Source of the DNA: Nocardiopsis suaedae
GTDB taxonomy: Bacteria > Actinomycetota > Actinomycetes > Streptosporangiales > Streptosporangiaceae
DNA: 64,000 nt
NCBI RefSeq assembly: GCF_027706745.1
Contig: NZ_JAQFWP010000003.1
Location: 62,001 to 126,000, forward strand
Direction of reading: 5' to 3'
Shown here: positions 1-64,000 of the stretch, in pieces
How positions within the stretch are numbered: the stretch's first letter is position 1
How the letters are laid out: each line of letters starts with the position of its first letter
Position numbers and translations under genes: made by a program
Notes under the pieces: generated by a model
Databases searched by the model: none
The model's input: the letters and a program-made list of their open reading frames with translations, nothing else
What the model was told of the DNA's origin: nothing

Positions 1-69
1 GGCGTCGACCTGGGCCAGCGCGAGACCGGCGTGGGGGCACTCCGGAACCGCGAGCACTGTGATGCGCAT
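1..69 (-). CDS. Partial CDS, N-terminus of a small thioredoxin-like or unknown protein
   Basis: Only the first 23 codons are inside the window; the gene runs off the left edge. The start is ATG at 69, preceded by a strong GGAGGAGC ribosome site about 6 nt upstream. The visible peptide begins MRITVLAVPECPH, a beta-strand followed by a Cys-Pro turn, as in small thioredoxin or glutaredoxin-like proteins that often sit beside MerR regulators. It is divergent from the MerR gene at 238 and is the probable target of that regulator. The function is not determined by so short a piece. Confidence 0.5.
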   Translation of the reverse strand, partial: MRITVLAVPECPHAGLALAQVDA

Positions 70-190
70 TTCTGCTCCTCCAGAAGTCCGTACCGGGACC
101 CGGGCGGCGGGGCGTGATCCGGCAGAGGGAGGGCCGCGCAACAGGCCGGAATCCCTGTGGCCTCTTGCCGGGCCACCGCCATATGCGCAC

Positions 191-220
191 GGTAAACATT
201 CCAGTGCGCTGGAAGGTCAA
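191..220 (-). promoter_or_regulatory. MerR-type operator/promoter facing the partial gene
   Basis: Read on the minus strand there is a TTGACC -35 hexamer (220-215), a dyad TTCCAG-N4-CTGGAA (214-199) and a weak -10 (TTTACC or TTACCG) after an 18-19 bp spacer. MerR-family regulators act on promoters with over-long spacers that contain the dyad. The site lies between the divergent MerR gene and the partial gene. Confidence 0.55.
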
Positions 221-237
221 GGCATAGGGTGAGGGGC

Positions 238-642
238 ATGCGCATCGGGGAACTGGCTTCCCGAAGCGGGTTGTCCACCAGGACGCTCCGCTTCTACGAG
301 GAGGTCGGCCTGCTGGTCCCGCCCCCGCGCACATCCGGCGGCTACCGCGATTACCCCGGCTCCGCCGTCGCCCGGTTGGCGTTCATCGGGGAGTCCCAGC
401 GCGCGGGCCTGACCCTCGCCGAGATCCGTTCCGTCCTCACCTTGCGCGACGACGGCCAGGCGCCGTGCGCCCATGTCACCGCGCTCATCCACGAGCACCT
501 GGACGACATCGACCGGCGTATGGCCGAACTCGCCGCCACCCGCCGGGTCCTGCGCACCCTCGCCACCCGGGCGGCCGCCACCGACCCGGCGGAGTGCGGT
601 GGCGATGACATCTGCAGCATCGTCATTGCAGGGGAGACCTGA
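238..642 (+). CDS. MerR-family transcriptional regulator
   Basis: A cytoplasmic DNA-binding regulator of 134 residues. The N-terminus MRIGELASRSG followed by TLRFYEEVGLL is the classic MerR winged helix, then a dimerisation helix (about residues 78-115). Two Cys in the C-terminal tail (CGGDDIC) and one before the coiled coil (APCAHV) sit where metal or thiol sensing MerR proteins bind their effector, so a metal or redox signal is possible but the ligand is unknown. I chose ATG 238 over GTG 229 because family members start with MRIGEL. It is divergent from the gene at the left edge and a MerR-type operator lies between them. Confidence 0.85.
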   Translation: MRIGELASRSGLSTRTLRFYEEVGLLVPPPRTSGGYRDYPGSAVARLAFIGESQRAGLTLAEIRSVLTLRDDGQAPCAHVTALIHEHLDDIDRRMAELAATRRVLRTLATRAAATDPAECGGDDICSIVIAGET

Positions 643-729
643 GGAGGAACCTGCTGCGCCCGACGCGGGCGGGGCGATGGCGAAGTCGTCCAAGATCGAC
701 TACCGGTGCGCTCTGGACATGAGAGAAAT

Positions 730-773
730 GCCCTGCCTGATCGATGCGTCATCGCAGGTCAGGGCTTTCTTTC
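730..773. terminator. Bulged hairpin followed by T-rich run, copy 1
   Basis: GCCCTG pairs with CAGGGC, CCTG with CAGG and CGAT with ATCG around a 5-nt loop, followed by TTTCTTT on the plus strand. It lies downstream of the MerR gene and beyond the end of the minus-strand ABC operon. About 39 of 44 positions match the hairpin at 5042-5085 downstream of tRNA-Gly, with the differences confined to the loop area. Confidence 0.5.
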
Positions 774-828
774 CTGGGTGGGAGCTTAGGTCCGGCCGGG
801 GCGAGTAAGTGTGGTGGGAACCATCGGC

Positions 829-1581
829 TCAGGCGTCGCGACGAAAGAGGCAGTAACCGCCCGCCGCCGCAGCGAGAACCCCCCACCCGGCGAGGACGGC
901 CGCCGCCGCGCCCGGGTGGAGCTCGGTGACACTGTAGGCCGGGGTGCCGACCAGACTCAGGCTCGCCTCGTGGGGAAGCAGTCGGATCACCTCCGGCACC
1001 TGGAATACGCCGGTGGCGACCAGTACGGGAGCCAGAACCAGGAGTGTCGGCGGCGCCACCACGTTGCGTGTGACGATCGCCAGCCCGAAGCCGATCACCG
1101 GCAGCACCACGTAGACCGCGTACCAGCGCAGAAGCTCCACCGCGATATCCGGCGCGGACGTCTCTCCGAGCAGGAGGGCCAGGCGGCCGGGGGTCACCAC
1201 CACAACGGCTGCGGGCACGGTCACGGCCAGCAGTGCTGCGAGCTTGGCGGCGTACAGCCGCAGCCGGTCGGGCACCGCGGTGAGCGTCACGCGCAGTTGC
1301 CCATTGTGGTATTCGCTTCCGGCCGCGAATACCGCGACCAAGATGAAGACGTAGACCGGCGCCATCAGCACGCCACCGAGCTCGGAGAGTGCCACAGCGC
1401 CGTCGCCGGCGCCGATGCGGACGGCGTCGGTCGCGGCGGCGGCGTCCAGCCCGGTATTGAGCACCAGCGTCGCGACAATGGCCAGCCACGTCACCGGATG
1501 CGTGACGATCTTGGTCACTTCAGCGGCGAAAAGGTCGCGTCTGCGCAGGCCGACGGCTGCCGTGGTGGCATCGGCCGTCAT
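829..1581 (-). CDS. ABC exporter permease subunit, second of two
   Basis: A 250-residue integral membrane protein with six hydrophobic segments and no nucleotide-binding motif, typical of ABC-2 permeases of BcrAB/lantibiotic-immunity type exporters. It is last in a three-gene minus-strand operon; its ATG overlaps the stop of the upstream permease (ATGA at 1578-1581), indicating translational coupling. The N-terminus (RRDLFAAEVTKIVTHPVTW) is the cytoplasmic helix found in this family. The substrate cannot be told from sequence; peptide antibiotic export or self-protection is the usual role. Confidence 0.8.
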   Translation of the reverse strand: MTADATTAAVGLRRRDLFAAEVTKIVTHPVTWLAIVATLVLNTGLDAAAATDAVRIGAGDGAVALSELGGVLMAPVYVFILVAVFAAGSEYHNGQLRVTLTAVPDRLRLYAAKLAALLAVTVPAAVVVVTPGRLALLLGETSAPDIAVELLRWYAVYVVLPVIGFGLAIVTRNVVAPPTLLVLAPVLVATGVFQVPEVIRLLPHEASLSLVGTPAYSVTELHPGAAAAVLAGWGVLAAAAGGYCLFRRDA

Positions 1582-2378
1582 CGGGCGTCCCGCAGGCGGA
1601 TCGCGACGGCGGCGCCGGTGACGGCGACCGTCGCCCAGCCGGTCAGTACGGCTGCTCCATGCAGTGGACTCGCGCTGAGGACGTTTGTCGTGGGCTCAAG
1701 AAGCAGGTTGCGCGCGGCGCTCAACGGCAGGAGTGCGTCGATGGCCGGTACGGCTGCGAACACTTGGGCCATCGTCAGCGCGATGAAGGCGGTGACGGCG
1801 ATGATCCCCACAAGGGTGCGTCGGGCCACCAGTGTGACGGCGAATCCGATCAGGGTCGCCGTGACCGCGTACAGCAGGAATCGCCCTTGCCCGGCCAGCG
1901 CCTCAGCGCTCCACAGGATGCCGGGATTCCAGTCACGGACCCCCAGATACATGAAGAATGTCGACAGCGCCGCGAGGATGACGCCGACGGCGAGGGCGTA
2001 CAGCGCGGTCGCGATCACCTTGCCGGCGACGAGCTTCCCTCGGCGTGGGACGACCGAGACGCTGACGCCCAGGTGGCCGGATCGGAACTCCTGTCCGGCG
2101 ATGATGGCGCCGATGATCGGCAGGAACAACCCTGGCTGCAGCGAGGATGCCACCAGCAGCCCGAGAACCAGGGACTCGGCCCGCTGTCGGTGGCCGGTGA
2201 AGAATTCGATGGTCCCGTCGGGACGCATGTCCGCGAGAGAGTCGGAGAGCATGCCAAGCGGTTGGAGCAGCACGACCACGGCGAGCAGCAACAGAACGGC
2301 CGTGGCGATCAGGACGCTGGGCAATGAGGTGATCTTGGTGAGTTCTGAGCGTACGACGCCGATCACGGCCCTCACCAC
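1578..2378 (-). CDS. ABC exporter permease subunit, first of two
   Basis: A 266-residue membrane protein with six predicted transmembrane segments and the N-terminal pattern RSELTKITSLPSV shared by ABC-2 type permeases. It probably forms a heteromeric channel with the following permease. Its start overlaps the end of the ATPase gene by 7 nt and its stop overlaps the next start, so all three subunits are made from one transcript. No substrate can be inferred. Confidence 0.8.
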   Translation of the reverse strand: MVRAVIGVVRSELTKITSLPSVLIATAVLLLLAVVVLLQPLGMLSDSLADMRPDGTIEFFTGHRQRAESLVLGLLVASSLQPGLFLPIIGAIIAGQEFRSGHLGVSVSVVPRRGKLVAGKVIATALYALAVGVILAALSTFFMYLGVRDWNPGILWSAEALAGQGRFLLYAVTATLIGFAVTLVARRTLVGIIAVTAFIALTMAQVFAAVPAIDALLPLSAARNLLLEPTTNVLSASPLHGAAVLTGWATVAVTGAAVAIRLRDAR

Positions 2379-3085
2379 CTTTCGCTTTGCGTGCCACCGG
2401 TGAGCGCGAAGAACGCCTCCTCCAGCGAGGAGTGGTCGGCAGTGACGTCGGCGAGCGGCCCTTGGGCGATGATGCTGCCGCGATTGATGATCACCACGTC
2501 ATCGACGGTTTCGGCGGTTTCGCCCATCAAGTGGCTCGACAGCAGCACCGTGTTGCCTTTGGCCGCGTAGGACCGCAGAAACGTGCGGACCGTGCGGATG
2601 CCCTCGGGGTCGAGTCCATTGGCGGGCTCGTCGAGGACGAGCGTACGGGGCTCGCCGAGCAGCGCCGCGGCCAGACCCAAGCGCTGCTTCATGCCCAGCG
2701 AGTACTTGCGCACCCGGGTCTTCGCCGCGTGGGAGAGGCCGACCTGCTCCAGGACCTCGGACACCCGATTCCGCGGGATCCCGTTGGACTGGGCGATCCA
2801 GCGCAGGTGGTCGGCGCCACGCCGCTCAGGCACCGGCCCGGCACCGTCGAGCAGGGCGCCGACGGCCCGGAGCGGCTGCTCGATCCTGCTGTAGGGGACG
2901 CCGTCGATGAGCGCAGTGCCGGAGTTGGGGCGATCCAGGCCCAGCAGCATGCGAAGGGTCGTGGACTTGCCTGCGCCGTTGGGGCCGAGGAACCCCGTGA
3001 CCCGGCCGGGCGTGGCAGAGAAGGACACGTTGTCGACGGCCTTGTTCGAGCCGAACCTCTTACTGAGTTCAGTAATCGCGATCAC
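2372..3085 (-). CDS. ABC transporter ATP-binding protein, BcrA-like
   Basis: The 237-residue nucleotide-binding subunit of the exporter. It has the Walker A motif GPNGAGKST (about residue 34), the signature YSLGMKQRLGLA, Walker B LVLDEPANGLDPEG and the switch His in SSHLMGE. Start is GTG at 3085 with AGGAG about 11 nt upstream. First gene of the operon; a region rich in inverted repeats lies 230-280 nt upstream. It resembles DrrA/BcrA-type ATPases that power drug or bacteriocin export. Confidence 0.88.
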   Translation of the reverse strand: MIAITELSKRFGSNKAVDNVSFSATPGRVTGFLGPNGAGKSTTLRMLLGLDRPNSGTALIDGVPYSRIEQPLRAVGALLDGAGPVPERRGADHLRWIAQSNGIPRNRVSEVLEQVGLSHAAKTRVRKYSLGMKQRLGLAAALLGEPRTLVLDEPANGLDPEGIRTVRTFLRSYAAKGNTVLLSSHLMGETAETVDDVVIINRGSIIAQGPLADVTADHSSLEEAFFALTGGTQSERW

Positions 3086-3619
3086 GTTGATCCAGTGCTC
3101 CTGCCCACCCCTAAACGGCTCAAATCAACCGCTAAGGAGCGGCCGTCAGGGAAAGACGATCAGAGCCGGATAGTCAAAGGGGTCGATGTAGACGGAGTCG
3201 CCGATGCTTTTGGCGGCGTCCTCGGAATTGCTGGTTGGGTGAGAGCGGCGGTCTTCTGCGTGCTCACTCCCCAGGTCCTCGTTCGGTGTAGCTGTGACCG
3301 GTCGCGTCCGTGAGTCATGAACGCGAGTCACGTAATCACATATAGGTGATCGCGACTCGGACAAGACCTTATGAGGTGATGAGGCGGGCGACAAGTAGCT
3401 ATTCACCAGTGGAGAGGGTGGGTATGAAGAAGCGGTTTTCTGTCCTGGGAGTCATGGTGGATGGCCGGAGCTGGCCGTCGGTATCTCACTAGCGCGGCTT
3501 GACGGGTCACGAAGGGCGCGTGTAGCGGGTGGCCGTGACTGGGCGGTGTATCGTTGCGTGCACACTCGGCAGTAGGAACACCTTCTGTGAATCCTCATCG
3601 CGACGACTGAGGCAGACCA
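3086..3619. promoter_or_regulatory. Intergenic region upstream of the ABC exporter, with inverted repeats
   Basis: About 530 bases, less GC-rich than the surroundings. It holds a nested inverted repeat (outer arms CGAGTC 3324-3329 and GACTCG 3354-3359; inner ATCAC 3335-3339 and GTGAT 3346-3350), which looks like an operator, and a small hairpin CCGCT-AAGG-AGCGG (3129-3142) in the exporter leader. A minus-strand open frame of 86 codons (3146-3406) crosses it but has no convincing ribosome site. No gene is called here. Confidence 0.4.
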
Positions 3620-3939
3620 ATGAGCAACCTTCCCCTGCTTGCCATCGACACATTGATCCGCGCCTTTGCCGTGGCCGACGGCTTTCCCGATTGGAACCCG
3701 GGCCGAGGCGCCGCCCGGCATGGAGGACCTGGCCAACGACCGGATCTTCTGGGGCAACGCTCGGCGAAGGCTTCGGCACTGTGGTGAGCAAGGTCGGGCA
3801 CCGCAGCGGGTACAACAGGAGCACCCCGTGCGCCACGGGCATGCTGTGGGGGATCGGTGGGCTGTGCCTGTTGGCGATGAACAGGCCTATCGTCTCGGGC
3901 GTGCTGCCCCAGAGCGGTTCATGGAGGGCGGCGGCGTGA
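3620..3939 (+). pseudogene. Frameshifted membrane-protein remnant of a conjugative element
   Basis: A plausible start (ATG 3620, MSNLPLLAIDTLIRAF...) reads well for about 30 codons. Protein-like sequence then continues in a second frame (PPGMEDLANDRIFWGN) and a third (GMLWGIGGLCLLAMNRP, hydrophobic), ending at TGA 3937-3939. That stop overlaps the GTG start of the next gene as GTGA, which is how an intact upstream gene would be coupled. I infer a short membrane protein gene broken by two frameshifts. The family is unknown; the neighbour suggests an integrative conjugative element. Confidence 0.4.
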
Positions 3940-4688
3940 GTACCCCCAACGAGATCGCAGCCTCGGCCCGCCGAACCCGCACCACCATCATCGTCCCGGC
4001 CGCCCTCGTGGTGGTGCTGGCCGTCGTGGCCGCCGTTGCGATCACCACGGCCCTGAACGCGGGCGGCGAGCAGCTGCAGAGCGCCGCCTCCCCCTCGCCC
4101 ACGCGCTCCCGTGCAGAGGGCGAGCCGCTGCGCCCGCCCGCCCCCGGGCACGAGGTCGAGGGCTACCCGGTCAACTTCGAGCACACCCCGGAGGGGGCCG
4201 TGGCCATGACCACGGCCTACGTCAGCCGCAATGCGACCTTGGACCCCGCGGACAAGGCCGAGACCCGATCGGCCTATGCCGTAGAACTGCAGGGGATCGG
4301 GCAGGAGGAACTGGAGCAGCTGGCCGAGCAGTTACAGCTGGGCATCGAGGACGAGCTGGACTACTACGGGTTCGACGTGGATCTGGGCGACCTGCCCCAG
4401 CAGGCCACCTATTCGGCGCTGCCGGTGGCGGTGGTCTATGAGGAGATCGACGCCTCGACCACCGAGGTCGCCGTTCTGACCGAGGTGAACGTCTCCGACG
4501 GCATCGAGGCCGAGTCCATCTTCCTGGAGCCCCTTGAGGTGCGGTGCGTGTGGAGCGATGACGTGCGCGGCGGCGACTGGGTCATCTCCAGCGAGTTCCC
4601 CGAGATCGAGGTGCCGGACAAGGCCGAGCCCGGCACCGAGGAGTTCCAGAGCTCGGAGTGGGCCCCGCTGCAGGGAGGGATGTCCTGA
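3936..4688 (+). CDS. Membrane-anchored hypothetical protein of integrative-element type (DUF8175-like)
   Basis: A 250-residue protein with one N-terminal transmembrane helix (about residues 17-40, TTIIVPAALVVVLAVVAAVA) after a short basic cytoplasmic tail, a Ser/Pro linker, and an acidic extracytoplasmic domain. Proteins of this build accompany conjugation genes in actinobacterial integrative elements. GTG 3936 is chosen because GGAGGG lies 7 nt upstream and the start overlaps the preceding stop. Longer in-frame upstream sequence reads through the decayed gene. It seems intact, but its partners on both sides are broken. The family assignment is from memory and tentative. Confidence 0.6.
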   Translation: MSTPNEIAASARRTRTTIIVPAALVVVLAVVAAVAITTALNAGGEQLQSAASPSPTRSRAEGEPLRPPAPGHEVEGYPVNFEHTPEGAVAMTTAYVSRNATLDPADKAETRSAYAVELQGIGQEELEQLAEQLQLGIEDELDYYGFDVDLGDLPQQATYSALPVAVVYEEIDASTTEVAVLTEVNVSDGIEAESIFLEPLEVRCVWSDDVRGGDWVISSEFPEIEVPDKAEPGTEEFQSSEWAPLQGGMS

Positions 4689-5041
4689 TAATGCGCGGCC
4701 TGGTCGCGCTGATGGGGGAGGACCGCAACGGTCAATGCCAGCAGGGTGTACTTGCCTGCCGGTGGCGGTCGCCATCAACAGTGAATAGCCGGTGGCCAGG
4801 ACTCGTGGCGGTCGCCCTCCCAGGGGCTCCGGGGTGCGTGTGGCTTACGGGTTGCTCCCATATGGAGGGGCGGTCGCGCGGTTCTCTAGACCGGGGAGTG
4901 ACTCCGGATGCTCGGGCGCCGGCCTCCTCCGTGCACCCTGGTGCACCCCCCGCTGAGGGCGTGAATGACGGGACGGAGTCTGCACAACGGGCGGCCGCGG
5001 CGAGGTGGTGCACCCCCGCGTGCACCCTCGGCAGCAGAAAA
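4689..5041. other. Degenerate tail of the mobile-element fragment
   Basis: An ATG at 4691 (MRGLVALMGEDR) directly follows the preceding stop and looks like the beginning of the next operon gene, but protein-like sequence ends after about a dozen codons. The rest has no gene. GTGCACCC-type motifs recur (about 4930, 4940, 5008 and 5020), and the stretch GTGCACNCTCGGCAG near 5019-5035 has a counterpart near 3557-3573. This pattern fits a deleted element next to the tRNA. Confidence 0.4.
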
Positions 5042-5085
5042 GCCCTGCCTGTTCGATCTGAGATCGCAGGTCAGGGCTTTCTTTC
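5042..5085 (-). terminator. Hairpin downstream of tRNA-Gly, copy 2
   Basis: Same stem as the hairpin at 730-773: GCCCTG with CAGGGC, CCTG with CAGG and CGAT with ATCG. It lies 6 nt beyond the 3' end of tRNA-Gly and probably ends its transcript, although the T-rich run is on the plus strand; on the minus strand an A-rich flank mirrors it (GAAAG before, TTTTCTG after). Confidence 0.5.
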
Positions 5086-5091
5086 GGATGG

Positions 5092-5162
5092 AGCGGATGA
5101 CGGGAATCGAACCCGCGTTATCAGCTTGGGAAGCTGAAGTTCTACCATTGAACTACATCCGC
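5092..5162 (-). tRNA. tRNA-Gly (anticodon CCC)
   Basis: Reads GCGGATG at the 5' acceptor strand, pairing with CATCCGC at the 3' end. The D arm is GTTC-AATGGTA-GAAC, the anticodon stem TCAGC/GCTGA encloses loop TTCCCAA (anticodon CCC, decoding GGG), and the T arm is CGGGT-TCGATTC-CCG with the universal TTCGA core. The discriminator is T, as expected for glycine. CCA is not encoded. It sits at the border of the mobile-element fragment, a usual integration site. Confidence 0.97.
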
Positions 5163-5293
5163 GTCGGGCCGCCTTGCGGCTGCCAACGGGGACCAGCATA
5201 GCGGACTCCGGGGCGGAGCGGTAACCGGCGCGGGGCCGCCTGGTCGGGCGGTGGGCGGTCCGGGGGGTCGTCGCAGCAGGTAGGTTCTGTTCC

Positions 5294-5869
5294 GTGCTGC
5301 TCTCCGATCGCGATATCAGGTCCGAAATCGAGTCCGGGCGGGTGAAGATCGACCCCTACGACCCCGGGCTCATCCAGCCGTCCAGCATCGATGTCCGCCT
5401 GGACCGGTACTTCCGGGTCTTCGAGAACCACAAGTACCCGCACATCGACCCCGCGGTCGAGCAGCCCGACCTCACGCGGCTCGTGGAGGTCGAGGCGGAC
5501 TCGGAGTTCATCCTGCACCCGGGCGAGTTCGTGCTGGCCTCCACCTACGAGGTCGTCACCCTGCCGCACGACATCGCCAGCCGCTTGGAGGGCAAGAGCT
5601 CCCTGGGGCGGCTCGGGCTGCTCACGCACTCCACGGCCGGGTTCATCGACCCCGGCTTCTCCGGGCACGTCACCCTGGAGCTGTCGAACGTGGCCACCCT
5701 GCCGATGAAGCTCTACCCCGGCATGAAGATCGGCCAGCTGTGCATGTTCCGCCTCAGCTCCCCCGCTGAGCACCCCTACGGCTCCCCGCGGTACGGCTCG
5801 CGCTACCAGGACCAGCGCGGCCCCACGCCCTCCCGCGCGTTCCTCAACTTCGGGAGGACGCGGGTGTGA
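5294..5869 (+). CDS. dcd: dCTP deaminase
   Basis: A cytosolic homotrimeric enzyme of 191 residues that deaminates dCTP to dUTP for thymidylate supply; actinobacterial members may also hydrolyse dUTP to dUMP (bifunctional Dcd-Dut in Mycobacterium tuberculosis). Family motifs are clear: MLLSDRDI start, [20 protein letters not shown] and the active-site strand [14 protein letters not shown] with its catalytic region, then [12 protein letters not shown]. Length is standard. GTG 5294 matches the conserved N-terminus. The gene follows tRNA-Gly divergently, an arrangement common in this order. Confidence 0.97.
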
Positions 5870-5879
5870 GGCCCGGGAA

Positions 5880-6488
5880 CTAGAAGCGGTAGGGGGAGTA
5901 CGGCGTCGAGGGCTGCGGTGCGGCCCTGGGCCTCTCGCGCTTGGGGAGCAGCCAGGCCGACAGCAGCCCGCCGGCGAAGCCGAACAGGTGCGCCTGCCAC
6001 GACACCCCCTCCTGCTGGGGCAGCACACCCCAGATCAGCGTCCCGTAGAAGATGATCACGCTGATCATGATCACGATGTCGATGGTCCTGCGCTCCACGA
6101 TCCCGCGCAGCACGGTGTAGCCGAAGTAGCCGAAGACCAGCCCGCTCGCCCCGACGGTGAGCACGCCGGGCGGGCTGAACAGCCACACCCCCACGCCGCT
6201 CACGACCGCCACGATGAGCGTCGTCCAGATGAACCGGCCCAGGCCTCCGCTGAGGGCCACCAGCGACCCCAGCACCAGGAACGGCAGCGAGTTGCTGATG
6301 AGGTGGCCGAGGTTGGCGTGCATGAAGGGGGCCGTGACGATCGTCCACGGCGCGCCCGTGTCCCACGAGCGGAGCCCGAACGCCGAGTCCAGCGCGCCGC
6401 CCATGACCGAGTCGAACAGTTCGAAGATCCACATCGCCGCGAGGAACCCGGCGACGGTGAGTATGGCGACTATCCGTGAGTGCGTCAC
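5880..6488 (-). CDS. Rhomboid-family intramembrane serine protease
   Basis: A polytopic membrane protease of about 202 residues with six transmembrane helices. The nucleophile motif GASG (within LTVGASGLVFGYFGY) and the catalytic His in WQAHLFGFAGG are both present, as is the conserved HANLGHLISNSLPF loop, so it should be active in cleaving membrane-embedded substrates. The start is uncertain: GTG 6488 (MTHSRIVAIL) gives the usual short cytoplasmic tail; TTG 6515 would add nine residues. Convergent with dcd, ending 10 nt away. Confidence 0.88.
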   Translation of the reverse strand: MTHSRIVAILTVAGFLAAMWIFELFDSVMGGALDSAFGLRSWDTGAPWTIVTAPFMHANLGHLISNSLPFLVLGSLVALSGGLGRFIWTTLIVAVVSGVGVWLFSPPGVLTVGASGLVFGYFGYTVLRGIVERRTIDIVIMISVIIFYGTLIWGVLPQQEGVSWQAHLFGFAGGLLSAWLLPKRERPRAAPQPSTPYSPYRF

Positions 6489-6600
6489 CCTTTCGACTCT
6501 ATGCCACCCGCCCAAGACCTCCCAGCCCCGTCGCGGGAACGGGCGACGGGTGCGGGGTCACGGCATGTAGTTGCGTTGACCTGCTGTGTTGCGCATGGGA

Positions 6601-6643
6601 GTGATGTGTTTCACATTCGATGACCATGTGATGCGGATCACAT
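6601..6643. promoter_or_regulatory. Two CRP/GlxR-like sites
   Basis: The second site (6626-6643) is a perfect palindrome ATGTGAT-GCGG-ATCACAT and matches TGTGA-N6-TCACA exactly. The first (6601-6614) is GTGA-TGTGTT-TCAC. Centres are 27 bp apart. They lie between the rhomboid gene and proV, so either or both may respond to a Crp/GlxR-type regulator. Confidence 0.5.
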
Positions 6644-6865
6644 CCCGGTGGGTCTCCGCTGTCGGGAACGCGGCACTTCCTCGGATGGCCGCCGCGCTGC
6701 CGGTTAAACGTGTTATTTGGGCGTGACCATTCCATGTGAACTGGTCAGACTTCCTCGTTAGCCTGCGACTTCGGCATAAACAGGACTTAAGGAACGGGTC
6801 CCCCGCTCCCGTTCACCCCCGGTCCCGAGTGCGACGCAGCCGATGAGGGAGCCGAAGAGGAGACC

Positions 6866-8053
6866 GTGCCAGCAGTACGCGCAGAGAATCTCTACAAGGT
6901 GTTCGGGAGGCGGGCGGCCGCGGCCGTCGAGGCGCTCTCCGACGGACGCCACCGCGACGAGATCGCCGACCTCGGCGTCACCGCCGCCGTCATCGACACC
7001 TCCTTCGAGGTGGAGCCGGGCGAGATCTTCGTGGTCATGGGCCTGTCCGGGTCCGGGAAGTCCACCCTGATCCGGATGCTCAACGGGCTGCTCCCGCCGA
7101 CATCCGGCACGGTCGAGATCGACGGCACCGACATCACCGGACTCAAGAAGGCCGAGCTCCGCAAGGTGCGCAGCGAGAAGGTCAGCATGGTCTTCCAGCA
7201 CTTCGCGCTGTTCCCGCACCGCCCGGTCGTGGAGAACGCCGCCTACGCCCTGGAGGTCCGCGGCGTTCCGCGTGAGGAGCGGCGTGCCAAGGCCCTGGAG
7301 GCGCTGGAGCTCGTCGGCCTCAAGGACTGGGAGGACAAGCTCCCCGGCCAGCTCTCCGGCGGGATGCAGCAGCGCGTCGGGCTCGCCCGCGCGCTGGCCG
7401 CCGACACCGACATCATCCTCATGGACGAGGCCTTCAGCGCCCTGGACCCGCTGATCCGCCGCGACATGCAGACCCAGCTCCTGGAGCTGCAGGCCTCGCT
7501 CGGCAAGACGATCGTGTTCATCACGCACGACCTCAACGAGGCGATGCGCCTGGGCGACCGCATCTGCGTGCTGCGTGACGGCCGCGTCGCCCAGATCGGC
7601 ACGGCCCAGGAGATCCTGGACCACCCCGCCAACGACTACGTCGCCACCTTCACCGAGGACGTCGACCGCACCCGTGTGCTCACCGCCTCATCGGTGATGG
7701 TCCCCGCCGCCCACTCCGCCGCGCCGACCGACACCCCGCGCGCGGTGCTGCGGGCCATGCGCGAGCAGGGCAGCGACTTCTGCTTCGTGCTCGACTCCGA
7801 CGAGCACCTCCTGGGGGCCGTCTCGGCCGACGACGCCGAGGCCGCGCAGAAGGACGGTGCCAGTGACATCGCCGAAGCCGTGAAGCCCGTCGACGAGACG
7901 ACCGCCCCCTCCACCGTCGTGGCCGACCTGTTCGCCGCGGCGGCGCGCTCGGAGCGGCCGCTGGCCGTCGTCGACGCCGACGCCCGCATGCTCGGCGTGA
8001 TCCCGCGCGCCGCCTTGCTCGACGGACTCGCGATGGAAGGGAGCAGCTCGTGA
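6866..8053 (+). CDS. proV: Glycine betaine/proline ABC transporter ATP-binding protein
   Basis: The 395-residue ATPase of an osmoprotectant importer. Order: ProV-specific N-terminal helix (NLYKVFGRR), Walker A GLSGSGKST (about residue 58), signature LSGGMQQRVGLARAL, Walker B IILMDEAFSALDP, switch His (FITHDLNEA), then two C-terminal CBS repeats (about 275-395), which in this family sense ionic strength. Start GTG 6866. Its stop overlaps the proW start (GTGA at 8050). An intergenic region of about 350 nt upstream carries two CRP-like palindromes. Confidence 0.95.
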   Translation: MPAVRAENLYKVFGRRAAAAVEALSDGRHRDEIADLGVTAAVIDTSFEVEPGEIFVVMGLSGSGKSTLIRMLNGLLPPTSGTVEIDGTDITGLKKAELRKVRSEKVSMVFQHFALFPHRPVVENAAYALEVRGVPREERRAKALEALELVGLKDWEDKLPGQLSGGMQQRVGLARALAADTDIILMDEAFSALDPLIRRDMQTQLLELQASLGKTIVFITHDLNEAMRLGDRICVLRDGRVAQIGTAQEILDHPANDYVATFTEDVDRTRVLTASSVMVPAAHSAAPTDTPRAVLRAMREQGSDFCFVLDSDEHLLGAVSADDAEAAQKDGASDIAEAVKPVDETTAPSTVVADLFAAAARSERPLAVVDADARMLGVIPRAALLDGLAMEGSSS

Positions 8054-9285
8054 ACCCGATGACCGTTCCCGTCCCGCGCCTGCCCGTCGGCGACTCCTTC
8101 GACGCGTCCATCGAGTGGCTCCGCAACAGGCTGGAGGGGTTCTTCGACGTCCTCGGCGCCATCATCGGCGCCTGCGTGGAGGGCCTCACCTCCTTGTTGG
8201 CCCACACATCGGCCACCCAGTTCACCCTTCTCGCCTGCGCCGTCATCGCGGTGGGCCTGCTCCGCCGCGGCCACCTGCGCCCGGTGGGGACCGCCGTCGC
8301 CGTCTGGGCCGGGCTGTACATCGCCGAACTCGCCGGGGGCGCGGCCACCGCCGCCGTCGGCTCGATGCCGGCGGCGCTGTTCAGCTCGGCGATGAGCCTG
8401 TACCAGGCCGAGTACGTGTACCCGCCGCTGGTGCTGGCCCTGTTGCTGCTGACCGCCCTGGTGGTGCTGAGCTTCACCTACGGCCGCGGCACCCGCCAGG
8501 AGCTGCTGGCCGCGCTGACCTGCGTGGCCCTTTTCGCGATCACCCTGGCCCACTTCACCCTGGGCGTGCAGCTCTCGCTGGTCGTCCTCCCGCTGTTCGT
8601 CCTGCTGGCCTACATGGTGGTGGGCTGGCGCGTGGCGCTGTTCACGGTGCTCGGCTTCCTGCTGATCATCAGCATGGACAAGTGGGAGAACGCCATGTCC
8701 AGCCTGGCGCTCATCCTGGTGGCCACCGGCGTGGCCATCGTGGTGTCGCTGCCGCTGGGCATCCTGGCCGCCTACAGCGACCGCTTCAGCACGGTGGTGC
8801 GTCCGGTCCTGGACTTCATGCAGACGCTCCCGGCCTTCGTCTACCTGCTGCCCGCGGTGGCGTTCTTCAGCATCGGCGCGGTCCCCGGCGTCATCGCCAC
8901 GGTCGTGTTCGCGATGCCGCCCGGCGTGCGCCTGACCGAGCTGGGCATCCGCCAGGTCGACAAGGAGCTGGTGGAGGCCGGTGAGGCGTTCGGCGCCCCG
9001 GACTGGGCGATCCTGCGCCGCATCCAGCTCCCGCTGGCGCTGTCCACGATCATGGCCGGGGTCAACCAGATCATCATGCTCAGCCTGTCCATGGTGGTCA
9101 TCGCCGGGATGGTCGGCGCCGGGGGCCTGGGCAACGACGTCTACCGCGGCATCGCCCAGGGCAACGTGCCGGTCGGCTTCGAGGGCGGTATCGCCGTCGT
9201 CGTCCTGGCCATCTACCTGGACCGGCTCACCGCCGCCATCACCCGGTTCTCCCCGGCCGGGCGGGCCGCCGCGGCCGCCCGCTGA
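8050..9285 (+). CDS. proW: Glycine betaine/proline ABC transporter permease
   Basis: The 411-residue inner-membrane channel of the betaine importer. It is larger than many ProW proteins: an N-terminal membrane region of several helices (residues 1-200) precedes the core permease domain. The EAA loop is visible as ELVEAGEAFGAPDWAILRRIQLP, which docks the ATPase. The GTG start overlaps the proV stop, so synthesis is coupled. The only binding protein in the operon is the following proX. Confidence 0.94.
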   Translation: MNPMTVPVPRLPVGDSFDASIEWLRNRLEGFFDVLGAIIGACVEGLTSLLAHTSATQFTLLACAVIAVGLLRRGHLRPVGTAVAVWAGLYIAELAGGAATAAVGSMPAALFSSAMSLYQAEYVYPPLVLALLLLTALVVLSFTYGRGTRQELLAALTCVALFAITLAHFTLGVQLSLVVLPLFVLLAYMVVGWRVALFTVLGFLLIISMDKWENAMSSLALILVATGVAIVVSLPLGILAAYSDRFSTVVRPVLDFMQTLPAFVYLLPAVAFFSIGAVPGVIATVVFAMPPGVRLTELGIRQVDKELVEAGEAFGAPDWAILRRIQLPLALSTIMAGVNQIIMLSLSMVVIAGMVGAGGLGNDVYRGIAQGNVPVGFEGGIAVVVLAIYLDRLTAAITRFSPAGRAAAAAR

Positions 9286-9363
9286 CCCCGGGGCCCACAC
9301 CCTCACCCCGCTCGTTAGGCCGCCCCCCGCTTCCCCCCTCGCATCCCCAACCACAAGGAGGAG

Positions 9364-10308
9364 ATGAACATGCGCAATTCCCAGCGCTTCCCCCGGTTCA
9401 CCGCGGTGGGCGCGGCCTCGGCCGCCCTGCTGCTCGCAGGCGCTTGCGGCGGCGGCAACGTCGCCACCGGCCCCGAGGAGGGCGGCGGTGACGGCGGCGG
9501 TGAGAAGATCAGCATCGGCATGATCGCCTGGGACGAGGACATCGCCGTCACCCACCTGTGGAAGGCGGTGCTGGAGGAGAAGGGCTACGACGTCGAGATC
9601 GAGGAGGTCGACGTCGCCCCCACCTTCCAGGGCCTGGCCGAGGGCGACATCGACCTCTACATGGACGTCTGGCTGCCCGTCACCCACGAGTCCTACTGGG
9701 AGGAGTACGGCGACAGCCTGGAGGACCTGGGCGCCTGGAACTCCAACGCCTCGCTCCAGCTCACGGTGCCCTCCTACATGGAGGACATCGACTCCATCGG
9801 GGACCTCAAGGGCGAGGGCGACACCTTCGGCGGCGAGATCGTGGGCATCGAGTCCGGCGCGGGCCTGACCAGCGTCACCAAGGACGAGGCCATGCCGACC
9901 TACGGCCTGGAGGACGAGTACGAGCTCGTCGAGTCCTCCACCCCGAGCATGCTGGAGGCCCTGGACACCGCGGTCGCCGATGAGGAGCCGATCGTCGTCA
10001 CCCTGTGGCACCCGCACGCCGCCTACGACCAGTACGACCTCAAGGACCTCGAGGACCCCGAGGGCGCCATGGGCGAGGCCGAGGAGATGAAGGTCGCCGG
10101 CCGTGAGGGCTTCTCCGACGACCACCCCGAGGTCGCCGAGTGGATGAAGGCGTTCGAGCTGGACGATGAGCAGCTCGCCGGCCTGCTGACCACGGTCCGC
10201 GTCGACCACGAGGACGACCCGGAGAAGGGCGCCCGCGAGTGGCTGTCCGAGAACCCCGGCGTCCTCGAGGGCTGGATGGGCGACGACGCCGAGGGCCTGG
10301 AGTTCTGA
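9364..10308 (+). CDS. proX: Glycine betaine-binding lipoprotein
   Basis: The 314-residue extracellular receptor of the betaine importer. A lipoprotein signal ends at LLLAGAC with the acylated Cys at residue 28, then a Gly-rich linker and an OpuAC-type domain. Trp and acidic residues (IAWDEDIAVTHLWK; YMDVWLPVTHESYW; TLWHPHAAY) resemble the aromatic cage that holds quaternary amines. The ribosome site AAGGAGG lies 3-10 nt before ATG 9364. A strong terminator follows. Confidence 0.95.
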   Translation: MNMRNSQRFPRFTAVGAASAALLLAGACGGGNVATGPEEGGGDGGGEKISIGMIAWDEDIAVTHLWKAVLEEKGYDVEIEEVDVAPTFQGLAEGDIDLYMDVWLPVTHESYWEEYGDSLEDLGAWNSNASLQLTVPSYMEDIDSIGDLKGEGDTFGGEIVGIESGAGLTSVTKDEAMPTYGLEDEYELVESSTPSMLEALDTAVADEEPIVVTLWHPHAAYDQYDLKDLEDPEGAMGEAEEMKVAGREGFSDDHPEVAEWMKAFELDDEQLAGLLTTVRVDHEDDPEKGAREWLSENPGVLEGWMGDDAEGLEF

Positions 10309-10351
10309 GCCCGGAGCCGCGCGCCCGGACCACGACCGAGGCACTACTGAG

Positions 10352-10389
10352 GGAGGGGCCCCGCCGTTCGGCGGGGCCCCTCCCCTTTT
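10352..10389 (+). terminator. Strong intrinsic terminator of proVWX
   Basis: A perfect 14-bp GC stem (10352-10365 with 10370-10383) closed by a GTTC loop and followed by CCTTTT. It lies 43 nt after the proX stop. Confidence 0.92.
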
Positions 10390-10481
10390 CGCGGTGCGGG
10401 CGGCGGGGGCGAGGGGCCGGTGCGGTCGGCCACACTAAAGCTAAGAAGTTGCGTTTAGGGGGCGGGGGTTCTAGGGTCGCA

Positions 10482-10504
10482 TTAAAGCAAAATCTTTGCA
10501 TTAA
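10482..10504 (+). promoter_or_regulatory. Inverted repeat before the amidase operon
   Basis: TTAAAGCAAA and TTTGCATTAA flank ATC with one mismatch in ten pairs. The local sequence is unusually AT-rich and ends at the AAGGAGG ribosome site of the small gene at 10516. It could be an operator or a leader hairpin; its regulator is unknown. Confidence 0.4.
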
Positions 10505-10515
10505 GGAGGCCGGGT

Positions 10516-10686
10516 ATGCCCCCGGACGACCCCGTGCCGCTGTCGGACGCCGGAGCGGCCACCGCCGCGCACGTCCGTTCCGTCCTGGCGGTCCTGCAGG
10601 AGCTGGACACGCATCCGGACCTGCCGGATACGCCGCCCGCGGCCGCCTTCGCCCCGATGGAGGAGCCGCCCGGTGCAGCCCTTTGA
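10516..10686 (+). CDS. Small amidase-associated protein (AtzG-like position)
   Basis: A 56-residue acidic protein with an excellent AAGGAGG site 6 nt before ATG 10516. A single amphipathic helix is likely (AAHVRSVLAVLQELDTHPD), followed by a Pro/Ala-rich tail. It overlaps the amidase start by 14 nt, so the two are translationally coupled. Small companion subunits of this size (AtzG type) precede AtzF/AtzE-like amidases in other bacteria; homology is inferred from position and size only. Confidence 0.6.
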   Translation: MPPDDPVPLSDAGAATAAHVRSVLAVLQELDTHPDLPDTPPAAAFAPMEEPPGAAL

Positions 10687-12043
10687 GATGACGCTCGCCT
10701 CCGCCGCCGAGGCCGTCCGTGAGCGGCGGCTGTCCCCCGTCGAACTGGTGGACTCGGTGCTGGACCGGATCGGCGAGGTGGAGCCGGACCTGGGCGCCTA
10801 CGCCGCGGTGACGGCCGACCGGGCCCACCTTGCGGCGCGGCGGGCGGAGCAGCAGGCCGCGCAGGGGCGCCCGCTCGGCCCCGTGCACGGGACCGCCGTC
10901 GCGCTGAAGGACCTGATCGACGTCGCGGGGCTGCCCACCGGGGCGGGCTCGCGCGTGCGCGCGGGGCACACGGCGGCGGCCGACAGCGCGGTCGCCGAAC
11001 GCCTCGCGGCGGCCGGGGCCGCACTGGTCGGAAAGGCCCACACGCACGAGTTCGCCTATGGCCTGACCACTCCGCAGACGCGCAACGCCTGGGACCGCGA
11101 CCGGGTCGCCGGAGGATCCAGCGGCGGGTCGGCGGTGGCGGTGGCCTCGGGGGCGGCGACCTTCGCCCTGGGCACCGACACCGGCGGCTCGATCCGGGTG
11201 CCCGCCGCCCTCAACGGCGTCGTCGGGCTGAAGCCCACCTTCGGGCTGGTCCCCCTGCGCGGCGTCACACCGCTGTCCTGGTCCCTCGACCACGCCGGCC
11301 CCATCACCCGCACCGTCGGGGACGCGGCCCTGGCGCTCTCGGCGCTGGCCCCCGGATGGGACGCCGACACGGCCGGTGCACCGGCTTCCGGCGGCGGCCC
11401 TCCGCTGGAAGGGCTGCGCGTGGGGGTGCCGCGGAACTACTTCTTCGACCGTGTGGACCCCGACGTCGAGGCCGCGGTCCGGCAGGCCACCGACCGGCTG
11501 GTGGAGCTCGGGGCCCGGCCCGTCGGGGTCGAGATCCCGATGGGGCGCTACGTCCAGGCGGCACACTGGGGCCTGATGGTCCCCGAGGCCTCCGCCTACC
11601 ACGGGCCGACCCTGCGCACCGCCCCCGAGCTGTACGGAGCGGACGTGCGCGCCCTGCTCGAAGCGGGGACGGCGGTGACCGCCGCCGACCACCTGCGCGC
11701 CCAGCGCGCCCGGACGATGATGGCGCGCGCCTGGGCGCGGCTGTTCGGCGGCGTCGACCTGGTGGCCGCTCCGACGGTGCCGGTGACCGCGGTGCGGGCG
11801 GGCCAGGAGGAGGTCTCCTGGTCCGACGGCGCGTCCGAGGGCGTCGCCGACGCCTACGTGCGCCTGTGCGCCCCCGCCAACCTCACCGGAGGCCCCGCGC
11901 TGACGCTTCCGGTCGGCCGCGACCGCCACGGCCTGCCGATCGGAATGCAGCTCATCGGGGCGCCCGGCGGGGACGGGGTGCTCCTGCGGGCGGGGGAGGC
12001 CTACGAGCGCGCCGAGCCCGGGTTCGGCGCGGTGGTGCCGTGA
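10673..12043 (+). CDS. Amidase signature family hydrolase
   Basis: A 456-residue cytosolic amide hydrolase. The amidase signature triad is visible: Lys in VALKDLIDV, first Ser in GGSSGGSAVAVASG and the nucleophilic Ser in the loop GTDTGGSIRVPAA. It resembles AtzF/GatA-like amidases, not a true GatA, because gatB/gatC are absent. GTG 10673 has GGAGGAG 7 nt upstream; ATG 10688 is an alternative. It is co-transcribed with the small protein before it. The substrate (a small amide or an allophanate-type compound) cannot be fixed from sequence. Confidence 0.85.
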   Translation: MQPFEMTLASAAEAVRERRLSPVELVDSVLDRIGEVEPDLGAYAAVTADRAHLAARRAEQQAAQGRPLGPVHGTAVALKDLIDVAGLPTGAGSRVRAGHTAAADSAVAERLAAAGAALVGKAHTHEFAYGLTTPQTRNAWDRDRVAGGSSGGSAVAVASGAATFALGTDTGGSIRVPAALNGVVGLKPTFGLVPLRGVTPLSWSLDHAGPITRTVGDAALALSALAPGWDADTAGAPASGGGPPLEGLRVGVPRNYFFDRVDPDVEAAVRQATDRLVELGARPVGVEIPMGRYVQAAHWGLMVPEASAYHGPTLRTAPELYGADVRALLEAGTAVTAADHLRAQRARTMMARAWARLFGGVDLVAAPTVPVTAVRAGQEEVSWSDGASEGVADAYVRLCAPANLTGGPALTLPVGRDRHGLPIGMQLIGAPGGDGVLLRAGEAYERAEPGFGAVVP

Positions 12044-12090
12044 CGACTGTGCCGGTGACGGCGGCGCCGTGACGGCGGCCCCGCGGCGGG

Positions 12091-12570
12091 CTACCGCCCC
12101 GAGGTCAGGGAGCGGTCCCGCTGCGGGATGCCGGCGCCGGCCATGAAGGCGTCGACCTTGTGGCGCGACGTCATGCCGGTCAGCGGCAGGTACGGGCGGC
12201 TCGCGCGGCGCCCCTCGGTCGAGGGGAACACGCGCGGGCGGCCCGCCATGTCGCACAGGCCCAGCGAGCGCGTCCGCCCGGACAGCAGGTAGTAGGAACC
12301 GATGTCGGAGAAGGGGATGCGCACGATGTAGCGGCCCCGGATGTACCGGAACTCGCCGTCCTCGATCTCCAGGACCGGTGCGCGCAGGGTCAGCCCGTGC
12401 ACGATGAGCGCGGCTCCGCACAGGGCCAGCAGGACGCCGAGGACCAGATTGGCCCAGTGCGCCGGGGACACGGCGACGGCCAGCGCCGCCAGTGCGATGA
12501 GAACGGCCCCGGCCCCGATCTCCCCTTGCTTGCGACCCACCGGGCAGACCAAGCGAACCGTTTCGGACAC
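12091..12570 (-). CDS. Membrane protein with PH-like domain, unknown function
   Basis: A 159-residue protein with two adjacent transmembrane helices (about residues 17-58) followed by a soluble beta-rich domain (VLEIEDGEFRYIRGRYIVRIPFSDI) that looks like a bacterial PH-type domain. GTG 12570 is chosen because AGAGG lies 8 nt upstream and the protein then begins MSETVRLVCPVGR. It is convergent with the amidase. I do not recognise a specific family. Confidence 0.6.
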   Translation of the reverse strand: MSETVRLVCPVGRKQGEIGAGAVLIALAALAVAVSPAHWANLVLGVLLALCGAALIVHGLTLRAPVLEIEDGEFRYIRGRYIVRIPFSDIGSYYLLSGRTRSLGLCDMAGRPRVFPSTEGRRASRPYLPLTGMTSRHKVDAFMAGAGIPQRDRSLTSGR

Positions 12571-12667
12571 GGCAATGCCTCTCTCGTTCCGCGTGACGGG
12601 GATGCGGCGATCGCAAGGGAACCCTATCGGCTCCGGGCGCCGCGGAAGGCGGATTCGGGGCGCTGAG

Positions 12668-12688
12668 GGCGGCCGAATCGCCGCCTTT
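12668..12688. terminator. Weak hairpin between the LuxR gene and the membrane protein gene
   Basis: GGCGGC-CGAATC-GCCGCC followed by TTT on the plus strand. It lies 62-82 nt beyond the LuxR-type gene stop on the minus strand. It may help to end that transcript, but the poly-T is on the other strand. Confidence 0.25.
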
Positions 12689-12749
12689 GGGGCCCACGCT
12701 AACGCCGGACCGCGCGCTGGACCGAGCGCCGCGCGGAGGAGGCGGCAGG

Positions 12750-15518
12750 TCAGCGCATCAGCCGCGCCAGATCGACACGGGAGCGGATGTTCAGGCGGCG
12801 GAAGACGGCACGCAAGTGGTACTCCACGGTCCGCGGACTGAGGAACAGGTGCGCGGCGATCTCCCGGTTGGTGGCCCCCTCGGCGACGAGCAGCGCGATG
12901 CTGCGCTGCTGTTCGGTCAGGTCCAGCGGCGAGGGCGCCCCCGTCCGCGCGTCCGGGGCGCCGTTGGCCCTCAGCTCGGCGCGCGCCCGCTCGGCCCACA
13001 CACCCGCCCCCATGCGCTCGAACGACTCCAGGGCGTCCCGGAGGTGGACGTAGGCGCGCCCGGGATCGCGCTCCCTGCGCAGCGCGGTACCGAAGAGGAA
13101 CGCCGTGCGGGCCCGCTCCACCTCGTCGTCCGCGCAGGACCGGTGGAACTTCAACGCCTCCTCGAAATGGGCCGCGTAGTCCTGGGAGTCGCCCGCGCGC
13201 GCGAGCAGAGCCCGCCCCCGGGCCACCAGCGCGCGCCCGCTGGTGCTGTCGGAACCCTCCGCCCACCGCTCGTACCCGGCCAACGCGACCTCGGCCTGGT
13301 CCTCGGCGCCGTTGCGCACCGCCGCCTCGACGAAGAGCGGTGCCGTGAGCACACGCATGGTCGGATGGCCCCGCCCGGGTTCGGCGTGCGCGAGCGTCTT
13401 GAGGCGGGTGAACGCGGCCACCGCGTCGCCCTGCGACATCTCCAGCAGCGCCAGGGCCCATTCGGCCAGGGCGACGGGCAGTCCCAGCCCGTTGCGGCGG
13501 CTGCTCTCCATGACGGACTCGGCCCGCGCGCGGCAGGTGCTCTCGTCCCCTTGGATGGCGGCGAGGAGGCTGAGCCCGGCCAGCAGGTGGGTGGCGCAGT
13601 TGGGCTGCCCCGTCTCACGGGACAGCCGCAGGCCTTTCATTCCGTTGCCGACGGCCGACGGCAGGCGCGCGGTCCAGAACTCGGCATAGACCAGGAACTG
13701 CAGCGCTTGGGGGATGAGGGCGACCGCGCCCCGCCTGCGCGCCGTCTCCGCCGACCGGGAGGCCAGGTCGCGGACCAGGCGGGCGTCGCCCAGGCGGAGG
13801 GCGCACACCGACGCGCGCTTGAGCAGGCGCGGCTCGTCGATCCGGCGCGCGAGGCGCACCGCTGTGCGCAGCTGTTCGGCCGCCTCGGGGTAGCGCCCTT
13901 GGAAGGACATCGTGCAGCCCTGGAGGAAAGCGGTGCCGAAGTGCATCTCGTCCGGGTCGTCCTCGTGCACCAGCCCTTGGCCCCGCTGCGCCACGTCGTG
14001 GTGGCGGAAGGTGTCTCCGGCGAACGAGGCCGCGTCCGCCGCGTGCATGAGCGCCTCGACCGTGAGCGCCCTGTCGTGCGGTGCGAGCCGGTCGGCCGCC
14101 GAGACCAGGGTGTCGGCGGCGTCGAAGGCGTCGCCGTTGAGCAGCATACGGTGGCCGCGCACCATGTCGACCCGGGCTCCGGCGGACCCGGTCGCCCCAG
14201 GGGGCCCAGCCGAGGCCAGCAGGTCGGCGGTCCGGTCGGGCCGACCGCTGCGCCAGGCCGCGTCCGCGGCGGAGGCGAACCGGAACGCCCGGTCGTGCGG
14301 GTCGGGGGTGAGGAGCGCCGCGCGTTCCAGGACCTCGGCGGCGGCGCCGTCGCCCTCGAGCGTGCGCGCGCGCACGGCGAGACGGGCCATCGCCTCGGCG
14401 CGCGCCGTGTCGGGCTCGGGGGCGGCCAGGTGGCGGTGGCGCGCGTGCCGGGAGGGGGCGTGCTCGGCGCTGAAGACCTGTTCCAGCCGTGCGTGGGCGC
14501 CGCGGCGCCGGGCGACGGGCGCCAGCAGGTAGACGGCGGCGGGAAGGACGGGGTCGGAGAACCGGAGCCGGTCGCCGTCCGCGCGTACGGCCCCGGCCTC
14601 TTCGGCCGGGGCCAGGTCGGCGACCGACGCCTCGGTACCGTCGGCGGCGGCCACCAGGGTGTCGATGCGGGCACCGGGTTCGGCGGCGGCGAGGAGGAGG
14701 ATGTCGCGGGTGCGCTCGGGCAGGGCCTCCAGGACGGCGCGGTGCGCTTCGAGCAGCCGCTCGTCGAGCGGGAGCGGATCGGGAAGGGCGCGCCCGCCCG
14801 TCAGGTGGGCGCGTTCCAGGCGGCGGAGGAACCCGCGGAGCGCGAGCGGGTTGCCGTGGCAGGCGCGGGCGAGCACCGCACGCACGTGGGAGGCGGCCCC
14901 GGGGGCGGCGTCGGCGGCGGCCGCCTCGGCCTCGCGGCGGTCCAGGGGGCGCAGCGGGAGCTCCGGGACGCCGGTCAGGAGCGGGTCGGCGGCGCTGGGG
15001 GCCGACATCAGGACCGCGAGGTGCTCACCGCCCGCCCGGCGGGCGACCGCCGCGAGGGTCTGGCGGGAGGGGGTGTCGAGCAGGTGCGCGTCGTCGACCG
15101 CGCACAGCACCGGCCGCTCCCGGGCGGCCGCGGTGAACAGCGCCATCAGGGCGGCCGCGGTGGCGGGGGCGCGGCCCTCGCCGCCGTCGAGGACCTCTTC
15201 GAGCGCCCGCGCGTGCAGGTCGCGGAGGGCGGAGACGCGGTCGGCGAGCGGGCGCACCAGGCGTTGGAGCCCGGCCCCGGGCATGTCGGCCTCGGCCCGG
15301 ACGCCGTCGGCCCGGACGACCAGCAGGTCCGTGTCCGAGCGCTCGGCGTGGTCGAGGAGCGCGGTGCGGCCGATCCCGGGCGCGCCGGTGACGAGCAGGG
15401 CGGCGCCGCGGCCCTCGCGGGCGGCGGCGAGCACCGCGGCGACCGCACCGGTCTCGTGGGTCCGTCCGCGGAGTACGGGCAGGTGGGGGGATGGGGTGAA
15501 CACGTCTGCACCGTACAT
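12750..15518 (-). CDS. LuxR-family large ATP-binding regulator (LAL type)
   Basis: A 922-residue cytoplasmic regulator. The N-terminal AAA/STAND-type domain shows GAPGIGRTALL near residue 45, where the Walker A Lys is replaced by Arg51, and a Walker B-like VLCAVDDAHLLD. A long helical TPR-like middle follows, then a C-terminal LuxR helix-turn-helix (LTEQQRSIALLVAEG, TNREIAAHLFLSPRTVEYHL). LAL regulators activate secondary-metabolite or sugar genes. ATP hydrolysis may be impaired by the Lys-to-Arg change. It stands alone between unrelated genes; the polyester hydrolase gene lies upstream on the same strand, so the target is unclear. Confidence 0.9.
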   Translation of the reverse strand: MYGADVFTPSPHLPVLRGRTHETGAVAAVLAAAREGRGAALLVTGAPGIGRTALLDHAERSDTDLLVVRADGVRAEADMPGAGLQRLVRPLADRVSALRDLHARALEEVLDGGEGRAPATAAALMALFTAAARERPVLCAVDDAHLLDTPSRQTLAAVARRAGGEHLAVLMSAPSAADPLLTGVPELPLRPLDRREAEAAAADAAPGAASHVRAVLARACHGNPLALRGFLRRLERAHLTGGRALPDPLPLDERLLEAHRAVLEALPERTRDILLLAAAEPGARIDTLVAAADGTEASVADLAPAEEAGAVRADGDRLRFSDPVLPAAVYLLAPVARRRGAHARLEQVFSAEHAPSRHARHRHLAAPEPDTARAEAMARLAVRARTLEGDGAAAEVLERAALLTPDPHDRAFRFASAADAAWRSGRPDRTADLLASAGPPGATGSAGARVDMVRGHRMLLNGDAFDAADTLVSAADRLAPHDRALTVEALMHAADAASFAGDTFRHHDVAQRGQGLVHEDDPDEMHFGTAFLQGCTMSFQGRYPEAAEQLRTAVRLARRIDEPRLLKRASVCALRLGDARLVRDLASRSAETARRRGAVALIPQALQFLVYAEFWTARLPSAVGNGMKGLRLSRETGQPNCATHLLAGLSLLAAIQGDESTCRARAESVMESSRRNGLGLPVALAEWALALLEMSQGDAVAAFTRLKTLAHAEPGRGHPTMRVLTAPLFVEAAVRNGAEDQAEVALAGYERWAEGSDSTSGRALVARGRALLARAGDSQDYAAHFEEALKFHRSCADDEVERARTAFLFGTALRRERDPGRAYVHLRDALESFERMGAGVWAERARAELRANGAPDARTGAPSPLDLTEQQRSIALLVAEGATNREIAAHLFLSPRTVEYHLRAVFRRLNIRSRVDLARLMR

Positions 15519-15625
15519 AGCGTGCGGTCCCGCGCCCAGGGGGGTGGGCGCGGGACCGGTGGTTCCACGGATGTCCGTCTGGCCGCCCGCTCGTGATCCG
15601 GCTCAGGCGGACATGCCGCGGATTC

Positions 15626-16552
15626 TTAGTAGGGGCAGGTGGAACGGTAGTCGGAGATGTCCCAGTCGGTCCCCGGAGCCGGGCACAGGAACCGGTCATA
15701 GCGCAGGTCGTCGTCGACGAAGCGCTTCAGCCAGGAGATGCTGTACTTGGCGATGGTGGTGTTGGAGATGTTGGGCGCGAAGTGGTTCGCGTTGTTCAGC
15801 TCCAGGTACGCCTTGTCCAGGCCGCCGGGCATGTTCTCGTAGAACGGGATGGAGTGGGTGCGCACCGACGCGACGGAGTCGTTCTCGGCGCCCACGACCA
15901 GGGTCGGCACCTCCAGGTCGAAGGTCTTCTGGGTGTGCCACCCGGTGAGCGGGATCGCCGCCTGCAGGTCGGGGTTGTCCTCGGCGGCGGCAAGGGTCCC
16001 GCCGCCGCCCATGGAGTGCCCCATGAGGGCCAGGCGGTCGGGGTCGATCCGGTCGGCGACCGAGCTGTCGTCCACGAGGTAGTCCAGGGCGCGTTCGAGC
16101 TGGCGGCCCCGGCTGTTCGGCTGGTCGTAGCGGGTCATGGTGTCGATGGTGAAGACCACGAACCCCTGGGAGGCCAGCCGCGGACCGAGCCAGGAGATCG
16201 TGGACTCGCCGGCCGTGTAGCCGGGCGAGATCGCCACGGCGCCGAACCTGCCCTCGCTGGTGTCGGTCGGGTAGTAGATGGTCCCGCCGCCGAAGCCGGT
16301 GACGCTGAGCGAGGAGACGTCGTCCTCGTCGACGTCGAAGTGGCCGCGCGGGGCCTCGATCGAGTCCTCTGTCGGGTCGGGGCCGCGCTCGTGGGGGTTG
16401 TCCTGTGCGGCGGGTTCGGCCGGGAGCGGAGCGGCGTGCGCCGAGGTGGCGACCGTGCCGCCGCCCAGGGCGAGGGCCGCGGCCGCCAGTAGGGTTCCGG
16501 CCGCGCGCGCCCAGCGCGTGCGGCCCGTGTGCGGGGTGGTGTCGATGGACAC
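15626..16552 (-). CDS. Secreted polyester hydrolase (cutinase / PET-hydrolase family)
   Basis: A 308-residue secreted alpha/beta hydrolase. The signal peptide (basic start, hydrophobic stretch 17-36, cut near AHA-AP) is followed by a mature domain very close in motif order to Thermobifida cutinases: VTGFGGGTIYYP, AISPGYT (Tyr112 oxyanion), GHSMGGGG (nucleophile Ser180), LTGWH (Trp205), GAENDS (Asp225), NNANHFAPN (His257), and two Cys (290, 306) placed for the C-terminal disulfide. These enzymes cleave cutin and synthetic polyesters. GTG 16552 has GGGAG 7 nt upstream. An acidic spacer of about 35 residues after the signal is unusual. Confidence 0.93.
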   Translation of the reverse strand: MSIDTTPHTGRTRWARAAGTLLAAAALALGGGTVATSAHAAPLPAEPAAQDNPHERGPDPTEDSIEAPRGHFDVDEDDVSSLSVTGFGGGTIYYPTDTSEGRFGAVAISPGYTAGESTISWLGPRLASQGFVVFTIDTMTRYDQPNSRGRQLERALDYLVDDSSVADRIDPDRLALMGHSMGGGGTLAAAEDNPDLQAAIPLTGWHTQKTFDLEVPTLVVGAENDSVASVRTHSIPFYENMPGGLDKAYLELNNANHFAPNISNTTIAKYSISWLKRFVDDDLRYDRFLCPAPGTDWDISDYRSTCPY

Positions 16553-16821
16553 GGATCGTCTCCCAATCGTGGGGGGTGCTGGTTGACGATCCCGGCCGCC
16601 CTCAGGGGAGCGCCGTGGGGAGCGTGCTCTCCCGTGAGCGGCCGGGGGAACACGAGTCTGCGTTGAAGCGGCGGTGCGGCACATCCGTTGAATCACCGGC
16701 CTTCGGCGTCCGTGCCGTCAGTGCCCGTCCGTGCCCGTCCGTGCCGCCGATGGGAGACGCCGATCCGCCGGTGCAGGCGGCGCGCCCGGATCGTCGCCGA
16801 GCTCACCCGGATGCTCGCGGG

Positions 16822-19194
16822 CTACCTCGGGCCGGAGGCCCGCGCGGGGCCCACCGCCTGACCCCCCGGCGCGGGCACCAGCCGGATGGTCGCGGCCGTG
16901 TTCTCCTCGACGGCCTCCCGCGAGTAGACGAGCGGGAAGTAGTCGCCCCTGCGCCACAGCGGCAGCAGGTCGTCGTAGTGCTCCGAGGCGGGGTCGGCGG
17001 ACTGGCCGGGCGCGCTCGCGGCGAACGAGCGGTCCCACGCCCCTACGTCGATCACCGCCCGGAAGGAGGCCCCGGCGGCCTGGCCGAAGTCCCCGGGCCG
17101 GTAAGAGGACACGTCGACGGTGTCCCACGCGCCGCCGCGGGGCAGCGGGCCGATGTGCTCCCCGGCGGGGTGCTCGAACAGGGTCCACTGCAGGTCGCCC
17201 CAGCGCCATCGCGAAGGGTCTCCGCCGAGCCGGTAGGAGACCTCCCCGTAGGCGTCGGCGAGTGTGGCGGCGAACAGTCGCTCGCGCTCGCCCGGGTCGA
17301 GCGCCCGCACCTCGTGCACCAGCGTCTCGGTGGTGGTCGGGCCGATGAGCGGGTGGGCCCGGCCGGGGACGCGGGAGGCGTGGACGGCCGGGGCGAGGTG
17401 CCGGGTCAGCCAGGTCTCGAAGAGCGCGGCCCCCGCCGAGTCCTCGGCGGCCGTCCGGTCCCACGCGTGCAGGAGCTCCAGCGCGGCCCGGGTGTCCCCG
17501 GTCCCGGCGTCCGGACCGGGCAGCAGCGGGACCAGCTCGTCGGCGGGCAGGCTGTACCGGTCGTTCTGCAGGGCCATCGCGTCCCCGGTGCCGAAGGAGC
17601 CGTCGGCGGCGAGCACGCCGGTGATGCGCCGGTGCCGGTACGGCGACGGCCACTCGTACCCGACGGGGGCGGGCAGCCGCGGCGCCGGGGTGTACTCGTT
17701 CGCGGCGGCGGTGAACCCCTCGGGCGGGTCGGCCTCCCAGGGCAGCAGCGCCCCCTCGGCCAGGCCCGACCACTCGTAGCGGCCGTCGCCGGGGACGGGG
17801 AGCAGCCCGTCGTGGTCGGGGCGGAGGGGGACCGCCCCGCCGGACACCCGGGCCACGGTCCCCGAGGTGTCGGCGTAGACGAAGGTCAGCGGCGGGCCGC
17901 CCCAGGCCCCGGCGGCTGCGCGGAAGGAGGGCAGGTCCCGCGCGTGCATCAGGCGGAGGGCGCCGAAGTAGGCGGCGGTGCCGGGCTCGCTCCACGTGGT
18001 GCGCACCGCATAGGCGGTGCCCTGGTCCTCGTCCCGGAGGACGACCGGGCCGTGCCGGGTGAAGAGCAGTTCGGTGTCGACGGGCTCGGAGCCCCGCACG
18101 GGGATGCGCTCACGGACGGCGGCCATGCGCTCCCAGCCCCCGGCGTAGCGGTACAGGGCCGGGTCGTCGGGGTGCAGCCGGTAGGTGTACAGGTCCTCTT
18201 GGTCGGCGGACATGTAGGTGAGGCCGAACGCCATCGTCCCGTTGTGCCCCAGGGCCAGCCCCGGCATCGACGGCTCGCCCGCCCCGATCACGTCGGTGCC
18301 CGGTGCCGACAGGTGCGCGAGGTACCGCAGTGACGGGGAGGTGAGGGCCCGGTGCGGGTCGGTGGCCAGGAGCGGGCGCCCGGTCTCGGTGCGCCCCGGG
18401 GCGACGGCCCACGCGTTGCTGCCCTCCGAGGCCCACGGGGTACCGGCGGCCGGGGGCGGCGGCGCGATGGTCAGCCCCTGGACCGCGAGCGCGTAGTCCC
18501 TCAGGACGCCGGAGGGGAGCGCGCAGGGATCGGACCCGTCCGGCACCCGGGGTGTGTGAGAGGGCTGGAGGCGGATGCGCGCCTGGTCGGTCGCGGTGTC
18601 GGCGGCGCAGGCGACCCGCGCGCGCCGCACTTCGCTGAACAGGTTGCCCGTGAGGGCGTTCGTCCTGATCCGCACGACGTCCTCGGGGTCCCACCGCGCG
18701 GGGCGGTAGCCGAGTTCCTGGAACTCATGGGGCAGGTACGCGGGGTTGTCCTCCAGCCAGTCGATGTAGGCGTTGACACCGTCGGTGAAGCGCTCTGCGA
18801 CGCGTTCGGCGCGCGGCCCGTACGCCGCCCACTCCTCCTCCATCGGCCCCCGGTAGAGAAAGAGCCGGGCGGCGCGGTCGCCCTCGGCGTACTCGGGGCC
18901 GAAGGCCTCGGCCATCAGGCCCAGGCCCCTGCGCCGGAACAGGTCGATCTGGAACAGGCGGTCCCGCGCGGCGTTGAGGCCCTGAGCGAAGTACAGGTCG
19001 TCGTCGTTGCGGGCGTAGATGTGCGGAACGCCCCAGTGGTCGACGCGGATCTCCACCGCATCGCCGAGCCCCTCGACCGTGTATTCGGCGGGCTCCGGAC
19101 GCGGTAGCGCACCCGGGTCGGCCGCCGGTGCGAGCACCAGCGCGAACGCGGCCAGCACTGCTGCGGCGCTGCGAAGGCGGCTGGGGCGGAGCAT
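16822..19194 (-). CDS. Secreted penicillin acylase family protein (Ntn hydrolase)
   Basis: A 790-residue precursor with a signal peptide (LRSAAAVLAAFALVLAPAA) when started at ATG 19194; an upstream ATG at 19236 would spoil the signal. The alpha chain carries VDHWGVPHIYA and FAQGLNAARDRLFQIDLFRR. The autocatalytic boundary and nucleophile lie at EGSNAWAVAPGRTETGRPLL, where Ser of GSNAW becomes the N-terminus of the beta chain. The family includes penicillin G acylases and acyl-homoserine lactone acylases; the substrate here is unknown. An inverted-repeat element separates it from the lasso operon upstream. Confidence 0.9.
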   Translation of the reverse strand: MLRPSRLRSAAAVLAAFALVLAPAADPGALPRPEPAEYTVEGLGDAVEIRVDHWGVPHIYARNDDDLYFAQGLNAARDRLFQIDLFRRRGLGLMAEAFGPEYAEGDRAARLFLYRGPMEEEWAAYGPRAERVAERFTDGVNAYIDWLEDNPAYLPHEFQELGYRPARWDPEDVVRIRTNALTGNLFSEVRRARVACAADTATDQARIRLQPSHTPRVPDGSDPCALPSGVLRDYALAVQGLTIAPPPPAAGTPWASEGSNAWAVAPGRTETGRPLLATDPHRALTSPSLRYLAHLSAPGTDVIGAGEPSMPGLALGHNGTMAFGLTYMSADQEDLYTYRLHPDDPALYRYAGGWERMAAVRERIPVRGSEPVDTELLFTRHGPVVLRDEDQGTAYAVRTTWSEPGTAAYFGALRLMHARDLPSFRAAAGAWGGPPLTFVYADTSGTVARVSGGAVPLRPDHDGLLPVPGDGRYEWSGLAEGALLPWEADPPEGFTAAANEYTPAPRLPAPVGYEWPSPYRHRRITGVLAADGSFGTGDAMALQNDRYSLPADELVPLLPGPDAGTGDTRAALELLHAWDRTAAEDSAGAALFETWLTRHLAPAVHASRVPGRAHPLIGPTTTETLVHEVRALDPGERERLFAATLADAYGEVSYRLGGDPSRWRWGDLQWTLFEHPAGEHIGPLPRGGAWDTVDVSSYRPGDFGQAAGASFRAVIDVGAWDRSFAASAPGQSADPASEHYDDLLPLWRRGDYFPLVYSREAVEENTAATIRLVPAPGGQAVGPARASGPR

Positions 19195-19249
19195 CCCGGG
19201 AACCCTATGCCACCGCCATTCCGGGACACAGCGCACGGCGCCGCCCGCT

Positions 19250-19312
19250 CGTTGATCTCGGGGGAAACGACGCTAAAGCCGTGCTTGTAGGGTCCTTTTC
19301 CCGAGATCAACG
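19250..19312. repeat. 63-bp inverted-repeat element
   Basis: Perfect 13-bp arms CGTTGATCTCGGG (19250-19262) and CCCGAGATCAACG (19300-19312) flank a 37-nt centre; a few more bases near the arms could pair with a bulge. It sits between the lasso leader-peptidase gene and the acylase gene. Its form suggests a repeated palindromic intergenic unit or a transcript-ending stem. Confidence 0.6.
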
Positions 19313-19321
19313 CGGGGGTGC

Positions 19322-19726
19322 TCAGACCCGCATCAGCGGCATGTAGGTGCCGGGCGGCGCGGGCTCCCCGACGGGGGCGCCCTCCGCCTCGACCCAGGCG
19401 TGCGCACTGAAGGGCTCGGTCCGCACGCCGGTGCACCAGGTCGGCTGGGCCCCGTGCAGCCGGCACAGGAGCACGGTGGCGAGCGAACGCGGAAGGCACC
19501 CCTCGCCCGCGCAGAGCGCGCTGACCGCGACGACCGTGTCCCGCGCGCGCTGGGCCTCCGCGGCGGTCGCGGGGCGGGCCCGCCGGCGCAACAGGGTCAG
19601 CAGGCTCCGGATGCGCCGGGGCGGCCTCCGCGACAGCAGCAGTGCGGCCAGGACCGCCGCGCGTCCGGCCATCCGCCGCGTCAGCGGGGGCCGCCGCCGC
19701 CCCGGCATCGCCATGGGGATGCTCAC
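19322..19726 (-). CDS. Lasso peptide leader peptidase (B2, transglutaminase-like)
   Basis: A 134-residue cysteine protease that cuts the leader from the lasso precursor. It shows the family pattern with Cys77 in GEGCLPRSLA, then WCTGVRTEPF and His109 in SAHAWVEAEG, ending in PVGE. GTG 19726 overlaps the stop of the B1 gene (GTGA), so B1 and B2 are coupled. B2 is separate from B1 here, as usual in actinobacterial lasso clusters. It is the last gene of the operon. Confidence 0.92.
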   Translation of the reverse strand: MSIPMAMPGRRRPPLTRRMAGRAAVLAALLLSRRPPRRIRSLLTLLRRRARPATAAEAQRARDTVVAVSALCAGEGCLPRSLATVLLCRLHGAQPTWCTGVRTEPFSAHAWVEAEGAPVGEPAPPGTYMPLMRV

Positions 19727-19983
19727 CGCGCCACCAGCCCCGCGCCGTCGAGGGCGGCGATGAGGCCGTCCACGTCCGCCGCCGCACGCTCCCTGCTGAG
19801 GGCGTACCGCTCGGCCAGGCACCGCGCGGTCTCGTCGGCGTCGGCGCCGCCGAGGAGCATGCGGGTGATCTCCGCCCCGCTGCCGTTCAAGTGGAAGTAG
19901 CGGCCGCTGCGTTCGTCGAGCAGCACCATGCCGTCGCCCGCGGGGGTGGTCGTGACCTCGGGCCGTAGTTCCAGTGCGGTCAT
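19723..19983 (-). CDS. Lasso peptide leader-recognition protein (B1, PqqD-like RRE)
   Basis: An 86-residue PqqD-fold protein that binds precursor leaders and presents them to the peptidase and cyclase. It has the pattern GDGMVLLDERSGRYFHLNGSGAEI and a C-terminal helix pair. Its ATG overlaps the cyclase stop (ATGA at 19980-19983), and its stop overlaps the B2 start. The three precursor leaders carry the Y-x2-P-x-L motif that this domain recognises in known systems. Confidence 0.92.
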   Translation of the reverse strand: MTALELRPEVTTTPAGDGMVLLDERSGRYFHLNGSGAEITRMLLGGADADETARCLAERYALSRERAAADVDGLIAALDGAGLVAR

Positions 19984-21830
19984 GTCGCCTCTCCGATCCT
20001 CGTCTGCGGTGGGAAGGGTGGGGAAGCGGCGGCCTGCGGCCTGTGGGCCCGCCGCAGCCAGTTCTCGGCACCGAGGGTGGCCTCGATCGCGGCCAGGCCG
20101 CTGCTCGCGGTATGGGGGCCGGTGATGGCCGCGCGCAGCGCGCGTGAGTCCACCAGGCCGAGCCGTTCGAGGCGCATGTCCTCGGTCAGCGCGAGGAGTG
20201 AGGAGCGGTGCTCTCTCAGCCCGGAGAACGCGTCGGCACTGAATTCGCCCTTGGTCCGGCGCTCCAGCAGCTCCTCGGGGAGCACGCCGCGCATCGCCGC
20301 GGCGAGCAGCGGCTTGTACCGGTAGGGGTCGCACAGGCGGGCGCCGTCGATGCTCAGCACCGCGTCCATGACGGTGTCGTCGAGGTAGGGGGTGGCCAGC
20401 TCGACTCCGGCGCTCCGGTAGATCTGGTCGACGAGGCGCATCGTGCAGCCCGACCCGCGCACGGTCTGCACCTTCACGTGCTGCGCGCGGGTGGGTGCCG
20501 ACGGGGCGGGGGCGGCGGACGCCGCGGCGCGCATGCGTCCGGCGACCGCATCGCGGGCGTCCGGTGTGGCCCACGGAGGGAGCCGGGCGGGAAGGACCCA
20601 GTCGAAGAAGGGCGTCCTCGGTGTCACGGAGGGCGCGTCAAGGGCGTCGGCGGCGCGGCGCAGCGAGCGGGCGTGCCCGCGCCGGTCCGTCAGAGCGCGC
20701 GCGGTGGCCCACAACGGCCACCGCAGTAGGGCCCGGTAGCCCCACGCCCGCTTCATCGCGGTGAAGGGCGCCCGTGCGGCGAGGGCGTGCAGGTGGATGG
20801 AGTTGCCCGCGAACAGCTCATCGCCGCCCTGGCCGTTCATGTGCAGCCGGGCCCCCTGCGCGGCGAGGTCGCGCGCCGTGTGCAGGGTCCGCTCCCGCAC
20901 CCTGATGCAGGACAGCGGCTCGTCCAGCGCGGGCGAGGGCGCGTCGAGGCGGGCGAACCACCGGGGGATCTCCGCCGCGGGGACCACCCGGTGCATGGCC
21001 TCGGGCAGGAGGGCCCGCGCCCGGTCCGCCCACGCGGCGTCGTCGTTGGCGGGGTCGGAGGAGTCCCACCGGTAGGTGACCAGGCGTCCCGCGCTGCGGG
21101 CGGCGAGCAGGGACAGCGACGTGGAGTCCCAGCCGCCCGACAGGTCGCACCCGACGGTGCCGGTGGCGCGCGTGCGGGCCCGGACCGCCTCCTCCAATGC
21201 CTCGGCCACCGCGGGTGCGCCCGCCTCGGGGGAGAGCGCGGGGCGGGGCGCCTCCCACCAGCGGGACAGGCGCAGGGACCCGTCGGTGCCGAGCACGGCC
21301 GCGTGGTCGGTGGGCACCGCGTCCACGCCGCGCAGCGGGGCCGCCTGCTCCAGGCCCTCGCCCGGGCCCGGGACGGCCAGGCGGAGCGCGAGGGCGCCGG
21401 GGTCGACCGGCGCGCCCGGGGCGGCCAGGGCGTCGGCCCGGTCGGCGAGCACCCGCACGCCGCGCACGTCGGCGTGGAAGAGGCGCCGCACCCCGGAGGA
21501 CGCCCCGCGCGCCCACACCCGCCCGTCGACGGCGGCGATGAGGTGGAAGCAGCCGCTGAGCGCGCGGGTGCGCTCGCCGATGCGGTCGAGCCCGCCGGCC
21601 AGGGCGGACTCGAGGACCGCCGCGCCGGCGGTGGAACGTCCGATGAGGGCGAGCCGGGACGGCCCGGCCAGAACGAGTGCGGCCTCGCCGGGGCCCCAGC
21701 TGCCCGCGATCCAGGGGCGGCCGGAGGCGTGCGGGACGACGCGGTCGGCGGCGGCGGTCAGCAGCCGGGCCGCCGGAACGGCGTCGTCGGTGTCGGGGAG
21801 GACGGCGAACCAGGTCGGCGGTGTGTGCAC
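19980..21830 (-). CDS. Lasso peptide cyclase (C, asparagine synthetase-like)
   Basis: A 616-residue ATP-dependent macrolactam synthetase that activates the Asp side chain of the core and joins it to the Gly1 amine. The synthetase domain has the PP-loop SGGWDSTS (231-238) and the later motif NGQGGDELFAGN. The N-terminal glutaminase-like domain lacks the Cys2 nucleophile of asparagine synthetases (the protein starts MHTPPTWF), as in lasso cyclases. It lies 93 nt after the last precursor, separated by a large hairpin. Confidence 0.93.
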   Translation of the reverse strand: MHTPPTWFAVLPDTDDAVPAARLLTAAADRVVPHASGRPWIAGSWGPGEAALVLAGPSRLALIGRSTAGAAVLESALAGGLDRIGERTRALSGCFHLIAAVDGRVWARGASSGVRRLFHADVRGVRVLADRADALAAPGAPVDPGALALRLAVPGPGEGLEQAAPLRGVDAVPTDHAAVLGTDGSLRLSRWWEAPRPALSPEAGAPAVAEALEEAVRARTRATGTVGCDLSGGWDSTSLSLLAARSAGRLVTYRWDSSDPANDDAAWADRARALLPEAMHRVVPAAEIPRWFARLDAPSPALDEPLSCIRVRERTLHTARDLAAQGARLHMNGQGGDELFAGNSIHLHALAARAPFTAMKRAWGYRALLRWPLWATARALTDRRGHARSLRRAADALDAPSVTPRTPFFDWVLPARLPPWATPDARDAVAGRMRAAASAAPAPSAPTRAQHVKVQTVRGSGCTMRLVDQIYRSAGVELATPYLDDTVMDAVLSIDGARLCDPYRYKPLLAAAMRGVLPEELLERRTKGEFSADAFSGLREHRSSLLALTEDMRLERLGLVDSRALRAAITGPHTASSGLAAIEATLGAENWLRRAHRPQAAASPPFPPQTRIGEAT

Positions 21831-21880
21831 GCGTCTCCTCAGCAGCGGCGGTCGGAGCGGGTCCGGGGGAGCGGGGCAGA

Positions 21881-21914
21881 GGCGGCCCAGAGCCCGGCCG
21901 GGCTCTGGGCCGCC
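21881..21914 (-). promoter_or_regulatory. Perfect 34-bp palindrome between precursors and cyclase
   Basis: Arms of 17 bp (21881-21897 and 21898-21914) pair perfectly, with no T-run after them. In RNA this forms a very stable hairpin just after the last precursor gene. It could stabilise the precursor mRNA or attenuate transcription, so that more precursor than enzyme is made. Confidence 0.75.
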
Positions 21915-21923
21915 CGGGGCGGG

Positions 21924-22037
21924 CTAGGGGATGATGCCGTACGCGATGCCGTCCCACACGGGGACGATTCCGAAGCCGAGGGTGAGCTCGAGGAAGTCGC
22001 CGAGGTCGGTGAGGGCGGGTGCGGTGTATTCGCGCAT
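21924..22037 (-). CDS. Lasso peptide precursor A1
   Basis: A 37-residue precursor. The 20-residue leader has Tyr4, Pro7, Leu9, Gly13 and Thr19, the last being the penultimate leader Thr required by lasso enzymes. The predicted core (residues 21-37) is GFGIVPVWDGIAYGIIP, with Gly1 and Asp9 giving a 9-residue ring and an 8-residue loop/tail. No Cys, so class II. The GAAAGGAAAGCCCTG leader provides a ribosome site before ATG 22037. It is last of three tandem precursor genes, nearest the cyclase gene. Confidence 0.92.
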   Translation of the reverse strand: MREYTAPALTDLGDFLELTLGFGIVPVWDGIAYGIIP

Positions 22038-22056
22038 CAGGGCTTTCCTTTCGATG

Positions 22057-22170
22057 TCAGGGGGAGATGCCGAGGGAAGTGCCGTCCCAGATGGAGAGGG
22101 GGCCGGAGCCGAGGGTGGCCTCGTGGAAGCCGCCGAGGTCCGTGAGGACCGGAGCCGTGTATCCGGGCAC
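22057..22170 (-). CDS. Lasso peptide precursor A2
   Basis: A 37-residue precursor starting at GTG 22170 with GGGAGG about 7 nt upstream. The leader keeps Tyr4, Pro7, Leu9, Gly13 and Thr19. The predicted core is GSGPLSIWDGTSLGISP, again Gly1 to Asp9 with Trp8 before the ring Asp and Gly14 in the tail. It is the most diverged of the three and the only one using GTG. It lies 17 nt after A3 and 19 nt before A1. Confidence 0.9.
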   Translation of the reverse strand: MPGYTAPVLTDLGGFHEATLGSGPLSIWDGTSLGISP

Positions 22171-22187
22171 CGGTGCCTCCCTTCTTG

Positions 22188-22301
22188 TCAGGCGAAGACG
22201 CCGATGAGGAAGCTGTCCCAGATGGGGATGGGGCCGCCGCCGAGGGTGAGCCCGCGGAAGTCGCCGAGCTCGGTGAGGGCCGGTTCGGTGTATTCGCGCA
22301 T
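22188..22301 (-). CDS. Lasso peptide precursor A3 (first in operon)
   Basis: A 37-residue precursor from ATG 22301, with GGAAGG about 8 nt upstream. The leader has Tyr4, Pro7, Leu9, Gly13 and Thr19. The predicted core is GGGPIPIWDSFLIGVFA, with Gly1 to Asp9 ring and a hydrophobic tail. It shares Trp8-Asp9 and Gly14 with A1 and A2. As first gene, it should be nearest the promoter, which lies within the 500-nt gap to the divergent P450 gene. Confidence 0.92.
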   Translation of the reverse strand: MREYTEPALTELGDFRGLTLGGGPIPIWDSFLIGVFA

Positions 22302-22801
22302 CTGTGTTTCCTTCCCTGGTCTTCGGGGGTGTGCCACCGCCGGGGAAGGGCGGTCGCGCCTGCCTCCATGCCCTCCGGGCGGGATCGGCGAAACACGCTT
22401 TCCGTGCCGTTTTTCCGAACGAATCGATGCGGAGGAACCGGTTCCGCGCAAGCGGTTCATCCGTCCTTTCGCGGTTGCGTTCCGGCCGAATCCGTCGGGC
22501 ATTCCGGGCGGCCCGGGCGAACCGGTGGCCTGAGGCTCCGACCGGCCGTGTCCGGGACGGGCGCGACTACGAAAGGTGAATGGGCCGATAAGTGGGGACG
22601 GGGGTCCGAACTATCGCATTGGGGCTGTTTGTGCGATCGGCCGGGGGTGTGGGTGCGGGAGTCGGTTTCGACGGGCGTGCACCGGGTGCGCCCTGAGGAA
22701 AGGGGTATTCCCCCCCGCTCCGTATCCTTTTCGGGGACCGGCCGGAACCCCCTCAGATGCGGGCGACGTTTTCCCGGGAGGCGTGCGGGTAGCCGGAGTC
22801 C
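22302..22801. other. 500-nt divergent intergenic region, lasso operon / P450
   Basis: It must hold the promoters of both the lasso operon (minus) and the P450 gene (plus). I searched both strands for another short precursor with a YxxPxL leader or a GxG...WD core and saw none. The open frames that cross it have no ribosome site. No clear -10/-35 pair or palindrome was recognised. Confidence 0.4.
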
Positions 22802-24061
22802 ATGTCCGCTCAGCGCGCGCCCATCCTCGACGAGACCGCGTTCCTTCTGGCGAAGGGATACGCCTGGCTTCCGGACCTGCGCCGGAGGGCCCCGGGGCCG
22901 CTGGCCCGCACACGCCTCTTCGGTCGGCACACCGTGGGGATGTGCGGACCGGAGGCGGTCCGCTTCCTCTACGACGAGGGAAGGGTACGAAGGGGCGGAG
23001 CGGCGCCCGAGCCGATCGTCTCCACGCTCTTCGGCCACGGGTCCGTCCACGGTCTGGACGGAGAACGGCACCGCCTCCGCAAGGAGGTGTTCTCCGCGAC
23101 CGCCCGCCCACCGGATGCGGTGGCGTCCTTGACCGGTTCGGTCGCCTCCGCCTGGGACGAGGCCGCCGCGACGTGGCCCGAGCGGTCCCCCGTTGTGCTG
23201 TTCCACGAGGCGGCCGGCGCCATCGCCGCCGGGGTCGCGCGCTGGGCGGGCGTCCCGCTCTCCTCTGAGGACGAGGACAGGCTCGCCGCCGACCTCGTGG
23301 CCCTGGTCGACGGGTTCGCCACGCTGGGCCCGCGCCACTGGCGGGCGAGGATCGCACGCGCCGAGTGGGAAGGGCGGCTGTCGCGGCTGGTGGACCAGGT
23401 GCGGTCGGGGTCGGCGGGCGTTCCCGAAGGGTCGGTGGTCGACACGGTCGCCCGCCACCGTGAGAACGGCGAAGAGCTGCCCTCACGCGTCGCCGCGGTG
23501 GAGATCCTCAACGTCCTGCGCCCGACCACCGCCGCGTGCTGGCTCGTCGCCTTCGCCGCGCACGCGTTCACCCTCTGGCCGGAGCAGAAGGCACGCGTGC
23601 GGGAAGGGGAGGAGGAGGCGCGGTCCTTCGCCCAGGAGGTGCGGCGCTTCTACCCCTTCGCGCCCTTCGTCGGGGGCGTGGTGCGTGCGGACACCGAATG
23701 GAAGGGCGAGCGCATCCCGGAGGGGGCGCTGGTCCTGCTCGACATCTACGGGCAACTCCACTCGCACGAGCTGTGGAAGGACCCCTACGTCTTCGACCCG
23801 ACGCGCTTCACCGGGCCGCCGATCGCCGACGACGTGTTCATCCCCCAAGGAGGCGGCGATGTCGCCAAGGGGCACCGCTGCCCCGGAGAGGACGTCGTGC
23901 TCTCGGTCCTGACCGCGCTGTGCGCACGCCTCGCCGAGCTGGAGTACACCCTTCCCGCGCAGGATTGGACGATTCCGCTGGGACGCGTTCCCACACGTCC
24001 CCGGGACGGGGCCGTCGTCGCCGTCGCCGGTTCACACGGGGGAACGGGCGCCGGCTCTTGA
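22802..24061 (+). CDS. CYP152-family cytochrome P450, fatty-acid decarboxylase-like (OleT type)
   Basis: A 419-residue P450 of the peroxide-using fatty-acid family. Signs are TLFGHGSVHGLDGERH, NVLRPTTAACW, FAQEVRRFYPFAPF, FIPQGGGD and heme ligand Cys360 in GHRCPGE. Arg240-Pro241 matches the carboxylate-binding Arg-Pro of CYP152 enzymes, and Phe77 and His83 match Phe79 and His85 of OleT, which favours terminal-alkene formation; the hydroxylating P450 BSbeta has Gln at the His position. No redox partner is nearby, consistent with peroxygenase chemistry. It is divergent from the lasso operon, and its 3' end overlaps the convergent dehydrogenase by 30 nt. Confidence 0.88.
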   Translation: MSAQRAPILDETAFLLAKGYAWLPDLRRRAPGPLARTRLFGRHTVGMCGPEAVRFLYDEGRVRRGGAAPEPIVSTLFGHGSVHGLDGERHRLRKEVFSATARPPDAVASLTGSVASAWDEAAATWPERSPVVLFHEAAGAIAAGVARWAGVPLSSEDEDRLAADLVALVDGFATLGPRHWRARIARAEWEGRLSRLVDQVRSGSAGVPEGSVVDTVARHRENGEELPSRVAAVEILNVLRPTTAACWLVAFAAHAFTLWPEQKARVREGEEEARSFAQEVRRFYPFAPFVGGVVRADTEWKGERIPEGALVLLDIYGQLHSHELWKDPYVFDPTRFTGPPIADDVFIPQGGGDVAKGHRCPGEDVVLSVLTALCARLAELEYTLPAQDWTIPLGRVPTRPRDGAVVAVAGSHGGTGAGS

Positions 24062-25099
24062 GGGGGCGACCATGACCCGCAGGTGCGCCCCGCCGCGCGC
24101 CAGGGCGAACACCTCTTCCACCGCCTCCCCGGGAGCCGGGAGCGGGACCGGCGGCGACACCAGCGCCTCCAGGTCCAGGAACTGCCCGGGGCCCAGAAGC
24201 CAGTCCACGCCTCGCTGGAAGTCCCGCGCCGTGTAGTTGTGCACCCCGGCCACGGTCAGGCGCCGGGTGACCAGGTCCGCCGGGTCCAGGCGCACCTCGG
24301 TCGCGCCGGGGCTGACCGCGCCCGCCGCCACCACCCGGCCCCCGGTCTCGGCCGCGCCGAGCGCGGCGGCGAACCCGGCGGCACTCCCCGAGGCCTCCAC
24401 GACCAAGGGGAAGTCCAGCCCGTCGGGCACGTCGGTGCGCACTCCCAGGCGTTCGGCCGCGGCGCGCCGACCGGGCGCGGGGTCGTGCACGTACACCTGC
24501 CGCCCCTCCGAGCGGAGCATCGCCGCGCAATAGGCGCCGACCGCTCCGGCCCCCAGGACGAGCGCGGGGGCGCCCGGCTCGGCGGGACCGGCCGCGGACA
24601 GCACGGCCGCCGCGGTGGCCACGGCGCACCCCGCCGAGACCAGGTGCGCGTCCCCCGCCCACCCGGGAACGCGCAGCACGGGAACCCCGGGGAGCAGCCG
24701 CACCGTGTCGGCCAGCGTGCCGGTGGCGTGCGGCGGTCGTGCGGCGCCCTCGTGCCCGTACTTCAGCACCGAGCGGCACTTCATCTCCAGGCCCCGCGCG
24801 CACCGGTCGCACGTTCCGCACGCGCTGTACAGGGCGAACACCACCCGGTCTCCGGGGCGCAGGGGAGTGCCCCGCAGGTCGCGGGCGCCGGGGTCGGCGT
24901 CGGAGACGGTGCCGACCCCCTCATGTCCGAGCACGGTGCGCGGCGGCGCGGGCCGGGCGCCGCCCACGGTGTGCAGGTCCGACCCGCACACCGCGGCGGC
25001 GTCGACGCGCACGTCGACCTGTCCGGCGGCCCGCTCCGGCAGGTCCAGCTCCTCGACCCGTACGGCCCCGCGGTCGAAGACCGCGGCCGAGACCCGCAT
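24032..25099 (-). CDS. Zinc-dependent alcohol dehydrogenase family protein
   Basis: A 355-residue MDR-family NAD(P)-dependent dehydrogenase. Catalytic zinc ligands are likely Cys in AAVCGSDLHTV and His-Glu in VLGHEGVGTV. The structural zinc loop has Cys in YSACGTCDRCARGLEMKC. The nucleotide-binding motif is LVLGAGAVGAY. The order matches zinc-binding dehydrogenases assigned to diverse secondary alcohols or phosphonate-linked metabolism, so the substrate is open. The stop lies inside the end of the convergent P450 gene. Confidence 0.88.
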   Translation of the reverse strand: MRVSAAVFDRGAVRVEELDLPERAAGQVDVRVDAAAVCGSDLHTVGGARPAPPRTVLGHEGVGTVSDADPGARDLRGTPLRPGDRVVFALYSACGTCDRCARGLEMKCRSVLKYGHEGAARPPHATGTLADTVRLLPGVPVLRVPGWAGDAHLVSAGCAVATAAAVLSAAGPAEPGAPALVLGAGAVGAYCAAMLRSEGRQVYVHDPAPGRRAAAERLGVRTDVPDGLDFPLVVEASGSAAGFAAALGAAETGGRVVAAGAVSPGATEVRLDPADLVTRRLTVAGVHNYTARDFQRGVDWLLGPGQFLDLEALVSPPVPLPAPGEAVEEVFALARGGAHLRVMVAPSRAGARSPV

Positions 25100-25193
25100 G
25101 TGTTCCCTCCCCCGGTGTCCGTTCCGGGCCGATCCTGCACCGTGCGTCGAAACGGCCCGCGCCGCCCGGGTGGACGGGCGGTGAACCGGTGCC

Positions 25194-26282
25194 CTAGGCG
25201 CGCGGGTAGTCGATGTACCCCTCGGCCCCGCCGCCGTAGACCAGGTCCCAGCGCGGCTCCGCCAGCCGGGCGCCGGAGGCGAACCGCTCGGGCAGGTCGG
25301 GGTTGGCGATGAACAGCCGTCCGAAGGAGAACAGGTCGGCCGTCCCGGACTCCAGGAGGGGTTCGGCCTGCTCCCGGCGCGTGGGCGTGCTCCCGTTGTA
25401 GTTGGCGATCAGCGTGCCCGACCAGCGGGGGCGCAGGTCGGCCAGGGCGGGGTAGGCGCCGCGCTCGATGACGTGGAGGTAGGCCAGCCCCAGTGGGTCC
25501 AGTGCGTCGAGGAGCGCGCGGTAGGTGGCCGCGGGGTCCTCCTCGCGGATCTCGTTCTCCGGGTTGCCGGGGGAGATGCGCAGGCCCACCCGCTCGGGGC
25601 CCACCTCCGCGGCGACCGCGTGGACGACCTCCCGGGCGAAGCGGGTGCGGCCGTCGACCGAGCCGCCGTAGCGGTCGCCGCGGCGGTTGGTGTTCTCGGC
25701 GAGGAACTGCTGGATCAGGTAGCCGTTGGCCCCGTGGACCTCGACACCGTCGAATCCGGCGCGCACGGCGTTGCGGGCGGCGGCCGCGAACTGGGCCGCC
25801 GCCGCCTCGGCCTCGCCCGTCGTCATCTCCCGGGGCGTCACGTGGGGGAGGCGGCCCCGGGCCGTGTAGATCTCCTCCCCGGTGATGCGCACGGGCGAGG
25901 GTGCGAGCGGCTCCAGGCCGCCGGAGAGGACGGCCGGGTGCGTCATCCGCCCGACGTGCCAGAGCTGGGCGTAGATCCGTCCCCCGGCGGCGTGCACGGC
26001 GGAGGTGACGCCGCGCCAGGCGGCGGTCTGCTCTTCGGAGGCGATGCCGGGGATCCCCGGGCCTCCCTTGGCGGCCGGGTCGACCCACAGGCCTTCACTG
26101 ACGATGAGGCCCGCCCCCGCGCGCTGGGCGTAGTAGGCGGCGGTGAGCGCGTCGGGCGCCCCGGTGCGGTCGTCGGTGCGGCCCCGGGTCATCGGCGCCA
26201 TGGCGATCCGGTTGGGCAGGCGGAGCGCTCGGCCCTCATAGGGGCGCAGGAGCGGGCTCGCGGTGGTGGTGAGGGCGGTCAT
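25194..26282 (-). CDS. Old yellow enzyme family NADH:flavin oxidoreductase (alkene reductase)
   Basis: A 362-residue FMN-dependent TIM-barrel ene-reductase. It shows the family pattern LRLPNRIAMAPMTRGRTDD at the FMN site, AQLWHVGR, the catalytic GFDGVEVHGANGYLIQQFL region and the C-terminal DLFSFGRLFIANPDLPER. NemA/XenB-like members reduce activated alkenes and nitro compounds. It follows the RidA gene by 72 nt on the same strand and is probably under the MarR regulator divergent from that gene. Confidence 0.92.
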   Translation of the reverse strand: MTALTTTASPLLRPYEGRALRLPNRIAMAPMTRGRTDDRTGAPDALTAAYYAQRAGAGLIVSEGLWVDPAAKGGPGIPGIASEEQTAAWRGVTSAVHAAGGRIYAQLWHVGRMTHPAVLSGGLEPLAPSPVRITGEEIYTARGRLPHVTPREMTTGEAEAAAAQFAAAARNAVRAGFDGVEVHGANGYLIQQFLAENTNRRGDRYGGSVDGRTRFAREVVHAVAAEVGPERVGLRISPGNPENEIREEDPAATYRALLDALDPLGLAYLHVIERGAYPALADLRPRWSGTLIANYNGSTPTRREQAEPLLESGTADLFSFGRLFIANPDLPERFASGARLAEPRWDLVYGGGAEGYIDYPRA

Positions 26283-26354
26283 CGGCGGGGTCCCTTCGGC
26301 GGGTCTTCGGTGCGGCGGTGCGGGATCGGCGGTGCGGGGCCGGTGCGGCGGCGT

Positions 26355-26756
26355 TCAGCGTTCGACGGCGAGGGCCTCGACCTCGATCAGCCATTCGGGC
26401 TGGGCGAGGGAGGAGACCTCCAGCAGCGTGTCGGCGGGGTAGGGCTCGGACAGGAACTCCTCGCGCAGGCGGACCACGTCGTCGAGGTTCGCCCGCATGT
26501 CGCGGACGAAGATGCCGACCTTGACCACGTCGCCGAGGTCGGCCCCGGCGGCGGTGAGCACGCGGCGGACGTTGGCGAAGGCCTGCCGCCCCTGTTCGAG
26601 GAACCCGCCGGGGACGGTGCGGCCCTGCTCGTCGATCCCGGCCTGGCCGGAGACGTGGACGAACCCTCCGGCGCGCACGGCCTGGGAGATGCGGTAGGGC
26701 GCGTACCAGTCGGGCTCGGTGGCGACCTTGCGGACGGCGGGCGCGGCGGCGGTCAT
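26355..26756 (-). CDS. RidA family protein
   Basis: A 133-residue RidA/YjgF-type protein. Members hydrolyse reactive enamine/imine intermediates or have related small-molecule roles. Conserved elements are VHVSGQAGIDEQG, the QGRQAFANVRRVLTAAGADL helix and the C-terminal WLIEVEALAVER. The usual Arg that contacts the substrate carboxylate sits near VGIFVRDMRAN. ATG 26756 has GGAGGAG just upstream. It shares its promoter region with the divergent MarR gene and probably forms an operon with the ene-reductase. Confidence 0.9.
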   Translation of the reverse strand: MTAAAPAVRKVATEPDWYAPYRISQAVRAGGFVHVSGQAGIDEQGRTVPGGFLEQGRQAFANVRRVLTAAGADLGDVVKVGIFVRDMRANLDDVVRLREEFLSEPYPADTLLEVSSLAQPEWLIEVEALAVER

Positions 26757-26772
26757 GGCTCCTCCTTGGAAT

Positions 26773-26803
26773 ATGCATGTACATGAATTGCTTGTACATG
26801 CAT
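26773..26803. promoter_or_regulatory. MarR operator
   Basis: A perfect inverted repeat: ATGCATGTACA (26773-26783) and TGTACATGCAT (26793-26803) around a 9-nt spacer. Each arm is itself near-palindromic, and a further half-site GCATGTACT follows near 26815-26823. It fills the gap between the RidA gene and the divergent MarR gene. Confidence 0.85.
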
Positions 26804-26843
26804 AAGTTCGCACTGCATGTACTCTGGTGTCAAGGAGGCACCG

Positions 26844-27293
26844 ATGGACGCTGTACTGATGTGGGACCAGGTCGTCGCGCTCAGCGGCCGGGTCGAGCAG
26901 GAGCTGTCCCGGGCGCTCCAGCGGCGGCACGGGGTCGGGCTCTCGGAGTTCCGCGCGCTCTGCAAGCTGGCCTCGGCCGAGGACGGGGAGCTGCGCATGC
27001 AGGAGCTCGCCGACCGCATCGGCCTCAATCAGAGCTCCATCAGCCGCCTGGTCGGGCGCATGGAGGACGCCGGGCTCACCCGGCGGGACATGTGCGACCG
27101 GGACCGCCGCGGCGTCTACACCGTCATCACCGACGAGGGCCGCGCGCTGTACGCCGCGGCCGGGCCCACCTACGACGCGGTCCTGCGCGAGGCCCTCGAC
27201 CGGGCCGTGGGCGACCCCGCGGTCGGCGGGCTCGCCGCGCTGCTCACCGGGCAGGTGCGTGCGGGGGCGCCCGCGGAGGGCGCCCCCGCCTGA
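26844..27293 (+). CDS. MarR-family transcriptional regulator
   Basis: A 149-residue winged-helix dimer. The DNA-recognition region is MQELADRIGLNQSSISRLVGRMEDAGL, followed by the wing DRDRRGVYTVITDEGR. ATG 26844 has AAGGAGG 5 nt upstream; the longer in-frame ATG at 26817 lies in the operator zone and is less likely. It should repress itself and the divergent RidA/ene-reductase genes through the palindrome at 26773-26803. The ligand is unknown; electrophiles or phenolics are typical for MarR/ene-reductase pairs. Confidence 0.9.
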   Translation: MDAVLMWDQVVALSGRVEQELSRALQRRHGVGLSEFRALCKLASAEDGELRMQELADRIGLNQSSISRLVGRMEDAGLTRRDMCDRDRRGVYTVITDEGRALYAAAGPTYDAVLREALDRAVGDPAVGGLAALLTGQVRAGAPAEGAPA

Positions 27294-27305
27294 GGGGGAA
27301 CGGGG

Positions 27306-28010
27306 TCAGTCCTCCAGGAACTCCACCCGCGAGGAGTCCAGGCGGTACCGGGCGGCCACGACGCGCGTCCGCCCGGAGTCGACGTATTCGCGCAGCTCGG
27401 GGTCGGTCGCCAGGTCGTCGGCGATGGACAGCGCGTTCGCGGACACGCAGTCGTCGACGAAGTCCTCGCCGGTGTCGGGCGTGGACTCCACCACCGGAAG
27501 GATGCCCTCGACCAGGTGCCGGATGTGCCCGTCGGGCATCTGCGCGCCCCGGTGCACGTCGACCGCGGCCGTCACCGCACCGCACGAGGTGTGGCCGAGC
27601 ACGACGATGAGCGGGACGTGCAGGTGGTGGACCGCGTAGGCGACGCTGCCCAGCACCGCGCCGTCGAGCACCTGTCCGGCGGGGCGGACGGTGAACAGGT
27701 CGCCCAGCCCCTGGTCGAAGACCAGCTCGGGCGGGACACGCGAGTCCGAGCAGGAGAGCACGAGGGCGAACGGGTCCTGCCCGCCGACCAGCTCCTCGCG
27801 GCGGGCGCGGCCCTCGTTGGGGTGGGTGGAGCAGTACTTCCTCCACCGCTTGTTGCCCTCCTTGAGCCGCTTGAGGGCGGCTGCGGGGTCCTCCGGGGAG
27901 TCGGAAGGGGCCGGTGCTGCGCTCGCCGCCGCGGGCGCGGTGCCCGCGACGAACAGTCCTGCGCCGCCGGTGAGGGAGAGACGGAGCGCGCTTCGGCGTG
28001 ACAACGCCAT
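27306..28010 (-). CDS. Exported beta-carbonic anhydrase
   Basis: A 234-residue zinc enzyme interconverting CO2 and bicarbonate. Zinc ligands are in LSCSDSRVPPE (Cys and Asp-Arg dyad) and GHTSCGAV (His and Cys). The N-terminus MALSRRSALRLSLTGGAGLFVAG is a twin-arginine signal, so the folded enzyme is probably exported. ATG 28010 is chosen to give this signal. It is convergent with the MarR gene (12 nt apart) and has an AT-rich upstream region. Confidence 0.93.
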   Translation of the reverse strand: MALSRRSALRLSLTGGAGLFVAGTAPAAASAAPAPSDSPEDPAAALKRLKEGNKRWRKYCSTHPNEGRARREELVGGQDPFALVLSCSDSRVPPELVFDQGLGDLFTVRPAGQVLDGAVLGSVAYAVHHLHVPLIVVLGHTSCGAVTAAVDVHRGAQMPDGHIRHLVEGILPVVESTPDTGEDFVDDCVSANALSIADDLATDPELREYVDSGRTRVVAARYRLDSSRVEFLED

Positions 28011-28235
28011 GGGGATCACTGCTTTCCGAACCTCGGTCCGCCCGCCGACTGAGGGGAGCGCGGGCGGAGTGGCGCGGGTGAAGCTAGTGCAGAAGGGGTG
28101 AGAGGGCAATAAATTTCTACATGGAATGATGTGGGGTTTATGTCCAGTTGAAAGGCGGCGGAGAACGCCGACCGCGGGTGCGGCCGTTCCGCACCCGCAG
28201 GTCACGAGAGGGAGGCCGGAACCGGCCGCCCCGCG

Positions 28236-29873
28236 TCACGCCGTCCGGGAATTCTCCGCCGCGACCAGGGCTTCCCCGGTCTCGGGCCCCTCTTCCGCGG
28301 TCTCGGTCTCCTCCTCCGCGGCGTCGGCCGCCTCCCCGGCGCCCCCGTCGAGGCGGACCCGGCGGAGCGTCCAGGCGACGAGCAGCGCTGTCGCCGCCAG
28401 CACCACGGCGCCGAACCCGTACCCGGCCTGCACACTCGTGGTGAACGCCCCCTCCGAGGCCTCCAGCAGCGCGCGGCCCGTGTTCCCGCCCAGGTCCCCG
28501 GCTGCGGCCACGGCCCCGCCGATGCTCTCCCCGGCGGCGGCGAGAGCGCCCTCCGGCACTCCGTCGGGGGCCGACCCGGACAGCGAGCTCCGGTAGACGA
28601 CCGCGGAGATCGTGCCCAGCACCGCCAGACTGCTCGCCTGCCCGAAGCCCCCGGCGACGTCCCCCATGGCCGCCGCGGACCCCGCCTGCCGGGGCGGAGC
28701 GGTCCCCACGGCCAGGTTGGTCGAGAGCGGGAACAGCGGGCCCAGCGCCAGCGCGATCAGCGTGACCAGGCCGACCAGCGCCAGGGGGCCGGCCTGCCCG
28801 GCGAGCAGCGCTGTGGCGGCGGCGCCGGCGGCGGCCAGCAGCAGCCCGCCCGCCATCACGAAGGCCGGGCGCACCCGGCGGACCAGCGCGGGTGCGGCCA
28901 GGCCTCCGGCGATCGAGGCGGCCGCCGGGGCGATCATCAGCAGTCCGGCCTCACCGGGGGACAGACCCAGGACGGTCTGCAGGAACTGGGTGAAGAGCAT
29001 GTCGGAGCCGCCGTAGGCCAGCAGCAGGAGCAGCATCGCCCCGAGCGACACCGAGAACGCGGGGGAGGCGAACAGCCGCAGGTCCAGTAGCGGGTCCGCG
29101 ACGCGGAGCTGGCGCCGGACGAACACGGTGCCCAGTGCCGCGCCCGCCGCGACCGAGAGGCCGTAGGGCCACAGGGCCGCCCCGGAGCCGGAGGACTGCG
29201 CGTCGGCGATCTCCTGGAGACCGAAGACCACCATCACGATCGCGGCCATGGACAGTGCGGCGCTTCGGAGGTCGACACGTCCCCCGGCCTCCCCGCGCTG
29301 CGAAGGCAGCAGCGGGGCGCTCAGCAGCAGGACCGCGGCGGCGGGCACATTGGCCAGGAAGGCCGCGCCCCACCAGAAGTACTCCAGCAGGAACCCGGCC
29401 ATCGGCGGGCCGATCGCCATTCCGGCCGAGAACGCGCTCATGATCACCGCGACCGCCACCGAGAACCGGCGGGGGCCGGGGAACAGCGCCCGCACCATCA
29501 CCATGACGGAGGGCATGAGCGTCGCCGCCGCCACCCCGAGCAGCGCCCGCATCGCGATGAGGACCTCGGGCGTGGGCGCGTACGCGGCGGCGACCGAGGC
29601 CAGGCCGTACACGGCGGTGCCGGTGAGCAGCAGGCGCCGCGCGCCGACGCGGGTGGCCAGCCGCCCCATGGTCAGGGCGAGCCCGACGGCCAGGAAGTCG
29701 CCGACGTGCAGGATCCAGAGCATCTGCGTGCTCCCGGGCGCCAGGTCCGCCGCGATGCTGGGAAGCGCCATGAAGAGCACGGTCATGTCGGTGGCGGCCA
29801 TGAGGAGGGGCAGCGTGAGAACGGTCAGGCCGAGCCACTGGCGCCATCCCGGGCGGTCGGGTGCGGTCGTCAT
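28236..29873 (-). CDS. MFS drug efflux transporter, DHA2 (14-helix) type
   Basis: A 545-residue proton-driven exporter with 14 predicted membrane helices and motif A-like LTMGRLATRVGARRLL in loop 2-3. Members export antiseptics, dyes and antibiotics. The C-terminal tail is long and acidic (GEAADAAEEETETAEE). Its promoter has a SoxR-box-like palindrome in a 19-bp spacer, so induction by a MerR/SoxR-type redox sensor encoded elsewhere is likely. Confidence 0.9.
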   Translation of the reverse strand: MTTAPDRPGWRQWLGLTVLTLPLLMAATDMTVLFMALPSIAADLAPGSTQMLWILHVGDFLAVGLALTMGRLATRVGARRLLLTGTAVYGLASVAAAYAPTPEVLIAMRALLGVAAATLMPSVMVMVRALFPGPRRFSVAVAVIMSAFSAGMAIGPPMAGFLLEYFWWGAAFLANVPAAAVLLLSAPLLPSQRGEAGGRVDLRSAALSMAAIVMVVFGLQEIADAQSSGSGAALWPYGLSVAAGAALGTVFVRRQLRVADPLLDLRLFASPAFSVSLGAMLLLLLAYGGSDMLFTQFLQTVLGLSPGEAGLLMIAPAAASIAGGLAAPALVRRVRPAFVMAGGLLLAAAGAAATALLAGQAGPLALVGLVTLIALALGPLFPLSTNLAVGTAPPRQAGSAAAMGDVAGGFGQASSLAVLGTISAVVYRSSLSGSAPDGVPEGALAAAGESIGGAVAAAGDLGGNTGRALLEASEGAFTTSVQAGYGFGAVVLAATALLVAWTLRRVRLDGGAGEAADAAEEETETAEEGPETGEALVAAENSRTA

Positions 29874-29923
29874 GCCGGATCCTCTCGGTCGGTCGCCGGG
29901 GCGGGCGCCGCGGCGTCGTGCCG

Positions 29924-29954
29924 ACCGTACGAGTTCAAGTTAACTTGAACTCAA
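29924..29954 (-). promoter_or_regulatory. MerR/SoxR-type promoter for the MFS gene
   Basis: A perfect 22-bp palindrome (29931-29952) with core CAAGTTAACTTG, identical to the core of the Escherichia coli SoxR box. On the minus strand a TTGAGT -35 (29954-29949) and a TACGGT -10 (29929-29924) are separated by 19 bp, the over-long spacing typical of MerR-family promoters. It ends about 50 nt before the MFS start codon. Confidence 0.75.
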
Positions 29955-30004
29955 ATCAGGGCGGCCCCGCCCGCGGCGGGGCCGCCCGGAGCGCCGACGG
30001 GGCC

Positions 30005-30970
30005 TCAGGACTCCGCGGCCGCGCGCGCCGTGTGGACCGTCGTCGCCGACAGCAGGAACGCGTCCGGCCGCCAACGGATGCCCTCCTCCGCGTCGTCGTC
30101 GAGCAGGGCGTCCAGCGTCGCGATGTCCTCCGCGTCGAGCAGGTCTTCGGCCTGTCCCCGGAAGCGCTCGAACTGCGAGCGGATGTACCCGCGCGCCGCC
30201 GGGTCGAGCGGCGCCGGGATGTCGAGGAGGAACGTGCGGGTCCCGGACGGGACCAGCCCGGCGCGCGCGAGCATCGCGGGCCAGTCCTCCACGGTGCGCA
30301 CCGCCCCGGGGATCTCCTCCCGCATCCCGGAGAAGGCGTCCTCCAGCGCGGCGTCGATCCGCGCCTGCAGACCGGGCCGCCCGATGCCGATGTCGCGGGG
30401 GAGGAAGCGCTCGGGCAGGCCCCGCTCGGCCACCGCCAGCACGCCGCCGGGGGCGATGTGCGCGGCGAGCGCGTTGAGCGCCTCCTGCTGGTCGCCGATG
30501 TGGTGGACCGCGTGGCTGGTCCAGATCAGGTCGGCGGTGCCCAGCTTCGCGAAGTCGTCGGGCAGGTCCACCGCCAGCGTGGACACGCGCCGCCCCAGGC
30601 CCAGGCGGTCGGCGCGCGCCTGGGCCCGGTCCAGCAGCCCGGAGGCCTGGTCGGCGGCGACGACCTCGGCGCCGCCGAAGCGCTCGGCGAACATGGTCGC
30701 GACCACCCCGGGGCCGCTTCCGACGTCCACGACGCGCGTCCCCGAGGCCGCGGCCCTCTCCTCGCCCAGCACCCCGCCGAGCCAGTCGACCGCCTGCCCG
30801 TAGAGCGAGGCGCGCAGCTCGGCCTCGGTCTCCAGGCGCTCGGCCATGGCCTCCCAGAAGGCGGGATCGGTGTGGTCGGCGTCGCCGTGCCCATGGCCGT
30901 GCCCGTGCCCGTGGCCGTGTCCATGCCCGTGCCCGTGGTCGTGCCGGTCCTGCGGCTGTGCGTTCTGCAT
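30005..30970 (-). CDS. SAM-dependent methyltransferase with His-rich N-terminus
   Basis: A 321-residue class I methyltransferase. SAM motif I is VVDVGSGPGVVATMF, followed by EVVAADQASG and HAVHHIGDQ. Before the domain, residues about 11-30 are a near-perfect His-Gly repeat, which could bind divalent metal (Zn, Ni, Co). ATG 30970 has GAGGGAA upstream. It follows the thioredoxin-reductase-like gene by 46 nt on the same strand and is probably co-transcribed. The methyl acceptor is unknown. Confidence 0.85.
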   Translation of the reverse strand: MQNAQPQDRHDHGHGHGHGHGHGHGHGHGDADHTDPAFWEAMAERLETEAELRASLYGQAVDWLGGVLGEERAAASGTRVVDVGSGPGVVATMFAERFGGAEVVAADQASGLLDRAQARADRLGLGRRVSTLAVDLPDDFAKLGTADLIWTSHAVHHIGDQQEALNALAAHIAPGGVLAVAERGLPERFLPRDIGIGRPGLQARIDAALEDAFSGMREEIPGAVRTVEDWPAMLARAGLVPSGTRTFLLDIPAPLDPAARGYIRSQFERFRGQAEDLLDAEDIATLDALLDDDAEEGIRWRPDAFLLSATTVHTARAAAES

Positions 30971-31016
30971 CTCTGGTTCCCTCGAATCCCTCGTGGTCTC
31001 TCGTGGCGGTGGAGGA

Positions 31017-31961
31017 TCAGCGGCCGCGGTATTCGGAGACGGCCCGTTCGACCTCCTCGTCGATGAGGTCGTGGTCGATGGCGAAGGCGGCACGGCTGCC
31101 CATGGACGCCGCGACGATCACCTGCGCCATCGGGTCGACGACGACACCGGCCGCCCACACGCCGGGGACACCGGTGCGGCCCATGGCGTCGGTCGACGCG
31201 CTCCCGTCCTCGTCGCGCGCGCACCCGAGCCCGTCCAGCAGCTCCCCTGAGGGCACCATCGTCGACGGGGCGAACACCGCGTCCCGCGGTACGACGGCCC
31301 CCGAGTCCAGTTCGACCCCGGTGAGCCCCGCACCACCGGCCACGAGTCCGCGGATCCTTCCCTCGACGACCTGTACCCCGCGCGCTTCCAGGCGGATGCG
31401 GTCCTCGTCCCCGACCTCCTGCTCGTGCGGGAAGTAGACGAGGTCGGCGGACCACTTCTTCAGCATCAGCGCCTGCCGTGCGGCGTGCGGCACGGTGCCG
31501 AGGACGCCGATCGGCCGGTCGCGGACCTCGTAGCCGTGGCAGTAGGGGCAGTGCAGGACGTAGTCGCCCCAGCCCTCGCGCAGGCCGGGGATGTCCGCGA
31601 GCTCGTCCTTGAGGCCCGTGGCGATGAGGATCCGCCGGGCCCACAGCACGTCGCCGTCGTCGAGGACGAGCCGGAAGGGGCCGTCCCGCCCGTCCCGGTC
31701 GATCCGCTCGACGCGGGCGTCGACGATCCGGGCACCGTACCCCTCGGCCTCCTTGCGGCCGATCGCCAGGAACTCGGCAGGCGGAGTTCCGTCCCGCCCC
31801 AGGTAGTTGTGCATGTGCGCGGCCGGTGCGTTGCGCGGCTCGCCCGCGTCGACCACCGTCACCGTGCGCTGGGCCCGGCCCAGCACCAGAGCCGCGGACA
31901 GCCCGGCCGCGCCTCCGCCGACGACGGCGACGTCCCTGGTCTCGCGCCTGGTCTCGGTCAT
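31017..31961 (-). CDS. Thioredoxin-reductase-like FAD/NAD(P) oxidoreductase
   Basis: A 314-residue two-domain flavoprotein. The FAD motif VVGGGAAGLSAALVLGRA is at the N-terminus, an active dithiol CPYCHGYE is near the middle, and a C-terminal FAD strand ends in GVWAAGVVVDPMAQ. Similar small TrxR-like proteins act in holomycin/gliotoxin-type dithiol oxidation or in detoxification, often next to a methyltransferase as here. It is divergent from the XRE-cupin regulator, which likely controls it. Confidence 0.88.
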   Translation of the reverse strand: MTETRRETRDVAVVGGGAAGLSAALVLGRAQRTVTVVDAGEPRNAPAAHMHNYLGRDGTPPAEFLAIGRKEAEGYGARIVDARVERIDRDGRDGPFRLVLDDGDVLWARRILIATGLKDELADIPGLREGWGDYVLHCPYCHGYEVRDRPIGVLGTVPHAARQALMLKKWSADLVYFPHEQEVGDEDRIRLEARGVQVVEGRIRGLVAGGAGLTGVELDSGAVVPRDAVFAPSTMVPSGELLDGLGCARDEDGSASTDAMGRTGVPGVWAAGVVVDPMAQVIVAASMGSRAAFAIDHDLIDEEVERAVSEYRGR

Positions 31962-32004
31962 CGTGACCACCTCCGCGGACAGGGTGCGCCCCCTCCGGCG
32001 AAAA

Positions 32005-32019
32005 TGACAACCATTGTTG
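32005..32019. promoter_or_regulatory. Operator-like dyad between oxidoreductase and regulator
   Basis: The 90-nt gap contains TGACAA-CCA-TTGTTG, a partial dyad whose ACAA/TTGT arms are exact. Its layout recalls Fur/Zur-family boxes, but it could equally be the site of the XRE-cupin regulator starting at 32052. Confidence 0.35.
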
Positions 32020-32051
32020 CTGTTTCCGGGACGGGGTGGTGCAATGGCGCC

Positions 32052-32663
32052 ATGGTGAGCGACGAGGGGGAAGGGGCCGCCGCGGCGGCCCGCGAGGTCT
32101 TGGACGAGGTGGGGCCGCGGCTGCGGCGGCTGCGCACGGAGCGCGGCGTCACGCTGTCGTCCCTGGCGGCGGCGACGGGCATCTCCAAGAGCACCCTGTC
32201 CCGGCTGGAGTCGGGGCAGCGCAGGCCCAGCCTGGAGCTGCTGCTGCCGATCTCCCAGGCGCACCAGGTGCCCCTGGACGAGCTGGTGGGGGCGCCGGAA
32301 GTGGGCGACCCGCGGGTCCGGATGAAGCCGGTCCGGGCGCACGGCGGCACCGTGGTGCCGCTGACCCGGCAGCCCGGCTCCATCCAGGCCTACAAGATGA
32401 TCATCCCGGCCGAGCGCGATACCCCCGACCCGCGGACGCACGAGGGCTACGAGTGGTTCTACGTCCTGGCCGGACGGCTGCGGCTGGTCCTGGCCGACCA
32501 CGACCTGGTGCTGGGGCCGGGCGAGGCGGCCGAGTTCGACACGCGCCTGCCGCACTGGTTCGGCACCACCGGGGAGGGGCCGGTGGAGATCCTCAGCCTC
32601 TTCGGCCGCCAGGGCGAGCGGATGCACGTGCGGGCCCAGCCGAAGAAGCGGGGAGATGGGTGA
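32052..32663 (+). CDS. XRE-cupin transcriptional regulator
   Basis: A 203-residue regulator with an XRE helix-turn-helix (LSSLAAATGISKSTLSRLES, about residues 37-56) and a C-terminal cupin domain (EGYEWFYVLAGRLRLVL ... LPHWFGTT) that binds a small ligand. It is divergent from the thioredoxin-reductase-like gene at 31961. The ligand is not known; the pair suggests control of the oxidoreductase/methyltransferase operon. Confidence 0.9.
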   Translation: MVSDEGEGAAAAAREVLDEVGPRLRRLRTERGVTLSSLAAATGISKSTLSRLESGQRRPSLELLLPISQAHQVPLDELVGAPEVGDPRVRMKPVRAHGGTVVPLTRQPGSIQAYKMIIPAERDTPDPRTHEGYEWFYVLAGRLRLVLADHDLVLGPGEAAEFDTRLPHWFGTTGEGPVEILSLFGRQGERMHVRAQPKKRGDG

Positions 32664-32776
32664 GACTTTGCCCGGAGGTGGCGCGACGGGCATGGAAGGC
32701 CCAGCGCCCTTCGTGCACCGTGGCCTGACGGGGGTCCCGGCGGACAGGGCCGCCGGCCCGGACCGGGGGGTAGCGC

Positions 32777-33298
32777 ATGAGCGGGCAACGGATGGACGGC
32801 TGGCGCGTCTTCGCCGTGTCGATGCTGGTCTTCGGCGGGGCCGTCAACGTCGTGCAGGGCATGGTGGCGTCGTTCGCCTCCGACTTCTACCGCGTGGACG
32901 ACGGAGGGACCCTGCTGTTCGGGTACGCGGCGTGGGGCCTGGTCCTGGCGGTCTGGGGCGCCGTGTTGATGGCGGCCGGGGCGGCCGCGCTGAGCGGGCA
33001 CATGTGGGCGCGGGTCGTCGGCGTCCTGGCCGCCGGGCTGAACGCCATCGCCCAGCTGGCCTTCGTCGAGCCCTACCCGGCGTGGGCGGTGCTGGTGATC
33101 GCGGTGGACGTGATGGTGGTCTACGGCCTCACCGCGGCCTGGACGCCTTCCGGCCCACCCGCTCAGACGGTGGACTCGGTGGACGAGGCTTACCGCGCGG
33201 GCCGGGCCGACGCCGACGACGCGCCCGTTCCCGGAGACGAGACGCGCGAACCGAGGCGGCCACTGCACCACGGCGGACACGAGCAGACCTTCGGCTGA
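32777..33298 (+). CDS. DUF7144-type membrane protein
   Basis: A 173-residue protein with four predicted transmembrane helices and a hydrophilic, acidic C-terminal tail of about 45 residues. Motifs such as GWRVFAVSMLVFGGAVNVVQG and GHMWARVVGVLAAGLNAIAQ are those of a common actinobacterial membrane family of unknown function. ATG 32777. No functional partner is obvious. Confidence 0.75.
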   Translation: MSGQRMDGWRVFAVSMLVFGGAVNVVQGMVASFASDFYRVDDGGTLLFGYAAWGLVLAVWGAVLMAAGAAALSGHMWARVVGVLAAGLNAIAQLAFVEPYPAWAVLVIAVDVMVVYGLTAAWTPSGPPAQTVDSVDEAYRAGRADADDAPVPGDETREPRRPLHHGGHEQTFG

Positions 33299-33377
33299 CG
33301 GGAATCCGCGTAGTGCTCCATCGGAACGCGTCGTCCGTCGATGACGCCTACGCCGTGGAGGGGGTCGAGGCTGCGGA

Positions 33378-33725
33378 TCACGTCTCCGGGGTGAAGACGA
33401 ACAGGCCGAGCAGGGACACCGCCGGCACGGAGACGAGTGCGATCCACGGGACCCATGCCCACCGCCGGGCCAGAACCCATGCGGCGCCGGTGGCGGCGGC
33501 CAGAAGTGTCGCCGTCGCCGCGAGCGCAGAGGACGGGAGCATGCTGTGGTCGCCGCGTTCCCGGGCCAGGTCGCACTGCGCGCGGCCCATCTCGGTCAGG
33601 GGCAGGGAACACTCGGGCGGTTCGCTGACGAGGAGCGCGACGAACAGCAGCCACAGGATGGCGACGATCGCCAGCAGCGACGTGACGACGAGCACGCCGA
33701 TCCGGAGCGGGGGGAGAGGAGCCAC
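33378..33725 (-). CDS. Small membrane protein, hypothetical
   Basis: A 115-residue protein with three hydrophobic segments (about 9-33, 68-85 and 92-110) and an extracytoplasmic loop containing two Cys (ECSLPL and AQCDLA) that may form a disulfide. It lies 4 nt downstream of the sarcosine-oxidase gene on the same strand, so it is probably co-transcribed. No family recognised. Confidence 0.55.
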   Translation of the reverse strand: MAPLPPLRIGVLVVTSLLAIVAILWLLFVALLVSEPPECSLPLTEMGRAQCDLARERGDHSMLPSSALAATATLLAAATGAAWVLARRWAWVPWIALVSVPAVSLLGLFVFTPET

Positions 33726-33729
33726 GGTG

Positions 33730-34857
33730 TCAGCCTCGCCGGGCGCTCAAGGCGAAGGCGGGGTCGGGGGCGCTGCTGTCTTCAGCGCTGTCATCGGCCA
33801 GGCCGGCGGTGAGCTCGCCGATCTGCGGGGCGTACTTCGCGCCGTGGCCCGAGCACGGGGAGCACACGACGACCGGGCCCTTACGGTCGAGGATGAACTC
33901 CTCGTCGTCCGTTGAGGTGTACAGGCAGGTCGCCTCGTTGAACGGCTCGGGCTCCAGCCCGGGGAACCACTCGCGCACGTACCCCGTGAGGCGCTCGCGC
34001 GCGCGGGGGTCGACCGCCCCGCTCCTGCTGTCCGGGGTGACCGGGCCGCCCAAGGGGTCGAGGAACTCGGCGATCTTGCGGCCGTCGCCTGGGCCGCCGT
34101 CGCGTCCGCCCGCGAGGCTGTAGGTGAGCGGGTCGCGGTGGTGGATCACGGTCGGGGCGTCGGCGGCCAGCGCGCGGCGGGGGAAATGGAAGACCTGCTG
34201 CTGGGTGACGGTGAGGCGGGGGAGCGGGACGACGCCGTCCAGGAGGGCGGACGCCCAGGCGCCCGCCGCCACGACGACCCTGTCGGCGTGCACGGTCCCC
34301 GAAGGCAGGGTGAGGACGGCGTGCTCGTCCCCGATGGAGATCCCGAGGACGGGCGTGTCCGGATGGAACGTGCAGCCGGCGCGGCGGGCGAGGCCGGTGA
34401 AGGCGGCCATGGCCGCGTCGGGGTCGACGGTCCCGGCCTCGGGGTGGAACAGCACCCGCCCCTCGAAGCGCGCGCCCGGCCAGCGCGACTCGGCCTCGGC
34501 CGGGGTGAGGGACTCGTAGGGGACGCCCTCGGTGTCCAGGGCGGTGGCGATGGCGCCGACGTCGGCGTTCCCGTGGTCGACGCCGCCGGTCATCCGCAGG
34601 AGCGTGGCACCGGACTCGTCCTCGGCGGCGCGCCACAGGTCCATGGCCCGCCCGGTGAGGCGGACGTGCCGGGTGTCGGCGTAAGCGCGCCGCACGACGC
34701 GTGCGCTGCCGTGCGAACTGCCGTGCCGGTGCCCCGGGGCGTGCCGGTCGAACAGGGCGACCGCGTGCCCGCGCCGGGCGAGCGCCCGCGCGGTGGCGGT
34801 CCCCATGAGCCCGGCGCCGACGACGGCGATGCCGGTGTGCGAAGGTACTGCGTCCAT
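33730..34857 (-). CDS. Monomeric sarcosine oxidase / N-methyl amino acid oxidase family
   Basis: A 375-residue flavoenzyme oxidising an N-methyl or secondary amine. It has the FAD motif IAVVGAGLMGTATARAL, the family signature HGSSHGSARVVRRAY and the C-terminal CSPCSGHGAKYAP, in which Cys335 is the site of covalent FAD attachment in monomeric sarcosine oxidase. Exact substrate (sarcosine, N-methyltryptophan or other) is not set. Divergent genes nearby are not functionally linked. Confidence 0.9.
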   Translation of the reverse strand: MDAVPSHTGIAVVGAGLMGTATARALARRGHAVALFDRHAPGHRHGSSHGSARVVRRAYADTRHVRLTGRAMDLWRAAEDESGATLLRMTGGVDHGNADVGAIATALDTEGVPYESLTPAEAESRWPGARFEGRVLFHPEAGTVDPDAAMAAFTGLARRAGCTFHPDTPVLGISIGDEHAVLTLPSGTVHADRVVVAAGAWASALLDGVVPLPRLTVTQQQVFHFPRRALAADAPTVIHHRDPLTYSLAGGRDGGPGDGRKIAEFLDPLGGPVTPDSRSGAVDPRARERLTGYVREWFPGLEPEPFNEATCLYTSTDDEEFILDRKGPVVVCSPCSGHGAKYAPQIGELTAGLADDSAEDSSAPDPAFALSARRG

Positions 34858-34934
34858 TGCGCTCCCGGGGATACGGAGGGGTCGTGGGCGGCGACGCCGT
34901 TAACGGTATCGGGGAAGTCGGCGTAGGGCCGTGG

Positions 34935-35771
34935 TCACCGGTGACCGCCCACCAGGTCCTGGGCCGCCTCGGCGAAGGCCCGCAGGCGGGCGGTGGCCGA
35001 GTCCGTGCGCCAGAGGAGGTGCGTCTCCACCGGTGGCGCGTCCGCGATGTGCACATAGGCCACGTCAGGCCGGGTGTGGTAGCGCCGGGTGCTGGCCCCG
35101 ACGGGCAGGACTCCGGTCCCCGCGCCCACCTGCGTCAGGGCCTCGGGGGTGGTCAGGGCGGACGCCGTCAGGAGCGCCGCGCCTTCCAGGTCGGCGCACC
35201 GGAGGGCGTCCCGGCGCGCGAAAGGGTGGCCGACGGGGACCGCGAGGAAACGCGCCTCGCTCACCAGGACGGCGCCCGATGCGGTGCCCCGTTCCCTTTC
35301 GGCCTCCCCTCCGGCCTCCCTGCCCTTCTGCGCCATCGCGATCTCCGCCGTTCCGTCGCGCAGCAGGGTCAGGACCTCGTCCGGGCGCGCCTCGCGCAGG
35401 AGGACCGCGCACTCGGGGTGCCGCTCGCCGAAGAGCTCGGCCGCCCCGGCGAGCAGGAGGCCGTGCTGCGGTTCGGTGAAGCACACCCGCAGCTCCCCGG
35501 TGAAGCCCTTGCCCGCCTCCACCGCCCTGGCGACGGCCTCCCCGATCGCCTCCCAGTGCGGCCGCAGGTCGTCCCGCAGCGCGCGCCCGGCAGGGGAGAG
35601 CGCCACACGGCGGCTCGTGCGGTCGAACAGGGGCACACCGATGCGCCGTTCGAGCGCGCGGACGGTCTGGCTGACGCGGGACGTGGACACGCGCAGCCGC
35701 TCGGCCGTCCGGCCGAAGTGCAGTTCTTCGCAGAGCGTGAGGAAGGTGTCCAGCTCGTGCCGCTCCAGCAT
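34935..35771 (-). CDS. LysR-family transcriptional regulator
   Basis: A 278-residue regulator with the N-terminal winged helix (LDTFLTLCEELHFGRTAERL, VSTSRVSQTVRALERRIGVPLFDR) and a periplasmic-binding-like effector domain. It is slightly shorter than the usual 300 residues. ATG 35771 starts at the conserved helix; longer in-frame extension runs into non-coding sequence. It is divergent from the SnoaL-like gene at 35914, and a direct repeat between them looks like its binding site. Confidence 0.9.
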   Translation of the reverse strand: MLERHELDTFLTLCEELHFGRTAERLRVSTSRVSQTVRALERRIGVPLFDRTSRRVALSPAGRALRDDLRPHWEAIGEAVARAVEAGKGFTGELRVCFTEPQHGLLLAGAAELFGERHPECAVLLREARPDEVLTLLRDGTAEIAMAQKGREAGGEAERERGTASGAVLVSEARFLAVPVGHPFARRDALRCADLEGAALLTASALTTPEALTQVGAGTGVLPVGASTRRYHTRPDVAYVHIADAPPVETHLLWRTDSATARLRAFAEAAQDLVGGHR

Positions 35772-35781
35772 GCCGGTCCTC

Positions 35782-35811
35782 CGATCGTTGAGCCCTGCTT
35801 CACGATCGTTG
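35782..35811. promoter_or_regulatory. Direct repeat, probable LysR site
   Basis: CGATCGTTG occurs at 35782-35790 and again at 35803-35811, exactly 21 bp (two helical turns) apart, between the LysR gene and its divergent target. Confidence 0.5.
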
Positions 35812-35913
35812 CACACATCGGCGTTGTTCCGGAGAGGCGCGCACCGGAGCCTTGAGGAGGCAGAGACAGGACAGCACAGGCAGGACGCCGGAGAGAAGAG
35901 GCGGAGCAGACCC

Positions 35914-36405
35914 ATGAACGCGACCATCGGACACGACCCCGTCGCCCCTGTCGCCCGCGACCTGAAGGACCGCACCGAGGCCGCCGACGCGCTGTACCGC
36001 TTCGCCCTCGGCCAGGACCTCAAGGACCGCGGACTCCTCGCGTCGGCCTTCGCCGAGGACGCCGAACTCGACTTCCGCCCGGCGGCGGCGAAGTGGGGAG
36101 CGCACCCGCCGGTGATGACGGGCCGGTGGGGCATCACCGACACCATCCTGCAGATGTTCACCGGCCGGGTGGACACCACCCACCAGGTCGCCAACCCGCG
36201 CGTCGCCGTGGCGGGCGACACCGCCCGGATGACCGCCCTCGTGGAGGCCCAGCACCTCCTCTCCGAGGACCACGCGGTGTTCGCGCTCCTGAAGAACCAC
36301 TACGAGGTCGACCTGGTGCGGGACGGGGACCGCTGGACCGTCCGCCGGATGCGGATCGAGAACGCCTGGTTCACGGGCGCCCCCGCGGCGATCTTCGGCG
36401 CGTGA
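35914..36405 (+). CDS. SnoaL-like / NTF2-fold family protein
   Basis: A 163-residue protein of the cone-shaped NTF2-like fold (SnoaL_4 type): N-terminal helix DALYRFALGQDLKDRGLLASAFAEDAELDF, then beta strands ending in DRWTVRRMRIENAWFTG. Such proteins are hydrolases, isomerases, dehydratases or binding proteins. ATG 35914 follows GGCGGAGCAGACCC. Probably regulated by the divergent LysR protein. No catalytic assignment is possible. Confidence 0.8.
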   Translation: MNATIGHDPVAPVARDLKDRTEAADALYRFALGQDLKDRGLLASAFAEDAELDFRPAAAKWGAHPPVMTGRWGITDTILQMFTGRVDTTHQVANPRVAVAGDTARMTALVEAQHLLSEDHAVFALLKNHYEVDLVRDGDRWTVRRMRIENAWFTGAPAAIFGA

Positions 36406-36468
36406 GAGGGAGAGGGGGCCGACCGAGGCCGGGGAGGTCGACCCCCTCCGTCTCACCAGCCCCCCGTC

Positions 36469-38958
36469 TCACCCGCCCCGGACGGCGTCGTTGACACAGC
36501 GCAGCACCGGCGGGCCGCCCAGAGCGGCCGCGTCCGCCTCCGCCACGCCGTCCACCGTGAAGGTGTGCGACTCACCTGGAAGCAGCGTGATCAGCCCGTC
36601 GTCGGCCTCGGCCGCCGGGTCCAGCCGGTCGGGGAACAGGCACAGGTCGCGCAGCAGCGACCCGGCCGCCACGGTCACCCGCGTCCGGCCGCCGTCCGTC
36701 CGCGTCTTCACGTCGTACACCGGATCGGGGAAGGCGGTCTCCGCGTCCTCGGCGAAGAACCACCACTCCCGCTCGGCTCCCTCGGCCTCGGCCGTGACGC
36801 ACTCCCGCGCCGGGTCGTCCGCCGCCGTGAGCTCCTCCGGGAGGGCGACACGGGCCGCCCCTCGGGCGGCGACCGCCACCCGCACCTCCGACTCGGCCAG
36901 CACCGCGCCCGAGAGCGACCGGCGGACCAGCCGGACCGGCGAGGCCCACTCCCGGTCGGTGTCGTTGCCGAGCACCGCGGCAAGGCCCGACCCCCCGTCC
37001 GGAACCAGGGCGACCGTGCGCTCGGCGAACGCGCGGCGCAGCGCGAACCATACGGGCTTGCGGCGCCCCGGCCCGTCCACGGCCGACCACGACAGCGACG
37101 GCCAGCAATCGTTGAGCTGCCAGACCACCGTTCCGGAGCAGCGCGGCCACTGTGCCCGGAAGTGCCCGACGCCCACCGCCATCGCGCGTGCCTGGTTGAC
37201 CTGGGCCAGGAAGTGCCAGTCCTCATCGGAACGGGGCGACCCGAAGTGCGGGGCGAGGCCGCGCGCGAGCTTCCCGGCCCCGTCCTCGGCCTTCTGGAGG
37301 CGGAGCACCCCGGGCGCGTCCGGGGCCAGCGGCCCGTCGGGGACCGCCCCGCGCAGCGTCGCGAAGGCGGGCGGGGCCTGGAAGCCGAACTCCGACACGA
37401 ACCGCGGCCGGTATTCCCGGTAGGCCGTGTAGTCGCGCTCGTTCCACACGTCCCAGATGTGCGCCGGCCCGTGCGCGGGGTCGTTGGGATGGTGCCCCGG
37501 CGGCGCGTACGGGCTGCCCGGGATGTAGGGGCGCGTCGGGTCGAGCTCGGCCACCACGCGCGGCAGCAGGCCGTGATAGAAGCCCTCGCCCCAGGTCCGG
37601 CCCGCCAACTCCTCCTCCCAGCCCCAGTCCCGCCTGCCCCACAGGTTCTCGTTGTTGCCGCACCACAAGGCGAGCGAGGGGTGGTGCGCCAGGCGGACGA
37701 CGCCCTCGCGCGCCTCCGCCTCCACCTCCGAGGCCAGCGGCTCCTCCTCCGGATAGGCCGCGCAGGCGAACGGGAAGTCCTGCCAGACGAGCACGCCCCG
37801 TTCATCGCACACCCGGTAGAAGTCCGCGCTCTCGTAGATCCCCCCGCCCCAGACCCGCAGCAGGTTCGCCCCCGCGCCGATCGCCTGGCCGATCCGTTCC
37901 GCGTAGCGCCCGGGGGCGATCCGGGAGGGGAAGCAGTCGTCGGGGATCCAGTTGAACCCCTTCACCAGCACGGGGCGGCCATTGACGCGGACCGTGAACG
38001 GCGTCCCGTCGTCGTCGGGGCGGGTGTCCAGGTCCACGGTGCGGAACCCGATGTCCCGGTGCCACTCGTCCAGGATCCGGCCCTCCCGGGCGTCCGCGAG
38101 CGTCAGCCCGACCCCGTAGAGCGGCTGCCCGCCGTACCCGCGCGGCCACCACAGTTCCGGGTCGGGGCACTCCGCCTCGACGACGGCGTGGGACCGCCCG
38201 GCGGCGACGTGGACGGCCTCCTCGCGGCCGCCGAGACGCGCGGTCAGGGTGAGCGGGGTGTCCCGCCCCTGCCCGGTGCGCTCGATGCGCACGTGCAGGC
38301 GGACCACGCCCCTGGTGCGCCCGTCCTCCTCCTCGATCGTGGCCTCCGGCCGCACCTGCGCCAGGCGGGCGGTGCTCCATGCGTGCAACCGCACCGGCCT
38401 CCAGATGCCCGAGGTGACGACGGTCGGCCCCCAGTCCCAGCCGAAGTTGCAGGCCATCTTGCGGATGAACTGGTAGGGCTCGTCATAGGCCGCCGGACGC
38501 GCCCCCAGCCGCTCCCTCATGTCCTCGGCGTAGCTGTAGGGCGAGGCGAACGCGACCGCCAGCTCGCGGCCCGCGCCCCCGCGCAGGGCGCCGGTCGCGT
38601 CGAACCGGTAGGACCGGTGCATGTTGCGGGAGCCGCCCAGCGCGTGGCCCCCGATACTCACGTCGGCGACGGTGTCCAGGCCGTCGAACACCAGGTCCAC
38701 CCGCTCGTGGGAGTCCGCCAGCGCGGCCTCCTCCGTCCGGACCGCGCGCGCGTAGGTCCAATCGGTGCGCCCGATCCAGGCGGTCGCCTCCTCTCCGCCG
38801 CCCCGCCCTGAGGTGGGGTCCCCGATCACCCCCGCCGCTACCAGGTCGGTGTGCACGCACCCCGGCACGGAGGCGGGGAGCTCCCCCTCGGGTGCCTCGG
38901 CCCGCTGGGAGGCGGCGCGCACCGACCACCCCTCGGCCAGTTCCCACTGCACTGCCAT
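36469..38958 (-). CDS. GH2 beta-mannosidase, intracellular
   Basis: An 829-residue glycoside hydrolase without signal peptide that removes terminal beta-mannose from manno-oligosaccharides. The order is N-terminal jelly roll (GLDTVADVSIGG, NFGWDWGP), Ig-like domain, then TIM barrel (VKGFNWIPDDCFPSR, LRVWGGGIYES). The acid/base Glu lies in WCGNNENLWG and the nucleophile Glu in SEFGFQA. ATG 38958 has GGAG 8 nt upstream; open sequence before it is not coding. It is last in the importer operon (14 nt after the ATPase gene), which fits imported mannobiose being its substrate. Confidence 0.92.
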   Translation of the reverse strand: MAVQWELAEGWSVRAASQRAEAPEGELPASVPGCVHTDLVAAGVIGDPTSGRGGGEEATAWIGRTDWTYARAVRTEEAALADSHERVDLVFDGLDTVADVSIGGHALGGSRNMHRSYRFDATGALRGGAGRELAVAFASPYSYAEDMRERLGARPAAYDEPYQFIRKMACNFGWDWGPTVVTSGIWRPVRLHAWSTARLAQVRPEATIEEEDGRTRGVVRLHVRIERTGQGRDTPLTLTARLGGREEAVHVAAGRSHAVVEAECPDPELWWPRGYGGQPLYGVGLTLADAREGRILDEWHRDIGFRTVDLDTRPDDDGTPFTVRVNGRPVLVKGFNWIPDDCFPSRIAPGRYAERIGQAIGAGANLLRVWGGGIYESADFYRVCDERGVLVWQDFPFACAAYPEEEPLASEVEAEAREGVVRLAHHPSLALWCGNNENLWGRRDWGWEEELAGRTWGEGFYHGLLPRVVAELDPTRPYIPGSPYAPPGHHPNDPAHGPAHIWDVWNERDYTAYREYRPRFVSEFGFQAPPAFATLRGAVPDGPLAPDAPGVLRLQKAEDGAGKLARGLAPHFGSPRSDEDWHFLAQVNQARAMAVGVGHFRAQWPRCSGTVVWQLNDCWPSLSWSAVDGPGRRKPVWFALRRAFAERTVALVPDGGSGLAAVLGNDTDREWASPVRLVRRSLSGAVLAESEVRVAVAARGAARVALPEELTAADDPARECVTAEAEGAEREWWFFAEDAETAFPDPVYDVKTRTDGGRTRVTVAAGSLLRDLCLFPDRLDPAAEADDGLITLLPGESHTFTVDGVAEADAAALGGPPVLRCVNDAVRGG

Positions 38959-38972
38959 GTACCGCTCCATCC

Positions 38973-39899
38973 TCACTCGGGGCATGCGTCGTCGGAGAAG
39001 CAGCCGACGAAATGGTCGGGACCGACCTCGACCGGCCCCGCCGTTCCGGGGCCGGAGTGGACGGGGCACGGGCCGGCCGCCGAGTCCAGCTCGGCGTCGG
39101 CGTCGGCCCAGGTGCGGTGCATCCTCGGCACCGACGCGAGCAGCCCGCGCGTGTACGGGTGCCGGGGCGAGGCGTAGACCTGTCGGGTCGGCCCCATCTC
39201 CGCGACGGCGCCGCGCCGCAGGATCACCGTGGTGTCGCTGACGTAGGTCCCCAGGGCCAGGTCGTGCGTGACGAAGAGGATCCCCAGCCCCTCCGCGCGC
39301 AGGTCGCCCAGCAGGTTGAGCACGTCGATGCGGGTGGAGGCGTCGAGCATGCTGATGATCTCGTCGGCGACCAGCAGCCGGATGTCGAGCGTCAGCGCGC
39401 GGGCGATCAGGAGCCGCTGGAGCTGCCCGCCGCTGAGCTGGTGCGGGTAGCGCCCGAGCACCTGCCCCGGGTCGAGGCCGACCCGTTCGGTCCCGCGGCG
39501 CACGGACGCGCGCCACTCGGTGTCGGACAGCCCGGGGAAGTACGCGCCGCGGAGCATGTCGAAGACCCGGTCGACCGGGAAGATCGGGTTGAAGGAGCTG
39601 AACGGGTCCTGGAAGACGCCTTGGACGTGGCGGTAGTACCCCTTCCGCGCCCGGTGGCCGCTCAGGCCCGCCACGTCCCGCCCGTCGAAGGCGATGGCCC
39701 CCGACGTCACCGGCGTCAGCCGCAGGACCATGCGTCCGATGGTGCTCTTGCCGCTCCCGCTCTCCCCGATCAGGGAGACCACCACGCCGGGCGGCACCGT
39801 GAGCGAGACGTCGCGCACCGCGTTCAAGGGCTGGGTTCCGAAGGTCCCAACGCGGTAGACCTTGGAGACCCGGTCGAGTGTGAGCATCGGGGGCGTCAA
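38973..39899 (-). CDS. Oligosaccharide/oligopeptide-type ABC importer ATPase (OppF-like)
   Basis: A 308-residue ATPase with Walker A GESGSGKST, signature LSGGQLQRLLIARAL and Walker B LLVADEIISMLD; in Walker B the usual Glu-Pro is Glu-Ile. The C-terminal Cys-containing extension (CPVHSG, HFVGCFSDDAC) is typical of OppD/OppF-type subunits. It pairs with the ATPase encoded just upstream (4 nt gap). With the family-5 binding protein and GH2/GH5 enzymes it should drive manno-oligosaccharide import. Confidence 0.9.
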   Translation of the reverse strand: MTPPMLTLDRVSKVYRVGTFGTQPLNAVRDVSLTVPPGVVVSLIGESGSGKSTIGRMVLRLTPVTSGAIAFDGRDVAGLSGHRARKGYYRHVQGVFQDPFSSFNPIFPVDRVFDMLRGAYFPGLSDTEWRASVRRGTERVGLDPGQVLGRYPHQLSGGQLQRLLIARALTLDIRLLVADEIISMLDASTRIDVLNLLGDLRAEGLGILFVTHDLALGTYVSDTTVILRRGAVAEMGPTRQVYASPRHPYTRGLLASVPRMHRTWADADAELDSAAGPCPVHSGPGTAGPVEVGPDHFVGCFSDDACPE

Positions 39900-39903
39900 C
39901 CTT

Positions 39904-40854
39904 TCACTCGGCCTTCCAGCACGCGACCCGGTGCCCCGACGCGACCTCGATGAACGGGGGCCGGGTCGCGCACTGCTCGAAGGCCAGCGGGCAGCGGTCC
40001 TTGAAGCGGCAGCCCGACGGCGGGTCGAGCAGGGCGGGCGGGCTGCCGGGGATCCCTTCCTGGCGGCTCTCGTCGATGGTGGTGCCGACTTCCGGTACGG
40101 CGGAGAGCAGCATCCGCGTGTAGGGGTGGCGCGGGCGCCGCAGCAGCTCGGACGTGGGTGCCGACTCGGCCGACCGGCCCGCGTACATCACCGTCACCGT
40201 GTCGGCGAGCTGGGCGACCAGCGCCAGGTCGTGCGTGATGAACAGCATCGACCCGATGAACCCGCGGTCCCGGAACTGCACCAGGGCCTCGGCCACCGCG
40301 CGCTGGTTGGCGACGTCCAGGGCGGACGTGGCCTCGTCGGCGATCAGCAGCGACGGGTCGCGCAGGGTGGACAGCACCAGCACCACCCGCTGCTTCATAC
40401 CGCCGGACAGCTCGATCGGGAAGCGCTTGAGCACGTCGGCGCCGAGCCCGACCAGCTCCAGCCGCCGCTCCAGCTCCCGCCGCACCTCCGCGTACCGCAC
40501 ACCGCGCGATTCCAGGAGTTCGCGGATCATCCGGCCGATGCGCCGCGTCGGGTTCATCGCGCTCATCGCGTACTGCGGGATGAGCGACACCTCGTGGTAG
40601 CGGAAGCGCTGCATCGCCCGGTCGTCGGCGATGGGCAGCTCCTCGCCGCCGAGGCGGACCGACCCGCCGACGTGGCGCATCCGCCCGTCCATCCGGATCA
40701 GGCTCTTGCCCAGGGTGGACTTGCCGCAGCCGGACTCGCCGACCACGCCCATGACCTCCCCGTCGCCGACCTCCAGCGACGCGCCGTCCAGGGCCTGCAC
40801 GCTCCCCCTGAGGGTCCGGTAGTGCACCCGCAGTTCGGAGACTTCCACGGTCAT
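39904..40854 (-). CDS. Oligosaccharide/oligopeptide-type ABC importer ATPase (OppD-like)
   Basis: A 316-residue ATPase. Motifs are Walker A GESGCGKST, signature LSGGMKQRVVLVLS and Walker B LLIADEATSALD, with the C-terminal CRFKDRCPLAFEQC cluster of Cys residues that in this family can hold an iron-sulfur cluster. It follows the second permease gene by 4 nt in a tightly packed operon. Confidence 0.92.
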   Translation of the reverse strand: MTVEVSELRVHYRTLRGSVQALDGASLEVGDGEVMGVVGESGCGKSTLGKSLIRMDGRMRHVGGSVRLGGEELPIADDRAMQRFRYHEVSLIPQYAMSAMNPTRRIGRMIRELLESRGVRYAEVRRELERRLELVGLGADVLKRFPIELSGGMKQRVVLVLSTLRDPSLLIADEATSALDVANQRAVAEALVQFRDRGFIGSMLFITHDLALVAQLADTVTVMYAGRSAESAPTSELLRRPRHPYTRMLLSAVPEVGTTIDESRQEGIPGSPPALLDPPSGCRFKDRCPLAFEQCATRPPFIEVASGHRVACWKAE

Positions 40855-40858
40855 GGGA

Positions 40859-41755
40859 TCACAGCTCCCTCAGGCGCGGGTTGAAGACCTCGTCCAACCC
40901 GACGTTGGCGATGTACAGCGACCCGACGACCGCGGTGATGCCGACCCCCGGCGGGACGAACCACCACCAGGTGCCCAGGTGCAGCGCGCCCCACGCGACC
41001 GAGTGGTGCATCATCAGCCCCAGGGAGACGCCCTCGGTGGGCCCCAGGCCGATGAAGTCCAGACCGGCCGCGATCAGCACCGCCCCGCCGAACAGCAGGA
41101 TGAACGACATGACCAGGTAGGAGTACATGTTCGGGGCGACCTCGCGGAGGATGATCCGCCACGGGCGGCGGCCGCTCAGCCGCGCCAGGTCCACGAACTC
41201 CCGCCCGGCCAGGGTGAAGGTCTGCGCCCGGATCGCGCGCGCGGCCCAGGGCCAGGTGGTCAGCCCGATGAACAGCGACTGCACCAGCAGGCCGCGCGCC
41301 TCCAGGTAGGCGGCGGCGATGATGAGCACCACCATCGCGGGCAGGACCAGGACGATGTTGGTCAGCATGTTGAGGAACTCGTCCAGCAGGCCGCCCCGGT
41401 AGCCGCCGAGGAACCCGACCGCCATCCCCAGGACCCAGGCGATGCCGCCGCCGAGCGCGCCCACGGTGAACGTGGCGCGCAGGCCGTGCACGAACTGGGT
41501 GAACACGTCCTGTCCGAAGCTCGTGGTGCCGAACCAGTGGTCGCCGGACGGGGGCGCGTACTGGGGACCGACATAGGCGTTCGGGGCGCCGCCGGTGAAC
41601 GCGGGGCCGACCAGCCCCGTCAGCAGCAGCACGGCGAGCACGGTGCCGCCCGCGAGCAGTTTGGGATTGCGCAGGGCGAACCGCAGGTCGTCGCGCCCGC
41701 GTCGACCGGATGGGCCCTGCCCCTCTCCGCTCGCCGCCGCGGTGTCGAGGCTCAT
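40859..41755 (-). CDS. ABC importer permease (DppC-like)
   Basis: A 298-residue permease with six transmembrane helices. The N-terminal cytoplasmic part is followed by HWFGTTSFGQDVFTQFVHGLR, the DppC/OppC landmark, and the EAA loop REFVDLARLSGRRPWRIILREVAPN. Its ATG shares a base with the stop of the preceding permease (TGATG at 41753-41757). Confidence 0.92.
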   Translation of the reverse strand: MSLDTAAASGEGQGPSGRRGRDDLRFALRNPKLLAGGTVLAVLLLTGLVGPAFTGGAPNAYVGPQYAPPSGDHWFGTTSFGQDVFTQFVHGLRATFTVGALGGGIAWVLGMAVGFLGGYRGGLLDEFLNMLTNIVLVLPAMVVLIIAAAYLEARGLLVQSLFIGLTTWPWAARAIRAQTFTLAGREFVDLARLSGRRPWRIILREVAPNMYSYLVMSFILLFGGAVLIAAGLDFIGLGPTEGVSLGLMMHHSVAWGALHLGTWWWFVPPGVGITAVVGSLYIANVGLDEVFNPRLREL

Positions 41756-42747
41756 CAGGCGCCTCCTTGCATCTGGATCCGGGTGCGCGGGTCGACGACG
41801 ACGTAGAGCACGTCGACGACCAGGTTGGCGATCAGCACACCGATGACGATGAACAGGAAGGCGCCCTGCAGGAGGAAGAAGTCGCGGTTGTTCAGGGCCT
41901 CCAGGATGAGCGAGCCCAGGCCGGGGTAGGCGAAGACGACCTCGGTGAGCAGGGACCCGGCCACGATCGTGCCCAGTTGCAGCGCCAGGCCGGTGATCTG
42001 CGGAAGCATCGCGTTGCGGAAGGCGTACCTGCGCACCAGCCTGCGCGGGGCGCCCAGCGCGCGCAGGTAGGCGGAGTAGTCGGCTTCGAGCTCGTAGATG
42101 ATCAGGTTCCGCATGCCGATCGCCCAGCCGCCGAACGCCACGAGGAACAGCGACAGGAACGGCAGCACCCAGTGCGCGAAGGCGTCGGACAGGAACGCCC
42201 ACGTGAACGCGGGAGTGAGGGCGAAGCTGTAGGCGCCCGTGGCCGGGAACCACCCGGCGACCACGCCGAGCCCCCACGCCAGCAGCACCCCCAGCCACAT
42301 GTAGGGCGTGGCGGTGAGCAGATAGGAGAGCGGCAGGGCCGTGTTGTCCAGCCACCGGCTGCGGGCGGCGAAGGCGCCGAACCGGTTGCCCGCCACCCAG
42401 CTCAACAGGATCGCCGGGAGCAGCAGCACCAGGCTGTAGGGGACCGCGTCCAGCAGAACCTCGGTGACGGGCGTGGGGAACAGCCACACGCTGGTGCCCA
42501 GGTCGCCCTGGAACAGCGAGCCCCAGAAGCCCAGGTACTGCTTCCACAGCGGCACGTCGAGGCCGAAGAGCCGGGCGTAGTGGTCCTCCATGGCGGCCCG
42601 CGCCTGCGGGTCGGACACCGAGGCCCGGCCGAGCATGCTCTGCACGGGGTCGCCGGGCATGAAGCGGGGGATCATCCAGTTGACCGTCACCGCCACGAAG
42701 AACGTGAGCGCGTAGAGGACGGCCTTGCGTCCGAGGTAGCGCCCCAT
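41755..42747 (-). CDS. ABC importer permease (DppB-like)
   Basis: A 330-residue permease with the DppB/OppB start (GRYLGRKAVLYALTFFVAVTVNWMIPRF), six helices, and an EAA loop near YSAYLRALGAPRRLVRRYAFRNAMLPQ. ATG 42747 lies 3 nt after the binding-protein stop. It forms a heterodimer with the DppC-like protein. Confidence 0.92.
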   Translation of the reverse strand: MGRYLGRKAVLYALTFFVAVTVNWMIPRFMPGDPVQSMLGRASVSDPQARAAMEDHYARLFGLDVPLWKQYLGFWGSLFQGDLGTSVWLFPTPVTEVLLDAVPYSLVLLLPAILLSWVAGNRFGAFAARSRWLDNTALPLSYLLTATPYMWLGVLLAWGLGVVAGWFPATGAYSFALTPAFTWAFLSDAFAHWVLPFLSLFLVAFGGWAIGMRNLIIYELEADYSAYLRALGAPRRLVRRYAFRNAMLPQITGLALQLGTIVAGSLLTEVVFAYPGLGSLILEALNNRDFFLLQGAFLFIVIGVLIANLVVDVLYVVVDPRTRIQMQGGA

Positions 42748-42750
42748 GCG

Positions 42751-44454
42751 TCAGCCGCTCACGGGCTCGATCTCGGTGAGGGTGAGCACCGCGCCCATCT
42801 GGTTGTAGTTCCGCCACGTCGTGGGGAACCAGTGCGGCGTGCCGGAGGCGTCCGAGGGCCAGTTGGTCCACACGGACTCGTTGACCTGCGACCACAGGCC
42901 GTTGTACCAGAGCGGGATGATCGGCATCTCCTCGAAGTGGATCTCCTGGAGCCGCGAGGTCAGCTCGGCGGTGCGCTCGGTGTCCTCGACGTCGACCCGG
43001 GCCAGCTCCTCGGTCAGCTCCCACGCCTCCTCGTTCTCGTAGCGCCCGAAGTTGACCGTGGTCTGCTGCTCCTGGACCGGCAGGCGGAACATGTAGTCGT
43101 AGTAGGTCCACGGGGTGTTGCTGATCTGCCGCTCGTTGTTGAAGAGCAGGTCGAAGTCGCCGGTGGCGCGGGCGTCCTGGAGGGCGGCGTCGTCGGGGAA
43201 CTCCACGGTGAGGTCGATCCCGGCCTCGGCCGCGCTCTCGGCGACGATGTCGGCCGCCTCCATCCAGTCCGTCCACCCGGACGGCACGATCAGCTCCAGC
43301 GCGATCGGGTCGCCGTCGGGCGTGGTGAACATGCCGTCGGCGTTCTCGGAGTAGCCGGCGTCCTCCAGGATCGAGCGGGCCTCCTCGGGGGCGTGCGAGA
43401 AGCCCTGGTCCTCCACGAGGTCCTGGTCGATGTACTGCTCCCAGGCGGGGAGCAGGCCGGTGGGGTCGGCCGGGGCGACGATGCCGCCGTAGGGGCCGTC
43501 GGCGATGGCCTGCGGGTCGACCGCGTGCGCCAGCGCGCGCCGGAACTCCGGGTCGTCCATCGGCTCGCGCTCGGTGTTGGGCACCAGCCAGGTGGTGTTG
43601 GCCGAGAGCATGTACGGCGGCTCGTCGTAGTAGGAGGTGATCTCCGGCGACGACTCCAGAGTGCGGTCGATGCCGGGGAGGAAGTTGTTGCTCAGGTCGA
43701 TCTCGCCCTGGGTGAGCATGGTGAGGGCGGCGTCGTTGGTGGAGTTGACGATGTCGACGATGTACTCGGGCTTCACCTCCAGGTCGAGCTGCTCGGTGGC
43801 CCACCAGCCGTCGCGCTTGGCCCACACCATGCGGTCCTGGCCGTGGGACTCGTAGGCGTAGGGGCCGGTGCCGACCGGGTCCTCGTTGGGGCTGTCGACG
43901 ACTTCGCCGTCGCTGCGCTCGGACCACACGTGCTCGGGCACGATGGCCTCGTTGTAGAGCCAGTTGGCCCACTCCTGGCGGCGCGGCTCGGAGAAGGTGA
44001 ACTCCAGCTCGCGCTCGTCCACCACCTCCACGCCCTCCAGCCAGTCCCACAGGTTGCTGTAGGGGACGGCGTCGATCTGCCCCAGCTCGACGGTGTAGGC
44101 GACGTCCTCGGCGGTGAACGCCTCGCCGTCGGACCACTCGATCCCGTCGCGGAGGGTCAGGCTGTAGGTGTCCTCGCCGGTCCACTCGCCTTCCTCGGCC
44201 AGCCAGGGCCGGTACTCGTCTTTCATCGGGTCGTAGAGGAAGAGCGGCTCGTAGACGTAGCCGACGGTGCCGGTGGCGTACTGGGACTTGGCGAGGGGGT
44301 TCCAGGTCGAGGGCGGGCCCCACTGGGTGCCGCTGGTGTAGAGGGTCTGCGCGCGCGGGTACCCGCCCGCGCCGTCGCCGCCGGAGGAGCAGGCGGCGGC
44401 CGCCAGTACGACCGCCGCCAGGGCGGCCGGGAGGGCTCGTGCTCGGGATGCCAT
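42751..44454 (-). CDS. Family 5 solute-binding lipoprotein, probable manno-oligosaccharide receptor
   Basis: A 567-residue extracytoplasmic receptor of the oligopeptide-binding superfamily, with lipobox AAAAC (Cys22) after a short signal peptide. Although peptide binding is the classic role, homologues beside mannanase and mannosidase genes (for example in Thermotoga and Thermobifida relatives) bind cello- or manno-oligosaccharides. The many surface Trp residues (SGTQWGPPSTWNP, YNGLWSQVNESVWTNW) fit sugar stacking. First gene of the importer operon, with a LacI-type operator 50-67 nt upstream. Confidence 0.88.
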   Translation of the reverse strand: MASRARALPAALAAVVLAAAACSSGGDGAGGYPRAQTLYTSGTQWGPPSTWNPLAKSQYATGTVGYVYEPLFLYDPMKDEYRPWLAEEGEWTGEDTYSLTLRDGIEWSDGEAFTAEDVAYTVELGQIDAVPYSNLWDWLEGVEVVDERELEFTFSEPRRQEWANWLYNEAIVPEHVWSERSDGEVVDSPNEDPVGTGPYAYESHGQDRMVWAKRDGWWATEQLDLEVKPEYIVDIVNSTNDAALTMLTQGEIDLSNNFLPGIDRTLESSPEITSYYDEPPYMLSANTTWLVPNTEREPMDDPEFRRALAHAVDPQAIADGPYGGIVAPADPTGLLPAWEQYIDQDLVEDQGFSHAPEEARSILEDAGYSENADGMFTTPDGDPIALELIVPSGWTDWMEAADIVAESAAEAGIDLTVEFPDDAALQDARATGDFDLLFNNERQISNTPWTYYDYMFRLPVQEQQTTVNFGRYENEEAWELTEELARVDVEDTERTAELTSRLQEIHFEEMPIIPLWYNGLWSQVNESVWTNWPSDASGTPHWFPTTWRNYNQMGAVLTLTEIEPVSG

Positions 44455-44503
44455 GCGGTTCTCTCCCTCCCGCGCCTCCGCGGCGCGAAGGTGGTGGACC
44501 GGG

Positions 44504-44521
44504 AACTTAAGCGAATAAGTT
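44504..44521. promoter_or_regulatory. LacI-type operator before the mannan importer operon
   Basis: AACTTAAGCGAATAAGTT is centred on CG with 7 of 9 half-site positions symmetric. It lies 50-67 nt upstream of the binding-protein start and resembles the sites at 44625-44642 and 46760-46777. Confidence 0.65.
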
Positions 44522-44620
44522 CATCGAACGGAAACACGGTCGCCGTGTGACCGTCAACACAGGCAATGGAATGCGTTATCCGGCTGTGACGGGAAGGGTG
44601 GCCTTTACTGGCCGCTACGC

Positions 44621-44649
44621 TTGACACTTAACCGATTCAGTGATCATCT
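44621..44649 (+). promoter_or_regulatory. Promoter with LacI-type operator, autoregulatory
   Basis: A consensus TTGACA -35 (44621-44626) is overlapped by the dyad CACTTAACCGATTCAGTG (44625-44642), centred on CG with 7 of 9 symmetric positions. A weak -10, TCATCT, begins at 44644 after 17 bp. It lies about 70 nt before the LacI start, so repressor binding would block its own promoter. Confidence 0.6.
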
Positions 44650-44718
44650 GGGGCAGGTCAGCGGCCGGGCGCCGTACCATCAGGGCGTCCGGGGCGACCG
44701 ACGAGCAGCGGGGGCGGG

Positions 44719-45738
44719 ATGAAGCGGCCGACCATCGCCGACATCGCGAAGGCGACCGGTGTGTCCACCGGCGCGGTCTCCTATGCGCTCAACGGCCGCC
44801 CCGGGGTCTCCGAACCCACGCGCCGCCGCATCCTCGACGCCGCCGAGCAGATGGGGTGGGCGCCCAGCAACACGGCGCGCGCGCTCGCCGAGGGCCGGGT
44901 CGGCGCCTTCGGGCTCATCATCGACCGACCCGCCCCCATGCTCGGGGTGGAGTCGTTCTTCATGCGCTTCATCGCCGGCATCGAGTCGGAGCTGGCCGAC
45001 ACCCGCACCGAACTGCTCCTGCGGGTGACCGACGCGCCCGAGGCCGAGATGGAGGCCTACCGCCGCTGGTCGGCCGAGCGCCGGGTGGACGGGGTGCTCA
45101 TCGTCGACCTGCGCCGGGACGACCCCCGGGTGCGCTTCGTCCATGAGGTCGGCCTGCCCGCGGTCGTCGTCGGCGGCCCCGGCGGCGCTGCGGGCCTGCC
45201 CTGCCTGCACTCCGACGACGCGGAGGCCACCGCCGAGGCGGTGGCCTACCTGGCGGCCCTGGGGCACCGCCGGATCGCGCGGGTGGCCGGCCCGGAAGGG
45301 CTGCTGCACACCGAGGTGCGCTCGGCCGCCTTCACCGAGGCCGTGCGCGCCGCCGGAGGCGAGCCCCGCATCGTGCACGCGGACTACACCGCCGAATCGG
45401 GGGCCCGCGCCACCCGGCGCCTGCTCTCGGAGTCGCCGCGGGTCACCGCGGTGGTCTACGACAACGACCTGATGGCGGTCACCGCCCTGGGCGTGGCCCG
45501 CGAGATGGGGGTCGCGGTCCCGTCCGAGCTGTCCGTGGTCGCCTGGGACGACTCGGTGCTGTGCAGCGCGGTGCGCCCCGCGCTGACGGCGGTCGGCCGC
45601 GACATCGCCGGCCACGGGCGCCGCGCCGCGCGGATGCTGGAGGCCGTGGTCTCCGGAGCGGAGCCGCGGAGCGCGTCCACGGCCCCGGCGGAGTTCGTGC
45701 CCCGGGAGAGCACGGCGCGCGCGCCCGCTCACTCGTAG
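44719..45738 (+). CDS. LacI-family repressor of the mannan locus
   Basis: A 339-residue repressor. The helix-turn-helix and hinge are at the N-terminus (PTIADIAKATGVSTGAVSYA, LNGRPGVSEPTRRRI), then a sugar-binding domain ending in SELSVVAWDDS. It lies between the importer operon and the mannanase gene, whose 3' end it overlaps by 10 nt. Related operator-like dyads occur before the importer, its own gene and the mannanase. The inducer is probably mannobiose or a longer manno-oligosaccharide. Confidence 0.9.
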   Translation: MKRPTIADIAKATGVSTGAVSYALNGRPGVSEPTRRRILDAAEQMGWAPSNTARALAEGRVGAFGLIIDRPAPMLGVESFFMRFIAGIESELADTRTELLLRVTDAPEAEMEAYRRWSAERRVDGVLIVDLRRDDPRVRFVHEVGLPAVVVGGPGGAAGLPCLHSDDAEATAEAVAYLAALGHRRIARVAGPEGLLHTEVRSAAFTEAVRAAGGEPRIVHADYTAESGARATRRLLSESPRVTAVVYDNDLMAVTALGVAREMGVAVPSELSVVAWDDSVLCSAVRPALTAVGRDIAGHGRRAARMLEAVVSGAEPRSASTAPAEFVPRESTARAPAHS

Positions 45739-46733
45739 ACGGTGGCCTCCTCGGAGGTCTCGGCGATGCCGTTCGGGCCGTTGAAGATGCGCTCGCCCCA
45801 GGGGGAGAGGCGCTGCCCGTCGAAGTCCTCGGCCATGTCGAGGTACTCCACGCCGCCGCTGTTGCCGCTCCAGGACCAGCCCAGGTAGCCGACCCCGCGG
45901 GCCTCGGCCTCGGCGAGGATCGCGTCCTCGTCGGGGTCGCCGTCGCTGTGCAGGTGGCCGAACTCGCCGACGATCAGCGGCAGGCCGTTGGCGGCGAAGC
46001 CGTCCATGTAGGAGGCGATGGTCCCCGCGTCCTCGTACACGCCGTACATGTGCACCGAGAACACGGTGTTGCCGTCGGGGTCCTCGACGTCCGGCGCCTG
46101 CTCCAGCATGATCCGCTGCCAGTCCTGGCCCCAGTTGGGCGCGTCGGCGACCAGCGCGTGGTCGAGCCCGGCCGCGCGCAGGCGCCCGATGGCGGCGCTC
46201 GTGTCCCCGGCCCACCCGGCGTTGGTCTGGGCGTCGTTGCCGTAGGGCTCGTTGCCGAGGTTGATGAGGATGTGGTCCTCCTCGCCGCGCAGCGCGTCGG
46301 CGACCCCGATCCAGTAGTCGGCGGCCTGGTCGAGCGTCGCGGCGGCGGGCTCCTCGCCGTAGCCGGTGGTGTCGTGCACTTCCAGCACGCAGATGAGCCG
46401 GTTCTCCTTGCACTCGCCGACGACCTCGGCGACCTCGGACTCGGGGGTCGGGCCCCAGCGCTGCCCGGAGCCGAGCACGACGCGCACGGTGTTGGCTCCC
46501 AGCGCCTTGATGTCGGCGAAGGACCGCCGCTGGTCGGGGTACCAGACGTGCGCGTGGTTGACCCCGCGCATGATGAACTCGTTGCCGTTGGCCTCGTAGA
46601 GGCGCCCGTCCCGGACGTGCAGGCCGACGGCCTGCGCATCCGCTGCGGTGTCCGCCGCGCCGGGCGCGGTGCCGAGGGTCGCCGTCAGGGCCAGTGCCGC
46701 CGCCAGGCCGGTCGCCGCCGATCGCTTTCTCAT
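45729..46733 (-). CDS. Secreted GH5 beta-mannanase
   Basis: A 334-residue secreted enzyme cutting internal beta-1,4-mannan linkages. The signal peptide (KRSAATGLAAALALTATL) is followed by the subfamily-8-like start GLHVRDGRLYEANGNEF and MRGVNHAHVWYPDQ. Acid/base Glu162 is in NLGNEPYG and nucleophile Glu257 in LIVGEFGH. There is no carbohydrate-binding module, unlike many Streptomyces mannanases. A LacI-type site precedes it. Products would be taken up by the neighbouring importer and cut by the GH2 enzyme. Confidence 0.92.
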   Translation of the reverse strand: MRKRSAATGLAAALALTATLGTAPGAADTAADAQAVGLHVRDGRLYEANGNEFIMRGVNHAHVWYPDQRRSFADIKALGANTVRVVLGSGQRWGPTPESEVAEVVGECKENRLICVLEVHDTTGYGEEPAAATLDQAADYWIGVADALRGEEDHILINLGNEPYGNDAQTNAGWAGDTSAAIGRLRAAGLDHALVADAPNWGQDWQRIMLEQAPDVEDPDGNTVFSVHMYGVYEDAGTIASYMDGFAANGLPLIVGEFGHLHSDGDPDEDAILAEAEARGVGYLGWSWSGNSGGVEYLDMAEDFDGQRLSPWGERIFNGPNGIAETSEEATVYE

Positions 46734-46759
46734 GGGCGTCTTCCTCCGTTCACGGGGAT

Positions 46760-46777
46760 GACTTAAGCGGATAAGCA
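46760..46777. promoter_or_regulatory. LacI-type operator before the mannanase gene
   Basis: GACTTAAGCGGATAAGCA shares CTTAAGCG-ATAAG with the importer operator but is less symmetric (5 of 9). It ends 44 nt upstream of the mannanase ATG. A separate perfect dyad GCGGAT-TT-ATCCGC follows at 46818-46831. Confidence 0.5.
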
Positions 46778-46925
46778 GCGAAACATGAGGGGCGGTGGGT
46801 GTCTACGGGGCCGCAGCGCGGATTTATCCGCCTGTGATGCGGTGGGAGCGGGGAGGAGGGGGAACGTACTGGTGAAGCGCCTTATTGCCCCTGTCGGTGT
46901 GATGTGGGCTACGGGGTGTGGCGGT

Positions 46926-47957
46926 CTACTCGCGCATCCGGGAGAGCTGATCGGCGGCCTCGGCGGCGACGACGGGGTCGGGGTCGTCCAGCAGCTCGCC
47001 AAGGGCCCCGGCCAGTTTGGCGTCGTCACCGCTCAACCGCTTCACGAGGTCGCGCACCGACGGGACCGCGCCCAGGCGCAGGTTCCGGTCCGGGGACGCC
47101 ATCAGTCCCGTGAGCAGGGATATCCGGTCTTCGACCCGCTCGCCCAGACGCCTGTTCGCCATGAAGGCGTCGCTTCTCAGCACCTCGGGGTCGGCGCCTT
47201 CGCGTGCGTGGGCCTCCAGCTCCCTGAGGACGGCCTGGACGATGTCGGCGGGGAAGGCCTCCGGCGGATAGGAGCACAGCTCGGTCAGGGCTTCGATGCG
47301 CAGCCCCTTGTCGCCGCACGTCCGGGCGGCCTCCTCCAGCCATGCCCCGGCCTCGAAGGGGGCGACACCGTTGGACCGGCCGCGCAGGGCGGTGCGTCCC
47401 AGGCGGCCGATGGCCATGATGATGCCGAGCCGCGGGCCGAACTCGTCTTCGACCTCCCAGCGCTCGCGCAGAGCGGTGAACGCGAGGGCGCCGTCGACCT
47501 GCGGAGCCGTGAGCGCCAGGCACGCACCATTGCGCACGTACGGGTCGGCGTCGCCGAGGGCCCGCAGGAGGGCCGGCAGCTCGGCGGCGACGGCGCGCTC
47601 AGCGCGGGCGGGCTTGCCGTCGCCGCCGGGGTCGCCATCGCCCGGGTCGCCGTCGAGGTCGTTGAGCCACTCCGCCCCGCCGATCTCGGCGACCATCTCG
47701 ATGACGCGCCAGCGGTCCGGGACCCCCTCCGCCGTGGCCGCCTCGGCCAGGAAGGGGACCGCCCTGACGGCGGCCTCGTGGATGGAGCCGAACTCCAGGA
47801 GCTCGATCTCCAGGGAGCCGAAGGAGTCCTCCCGGACCAGCGGGTCGGGATCGAGCAGGCCGCGTATGAGTTCGTGGATGTCCGCACCCCCGCAGCCGCT
47901 CTCCAGCGCACCCCAGTCGATGTCGTCCAGACCTTCGAACACGCCCGCCCCTTCCAC
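46926..47957 (-). CDS. HEAT-repeat protein, unknown function
   Basis: A 343-residue soluble, acidic, almost wholly helical protein made of HEAT-like repeats (for example LPALLRALGDADPYVRNGACLALTA and DDPDPVVAAEAADQLSRM), so it probably binds a protein partner. No catalytic motif is seen. GTG 47957 follows a weak AGGGG. It lies 80 nt downstream of the GH3 gene on the same strand, but no link to glycan use is evident. Confidence 0.75.
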   Translation of the reverse strand: MEGAGVFEGLDDIDWGALESGCGGADIHELIRGLLDPDPLVREDSFGSLEIELLEFGSIHEAAVRAVPFLAEAATAEGVPDRWRVIEMVAEIGGAEWLNDLDGDPGDGDPGGDGKPARAERAVAAELPALLRALGDADPYVRNGACLALTAPQVDGALAFTALRERWEVEDEFGPRLGIIMAIGRLGRTALRGRSNGVAPFEAGAWLEEAARTCGDKGLRIEALTELCSYPPEAFPADIVQAVLRELEAHAREGADPEVLRSDAFMANRRLGERVEDRISLLTGLMASPDRNLRLGAVPSVRDLVKRLSGDDAKLAGALGELLDDPDPVVAAEAADQLSRMRE

Positions 47958-48037
47958 CGCCCCTGACCCGCGACGCCCATGGGACGGGGGCTGCGGGGAA
48001 GTGGTTCCCCGCAGCCCCCTGCCCGGCGGGCGGACGC

Positions 48038-50965
48038 CTACTCCAGGCTGAACGAGCTGAGCCTCACCTCCCCGGTGAAGACCAGGTAGACGTCGTTCTT
48101 CTTGCCGCCCGGGGCCTTGCCCAGGTCCCCGGTGAACTCCTCGTAGTCGTACACGCCTCCGGTGGCGCCGATCGCGGCCTCGCCGATCTTCTCCCCGTCA
48201 GGGGCGCCGACGCGCACCTCCACGGCGGCCCCGCCCGAGACGGCGGCCGCGCGTGCGGTGAACATCGACGGCTCGGGGGACAGGTCCGTGCCGTCGAACG
48301 CGATCCAGTCCCCGGCCTTCGCCGCCACCGTGTCGCCCTCGACCTTGGTCTCGTCGGCGAGGGCGATGCCCGAGTAGCGGTCGAAGTCGGCCGCCCGGGT
48401 CTGCGCGGTCACGTCGCGGGCCGGGATCTTCTCGCCCTTGACCTTGATCTTCACGCTGTGCCGGATGTCGTCCGCCGACGCGCCCACCATCAGCTCGTGC
48501 TTCGCCTTCTCCACGGCCCACTCGCCGCGCGTCACGTCCCAGAAGCCCAGGTCCCGGGCGTCCACCGTGAGCTCGGCGGTCACCGTCCCCCCGGCCGGGA
48601 CGCTCACCCGCGCGAAGTCGCGCAGCTGCTTGAGCGGCTGCTCGGTGCGCGAGTCGAGCTGGCGGGAGTAGAGCTGCACGACCTCCTCGCCGTCGCGGTC
48701 GCCGGTGTTGGTCACCGGCACCTTCACCGTCACGGTGCCGTCGGCGCCCACCTTCCTCCGGTCGATCTCCGGCTCGCCGTACTCGAAGGAGGTGTAGGAC
48801 AGCCCGTGCCCGAACGGGTACAGCGCCTCGCCCTCGTAGTGCCGGTAGGTGTGCCCGGAGTGCTGGACGTCGTAGTCGCCCATGTCCGGCAGGTCGCCGG
48901 TGGAGCGGTACCACGTCTGGGGCAGGTGCCCCTGCGGCTCCTCGTCGCCGTAGAGCACCGACGCCAGCGCGTTGCCGGTCTCCTGGCCGGCGTGGGAGGT
49001 CCACAGCACCGCCGGGACGTTCTCCTCGGCCCACGGCACCGCCATCGGGTAGCTGCTCTCCACCACCAGGACGGTGTTCGGGTTGGCCTCGGTCACCGCC
49101 TCCAGCAGCTCCTGCTGGGCGGGCGGCAGCTCGATCTCCTCCCGGTCGTCGGTCTCCCGGCCGTTGATGAAGGGCATGTTGCCCAGAACCACGACCGCCG
49201 CGTCGGCGTCCGAGGCCGCCTCGACCGCCTCCTCGGCGCCGCTGGAGAGCACCTCCCGCTCGAAGACCGCCGCGTCCTCGACCGAGTCGGCCGACACCGA
49301 CAGCCGCCCCTCGCCGTCCACGGCGATGTACTTGCGGTTCCACTCGTCGTATCCGGCGTACTTCAGCGCCACCCCGCCGTCGACCTCCTCGAAGCGGAAC
49401 AGCTGCTGCACGAACCACCCGTTGGGCTGGTCCTGGTCGTTGTAGAGCCGGTTGCCCTCGCCCAGGCCGACGACCTTGCCGTTGGCGTCGGTGCGCAGGG
49501 TGACCACGCCCTCGCCCCAGTCGAAGACGGTGAGGGAGCGCGCGTCCCCCTCCCCGTCGCCGACCCGCAGCACGCCGCCCTCCTCGTCGCCGGAGGCGGT
49601 GACGTACCCGCCGTCGGCCTTCAGGGCGATCCGGTCGGCGCCCTCGCTGACGCCGACCGACCCGCCCTCGCCGAGGCGCTCGGCGATGCCGTCGGCGGGC
49701 GTGGAGCGGTAGGGCATGGTGCCGCTGTACCAGTCCTCGTAGAGGGTGTCGGCGAGCGGGCCGACCACCGCCACGTCGGTGTCGGCCCCGGCGTCCAGCG
49801 GCAGCGCCCCGTCGTTGCGCAGCAGCGTCATCTGCGACGTCGCGGCCTCGCGGGCCAGCTCCCGGTGCTCGGGGGAGTCGATCACGTCGGGGGTGATGTC
49901 GGAGTACGGCACCCGGTCCGGCGGGTCGAACTCGCCGAGCCGGAACCGCACGCTCAGGATGTGCCGGACGGAGCGGTCCAGGTCCTCCTCGCCGATCAGC
50001 CCCTGGTCGAGGGCGTCCTGGAAGCGCCCGACGGTGACGCTGGAGTCCTCGCCCTGGTCGGTGTAGCTGTCGATGCCCGCCTTGAGCATCGCGGCGTGCG
50101 ACTCGGCGTGGTCGTCGTAGTAGCCCTGGGTCTCGACCACGTTGCCGGGGGCGAAGGCGTCGCTGACGACCATCAGGTCCGCGTCGCTCCAGGAGCGCAC
50201 GTCGTTCAGCAGCGGGGTCAGGTGGGCGGGCCGCCCGTTGATGAGGTTGTAGGAGGCCATCACCCCGGTCGCATTGCCCGCCTCGATGGCCGGGCGGAAG
50301 GACGGGTAGACGTACTCGTTCAGCGCGCGCGGGGGGACCGTCACCGACAGCTGATCGCGCTTCTCCTCGATGTTGTATCCGGCGAAGTGCTTGAGCGACG
50401 GCGCCGTCTTCAGGTAGAAGTCGTCGTCGCCGCGCAGACCGCCGGTGTAGGCGGTGGCCATGTCGCCGACCAGGAGCGGCTCCTCGGAGTAGCCCTCCTC
50501 GTTGCGGCCCCACCGGGGGTCGCGCAGCGGGTCGACGACCGGCGCCCACACGTTGAGGCCGTGCGCCGCGGGGTCCTGGGCGTTGAAGCCGCGCATCTCC
50601 GTGCCGGTCACGTCGCCGACGCGCTCGACGAGACCGGTGTCCCAGGTCGCGCCGAGACCCACGGCCTGAGGGAACACGGTGGCCTCGCCCAGCCAGGCGA
50701 CGCCGTGCAGGGCCTCGGTGCCGGTGCGGAAAGGGTCCATCCCCAGCCTGGGGATGGCGGGCTGGTACTGGTGCAGCAGCGAGACCTTCTCATCGGTGGT
50801 CAGGCGCCCCAGCAGATCGTCGATGCGCTCGTTCAGGGGAAGGCCGGGGTCGCGGAACGGGGGGTCGTCGGCCGCGGCGGGCGCCGCCCCGAGGGGCAGT
50901 GCGATCGCCGCGGCCGCCAGCACGGCCACGAGGCCGCGCGGGCGGGGGAGGCGGGGGATGGGCAC
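48038..50965 (-). CDS. Secreted GH3 glycosidase with inserted and C-terminal accessory domains
   Basis: A 975-residue secreted enzyme. After a signal peptide (VAVLAAAAIALPLGAAPAAA) comes the GH3 barrel, with substrate Arg/Lys-His region SLKHFAGYN and nucleophile Asp in LMVVSDAFAP. The alpha/beta domain holds an insertion (about 440-570) of beta-rich repeats (GGYVTASGD, NRKYIAVDGEGRLSV), probably a trefoil sugar-binding module. A fibronectin III-like domain and a C-terminal CBM6-like domain (about 850-975) follow. GTG 50965 has AAGGAGG 8 nt upstream. Context with GH31 suggests a beta-xylosidase or beta-glucosidase acting on xyloglucan-type chains. Confidence 0.88.
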   Translation of the reverse strand: MPIPRLPRPRGLVAVLAAAAIALPLGAAPAAADDPPFRDPGLPLNERIDDLLGRLTTDEKVSLLHQYQPAIPRLGMDPFRTGTEALHGVAWLGEATVFPQAVGLGATWDTGLVERVGDVTGTEMRGFNAQDPAAHGLNVWAPVVDPLRDPRWGRNEEGYSEEPLLVGDMATAYTGGLRGDDDFYLKTAPSLKHFAGYNIEEKRDQLSVTVPPRALNEYVYPSFRPAIEAGNATGVMASYNLINGRPAHLTPLLNDVRSWSDADLMVVSDAFAPGNVVETQGYYDDHAESHAAMLKAGIDSYTDQGEDSSVTVGRFQDALDQGLIGEEDLDRSVRHILSVRFRLGEFDPPDRVPYSDITPDVIDSPEHRELAREAATSQMTLLRNDGALPLDAGADTDVAVVGPLADTLYEDWYSGTMPYRSTPADGIAERLGEGGSVGVSEGADRIALKADGGYVTASGDEEGGVLRVGDGEGDARSLTVFDWGEGVVTLRTDANGKVVGLGEGNRLYNDQDQPNGWFVQQLFRFEEVDGGVALKYAGYDEWNRKYIAVDGEGRLSVSADSVEDAAVFEREVLSSGAEEAVEAASDADAAVVVLGNMPFINGRETDDREEIELPPAQQELLEAVTEANPNTVLVVESSYPMAVPWAEENVPAVLWTSHAGQETGNALASVLYGDEEPQGHLPQTWYRSTGDLPDMGDYDVQHSGHTYRHYEGEALYPFGHGLSYTSFEYGEPEIDRRKVGADGTVTVKVPVTNTGDRDGEEVVQLYSRQLDSRTEQPLKQLRDFARVSVPAGGTVTAELTVDARDLGFWDVTRGEWAVEKAKHELMVGASADDIRHSVKIKVKGEKIPARDVTAQTRAADFDRYSGIALADETKVEGDTVAAKAGDWIAFDGTDLSPEPSMFTARAAAVSGGAAVEVRVGAPDGEKIGEAAIGATGGVYDYEEFTGDLGKAPGGKKNDVYLVFTGEVRLSSFSLE

Positions 50966-50978
50966 GGCGGGTTCCTCC

Positions 50979-52958
50979 TTAGCGGGGGGTGCGGAGGGGC
51001 AGACGGGCCCCGTGGCGCGTCAGCACCGGGGCCCGGTCCAGGGGGGTGGCGAGGCGAACGGTGCGGCCGCCCGGGTGGACGTCGCCCGTCCACGGGTCGG
51101 CCCAGTCGGTGCCTTGGGGCAGGTACACGTCGCGTTCGCGGGCGCCGTACTCGGTGACGGGGGCGACCAGCAGGTCCGGGCCGAAGAGGAACTGCTCCTC
51201 CACGTCCCAGCACGCGGGGTCGTCCGGGTGGTCGACGAACAGCGGGCGCATCGGGGGCAGGCCGGTCTCGTGTGCGGTGCGCATCTGCTCCATGACGTAG
51301 GGGCGCAGCCGCTCGCGCAGCATCACCAGCTCGCGGAGGACGCCGTAGACCTCCTCGCCGTAGGACCAGATCTCGTTGGGGCCGCCGGACATGTCCGGGT
51401 GCAGCCGGTCGACGAACGGCTCGCGGAAGCCGTGCAGGCGGAACAGGGGGCAGAACACGCCGTACTGGAACCACCGGACCAGCAGCTCCCGGTACTCCGC
51501 GGAATCCTGGTCCCCGCCGTGGAAGCCGCCGATGTCCGTGGTCCACCAGGGGATGCCGGACAGCGCCGTGTTCAGGCCCGCGCGGATCTGCGCGCGCAGG
51601 GAGGGGAAGGTCGCCGCGATGTCACCCGACCACAGGGCCGCGCCGTAGCGCTGGCTTCCCGCCCACGCCGAGCGGCACAGGGTGACCACCTCGGTCTCGC
51701 CCTCGGCGAGCATGCCCTCGTAGAAGCCGCGCGCGTGCTCGGCCGGGTAGATGTTGCCGACCTCGGCGCCAGGACCGGCGTGGTAGCGCAGGTTCTGCGG
51801 ATGGCCGGGCCTGATCTCCGGCTCGCACGCGTCCAGCCACCACACGCGGATGCCCAGGGAGTGGTAGTTGTCCCGGACCTTCTCCCACACGTACCGGCGG
51901 GCCTCGGGATTGGTGGCGTCGTAGAACGACACCTGCACGTGGCCGTCGACGCCCTTCTCCGCCCAGTCCGCGTGCACGGGCGGCCCCTGCTCGGTGGCGA
52001 CCAGGTGCCCGGCGCCCATCATCTCCGTGTAGTTCTCGCTGAGCGGGCTGACCGACGGCCACACCGACACCATCAGCTCGGTGCCCATCTCCCGCAGCTC
52101 CCGCACCATGGCCGCCGGGTCGGGCCACTCCTCGGGGTCGAACCTCCAATCGCCCAGGTGGCTCCAGTGGAAGAAGTCCGAGACGATCACCGACAGGGGG
52201 ACGCCGCGCCGCTTGTACTCGCGCGCGACCTCCAGCAGCTCCTCCTGGGTCTTGTAGCGCAGCTTGCACTGCCAGAACCCCGAGGCCCACTCGGGCAGCT
52301 CCGGCGCGTGCCCGGTCGCGTCGGCGTAGCGGGCCAGCACGTCGGCCGGGCGGCCTGCGGTGACCCAGTAGTCGATCTGCCGCGCGCTGTCGGCCACCCA
52401 CCGGGTGCCGGTCTCGGCCAGCTCCACCCGGCCGATCGCGGGGTTGTTCCACAGCACCCCGTAGCCCCGGGAGGACACCAGGAAGGGGATCGTCACCTCG
52501 GCATTGCGCTGCACCAGGTCGACGACGGCGCCCTTCTGGTCGAACAGTCCGTGGGTGTGCTGCCCCAGGCCGTAGAGGCGCTCCCCCTCATAGGCGCGGA
52601 ACCGCTGCTCGATGCGGTAGTAGCCGTTGCCGGTGGAGGTGAACGCGCGCGGCCCGGGCCACCAGAAGTGGGCGCGCTCTTCGGCGAACAGCTCCTCGCC
52701 GGTTCCGCCGCGCAGGAAGCGCAGCATCCCCGCCGCGTCCACCTCGACGGTGACGGCGCCGTTCGAGAGCACCGCGCGGTCGTCGGCGACCACCGTCTTG
52801 GCGTCGTGGTCCGGGCGCGGGCCCAGCGCTCCGGGCAGGCCGTCGGTCAGTCCGTAGAGACCGGCCCGCACGCGGACCGCGTCCCGGCCCCAGGCCTCGA
52901 CCCGGACGACCTGGTGGCCGCCGCGCCATTCGATTCCCCCGTCGATCTCGTGGAACAC
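50979..52958 (-). CDS. GH31 alpha-xylosidase-like glycosidase, intracellular
   Basis: A 659-residue GH31 enzyme without signal peptide. N-terminal beta sandwich, then catalytic barrel with VSDFFHWSHLGDW, nucleophile Asp in WWLDACEPE and probable acid/base Asp in WSGDIAATF; TDIGGFHGG follows. The WLDACEPE form is typical of the alpha-xylosidase branch. GTG 52958 has GGAAAGGA upstream. It lies between the sugar permease and GH3 genes (13 nt gap to GH3), so it should act on the imported oligosaccharide. Confidence 0.9.
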   Translation of the reverse strand: MFHEIDGGIEWRGGHQVVRVEAWGRDAVRVRAGLYGLTDGLPGALGPRPDHDAKTVVADDRAVLSNGAVTVEVDAAGMLRFLRGGTGEELFAEERAHFWWPGPRAFTSTGNGYYRIEQRFRAYEGERLYGLGQHTHGLFDQKGAVVDLVQRNAEVTIPFLVSSRGYGVLWNNPAIGRVELAETGTRWVADSARQIDYWVTAGRPADVLARYADATGHAPELPEWASGFWQCKLRYKTQEELLEVAREYKRRGVPLSVIVSDFFHWSHLGDWRFDPEEWPDPAAMVRELREMGTELMVSVWPSVSPLSENYTEMMGAGHLVATEQGPPVHADWAEKGVDGHVQVSFYDATNPEARRYVWEKVRDNYHSLGIRVWWLDACEPEIRPGHPQNLRYHAGPGAEVGNIYPAEHARGFYEGMLAEGETEVVTLCRSAWAGSQRYGAALWSGDIAATFPSLRAQIRAGLNTALSGIPWWTTDIGGFHGGDQDSAEYRELLVRWFQYGVFCPLFRLHGFREPFVDRLHPDMSGGPNEIWSYGEEVYGVLRELVMLRERLRPYVMEQMRTAHETGLPPMRPLFVDHPDDPACWDVEEQFLFGPDLLVAPVTEYGARERDVYLPQGTDWADPWTGDVHPGGRTVRLATPLDRAPVLTRHGARLPLRTPR

Positions 52959-53001
52959 GCGCTGTCCTTTCCGTAAGGCGGGTGAGGCAGGTGAGACGGT
53001 G

Positions 53002-53820
53002 TCAGTCCTTGAGAGCGCCGCCGGTGACCCCGGCGGCGACGTAGCGCTGGGCGACGACGAGCAGGACCGCCGCCGGTACGGAGGCGATCACGCCGGTGGC
53101 CATGACCCCGTTCCAGTCGGCGGTGTGCGCGCCGATGAACCGGTAGATCGCCACGGTCACCGGCTGCATCGCGTCGTCCTTGTTGAGGGTGACGGCGAAC
53201 AGGAAGTCGGCCCAGGCGAACAGGAACGCGAACAGCCCCGAGGTGATGACGGCGTTCCGGCTCACGGGCAGGACGATGGAGACCAGCACGCGCAGCGGGC
53301 TCGCACCGTCGACCTCGGCCGCCTCGGTCAGCGCGCGCGGGATGGTCACCATGAAGGCGCGCAGGATGAGGACGGCGAACGGGACGGCCAGTGTGGAGTC
53401 GGCCAGGATCATCGCCGCGTAGGTGTTGAGGATCCCGGCGGTGTTCATGACCGCGTACAGCGAGTTGGCCATGACGATGCCCGGGATCATCTGCACCAGC
53501 AGCAGGGCGAAGAGCATGGTGCGCCCGCCCGGGAGGGAGAAGCGGCTCAGCGCATAGGCGGCGGGGACGGCCACCGCCAGCGTCAGCAGGACCGTACCGA
53601 CGGCGACGACCGTGCTGTTCAGGAGCGCCCCGCCCTGCCCGGACAGCGCGTCCTGGTAGCCGTCGAGCGTTCCTCCCAGGGGAACCCAGCGCGGGGGCGT
53701 CTCCAGTAGCGCGGTGGACGGCTGCAGGGAGGCGTTCACCATCCAGTACAGCGGGAACAGCAGGACGCCCACGATGAGGAGCGCGGCCACCGTCGTGCGC
53801 GCGGACCGGGCCTTGGTCAT
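53002..53820 (-). CDS. Carbohydrate ABC importer permease (MalG-like)
   Basis: A 272-residue permease with six helices and the EAA loop TIPRALTEAAEVDGASPLRV. ATG 53820 overlaps the end of the MalF-like gene by 4 nt. No ATPase is encoded in this operon; such CUT1 systems usually share a common MsiK-type ATPase encoded elsewhere. Confidence 0.92.
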   Translation of the reverse strand: MTKARSARTTVAALLIVGVLLFPLYWMVNASLQPSTALLETPPRWVPLGGTLDGYQDALSGQGGALLNSTVVAVGTVLLTLAVAVPAAYALSRFSLPGGRTMLFALLLVQMIPGIVMANSLYAVMNTAGILNTYAAMILADSTLAVPFAVLILRAFMVTIPRALTEAAEVDGASPLRVLVSIVLPVSRNAVITSGLFAFLFAWADFLFAVTLNKDDAMQPVTVAIYRFIGAHTADWNGVMATGVIASVPAAVLLVVAQRYVAAGVTGGALKD

Positions 53821-54740
53821 CGTGCTCCCCCTTCGTCGGCGGTGCGGCCGGAGCGCAGGTAGACCAGGGCGAACGCGAGCGCGATGAGGATGAGGACGTT
53901 GCCCGCGGCGGCGCCCGTGCCGAAGTCCAGGTCGGTGAAGGAGATCTGGTAGGACCAGGTCGTCAGCGTGTGTGAGGCGTTGGCGGGCCCGCCGTTGGTG
54001 AGCACCATGATCACGTCGAAGACCTTGAGGGTGTAGACGAGGCCGAGCATCAGCACCACCGCCGTGACCGGGCGCAGCAGCGGCCAGGTGACGTGCCGGA
54101 AGCGCTGCCAGGGCCCGGCGCCGTCGAGCGCCGCGGCCTCGTACAGGTGCCTCGGGATGTTCTGCAGGCCGCCGTAGAGGATGACCATGTTGAACGGGAT
54201 GCCGACCCAGACGTTCGCGATGGTCACCGACGCCAGCGCCATGTCGGTGCTGGAGAGCCAGGCGATGCCCTCGCCCCCCAGGGGCGCCCACCCGGTCAGC
54301 CGCTCCACGGCGCCGCCCAGCCCCAGGAGGGTCTGGTTGAGCACCCCGTACTCCTGGTCGTAGATCCAGCGCCAGACGGTCCCGGACACCACCAGCGGCA
54401 GCAGCCAGGGCACCAGCAGCAGCGAGCGCAGCACCCCGTTGAGCGGGAACCGGCGCTGGAAGAACACGGCCAGCGCCAGGCCGATGCCGAACTGGAAGAC
54501 CAGCGATCCCGCGGTGAACAGGACGGTGTTGGCGAGGGTCTTCGCGAAGAGCGGGTCCCCCAGCAGCCGGGCGTAGTTCTCCAGGCCGGTGAAGGGCGCC
54601 TCGCCGGTGTAGAACGACGCGGCGGTGTACTCCCGGAAGGACATCCCGACGTTGGTGGCCAGCGGGTAGCCGAAGAAGACGGCGATGTACAGGGCGAGCG
54701 GCGCGAGGAAGAGGGCGCCTCTGAGCCGGTGCGAGGGCAT
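53817..54740 (-). CDS. Carbohydrate ABC importer permease (MalF-like)
   Basis: A 307-residue permease with six helices; the landmark loops are FFGYPLATNVGMSFREY and the EAA loop IPRHLYEAAALDGAGPWQRFRHVTWP. It begins 11 nt after the binding-protein stop and overlaps the MalG-like gene, so the three are one operon. Confidence 0.92.
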   Translation of the reverse strand: MPSHRLRGALFLAPLALYIAVFFGYPLATNVGMSFREYTAASFYTGEAPFTGLENYARLLGDPLFAKTLANTVLFTAGSLVFQFGIGLALAVFFQRRFPLNGVLRSLLLVPWLLPLVVSGTVWRWIYDQEYGVLNQTLLGLGGAVERLTGWAPLGGEGIAWLSSTDMALASVTIANVWVGIPFNMVILYGGLQNIPRHLYEAAALDGAGPWQRFRHVTWPLLRPVTAVVLMLGLVYTLKVFDVIMVLTNGGPANASHTLTTWSYQISFTDLDFGTGAAAGNVLILIALAFALVYLRSGRTADEGGAR

Positions 54741-54751
54741 CGGTGGCCTCC

Positions 54752-55996
54752 CTAGGACGCGGGAACGGACTCCTGCGCCTGGGAGAGCGCCTCCTCAGGC
54801 TCCGCGTCGCCCGCGAGCACCGACTGGATCGCGTCGGCCAGGGCGGAGGACACCTCGGGGTAGTCCGCGCCGAGTTCGGCGGTGCGGGAGCGCGCGCTGG
54901 GCACGGACTCGACGAACGGCGCCATGCCGGGGTCGTCCTCGGCGAGCTGCCGGGCCAGCTCCTCCTTGCCGGGCACGTAGGCGTTGAGCTCGGCCCACTC
55001 GGTCATGTTCCCGTCCTCGACCAGGCACTGCAGCACCTCGACGGCCTTGGCCTCGCGCTCCTCGCCGTTGCGCGCCACGGCCCACACCTCGCCGCCCATG
55101 GGCGGCGCGGGCTCGGTCCCGGCCTCGGGCACGGGCAGCGGCACCACGCCGTACTCCACGTCCTCCTCGGCGAGCACCGGGAGCTGCCAGGAGCCGTTGA
55201 CCATCATCGCCGCCCTGCCGCCGACGAACTGGTCCTTGACGTCGGCCTGCGTCCAGTTGACGGCCGACTGCGAGACCGAGCCGTCCTCGACCAGGTCCGA
55301 CCACAGCTGTAGGGCCTCCACCGCCTCAGGGGAGTCCACCTGCGTGAGCTCGGCGCCGTTGGACCAGAAGAAGGGCTCGAACGTCCAAGTGCCCTCCTCG
55401 TGGCCGATGGCCGAGAACGCCAGTCCGTTGGTGTCGCCCGAGGTGAGCTCCTCGGCGGCGGAGCGCAGGTCGTCCCAGGTCTCGGGCGGTTCGACGCCCG
55501 CGTCCTCCAGCTTCGCGGTGTCGTAGAACAGCGCCAGCCCGTTCACGCCGGTCGCGATGCCGTAGAGCGTGTCGTCGTGGGTTCCGGCCTCCAGCACCGA
55601 GGGGTAGAAGCCGTCGGTGGACACGCCCGCCTCCTCCAGCGGCACCAGTGCCCCGGAGGCGGCCACCTGCGGCAGGTCGGGGTTGTCGATGAGCATCAGG
55701 TCCGGCAGGTCCTGCTGGGAGGCGCCCTGCAGCAGGCGCGGCATGAGCTGCTCGCGCGGCAGCTCCTCGCGCTCGACGGTGACGCCGGCCTGCTCGGCGC
55801 AGGCCTTGAGCATCTGTCCGGTCGCCGAGTTCTGCGGTTCGGCGATGTTGTAGTCCAGCGAGGTCAGGACCGAGGCGTCGCCCTCGTCGGAGGAGGGGGA
55901 GCAGGCGGTGGCGAGCAGGCCCGCGGCGAGCAGCGCACAGGCGGGGCGCGCCGCGGGGCGCGCGGGCACCGGGCGGGGTGTCAGGGGGCGGGTCAC
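54752..55996 (-). CDS. Sugar-binding lipoprotein of a CUT1 ABC importer
   Basis: A 414-residue receptor lipoprotein with lipobox LLATAC (Cys32). It has family-1 binding-protein features (DLPDLMLIDNPDLPQ, FYDTAKLEDAGVEPPETWDDL, MMVNGSWQLPVL). GTG 55996 is preferred to an upstream ATG because GGAGG lies 6 nt before it and the signal peptide then starts properly. A LacI-type palindrome overlaps the leader 17-30 nt upstream. Context suggests a xyloglucan- or xyloside-derived oligosaccharide as ligand. Confidence 0.9.
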   Translation of the reverse strand: MTRPLTPRPVPARPAARPACALLAAGLLATACSPSSDEGDASVLTSLDYNIAEPQNSATGQMLKACAEQAGVTVEREELPREQLMPRLLQGASQQDLPDLMLIDNPDLPQVAASGALVPLEEAGVSTDGFYPSVLEAGTHDDTLYGIATGVNGLALFYDTAKLEDAGVEPPETWDDLRSAAEELTSGDTNGLAFSAIGHEEGTWTFEPFFWSNGAELTQVDSPEAVEALQLWSDLVEDGSVSQSAVNWTQADVKDQFVGGRAAMMVNGSWQLPVLAEEDVEYGVVPLPVPEAGTEPAPPMGGEVWAVARNGEEREAKAVEVLQCLVEDGNMTEWAELNAYVPGKEELARQLAEDDPGMAPFVESVPSARSRTAELGADYPEVSSALADAIQSVLAGDAEPEEALSQAQESVPAS

Positions 55997-56012
55997 GTGG
56001 GCCTCCAGGGAG

Positions 56013-56026
56013 TCGAATCGCTTCGA
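56013..56026. promoter_or_regulatory. LacI-type operator before the sugar importer operon
   Basis: TCGAATCGCTTCGA (TCGAAGCGATTCGA on the minus strand) differs by one central base pair from the perfect palindrome TCGAAGCGCTTCGA at 57207 and 57341. It is 17 nt upstream of the binding-protein GTG. Confidence 0.75.
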
Positions 56027-56136
56027 TGGCATCGGTTCGGAATGCGCTCTCCAGGGCGCGGGCGGTCCGGCGCGGGCGGTTCGGCGCAGGGGACGGGGCG
56101 GAGGGCGGTCTCGGGACGGGGCTCGGGGCGGTCGGG

Positions 56137-57156
56137 TCAGGCGCGGCGCGGCGGCGGCGCGGTGCTGGAACGGTCCACGAGGGTCGGCGCGAGCAGGGTG
56201 ACGCCCGCGGGGGTGCCGTCGTCCAGGCCGCGGACGGCCAGCTCGACGGCGCGTTCGGCCAGCTCCTCGACGGGCAGGCCGACCGAGGAGAGGGCGGGGG
56301 CGACGGCCGCGGCGACGTCGTCGGCGCCGATGGCCACCACGGACAGGTCGCCGGGCACCGACCGGCCCGCCGCGCGCAGCGCGGCGACCAGCGGCTCGGC
56401 GGCGGCCTCGTTCTGCACCACGAGGCCGGTCGTCCCCGGGTGGTCGCGCAGCAGGTCCGCGGCGGCCCGCTCGGCGGCGGCGCGGGTCGGCTCGCACGGC
56501 AGCACCGCGGGCTCCGGGACGCCCAGCTCGCGGGCGGCCTCCCGGAACCCGGCCAGGGTGCGCTCGGCGAAGCCGGTGCGGCGCTCGTAGACGGCCGGGG
56601 GCTCGCCGACGAAGGCCAGCCTCCCGTGGCCCAGGCCGGCCAGGTGCTGCACGCACAGCCGCCCGGCCTCGGTGAAGTCCAGGTCGACGCAGGCCAGGCC
56701 GTCGGTGTCGGCGGGCACCCCGATGAGCACCGCGGGCAGGCCCAGCTCGCGCAGCACGGGGATGCGGGCGTCGTCGATCTCCACGTCCATCACGATGATC
56801 GCGTCGACCATGGAGGACCCGGCGACCCGGCGCAGCCCGTCGGCACCCTCGGCCTGGGTGAGGAGCAGGACGTCGTGGTCGTGGTCGCGGGCGCCGGTCA
56901 CCACCGACACGGCGAACCGCATGGCGACGGGGACGTGCACGTCCGAGCGGAGCGGCACGACCAGGGCGAGGGTGTTGGAGCGGCTGCTGGCCAGCGCGCG
57001 GGCGCCGGCGTGCGGCCGGTAGCCCAGGACCCGGATGCTCTCCTGGACCCGGCGGCGGGTGTCCTCGGAGATGGAGCGCTTGCCGCTGAGGACGTAGGAG
57101 ACGGTGCTGGGGGAGACCCCGGCGTGCCGGGCGACGTCGGCGATGGACACGGGCAC
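56137..57156 (-). CDS. LacI-family repressor of the GH31/GH3 locus
   Basis: A 339-residue repressor with helix-turn-helix VSIADVARHAGVSPSTVSYV and hinge region LSGKRSISEDTRRRVQE, then a sugar-binding domain. GTG 57156 has GGAGG 7 nt upstream; GTG 57165 abuts its own ribosome site and is less likely. It is transcribed toward the importer operon. Two copies of its probable operator lie upstream inside a tandem duplication, and a third copy precedes the binding-protein gene. Confidence 0.9.
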   Translation of the reverse strand: MPVSIADVARHAGVSPSTVSYVLSGKRSISEDTRRRVQESIRVLGYRPHAGARALASSRSNTLALVVPLRSDVHVPVAMRFAVSVVTGARDHDHDVLLLTQAEGADGLRRVAGSSMVDAIIVMDVEIDDARIPVLRELGLPAVLIGVPADTDGLACVDLDFTEAGRLCVQHLAGLGHGRLAFVGEPPAVYERRTGFAERTLAGFREAARELGVPEPAVLPCEPTRAAAERAAADLLRDHPGTTGLVVQNEAAAEPLVAALRAAGRSVPGDLSVVAIGADDVAAAVAPALSSVGLPVEELAERAVELAVRGLDDGTPAGVTLLAPTLVDRSSTAPPPRRA

Positions 57157-57206
57157 CCCCTTCACCTCCCCGAGGTGGGCCCTCCGACGGTGCCGGACCG
57201 GCGTTG

Positions 57207-57220
57207 TCGAAGCGCTTCGA
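57207..57220. promoter_or_regulatory. LacI operator, proximal copy
   Basis: The perfect palindrome TCGAAGCGCTTCGA lies 51-64 nt upstream of the LacI start codon. Identical to the distal copy at 57341-57354. Confidence 0.8.
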
Positions 57221-57340
57221 TTGCGGAGATGCTAACCCCGGCGCCGCACGCGCGCAATGGGGGTTCAGCGCTCCAGAGTCACCACTGAGGGGTGCGTGCC
57301 GAACAGGCTGACCGTGAACGCGTCGCGGACGCGCAGGTTG

Positions 57341-57354
57341 TCGAAGCGCTTCGA
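57341..57354. promoter_or_regulatory. LacI operator, distal duplicated copy
   Basis: Second copy of TCGAAGCGCTTCGA, 134 bp from the first. It arose by the tandem duplication and lies just beyond the stop codon of the RNA methyltransferase gene. Confidence 0.75.
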
Positions 57355-57398
57355 TTGCGGAGATGCTAACCCCGGCGCCGCACGCGCGCAATGGGGGT

Positions 57399-58496
57399 TC
57401 AGCGCTCCAGAGTCACCACTGAGGGGTGCGTGCCGAACAGGCTGACCGTGAACGCGTCGCGGACGCGCAGGCCGACCGACGCGGCGAGGGGCAGGTGCGC
57501 GTCGGGGTCGTGCAGGAGCAGCACGGCCCGGCCGCCGTCGCGCCTGAGGACCCGCTGGACCTCCCCGAAGTACCGCTTGGGGCGCCGCGCCAGGGAGCCG
57601 TGCGGCTCCACCTGGAGGCCCCAGGGAGGGTTGCCCACGACGCGGTCGGCGGCCCCGTCGGCGAGGGGCAGGCGCCCGGCGTCGGCGCGGGCGTAGGCGA
57701 TCGGGGCGCCCTTCTCGGCCTCCGGGGCCTCTGCGGGGTCCTCCGCCGCCTCGGCGGAGTTCGCCGCGGCCCCGCGGAGGGCGTCGGGGTCGGCGTCGGT
57801 GCCGAGCAGGCGCAGCCCGGGGGCGAGGTGCCGGGCCTCGATGAGGAGGGTGCCGGTGCCGCAGGTCGGGTCGAGCACGCGCGCGCCGGGGGCGAGGCCG
57901 GACACGCCGGCGAGCCGGGCCATCGCCGCGGCGAGCGGCGGGTGCAGCGTCCCGGGCACCGACTCCCGCTTGTAGGCGCGGCGGTGCATCGGCCGACCGG
58001 TCAGCCGGACGGCCAGGGCGGCCTCTGGGCCTTCGAGCGTCACCCGGACGGGGAACGGCTCGCCGCCCTCGGGGGGGCGCCCCTCCCGCCGCGAGCGGTA
58101 GGGCAGGCCCAGCGCGTCGGCGGCCTCCCGGCCCACGGCCTCCTCGATGTCGTAGCGGTTGAAGTTGCGCTTGCCGAGGAAGGAGGCGACCACGTCGATC
58201 CGCGTCGCGGAGGACGGGCCGCCGCAGCGGCCGCGCAGGCCCAGCAGGTCGCGCCAGGGGGCGGCGCGCGCGGGCCCGGTGAAGCGGCCGAGCTCGGCCT
58301 TGGTGTGGCCGACGCCGTCCAGCGCGGCGGCGAGCAGGAACACGTCGTCCACGGTGCGCAGGTCGAGCAGGCGGGGGCCGGGGTCCTCGGAGGAGAACCA
58401 GACCTCGCGGTGGCGCAGCCGCTCAACGGTGCCCAGGCCGCGTTCCTCGATCTCCCGGGCGGAGACCTCTTCGAGCCCGCGCAGTGTCCGCGCCAT
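57399..58496 (-). CDS. THUMP/Rossmann RNA methyltransferase (TrmN-like)
   Basis: A 365-residue SAM-dependent methyltransferase, probably making N2-methylguanosine in tRNA. The start MARTLRGLEEVSAREIEERG is the ferredoxin-like/THUMP part, RRAYKRESVPGTLHPPLAAAM links to the catalytic domain, LDPTCGTGTLLIEA is SAM motif I, and NPPWG is the amino-methyltransferase motif IV. Frames upstream of ATG 58496 are less convincing. The final 24 codons are duplicated immediately downstream. Archaeal TrmN/Trm14 relatives share this order. Confidence 0.85.
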   Translation of the reverse strand: MARTLRGLEEVSAREIEERGLGTVERLRHREVWFSSEDPGPRLLDLRTVDDVFLLAAALDGVGHTKAELGRFTGPARAAPWRDLLGLRGRCGGPSSATRIDVVASFLGKRNFNRYDIEEAVGREAADALGLPYRSRREGRPPEGGEPFPVRVTLEGPEAALAVRLTGRPMHRRAYKRESVPGTLHPPLAAAMARLAGVSGLAPGARVLDPTCGTGTLLIEARHLAPGLRLLGTDADPDALRGAAANSAEAAEDPAEAPEAEKGAPIAYARADAGRLPLADGAADRVVGNPPWGLQVEPHGSLARRPKRYFGEVQRVLRRDGGRAVLLLHDPDAHLPLAASVGLRVRDAFTVSLFGTHPSVVTLER

Positions 58497-58558
58497 CAGT
58501 CTCGCGCCCAAGGTCCGCGTTTCCTCCCCGCCGTCGTGCAACCGTCCAAGCGTACTGC

Positions 58559-58918
58559 TCAGTGCTCGACCAGGTCCTCTGGCGAGGGGAGGTCCTCCAA
58601 CAGCTCGTCGGGCGCGGAGAGGCGCCACGCCTCTAGGACGAGCTCGCTCAGCTCGTCCAGGTCGATCTTGTCGAGGTGGACGACGACCCAGCCGAAGCCC
58701 CCGGCGGTGAACTGGACCTCGAACACCTCGGGCCGCTCGGCCACGAGGGCGAGCTGCTCGGAGAGCGTCTGCTTGAGCCCGACGGTCCGCGTGCGGGGCC
58801 AGAGGTACCCGAAGTTCTTCCCGCGGACCGTGAAGTTGGTCCACTGGGCGGTCTCCTTGTGCACCACATCGGGCAGCGCGTCCAGGAGCCGGAGGAAGCG
58901 TGTCATCTCAACACTCAT
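58559..58918 (-). CDS. MmcQ/YjbR family protein
   Basis: A 119-residue CyaY-like-fold protein. It has the family pattern KETAQWTNFTVRGKNFGYLWPRTRTVGLK and a C-terminal helix pair ending ELVLEAWRLSAP. Function is unknown, although DNA binding has been proposed. ATG 58918. It lies 62 nt upstream of the RNA methyltransferase gene. Confidence 0.85.
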   Translation of the reverse strand: MSVEMTRFLRLLDALPDVVHKETAQWTNFTVRGKNFGYLWPRTRTVGLKQTLSEQLALVAERPEVFEVQFTAGGFGWVVVHLDKIDLDELSELVLEAWRLSAPDELLEDLPSPEDLVEH

Positions 58919-59146
58919 GGAGTCGAGGTAACCACAGGGGGCCGACCGTTCGGCCCGCGCCGCCGGGTCCCGTACCAGGCCGGGCGGGGACGGTCCAGAT
59001 CCCGTTTGTCGTGGATGAAGGCCTTAATGGCTTATAGGTCGATTCAAGCGGCTCATATAGATTTCTGAGCGTTTCACCGGTTCGGACGGGGCGGGGCACC
59101 GCGCCGCCGGGCCGGGTCCCTCACAAGAACGCGATGGGGAGGCGTC
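58919..59146. other. Divergent intergenic region with an AT-rich centre
   Basis: It separates the MmcQ/YjbR gene from the gene at 59147. An AT-rich stretch around 59025-59070 (TTAATGGCTTATAGG, CATATAGATTTC) probably holds promoters; TATAGA near 59056 may be a -10 for the plus-strand gene. No clear palindrome. Confidence 0.3.
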
Positions 59147-59446
59147 ATGGCGGAAGTCGACCTCGGGCTGGCGACGGACTGGACGGGCGGCGACACCCAC
59201 GGCCGCATCAAGCTGGAGCCGAACCGCGTCTACCCGGGTTCGCCCAAGAAGGACGTGGTCGTCAGCTCGCCGGTGAGCATCGAGCTGTCGGTGAACACCA
59301 ACCAGTCCACCTCCCAGGAGGCGGACAAGATCTACTTCACGACCTACCACGGCTCGACGAAGAAGGTCATCGGGGTGCTCGACTCCGACGGCAACCTGCA
59401 CATCGCCGGCCGCCTGGTCACCGAGCAGAAGGACCTGGGGTACTAG
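59147..59446 (+). CDS. Small beta-rich protein, DUF6342-like
   Basis: A 99-residue soluble protein that starts MAEVDLGLATDWTGGDTHGR and contains alternating beta-strand patterns (VVVSSPVSIELSVNTNQSTS, KIYFTTYHGSTKKVIGVLD). ATG 59147 follows GGGGAGGC. It resembles a small actinobacterial family of unknown function. No signal peptide. The assignment is tentative. Confidence 0.65.
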   Translation: MAEVDLGLATDWTGGDTHGRIKLEPNRVYPGSPKKDVVVSSPVSIELSVNTNQSTSQEADKIYFTTYHGSTKKVIGVLDSDGNLHIAGRLVTEQKDLGY

Positions 59447-59518
59447 CTCCGCGGTGCCCTCCTGTCGGCCGCCGGCACCGCCGGCGGCCGATCCGCGTCC
59501 GGCGCCGCGGCGCCGGCC

Positions 59519-59773
59519 TCACCGGGCCGTGGCGGCCGCGCTCCGCCGGCCGATGAGGAACCAGCACAGGGCGCCGAGGAACGGCGCGCAGATGATGAAG
59601 ACGGCCCACACCAGCTTCATTCCGACGTCGAGCCGCGAGGTCAGGCTGCCGAGGAACGCGGCGACGATGAAGACGAAGTAGGCCAGCACCGCGGCCCCGG
59701 CGACCAGGAACAGGGCGATGCCCCCGTACTGGGCGAAGAGGTCGGCCATCGGGGCGGCTTCGAGGGCGGGCAT
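59519..59773 (-). CDS. PLDc_N-type small membrane protein
   Basis: An 84-residue protein with two transmembrane helices (GGIALFLVAGAAVLAYFVFIVAAF and LVWAVFIICAPFLGALCWFLIGR). The second with W...FLIGR matches the phospholipase D N-terminal membrane domain found as a stand-alone protein in actinobacteria. The start is uncertain: ATG 59773 or ATG 59749; neither has a strong ribosome site. Role unknown. Confidence 0.6.
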   Translation of the reverse strand: MPALEAAPMADLFAQYGGIALFLVAGAAVLAYFVFIVAAFLGSLTSRLDVGMKLVWAVFIICAPFLGALCWFLIGRRSAAATAR

Positions 59774-59944
59774 CGCGGGGAGTCCAATCCGTTGGGTTTC
59801 GACGTCCCCTTCACGGTAGGAACCCGATCCCGGCCGTTTCCTCGGCCGGATGACCGGTCTTCCGCTAGATCGGAAGTCGGTGGTGGCACCGGACGGCCAT
59901 CCCATCGTCGGCCCCGGAGGCGTCCGTTCGTCGCGCCCGGCGGC

Positions 59945-60634
59945 TCAGGAATGGAAGGCCGTGGTCGCCCCCAGGCCGGCCCGCCCGGTCACGACCCGGT
60001 TCACCGGCGCGCTCTCGTCGGCGTATCCGAAAGAGACGCCCACCAGCAGCCTTCCCCCGGTGACGCCGAGCTCCTCCCTGACGGTGTCGGCGTAGAAGCT
60101 GAGCAGGCCCTGCGGGCAGCTGTCCACACCATAGGCGGCCATGGCCAGGAGCAGCGTCTGCATGTAGGCGCCGACGTCGGCGGCCAGTCGCGGCCCGCCG
60201 TCGCCGGTGACGAACAGGAACGCGGCGTGCGGTGCGCCGTAGAAGCGCAGGCTCTCCGCGTCGTAGGCGGCGCGTGCGGCATGGTCGTCGGCGCCGATGC
60301 CCAGCGCACCGTACAACCCGGCGCCGAAGGCCGCCCGCCGTTCGTGGTGGACGGGCGCGTACATGTCCTCGGAGTACGGGAAGTCGATCGAGGTGCGCTG
60401 CTCGGCGTGGGCGGCCTGGAGGGCGTGCGCCAGGCGTTCGCGCCTCGCTCCGCCGACCACCTCCACCCGCCACGGCTGCGCGTTGGAGTTGGACGGGGCG
60501 CTTCCGGCGAGGGAGAAGACCGCGCGCACGGTCTCCTCGGGCACGGGGTCGGGGCGGAACGCGCGTGTGGCGTGGCGGCCGCGGATCAGCTTCTCGGCGT
60601 AGTCGCTCAGTTCGGTGAAGGCCGGTTCGCTCAT
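59945..60634 (-). CDS. Nitroreductase family protein
   Basis: A 229-residue FMN-dependent NAD(P)H oxidoreductase. RGRHATRAFRPDPVPEE and SAPSNSNAQPWRVEVVGG are the FMN and dimer motifs; the C-terminal GVSFGYADESAPVNRV is the second FMN-binding part. Members reduce nitroaromatics and quinones. ATG 60634 has GAGGAGA upstream. Divergent from the TetR gene, with two operators between. Confidence 0.92.
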   Translation of the reverse strand: MSEPAFTELSDYAEKLIRGRHATRAFRPDPVPEETVRAVFSLAGSAPSNSNAQPWRVEVVGGARRERLAHALQAAHAEQRTSIDFPYSEDMYAPVHHERRAAFGAGLYGALGIGADDHAARAAYDAESLRFYGAPHAAFLFVTGDGGPRLAADVGAYMQTLLLAMAAYGVDSCPQGLLSFYADTVREELGVTGGRLLVGVSFGYADESAPVNRVVTGRAGLGATTAFHS

Positions 60635-60653
60635 GGGTCTCTCCTCAGGACTT

Positions 60654-60728
60654 AAGTAAACGTATCCGTTTACTTCAGAGGGGACTATAGCCGTCTTCCC
60701 CGCCTGAAGTAAACGGGTGCGTACACTT
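60654..60728. promoter_or_regulatory. Two TetR operators
   Basis: Site 1 (60654-60675) is a perfect palindrome, AAGTAAACG-TATC-CGTTTACTT. Site 2 (60707-60728) is AAGTAAACG-GGTG-CGTACACTT, matching in 7 of 9 half-site positions. Site 2 ends 5 nt before the TetR ATG; site 1 lies just upstream of the nitroreductase gene. Confidence 0.88.
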
Positions 60729-60733
60729 GCCGC

Positions 60734-61327
60734 ATGAGCACCGTGACGACGGCGCCCCGACGGCAGGGGCGCGGAGGACGCGAGCGCATCCTGGCCGCTG
60801 CCGCCCGGCTGTTCGCGGCCCAGGGCATCAACGCCACCGGCATGGAGCAGGTCGCCGAAGAGGCGCCGGTGTCCAAGCGCACCCTGTACGCGCACTTCCG
60901 GACCAAGGGCGACCTGGTCATCGCCCACTTGCAGGGACTCGCCGCGTCGGGGCGCACCCTGGAGGGCGTGCTGACCCGCGAGGACGTCCCGGCCAGAGAG
61001 CGCATCCTCGCCCTTTTCGTGCTGCCCGCCGACGACACGGCCCCGGTGCGCGGCTGCCCGTTCATCGACGCCGCCGCCGAATTCCCCGATCCGCGGAGCG
61101 AGGTCCACGCCTACGCCCGCGAACGGAAACTGCTGATGGTGCGCCTGGTGACCGACCTGGTGACAGAGCTGGGCTGCCGCGAGCCCGCCGCGCTCGCCGA
61201 GCAGCTCGTGACACTCGCGGACGGCGCAGCCAGCCGCGCGATGGTGCTGGACGCCCCGGACTACGGCCGCCACGCCCGCGCGGCGGCGGAGGTCCTGCTG
61301 GACAACGCCCTCCCGTGTACGGATTAG
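60734..61327 (+). CDS. TetR-family repressor
   Basis: A 197-residue repressor. The helix-turn-helix is at ERILAAAARLFAAQGINATG followed by MEQVAEEAPVSKRTLYAHFRTKGDL. The C-terminal domain (with RGCPFIDAAAEF) is TetR_C-like for small-molecule binding. It should repress itself and the divergent nitroreductase through the two palindromes. An electrophile, quinone or nitro compound is a likely inducer. Confidence 0.92.
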   Translation: MSTVTTAPRRQGRGGRERILAAAARLFAAQGINATGMEQVAEEAPVSKRTLYAHFRTKGDLVIAHLQGLAASGRTLEGVLTREDVPARERILALFVLPADDTAPVRGCPFIDAAAEFPDPRSEVHAYARERKLLMVRLVTDLVTELGCREPAALAEQLVTLADGAASRAMVLDAPDYGRHARAAAEVLLDNALPCTD

Positions 61328-61539
61328 GGCGCGGACGGCAGCGCGAGGAGCAGCGCGTGGAGGGTGCTCGAGAAGGCGTGCGGCACTGCACCGGCCCTGG
61401 GAATCGGTGCGGTGTCGGCCCGTGCTGATGTTGGCTGTGCCGGCCCTGGCCGTCCTGCGCGGCGGGTTCGCGAGGTCCCGGGCGAGGTCGTAACGTCCTC
61501 GGCGAAGGGCCGACCCACCCTGAGGCTAGGAAACACACC

Positions 61540-62295
61540 ATGACCGACGTACAGGGAACGACCGTCGACATCCCCGCCCCCGACGGCACGGCGGACGCCT
61601 ACTTCGCCCTCCCCGGCGATGGGGGTGTCCGGCCGGCGGTGCTCCTCTACATGGACGCGTTCGGCGTGCGCCCCCAGGTGCGCGCCATGGCCGACCGCAT
61701 CGCCGGGGCGGGGTACGCGGTGCTGGCGCCCAACGTCTTCTACCGCCACGGCCGCGCCCCGGTGGTGGAGCTCCCCGGGATGATCACCAACGGCGACCGC
61801 GACGCGCTGTTCACGAAGATCTTCCCGATGATGGGCGACCTCACCGCCAAGGCGGTGGCCGCCGACGCGGGCGCGTACCTGTCCTGGCTGCGGGACCGTC
61901 CCGAGACCGACGGGCGCCCCGTCGGCACGGTCGGCTACTGCATGGGCGCCCGCCTGGCCCTGATCACCGCGGGGAGCCACCCGGCGAAGGTCGCCGCCGC
62001 CGCGGGCTTCCACGGAGCCGGACTCGCGACCGAGGACCCGGACAGCCCGCACCGGCTCGCGGACGGGATCACGGGCGAGCTGTACTTCGGCCACGCCGAC
62101 GGCGACCCGGCCAACCCGCCCGAGCAGCAGGAGCGCCTCACCCGGGAGCTGGCCACGGCCGGGGTGCGCCACACGGCCGAGGTGTACACGGGCGCCGAGC
62201 ACGGTTTCACGATGGCCGACACCGAGGCCTACGCCCCTGAGGCGACGGAACGCCACTGGAAGGCATTGCTGGACCTGTTCGCCCGCAACCTCTGA
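61540..62295 (+). CDS. Dienelactone hydrolase family protein
   Basis: A 251-residue cytosolic alpha/beta hydrolase. The nucleophile Cys is in VGYCMGARLA, the Asp in FGHADGDPAN and the His in AEHGFTMAD, the Cys-His-Asp triad of dienelactone hydrolases. No chlorocatechol genes are nearby, so the natural ester or lactone is unknown. ATG 61540 has only a weak ribosome site. It is preceded by about 210 nt with no visible feature. Confidence 0.9.
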   Translation: MTDVQGTTVDIPAPDGTADAYFALPGDGGVRPAVLLYMDAFGVRPQVRAMADRIAGAGYAVLAPNVFYRHGRAPVVELPGMITNGDRDALFTKIFPMMGDLTAKAVAADAGAYLSWLRDRPETDGRPVGTVGYCMGARLALITAGSHPAKVAAAAGFHGAGLATEDPDSPHRLADGITGELYFGHADGDPANPPEQQERLTRELATAGVRHTAEVYTGAEHGFTMADTEAYAPEATERHWKALLDLFARNL

Positions 62296-62337
62296 AGGAG
62301 GGCACGGAACCAGCCGAGCGGTTCCATGTGTGGGCCC

Positions 62338-62390
62338 CAGGGGATCGACCCCTGAACCCGTGGATGAGAAGACCGCTTCGACGATCGGTC
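62338..62390 (-). pseudogene. tRNA-like remnant (T arm and decayed body)
   Basis: On the minus strand CAGGG-GTCGATC-CCCTG (62354-62338) forms a T-arm-like hairpin with one change in the TTCGA core, followed by GGGCCCA as a possible acceptor strand. The body upstream (AAGCGGTCTTCTCATCCACGG) resembles a lysine-type tRNA only distantly and does not pair correctly. Low confidence. Confidence 0.25.
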
Positions 62391-62548
62391 GGTGGAGAGG
62401 CTATCGGGGGAGACGTTTGTGAAAGGCGAGATGATGAGCGAGCACCACCGTGGGGAATCCGGCCGGGGCCAAAGCGAGGTGTGCGTGGGGGAGAGCAAAG
62501 TTGTCGAAAACAAGAGATTGCTTGGGTAGTCGCCCCAGGTCACCGAGC
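62391..62548 (+). promoter_or_regulatory. Probable CRISPR leader
   Basis: The sequence before the first repeat is less GC-rich (for example AAAGTTGTCGAAAACAAGAG near 62497-62516) and non-coding. The repeat orientation (3' end GTTCCC, like the E. coli type I-E handle side) puts the leader on the left. Confidence 0.55.
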
Positions 62549-64000
62549 CTGCTCCCCGCGCACGCGGGGCTGTTCCCGCCCCCGGCGTCGTCGGCGTCGT
62601 GGTGCGCACCTGCTCCCCGCGCACGCGGGGCTGTTCCCCACGTCGCCGGCGAGCTCAAGAAGCTCCTCGACTGCTCCCCGCGCACGCGGGGCTGTTCCCT
62701 TGGCGCCCTCCTCGCCCCCGTCCTCCTCCTTCTGCTCCCCGCGCACGCGGGGCTGTTCCCGCGTGCTGGCCGTCCATCCCGGCCGAAGACCACTGCTCCC
62801 CGCGCACGCGGGGCTGTTCCCCCGCTGTCGTGGATCGAGGCCGCCGTCGACCCCTGCTCCCCGCGCACGCGGGGCTGTTCCCGAGGCGGTGACGGCGTGA
62901 TGGGCCGCCACATCCTGCTCCCCGCGCACGCGGGGCTGTTCCCAGGTTCGCCCGGGACAGGGCGACGATGGCGTTCTGCTCCCCGCGCACGCGGGGCTGT
63001 TCCCCGGTAGTCCCGCTCGGGGATGAGCCAGTACCCCTGCTCCCCGCGCACGCGGGGCTGTTCCCACACCGTCGGCGACCTCCACCGCCACGTCCAGCTG
63101 CTCCCCGCGCACGCGGGGCTGTTCCCGCTGGGGGGTCGAAGGCGGCATTCAGAGAGCCTGCTCCCCGCGCACGCGGGGCTGTTCCCGAGTCGGTGCTCAC
63201 CGCCGGGTTCACCGGCGACTGCTCCCCGCGCACGCGGGGCTGTTCCCCCGCCGCCACGACGGCGAAGAGCTGAGCTTCACTGCTCCCCGCGCACGCGGGG
63301 CTGTTCCCTCCAGCTCCAGGGCGAAGGACTTGCTCAGGTCCTGCTCCCCGCGCACGCGGGGCTGTTCCCGTCGGCGGGCTTGGTCTCGACGACGCCGCCG
63401 GCTGCTCCCCGCGCACGCGGGGCTGTTCCCGCTCGGGCCCAACGAGGGCGCGATCGGGTGGCCTGCTCCCCGCGCACGCGGGGCTGTTCCCACCGCAGCC
63501 CTCGCCGCGATCACGCGCGCCCTCTGCTCCCCGCGCACGCGGGGCTGTTCCCTCGCGCTTGGTGCGCCTGCGGCCGGGGATGTCCTGCTCCCCGCGCACG
63601 CGGGGCTGTTCCCGACCGCAACGCGATCCGCCGCTGCTCCACCGACTGCTCCCCGCGCACGCGGGGCTGTTCCCCGCCTGAACCGGTCGCGGCGGTCGGC
63701 CACCTCCTGCTCCCCGCGCACGCGGGGCTGTTCCCCCAAACCTCAGAACGGAGAGCACCACATGTGCCTGCTCCCCGCGCACGCGGGGCTGTTCCCCCCA
63801 TCACCGCGCTTAAGTGGCGCAAGGGCTCCTGCCTCCCCGCGCACGCGGGGCTGTTCCCTCAACAGTGTGTGAGCTGCGAAAAAGCGTCCGCTGCTCCCCG
63901 CGCACGCGGGGCTGTTCCCAGCCGCACCGACTGCCGCACGAGGGCGTTGGGCTGCTCCCCGCGCACGCGGGGCTGTTCCCGACCTGGGGTGCCGATCAAC
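62549..64000 (+). CRISPR. CRISPR array, type I-E-like repeat, 24 repeats in view
   Basis: A 29-nt repeat, CTGCTCCCCGCGC-A-then CGCGGGGCTGTTCCC, recurs at 62549, 62610 and every 61 nt to 63098, then at 63158 and every 61 nt to 63768, then 63830, 63891 and 63952. The palindromic GCGGGG/CCCCGC core is that of type I-E repeats. Spacers are 32 nt, except one of 31 (63127-63157) and one of 33 (63797-63829). The repeat at 63830 is altered in its first three bases. The array continues past the window. Open frames rich in PRARGA or ACAGSR words here are artefacts of the repeats. Confidence 0.98.

Follow-up and report, generated by a model that had tools for sequence, protein, structure and literature searches.

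The las locus and its predicted products

The window (the whole 64-kb stretch of DNA that was analysed) carries three short precursor genes, lasA1, lasA2 and lasA3. They are followed directly downstream, on the same strand, by lasC, lasB1 and lasB2. The positions of all features are collected in Table 1. A sequence-only reading of this DNA had described three 37-residue precursors, each composed of a 20-residue leader and a 17-residue core. The translations of A1, A2 and A3 are exactly those it gave, and the GTG codon with which it had A2 begin is seen at 22170. A GTG start is also found in the A2 orthologue of a second species (G143 hereafter), and the cores of these two A2 peptides differ by one residue.

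Table 1. Positions and properties of the features at and around the las locus
Feature	Position	Strand	Description
lasA1, precursor	22188..22301	-	37 aa, leader 20 MREYTEPALTELGDFRGLTL + core GGGPIPIWDSFLIGVFA; NF033521 22.0 bits
lasA2, precursor	22057..22170	-	GTG start; 37 aa, leader 20 VPGYTAPVLTDLGGFHEATL + core GSGPLSIWDGTSLGISP; NF033521 22.4 bits
lasA3, precursor	21924..22037	-	37 aa, leader 20 MREYTAPALTDLGDFLELTL + core GFGIVPVWDGIAYGIIP; NF033521 26.2 bits
Perfect 17-bp inverted repeat	21881..21914	-	in the gap from lasA3 to lasC; may attenuate or stabilise the precursor section of the transcript
lasC, asparagine-synthetase-like lasso cyclase	19980..21830	-	616 aa, assumed GTG start; PF00733 5.7e-44; SGGWDS at residue 231
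lasB1, PqqD-like leader recognition protein	19723..19983	-	86 aa; NF033530 91.2 bits (cut-off 70); PF05402
lasB2, transglutaminase-like leader protease	19322..19726	-	134 aa, GTG start; NF033537 117.3 bits (cut-off 33); PF13471
CYP152-like P450	22802-24061	divergent	CYP152 model 369.6 bits, below cut-off 600
Penicillin-acylase homologue	16822-19236	same strand as lasB2	after lasB2
PET hydrolase-like family protein	15626-16696		second gene downstream of lasB2; PF12740, 8.1e-118

The three 37-codon genes follow one another in tandem on the minus strand (22301-21924), with intergenic gaps of 17 and 19 nt. They form 131-nt direct repeats; against the reference copy, the other two have identities of 72% and 74%, and the spacing from start to start is 133 and 131 nt. 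Upstream of each gene, a purine-rich stretch resembles, by reading, a ribosome-binding site. The three peptides are identical at 15 of 37 positions. These include the leader residues Tyr4, Pro7, Leu9, Gly13 and Thr19 and the core residues Gly1, Gly3, Trp8, Asp9 and Gly14, both sets having already been listed as common to the three; Thr5, Thr10, Leu12, Phe15 and Leu20 complete the set. An acidic residue is expected at core position 7 to 9, and Asp9 is found in all three cores.

All three precursors score above the cut-off of 19 with the NCBIfam lasso leader model NF033521. When the 64 kb were searched for the leader pattern followed, close to where an open frame ends, by an acidic ring residue, only A1-A3 were returned. 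The same pattern had no match in 60 simulated 64-kb sequences (first-order Markov, with the dinucleotide make-up of the window). This pattern was composed with the precursors already known; the NF033521 result is independent of it.

The Cys in G[EQ]GC and the His in HAWVE are both present in lasB2, as in all six B2 proteins found in relatives. Its NF033537 score was obtained with one additional codon at the front. lasC stays below the cut-off of every NCBIfam cyclase model, the nearest being NF033561 (albusnodin/ikarugamycin cyclase, 226.4 bits for a cut-off of 300). Searches of solved structures returned no chain at 1e-3 with lasC and, with lasB2, a single match to an unrelated ribosomal protein (E 0.71). 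The start of lasB1 overlaps the stop of lasC (ATGA) and the start of lasB2 overlaps the stop of lasB1 (GTGA). A1A2A3-C-B1-B2 is probably one minus-strand transcription unit. A search for sigma-70-like promoters at 21600-22900, where about 0.1 would be expected by chance, found none of this type.

The gene content points to a complete cluster of the split-B type, in the order A1A2A3-C-B1-B2, and we hold the class II lasso reading as a whole with high confidence. The cluster very probably encodes three predicted class II lasso peptides of 17 residues each, with 9-residue rings. The absence of a disulfide separates class II from classes I, III and IV, according to PMC7549694. None of the ten cores of the family described below contains cysteine, as class II requires. 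The earlier proposal that one enzyme set serves three class II precursors with 9-membered rings agrees with the comparative data at the sequence level: the enzymes adjoin the precursors, the order is kept in relatives, and Asp9 is present in 10 of 10 cores.

In the proposed pathway, B1 would bind each 37-residue precursor through the YxxPxL...G motif of the leader. B2 would then remove the leader by cleaving after its last residue, Leu20, which follows the conserved penultimate Thr. Finally, C would use ATP to activate the Asp9 side chain and link it to the N-terminal amine of the core as the tail is threaded. The genes, motifs, enzyme family membership and conservation are observed; precursor binding, cleavage, cyclisation and threading would take place as in the lasso family at large, and export and biological role of the predicted peptides are likewise points that we infer. 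The calculated [M+H]+ values of the predicted lasso peptides are 1727.9155 (A1), 1625.8169 (A2) and 1755.9468 (A3).

At the place of the inverted repeat between lasA3 and lasC, a 12-pair stem is present in four of the four genus members compared, with two pairs changed on both sides; the covariation term of the stem is small (-0.25). Single-sequence folding of the hairpin gave z -1.65, and 17 of 200 shuffled sequences were equally stable. The terminator scan listed no minus-strand terminator at this position. The hairpin may act as an attenuator or as a stabiliser, and its location after lasA3 might raise the level of precursor transcripts above that of enzyme transcripts.

Relatives of the cluster and neighbouring genes

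At 1e-20, the cyclase has matches in 56 of 200 genomes sampled from the bacterial family, its own genome included. The close ones belong to the same genus and are 90% (G143), 87% (G124) and 81% (G102) identical; those of G072 (59%) and G043 (51%) are more distant. A search of six genus genomes at 1e-60 gave matches in five, including the own genome and G008, whose protein is only 37% identical, and none in G073. A class-wide search at the strict threshold of 1e-130 returned the own genome only (1/394). No cyclase relative was confirmed in the 17 stretches of viral contigs.

G143 is a second species with three precursors in the same order. One precursor was found in each of G124, G102, G072 and G043. 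The profile search agrees with these counts and gave a further weak leader match on another contig of G102; the precursor of G124 starts 509 nt from a contig end, and the count there is at least one. G143, G124, G102 and G043 each have C, B1 and B2, in the conserved order A-C-B1-B2. The cluster of G072 is truncated (L116 about 4650-4780): it retains an intact precursor and cyclase but breaks off inside B1, of which 31 residues match, and 11 kb of sequence yielded no B2.

A profile of the ten precursors matched at least 42 of 297 family genomes at E 0.01, the counts of this search being lower bounds (best 25 candidates per genome at most). Among the matches listed, those spanning at least 36 of the 37 positions are the ten source precursors, in six of 297 genomes (E 9.2e-17 or better); the next-best match listed has an E-value of 4.2e-7 and covers positions 1-29 only. 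The scores of the ten precursors from which the profile was built are high by construction, and the gap beneath them is the informative part. A related cyclase is present in all six genomes with full-length matches. In Streptomyces ureilyticus (L034 623-727), a 55% identical cyclase goes with a very different core, GGIRHLSVDFITSAYGW, in which Asp9 is nevertheless present.

Leader residues Tyr4, Pro7, Leu9, Gly13 and Thr19 are invariant in the ten family precursors. Within the cores, invariance is limited to Gly3, Asp9 and Gly14. Nine cores start with Gly and one with Ser; at position 6, eight carry Pro and two carry Ser, and Gly occupies position 10 in nine of ten. Trp8 is no family constant, position 8 being Trp in four cores, Tyr in five and Phe in one. 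The core with Ser1 is that of the A1 orthologue of G143 (L113 6691-6804), for which the G143 cyclase would need to close the ring on Ser1. In streptomonomicin, the ring closes from Ser1 to Asp9.

The P450 and the penicillin-acylase homologue both adjoin the cluster, and in the window, G143, G124 and G102 the acylase gene is found downstream of B2 in the same orientation. Either could in principle belong to the cluster and tailor the lasso peptides. Synteny makes this very improbable, and we set it aside: neither looks like a cluster gene. No P450 match was found in G143 between the precursors and the dehydrogenase, and G102 (L115 3792-4112) retains only two fragments, corresponding to residues 1-40 and 335-413. 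The contig of G124 breaks at the P450 place. The P450 looks like an adjacent gene in decay and not like a part of the cluster. As to the acylase, a search at 1e-50 gave no match in G072 or G043, and homologues about 65% identical occur in G073 and G008, the two genus members without the lasso cluster.

A dedicated ABC transporter is common in lasso clusters and is not essential. None was found among the 19 window proteins submitted to Pfam, which cover about 10.7-33.9 kb with a RidA-like gene near 26.4 kb left out; three of the 19 are the precursors and two have no Pfam match at 1e-5. One MFS protein is encoded at 28.2-29.9 kb.

Characterised lasso peptides and other multi-precursor clusters

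The ring pattern [GSA]xGxx[PS]x[WYF]D occurs in none of the 60 characterised cores contained in 62 rows of PMC12427821. Against these 60 cores, 194 of 300 shuffled versions of A1 scored at least as well as A1 itself in its best alignment, as did 260 of 300 for A2 and 241 of 300 for A3. For the other seven family cores, compared with 33 rows of the same source, 45 to 172 of 200 shuffled versions did so. The sequence-only reading had not recognised the three cores among characterised lasso peptides and had suggested such a comparison; within these rows its statement stands, A1-A3 aligning no better than shuffled sequences. Fragments of the cores had no match in open-access papers, with supplementary tables, subscription papers and lasso catalogues outside the scope of that search. 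Judged by sequence, the core family of the window is apparently uncharacterised.

Several characterised peptides share single features with it. Streptomonomicin is of class II (rows of PMC12427821) and has a split B protein (PMC5067487). Its core, SLGSSPYNDILGYPALIVIYP, has Gly3, Pro6 and Asp9, and its Ser1 is also found in one relative here. However, this core has 21 residues and a different tail (rows of PMC12427821), and at best it aligns with A2 no better than shuffled controls. Sungsanpin and chaxapeptin have cores that begin with GFG and contain Pro6, but they have 15 residues, Asp at position 8 and no aromatic-Asp ring end in the rows of PMC12427821. Position by position, sungsanpin shares five residues with A1; its best alignment score with A3 is not above shuffled controls.

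Caulosegnins I-III of Caulobacter segnis are the closest parallel in arrangement: three precursors lie in one cluster and the same enzymes process all of them (PMC13352647). They are also class II peptides. The caulosegnin cores in the rows of PMC12427821 have Glu at position 8 or 9 and do not resemble the window cores with their Asp9. Their cluster is of the type with an isopeptidase and an unsplit B protein, as in the proteobacterial systems described in PMC5067487. No isopeptidase was recognised beside the window cluster among the proteins scanned (general NCBIfam and Pfam scans).

Tandem precursors also recur within the bacterial family. Two or three leader matches within about 700 nt were found in at least five of the at least 42 matching genomes: three in G000, G143 and G593, two in G581 and G568. 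Two precursors could be read in G581; in G568 leader matches alone were seen. G593 (L161 1223-1960) has three tandem lasso precursors followed by one cyclase and B1, its contig ending before any B2. Unlike those of the window, the G593 cores have Cys and are similar to LP2006 (GRPSWGFEADWTCVMFC, for example), and the cyclase is 40% identical. Several precursors per lasso cluster are an established arrangement and not a new one. The caulosegnins and these recurrences reduce the novelty of the window array. Its less ordinary feature, and the one most worth following, is the almost unchanged middle core set against diverged outer cores in the two array species, a contrast seen on few sites.

Evolution of the three cores

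The window and G143 differ by one nonsynonymous change in the A2 core, 14 in the A1 core and 14.8 in the A3 core. Their cyclases differ by 64 nonsynonymous changes over 1325 sites. Nonsynonymous change in the A1 and A3 cores together (29/76) is higher than in the cyclase (64/1325; p 6e-17), in the leaders of the same two genes (p 0.0013) and in the A2 core (p 1.3e-5). These tests use rounded counts, a post hoc grouping and sites treated as independent, with few sites and two species.

One explanation is that the outer cores diversify under selection and the middle one is fixed, so that the array hedges against changing targets or resistance. We regard it as a tentative reading, less likely than not to hold. 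The nonsynonymous change of the A1 and A3 cores, far above that of cyclase, leaders and A2 core, argues for it. Within these cores, however, the excess of nonsynonymous over synonymous change has only p 0.05, on few sites, and only two species carry the array. The orthology of A1 and A3 is also blurred. At the DNA level, the A1 core of the window is 76% like the A3 core of G143 and 71% like its A1 core, and the A1 and A3 leaders are 92% alike within each species, as compared with 87% and 80% between species. This pattern suggests gene conversion, and it makes the orthology of A1 and A3 less clear than that of A2.

The same counts could arise if only one precursor, A2 being the likeliest, gave a functional lasso peptide, with A1 and A3 as relaxed or unprocessed duplicates. 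The near-constancy of the A2 core beside its diverged neighbours would fit this, and so would the single precursor found in each of the two sister species, G124 and G102. We consider it unlikely. In both array species, the reading frames of A1 and A3 remain open, and the positions of the leader motif are preserved along with Gly3, Asp9 and Gly14. Moreover, Pro6 is shared by A1, A3 and the lone precursors of G124 and G102; A2 has Ser6, which makes the A2 of the array the less typical of the three.

The reading in which three lasso peptides are made from one enzyme set remains the one we prefer. The cluster adds an apparently uncharacterised core family, cysteine-free and hydrophobic (GxGxx[PS]x[aromatic]D with Gly14), whose members can be searched for by exact mass. 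It also supplies ten natural cores, of which eight (the three of the window included) go with cyclases about 80% or more identical to that of the window. Such a set would help to establish how much ring and tail variation a lasso cyclase accepts. Beyond this, we put forward as a speculative idea, a little less probable even than selection on the outer cores, that the array is a diversification device: a single precursor was triplicated, one core stayed constant and the two outer cores changed rapidly, with the enzymes near-unchanged. If this is true, species with the array make one fixed and two evolving lasso peptides from one transcript.
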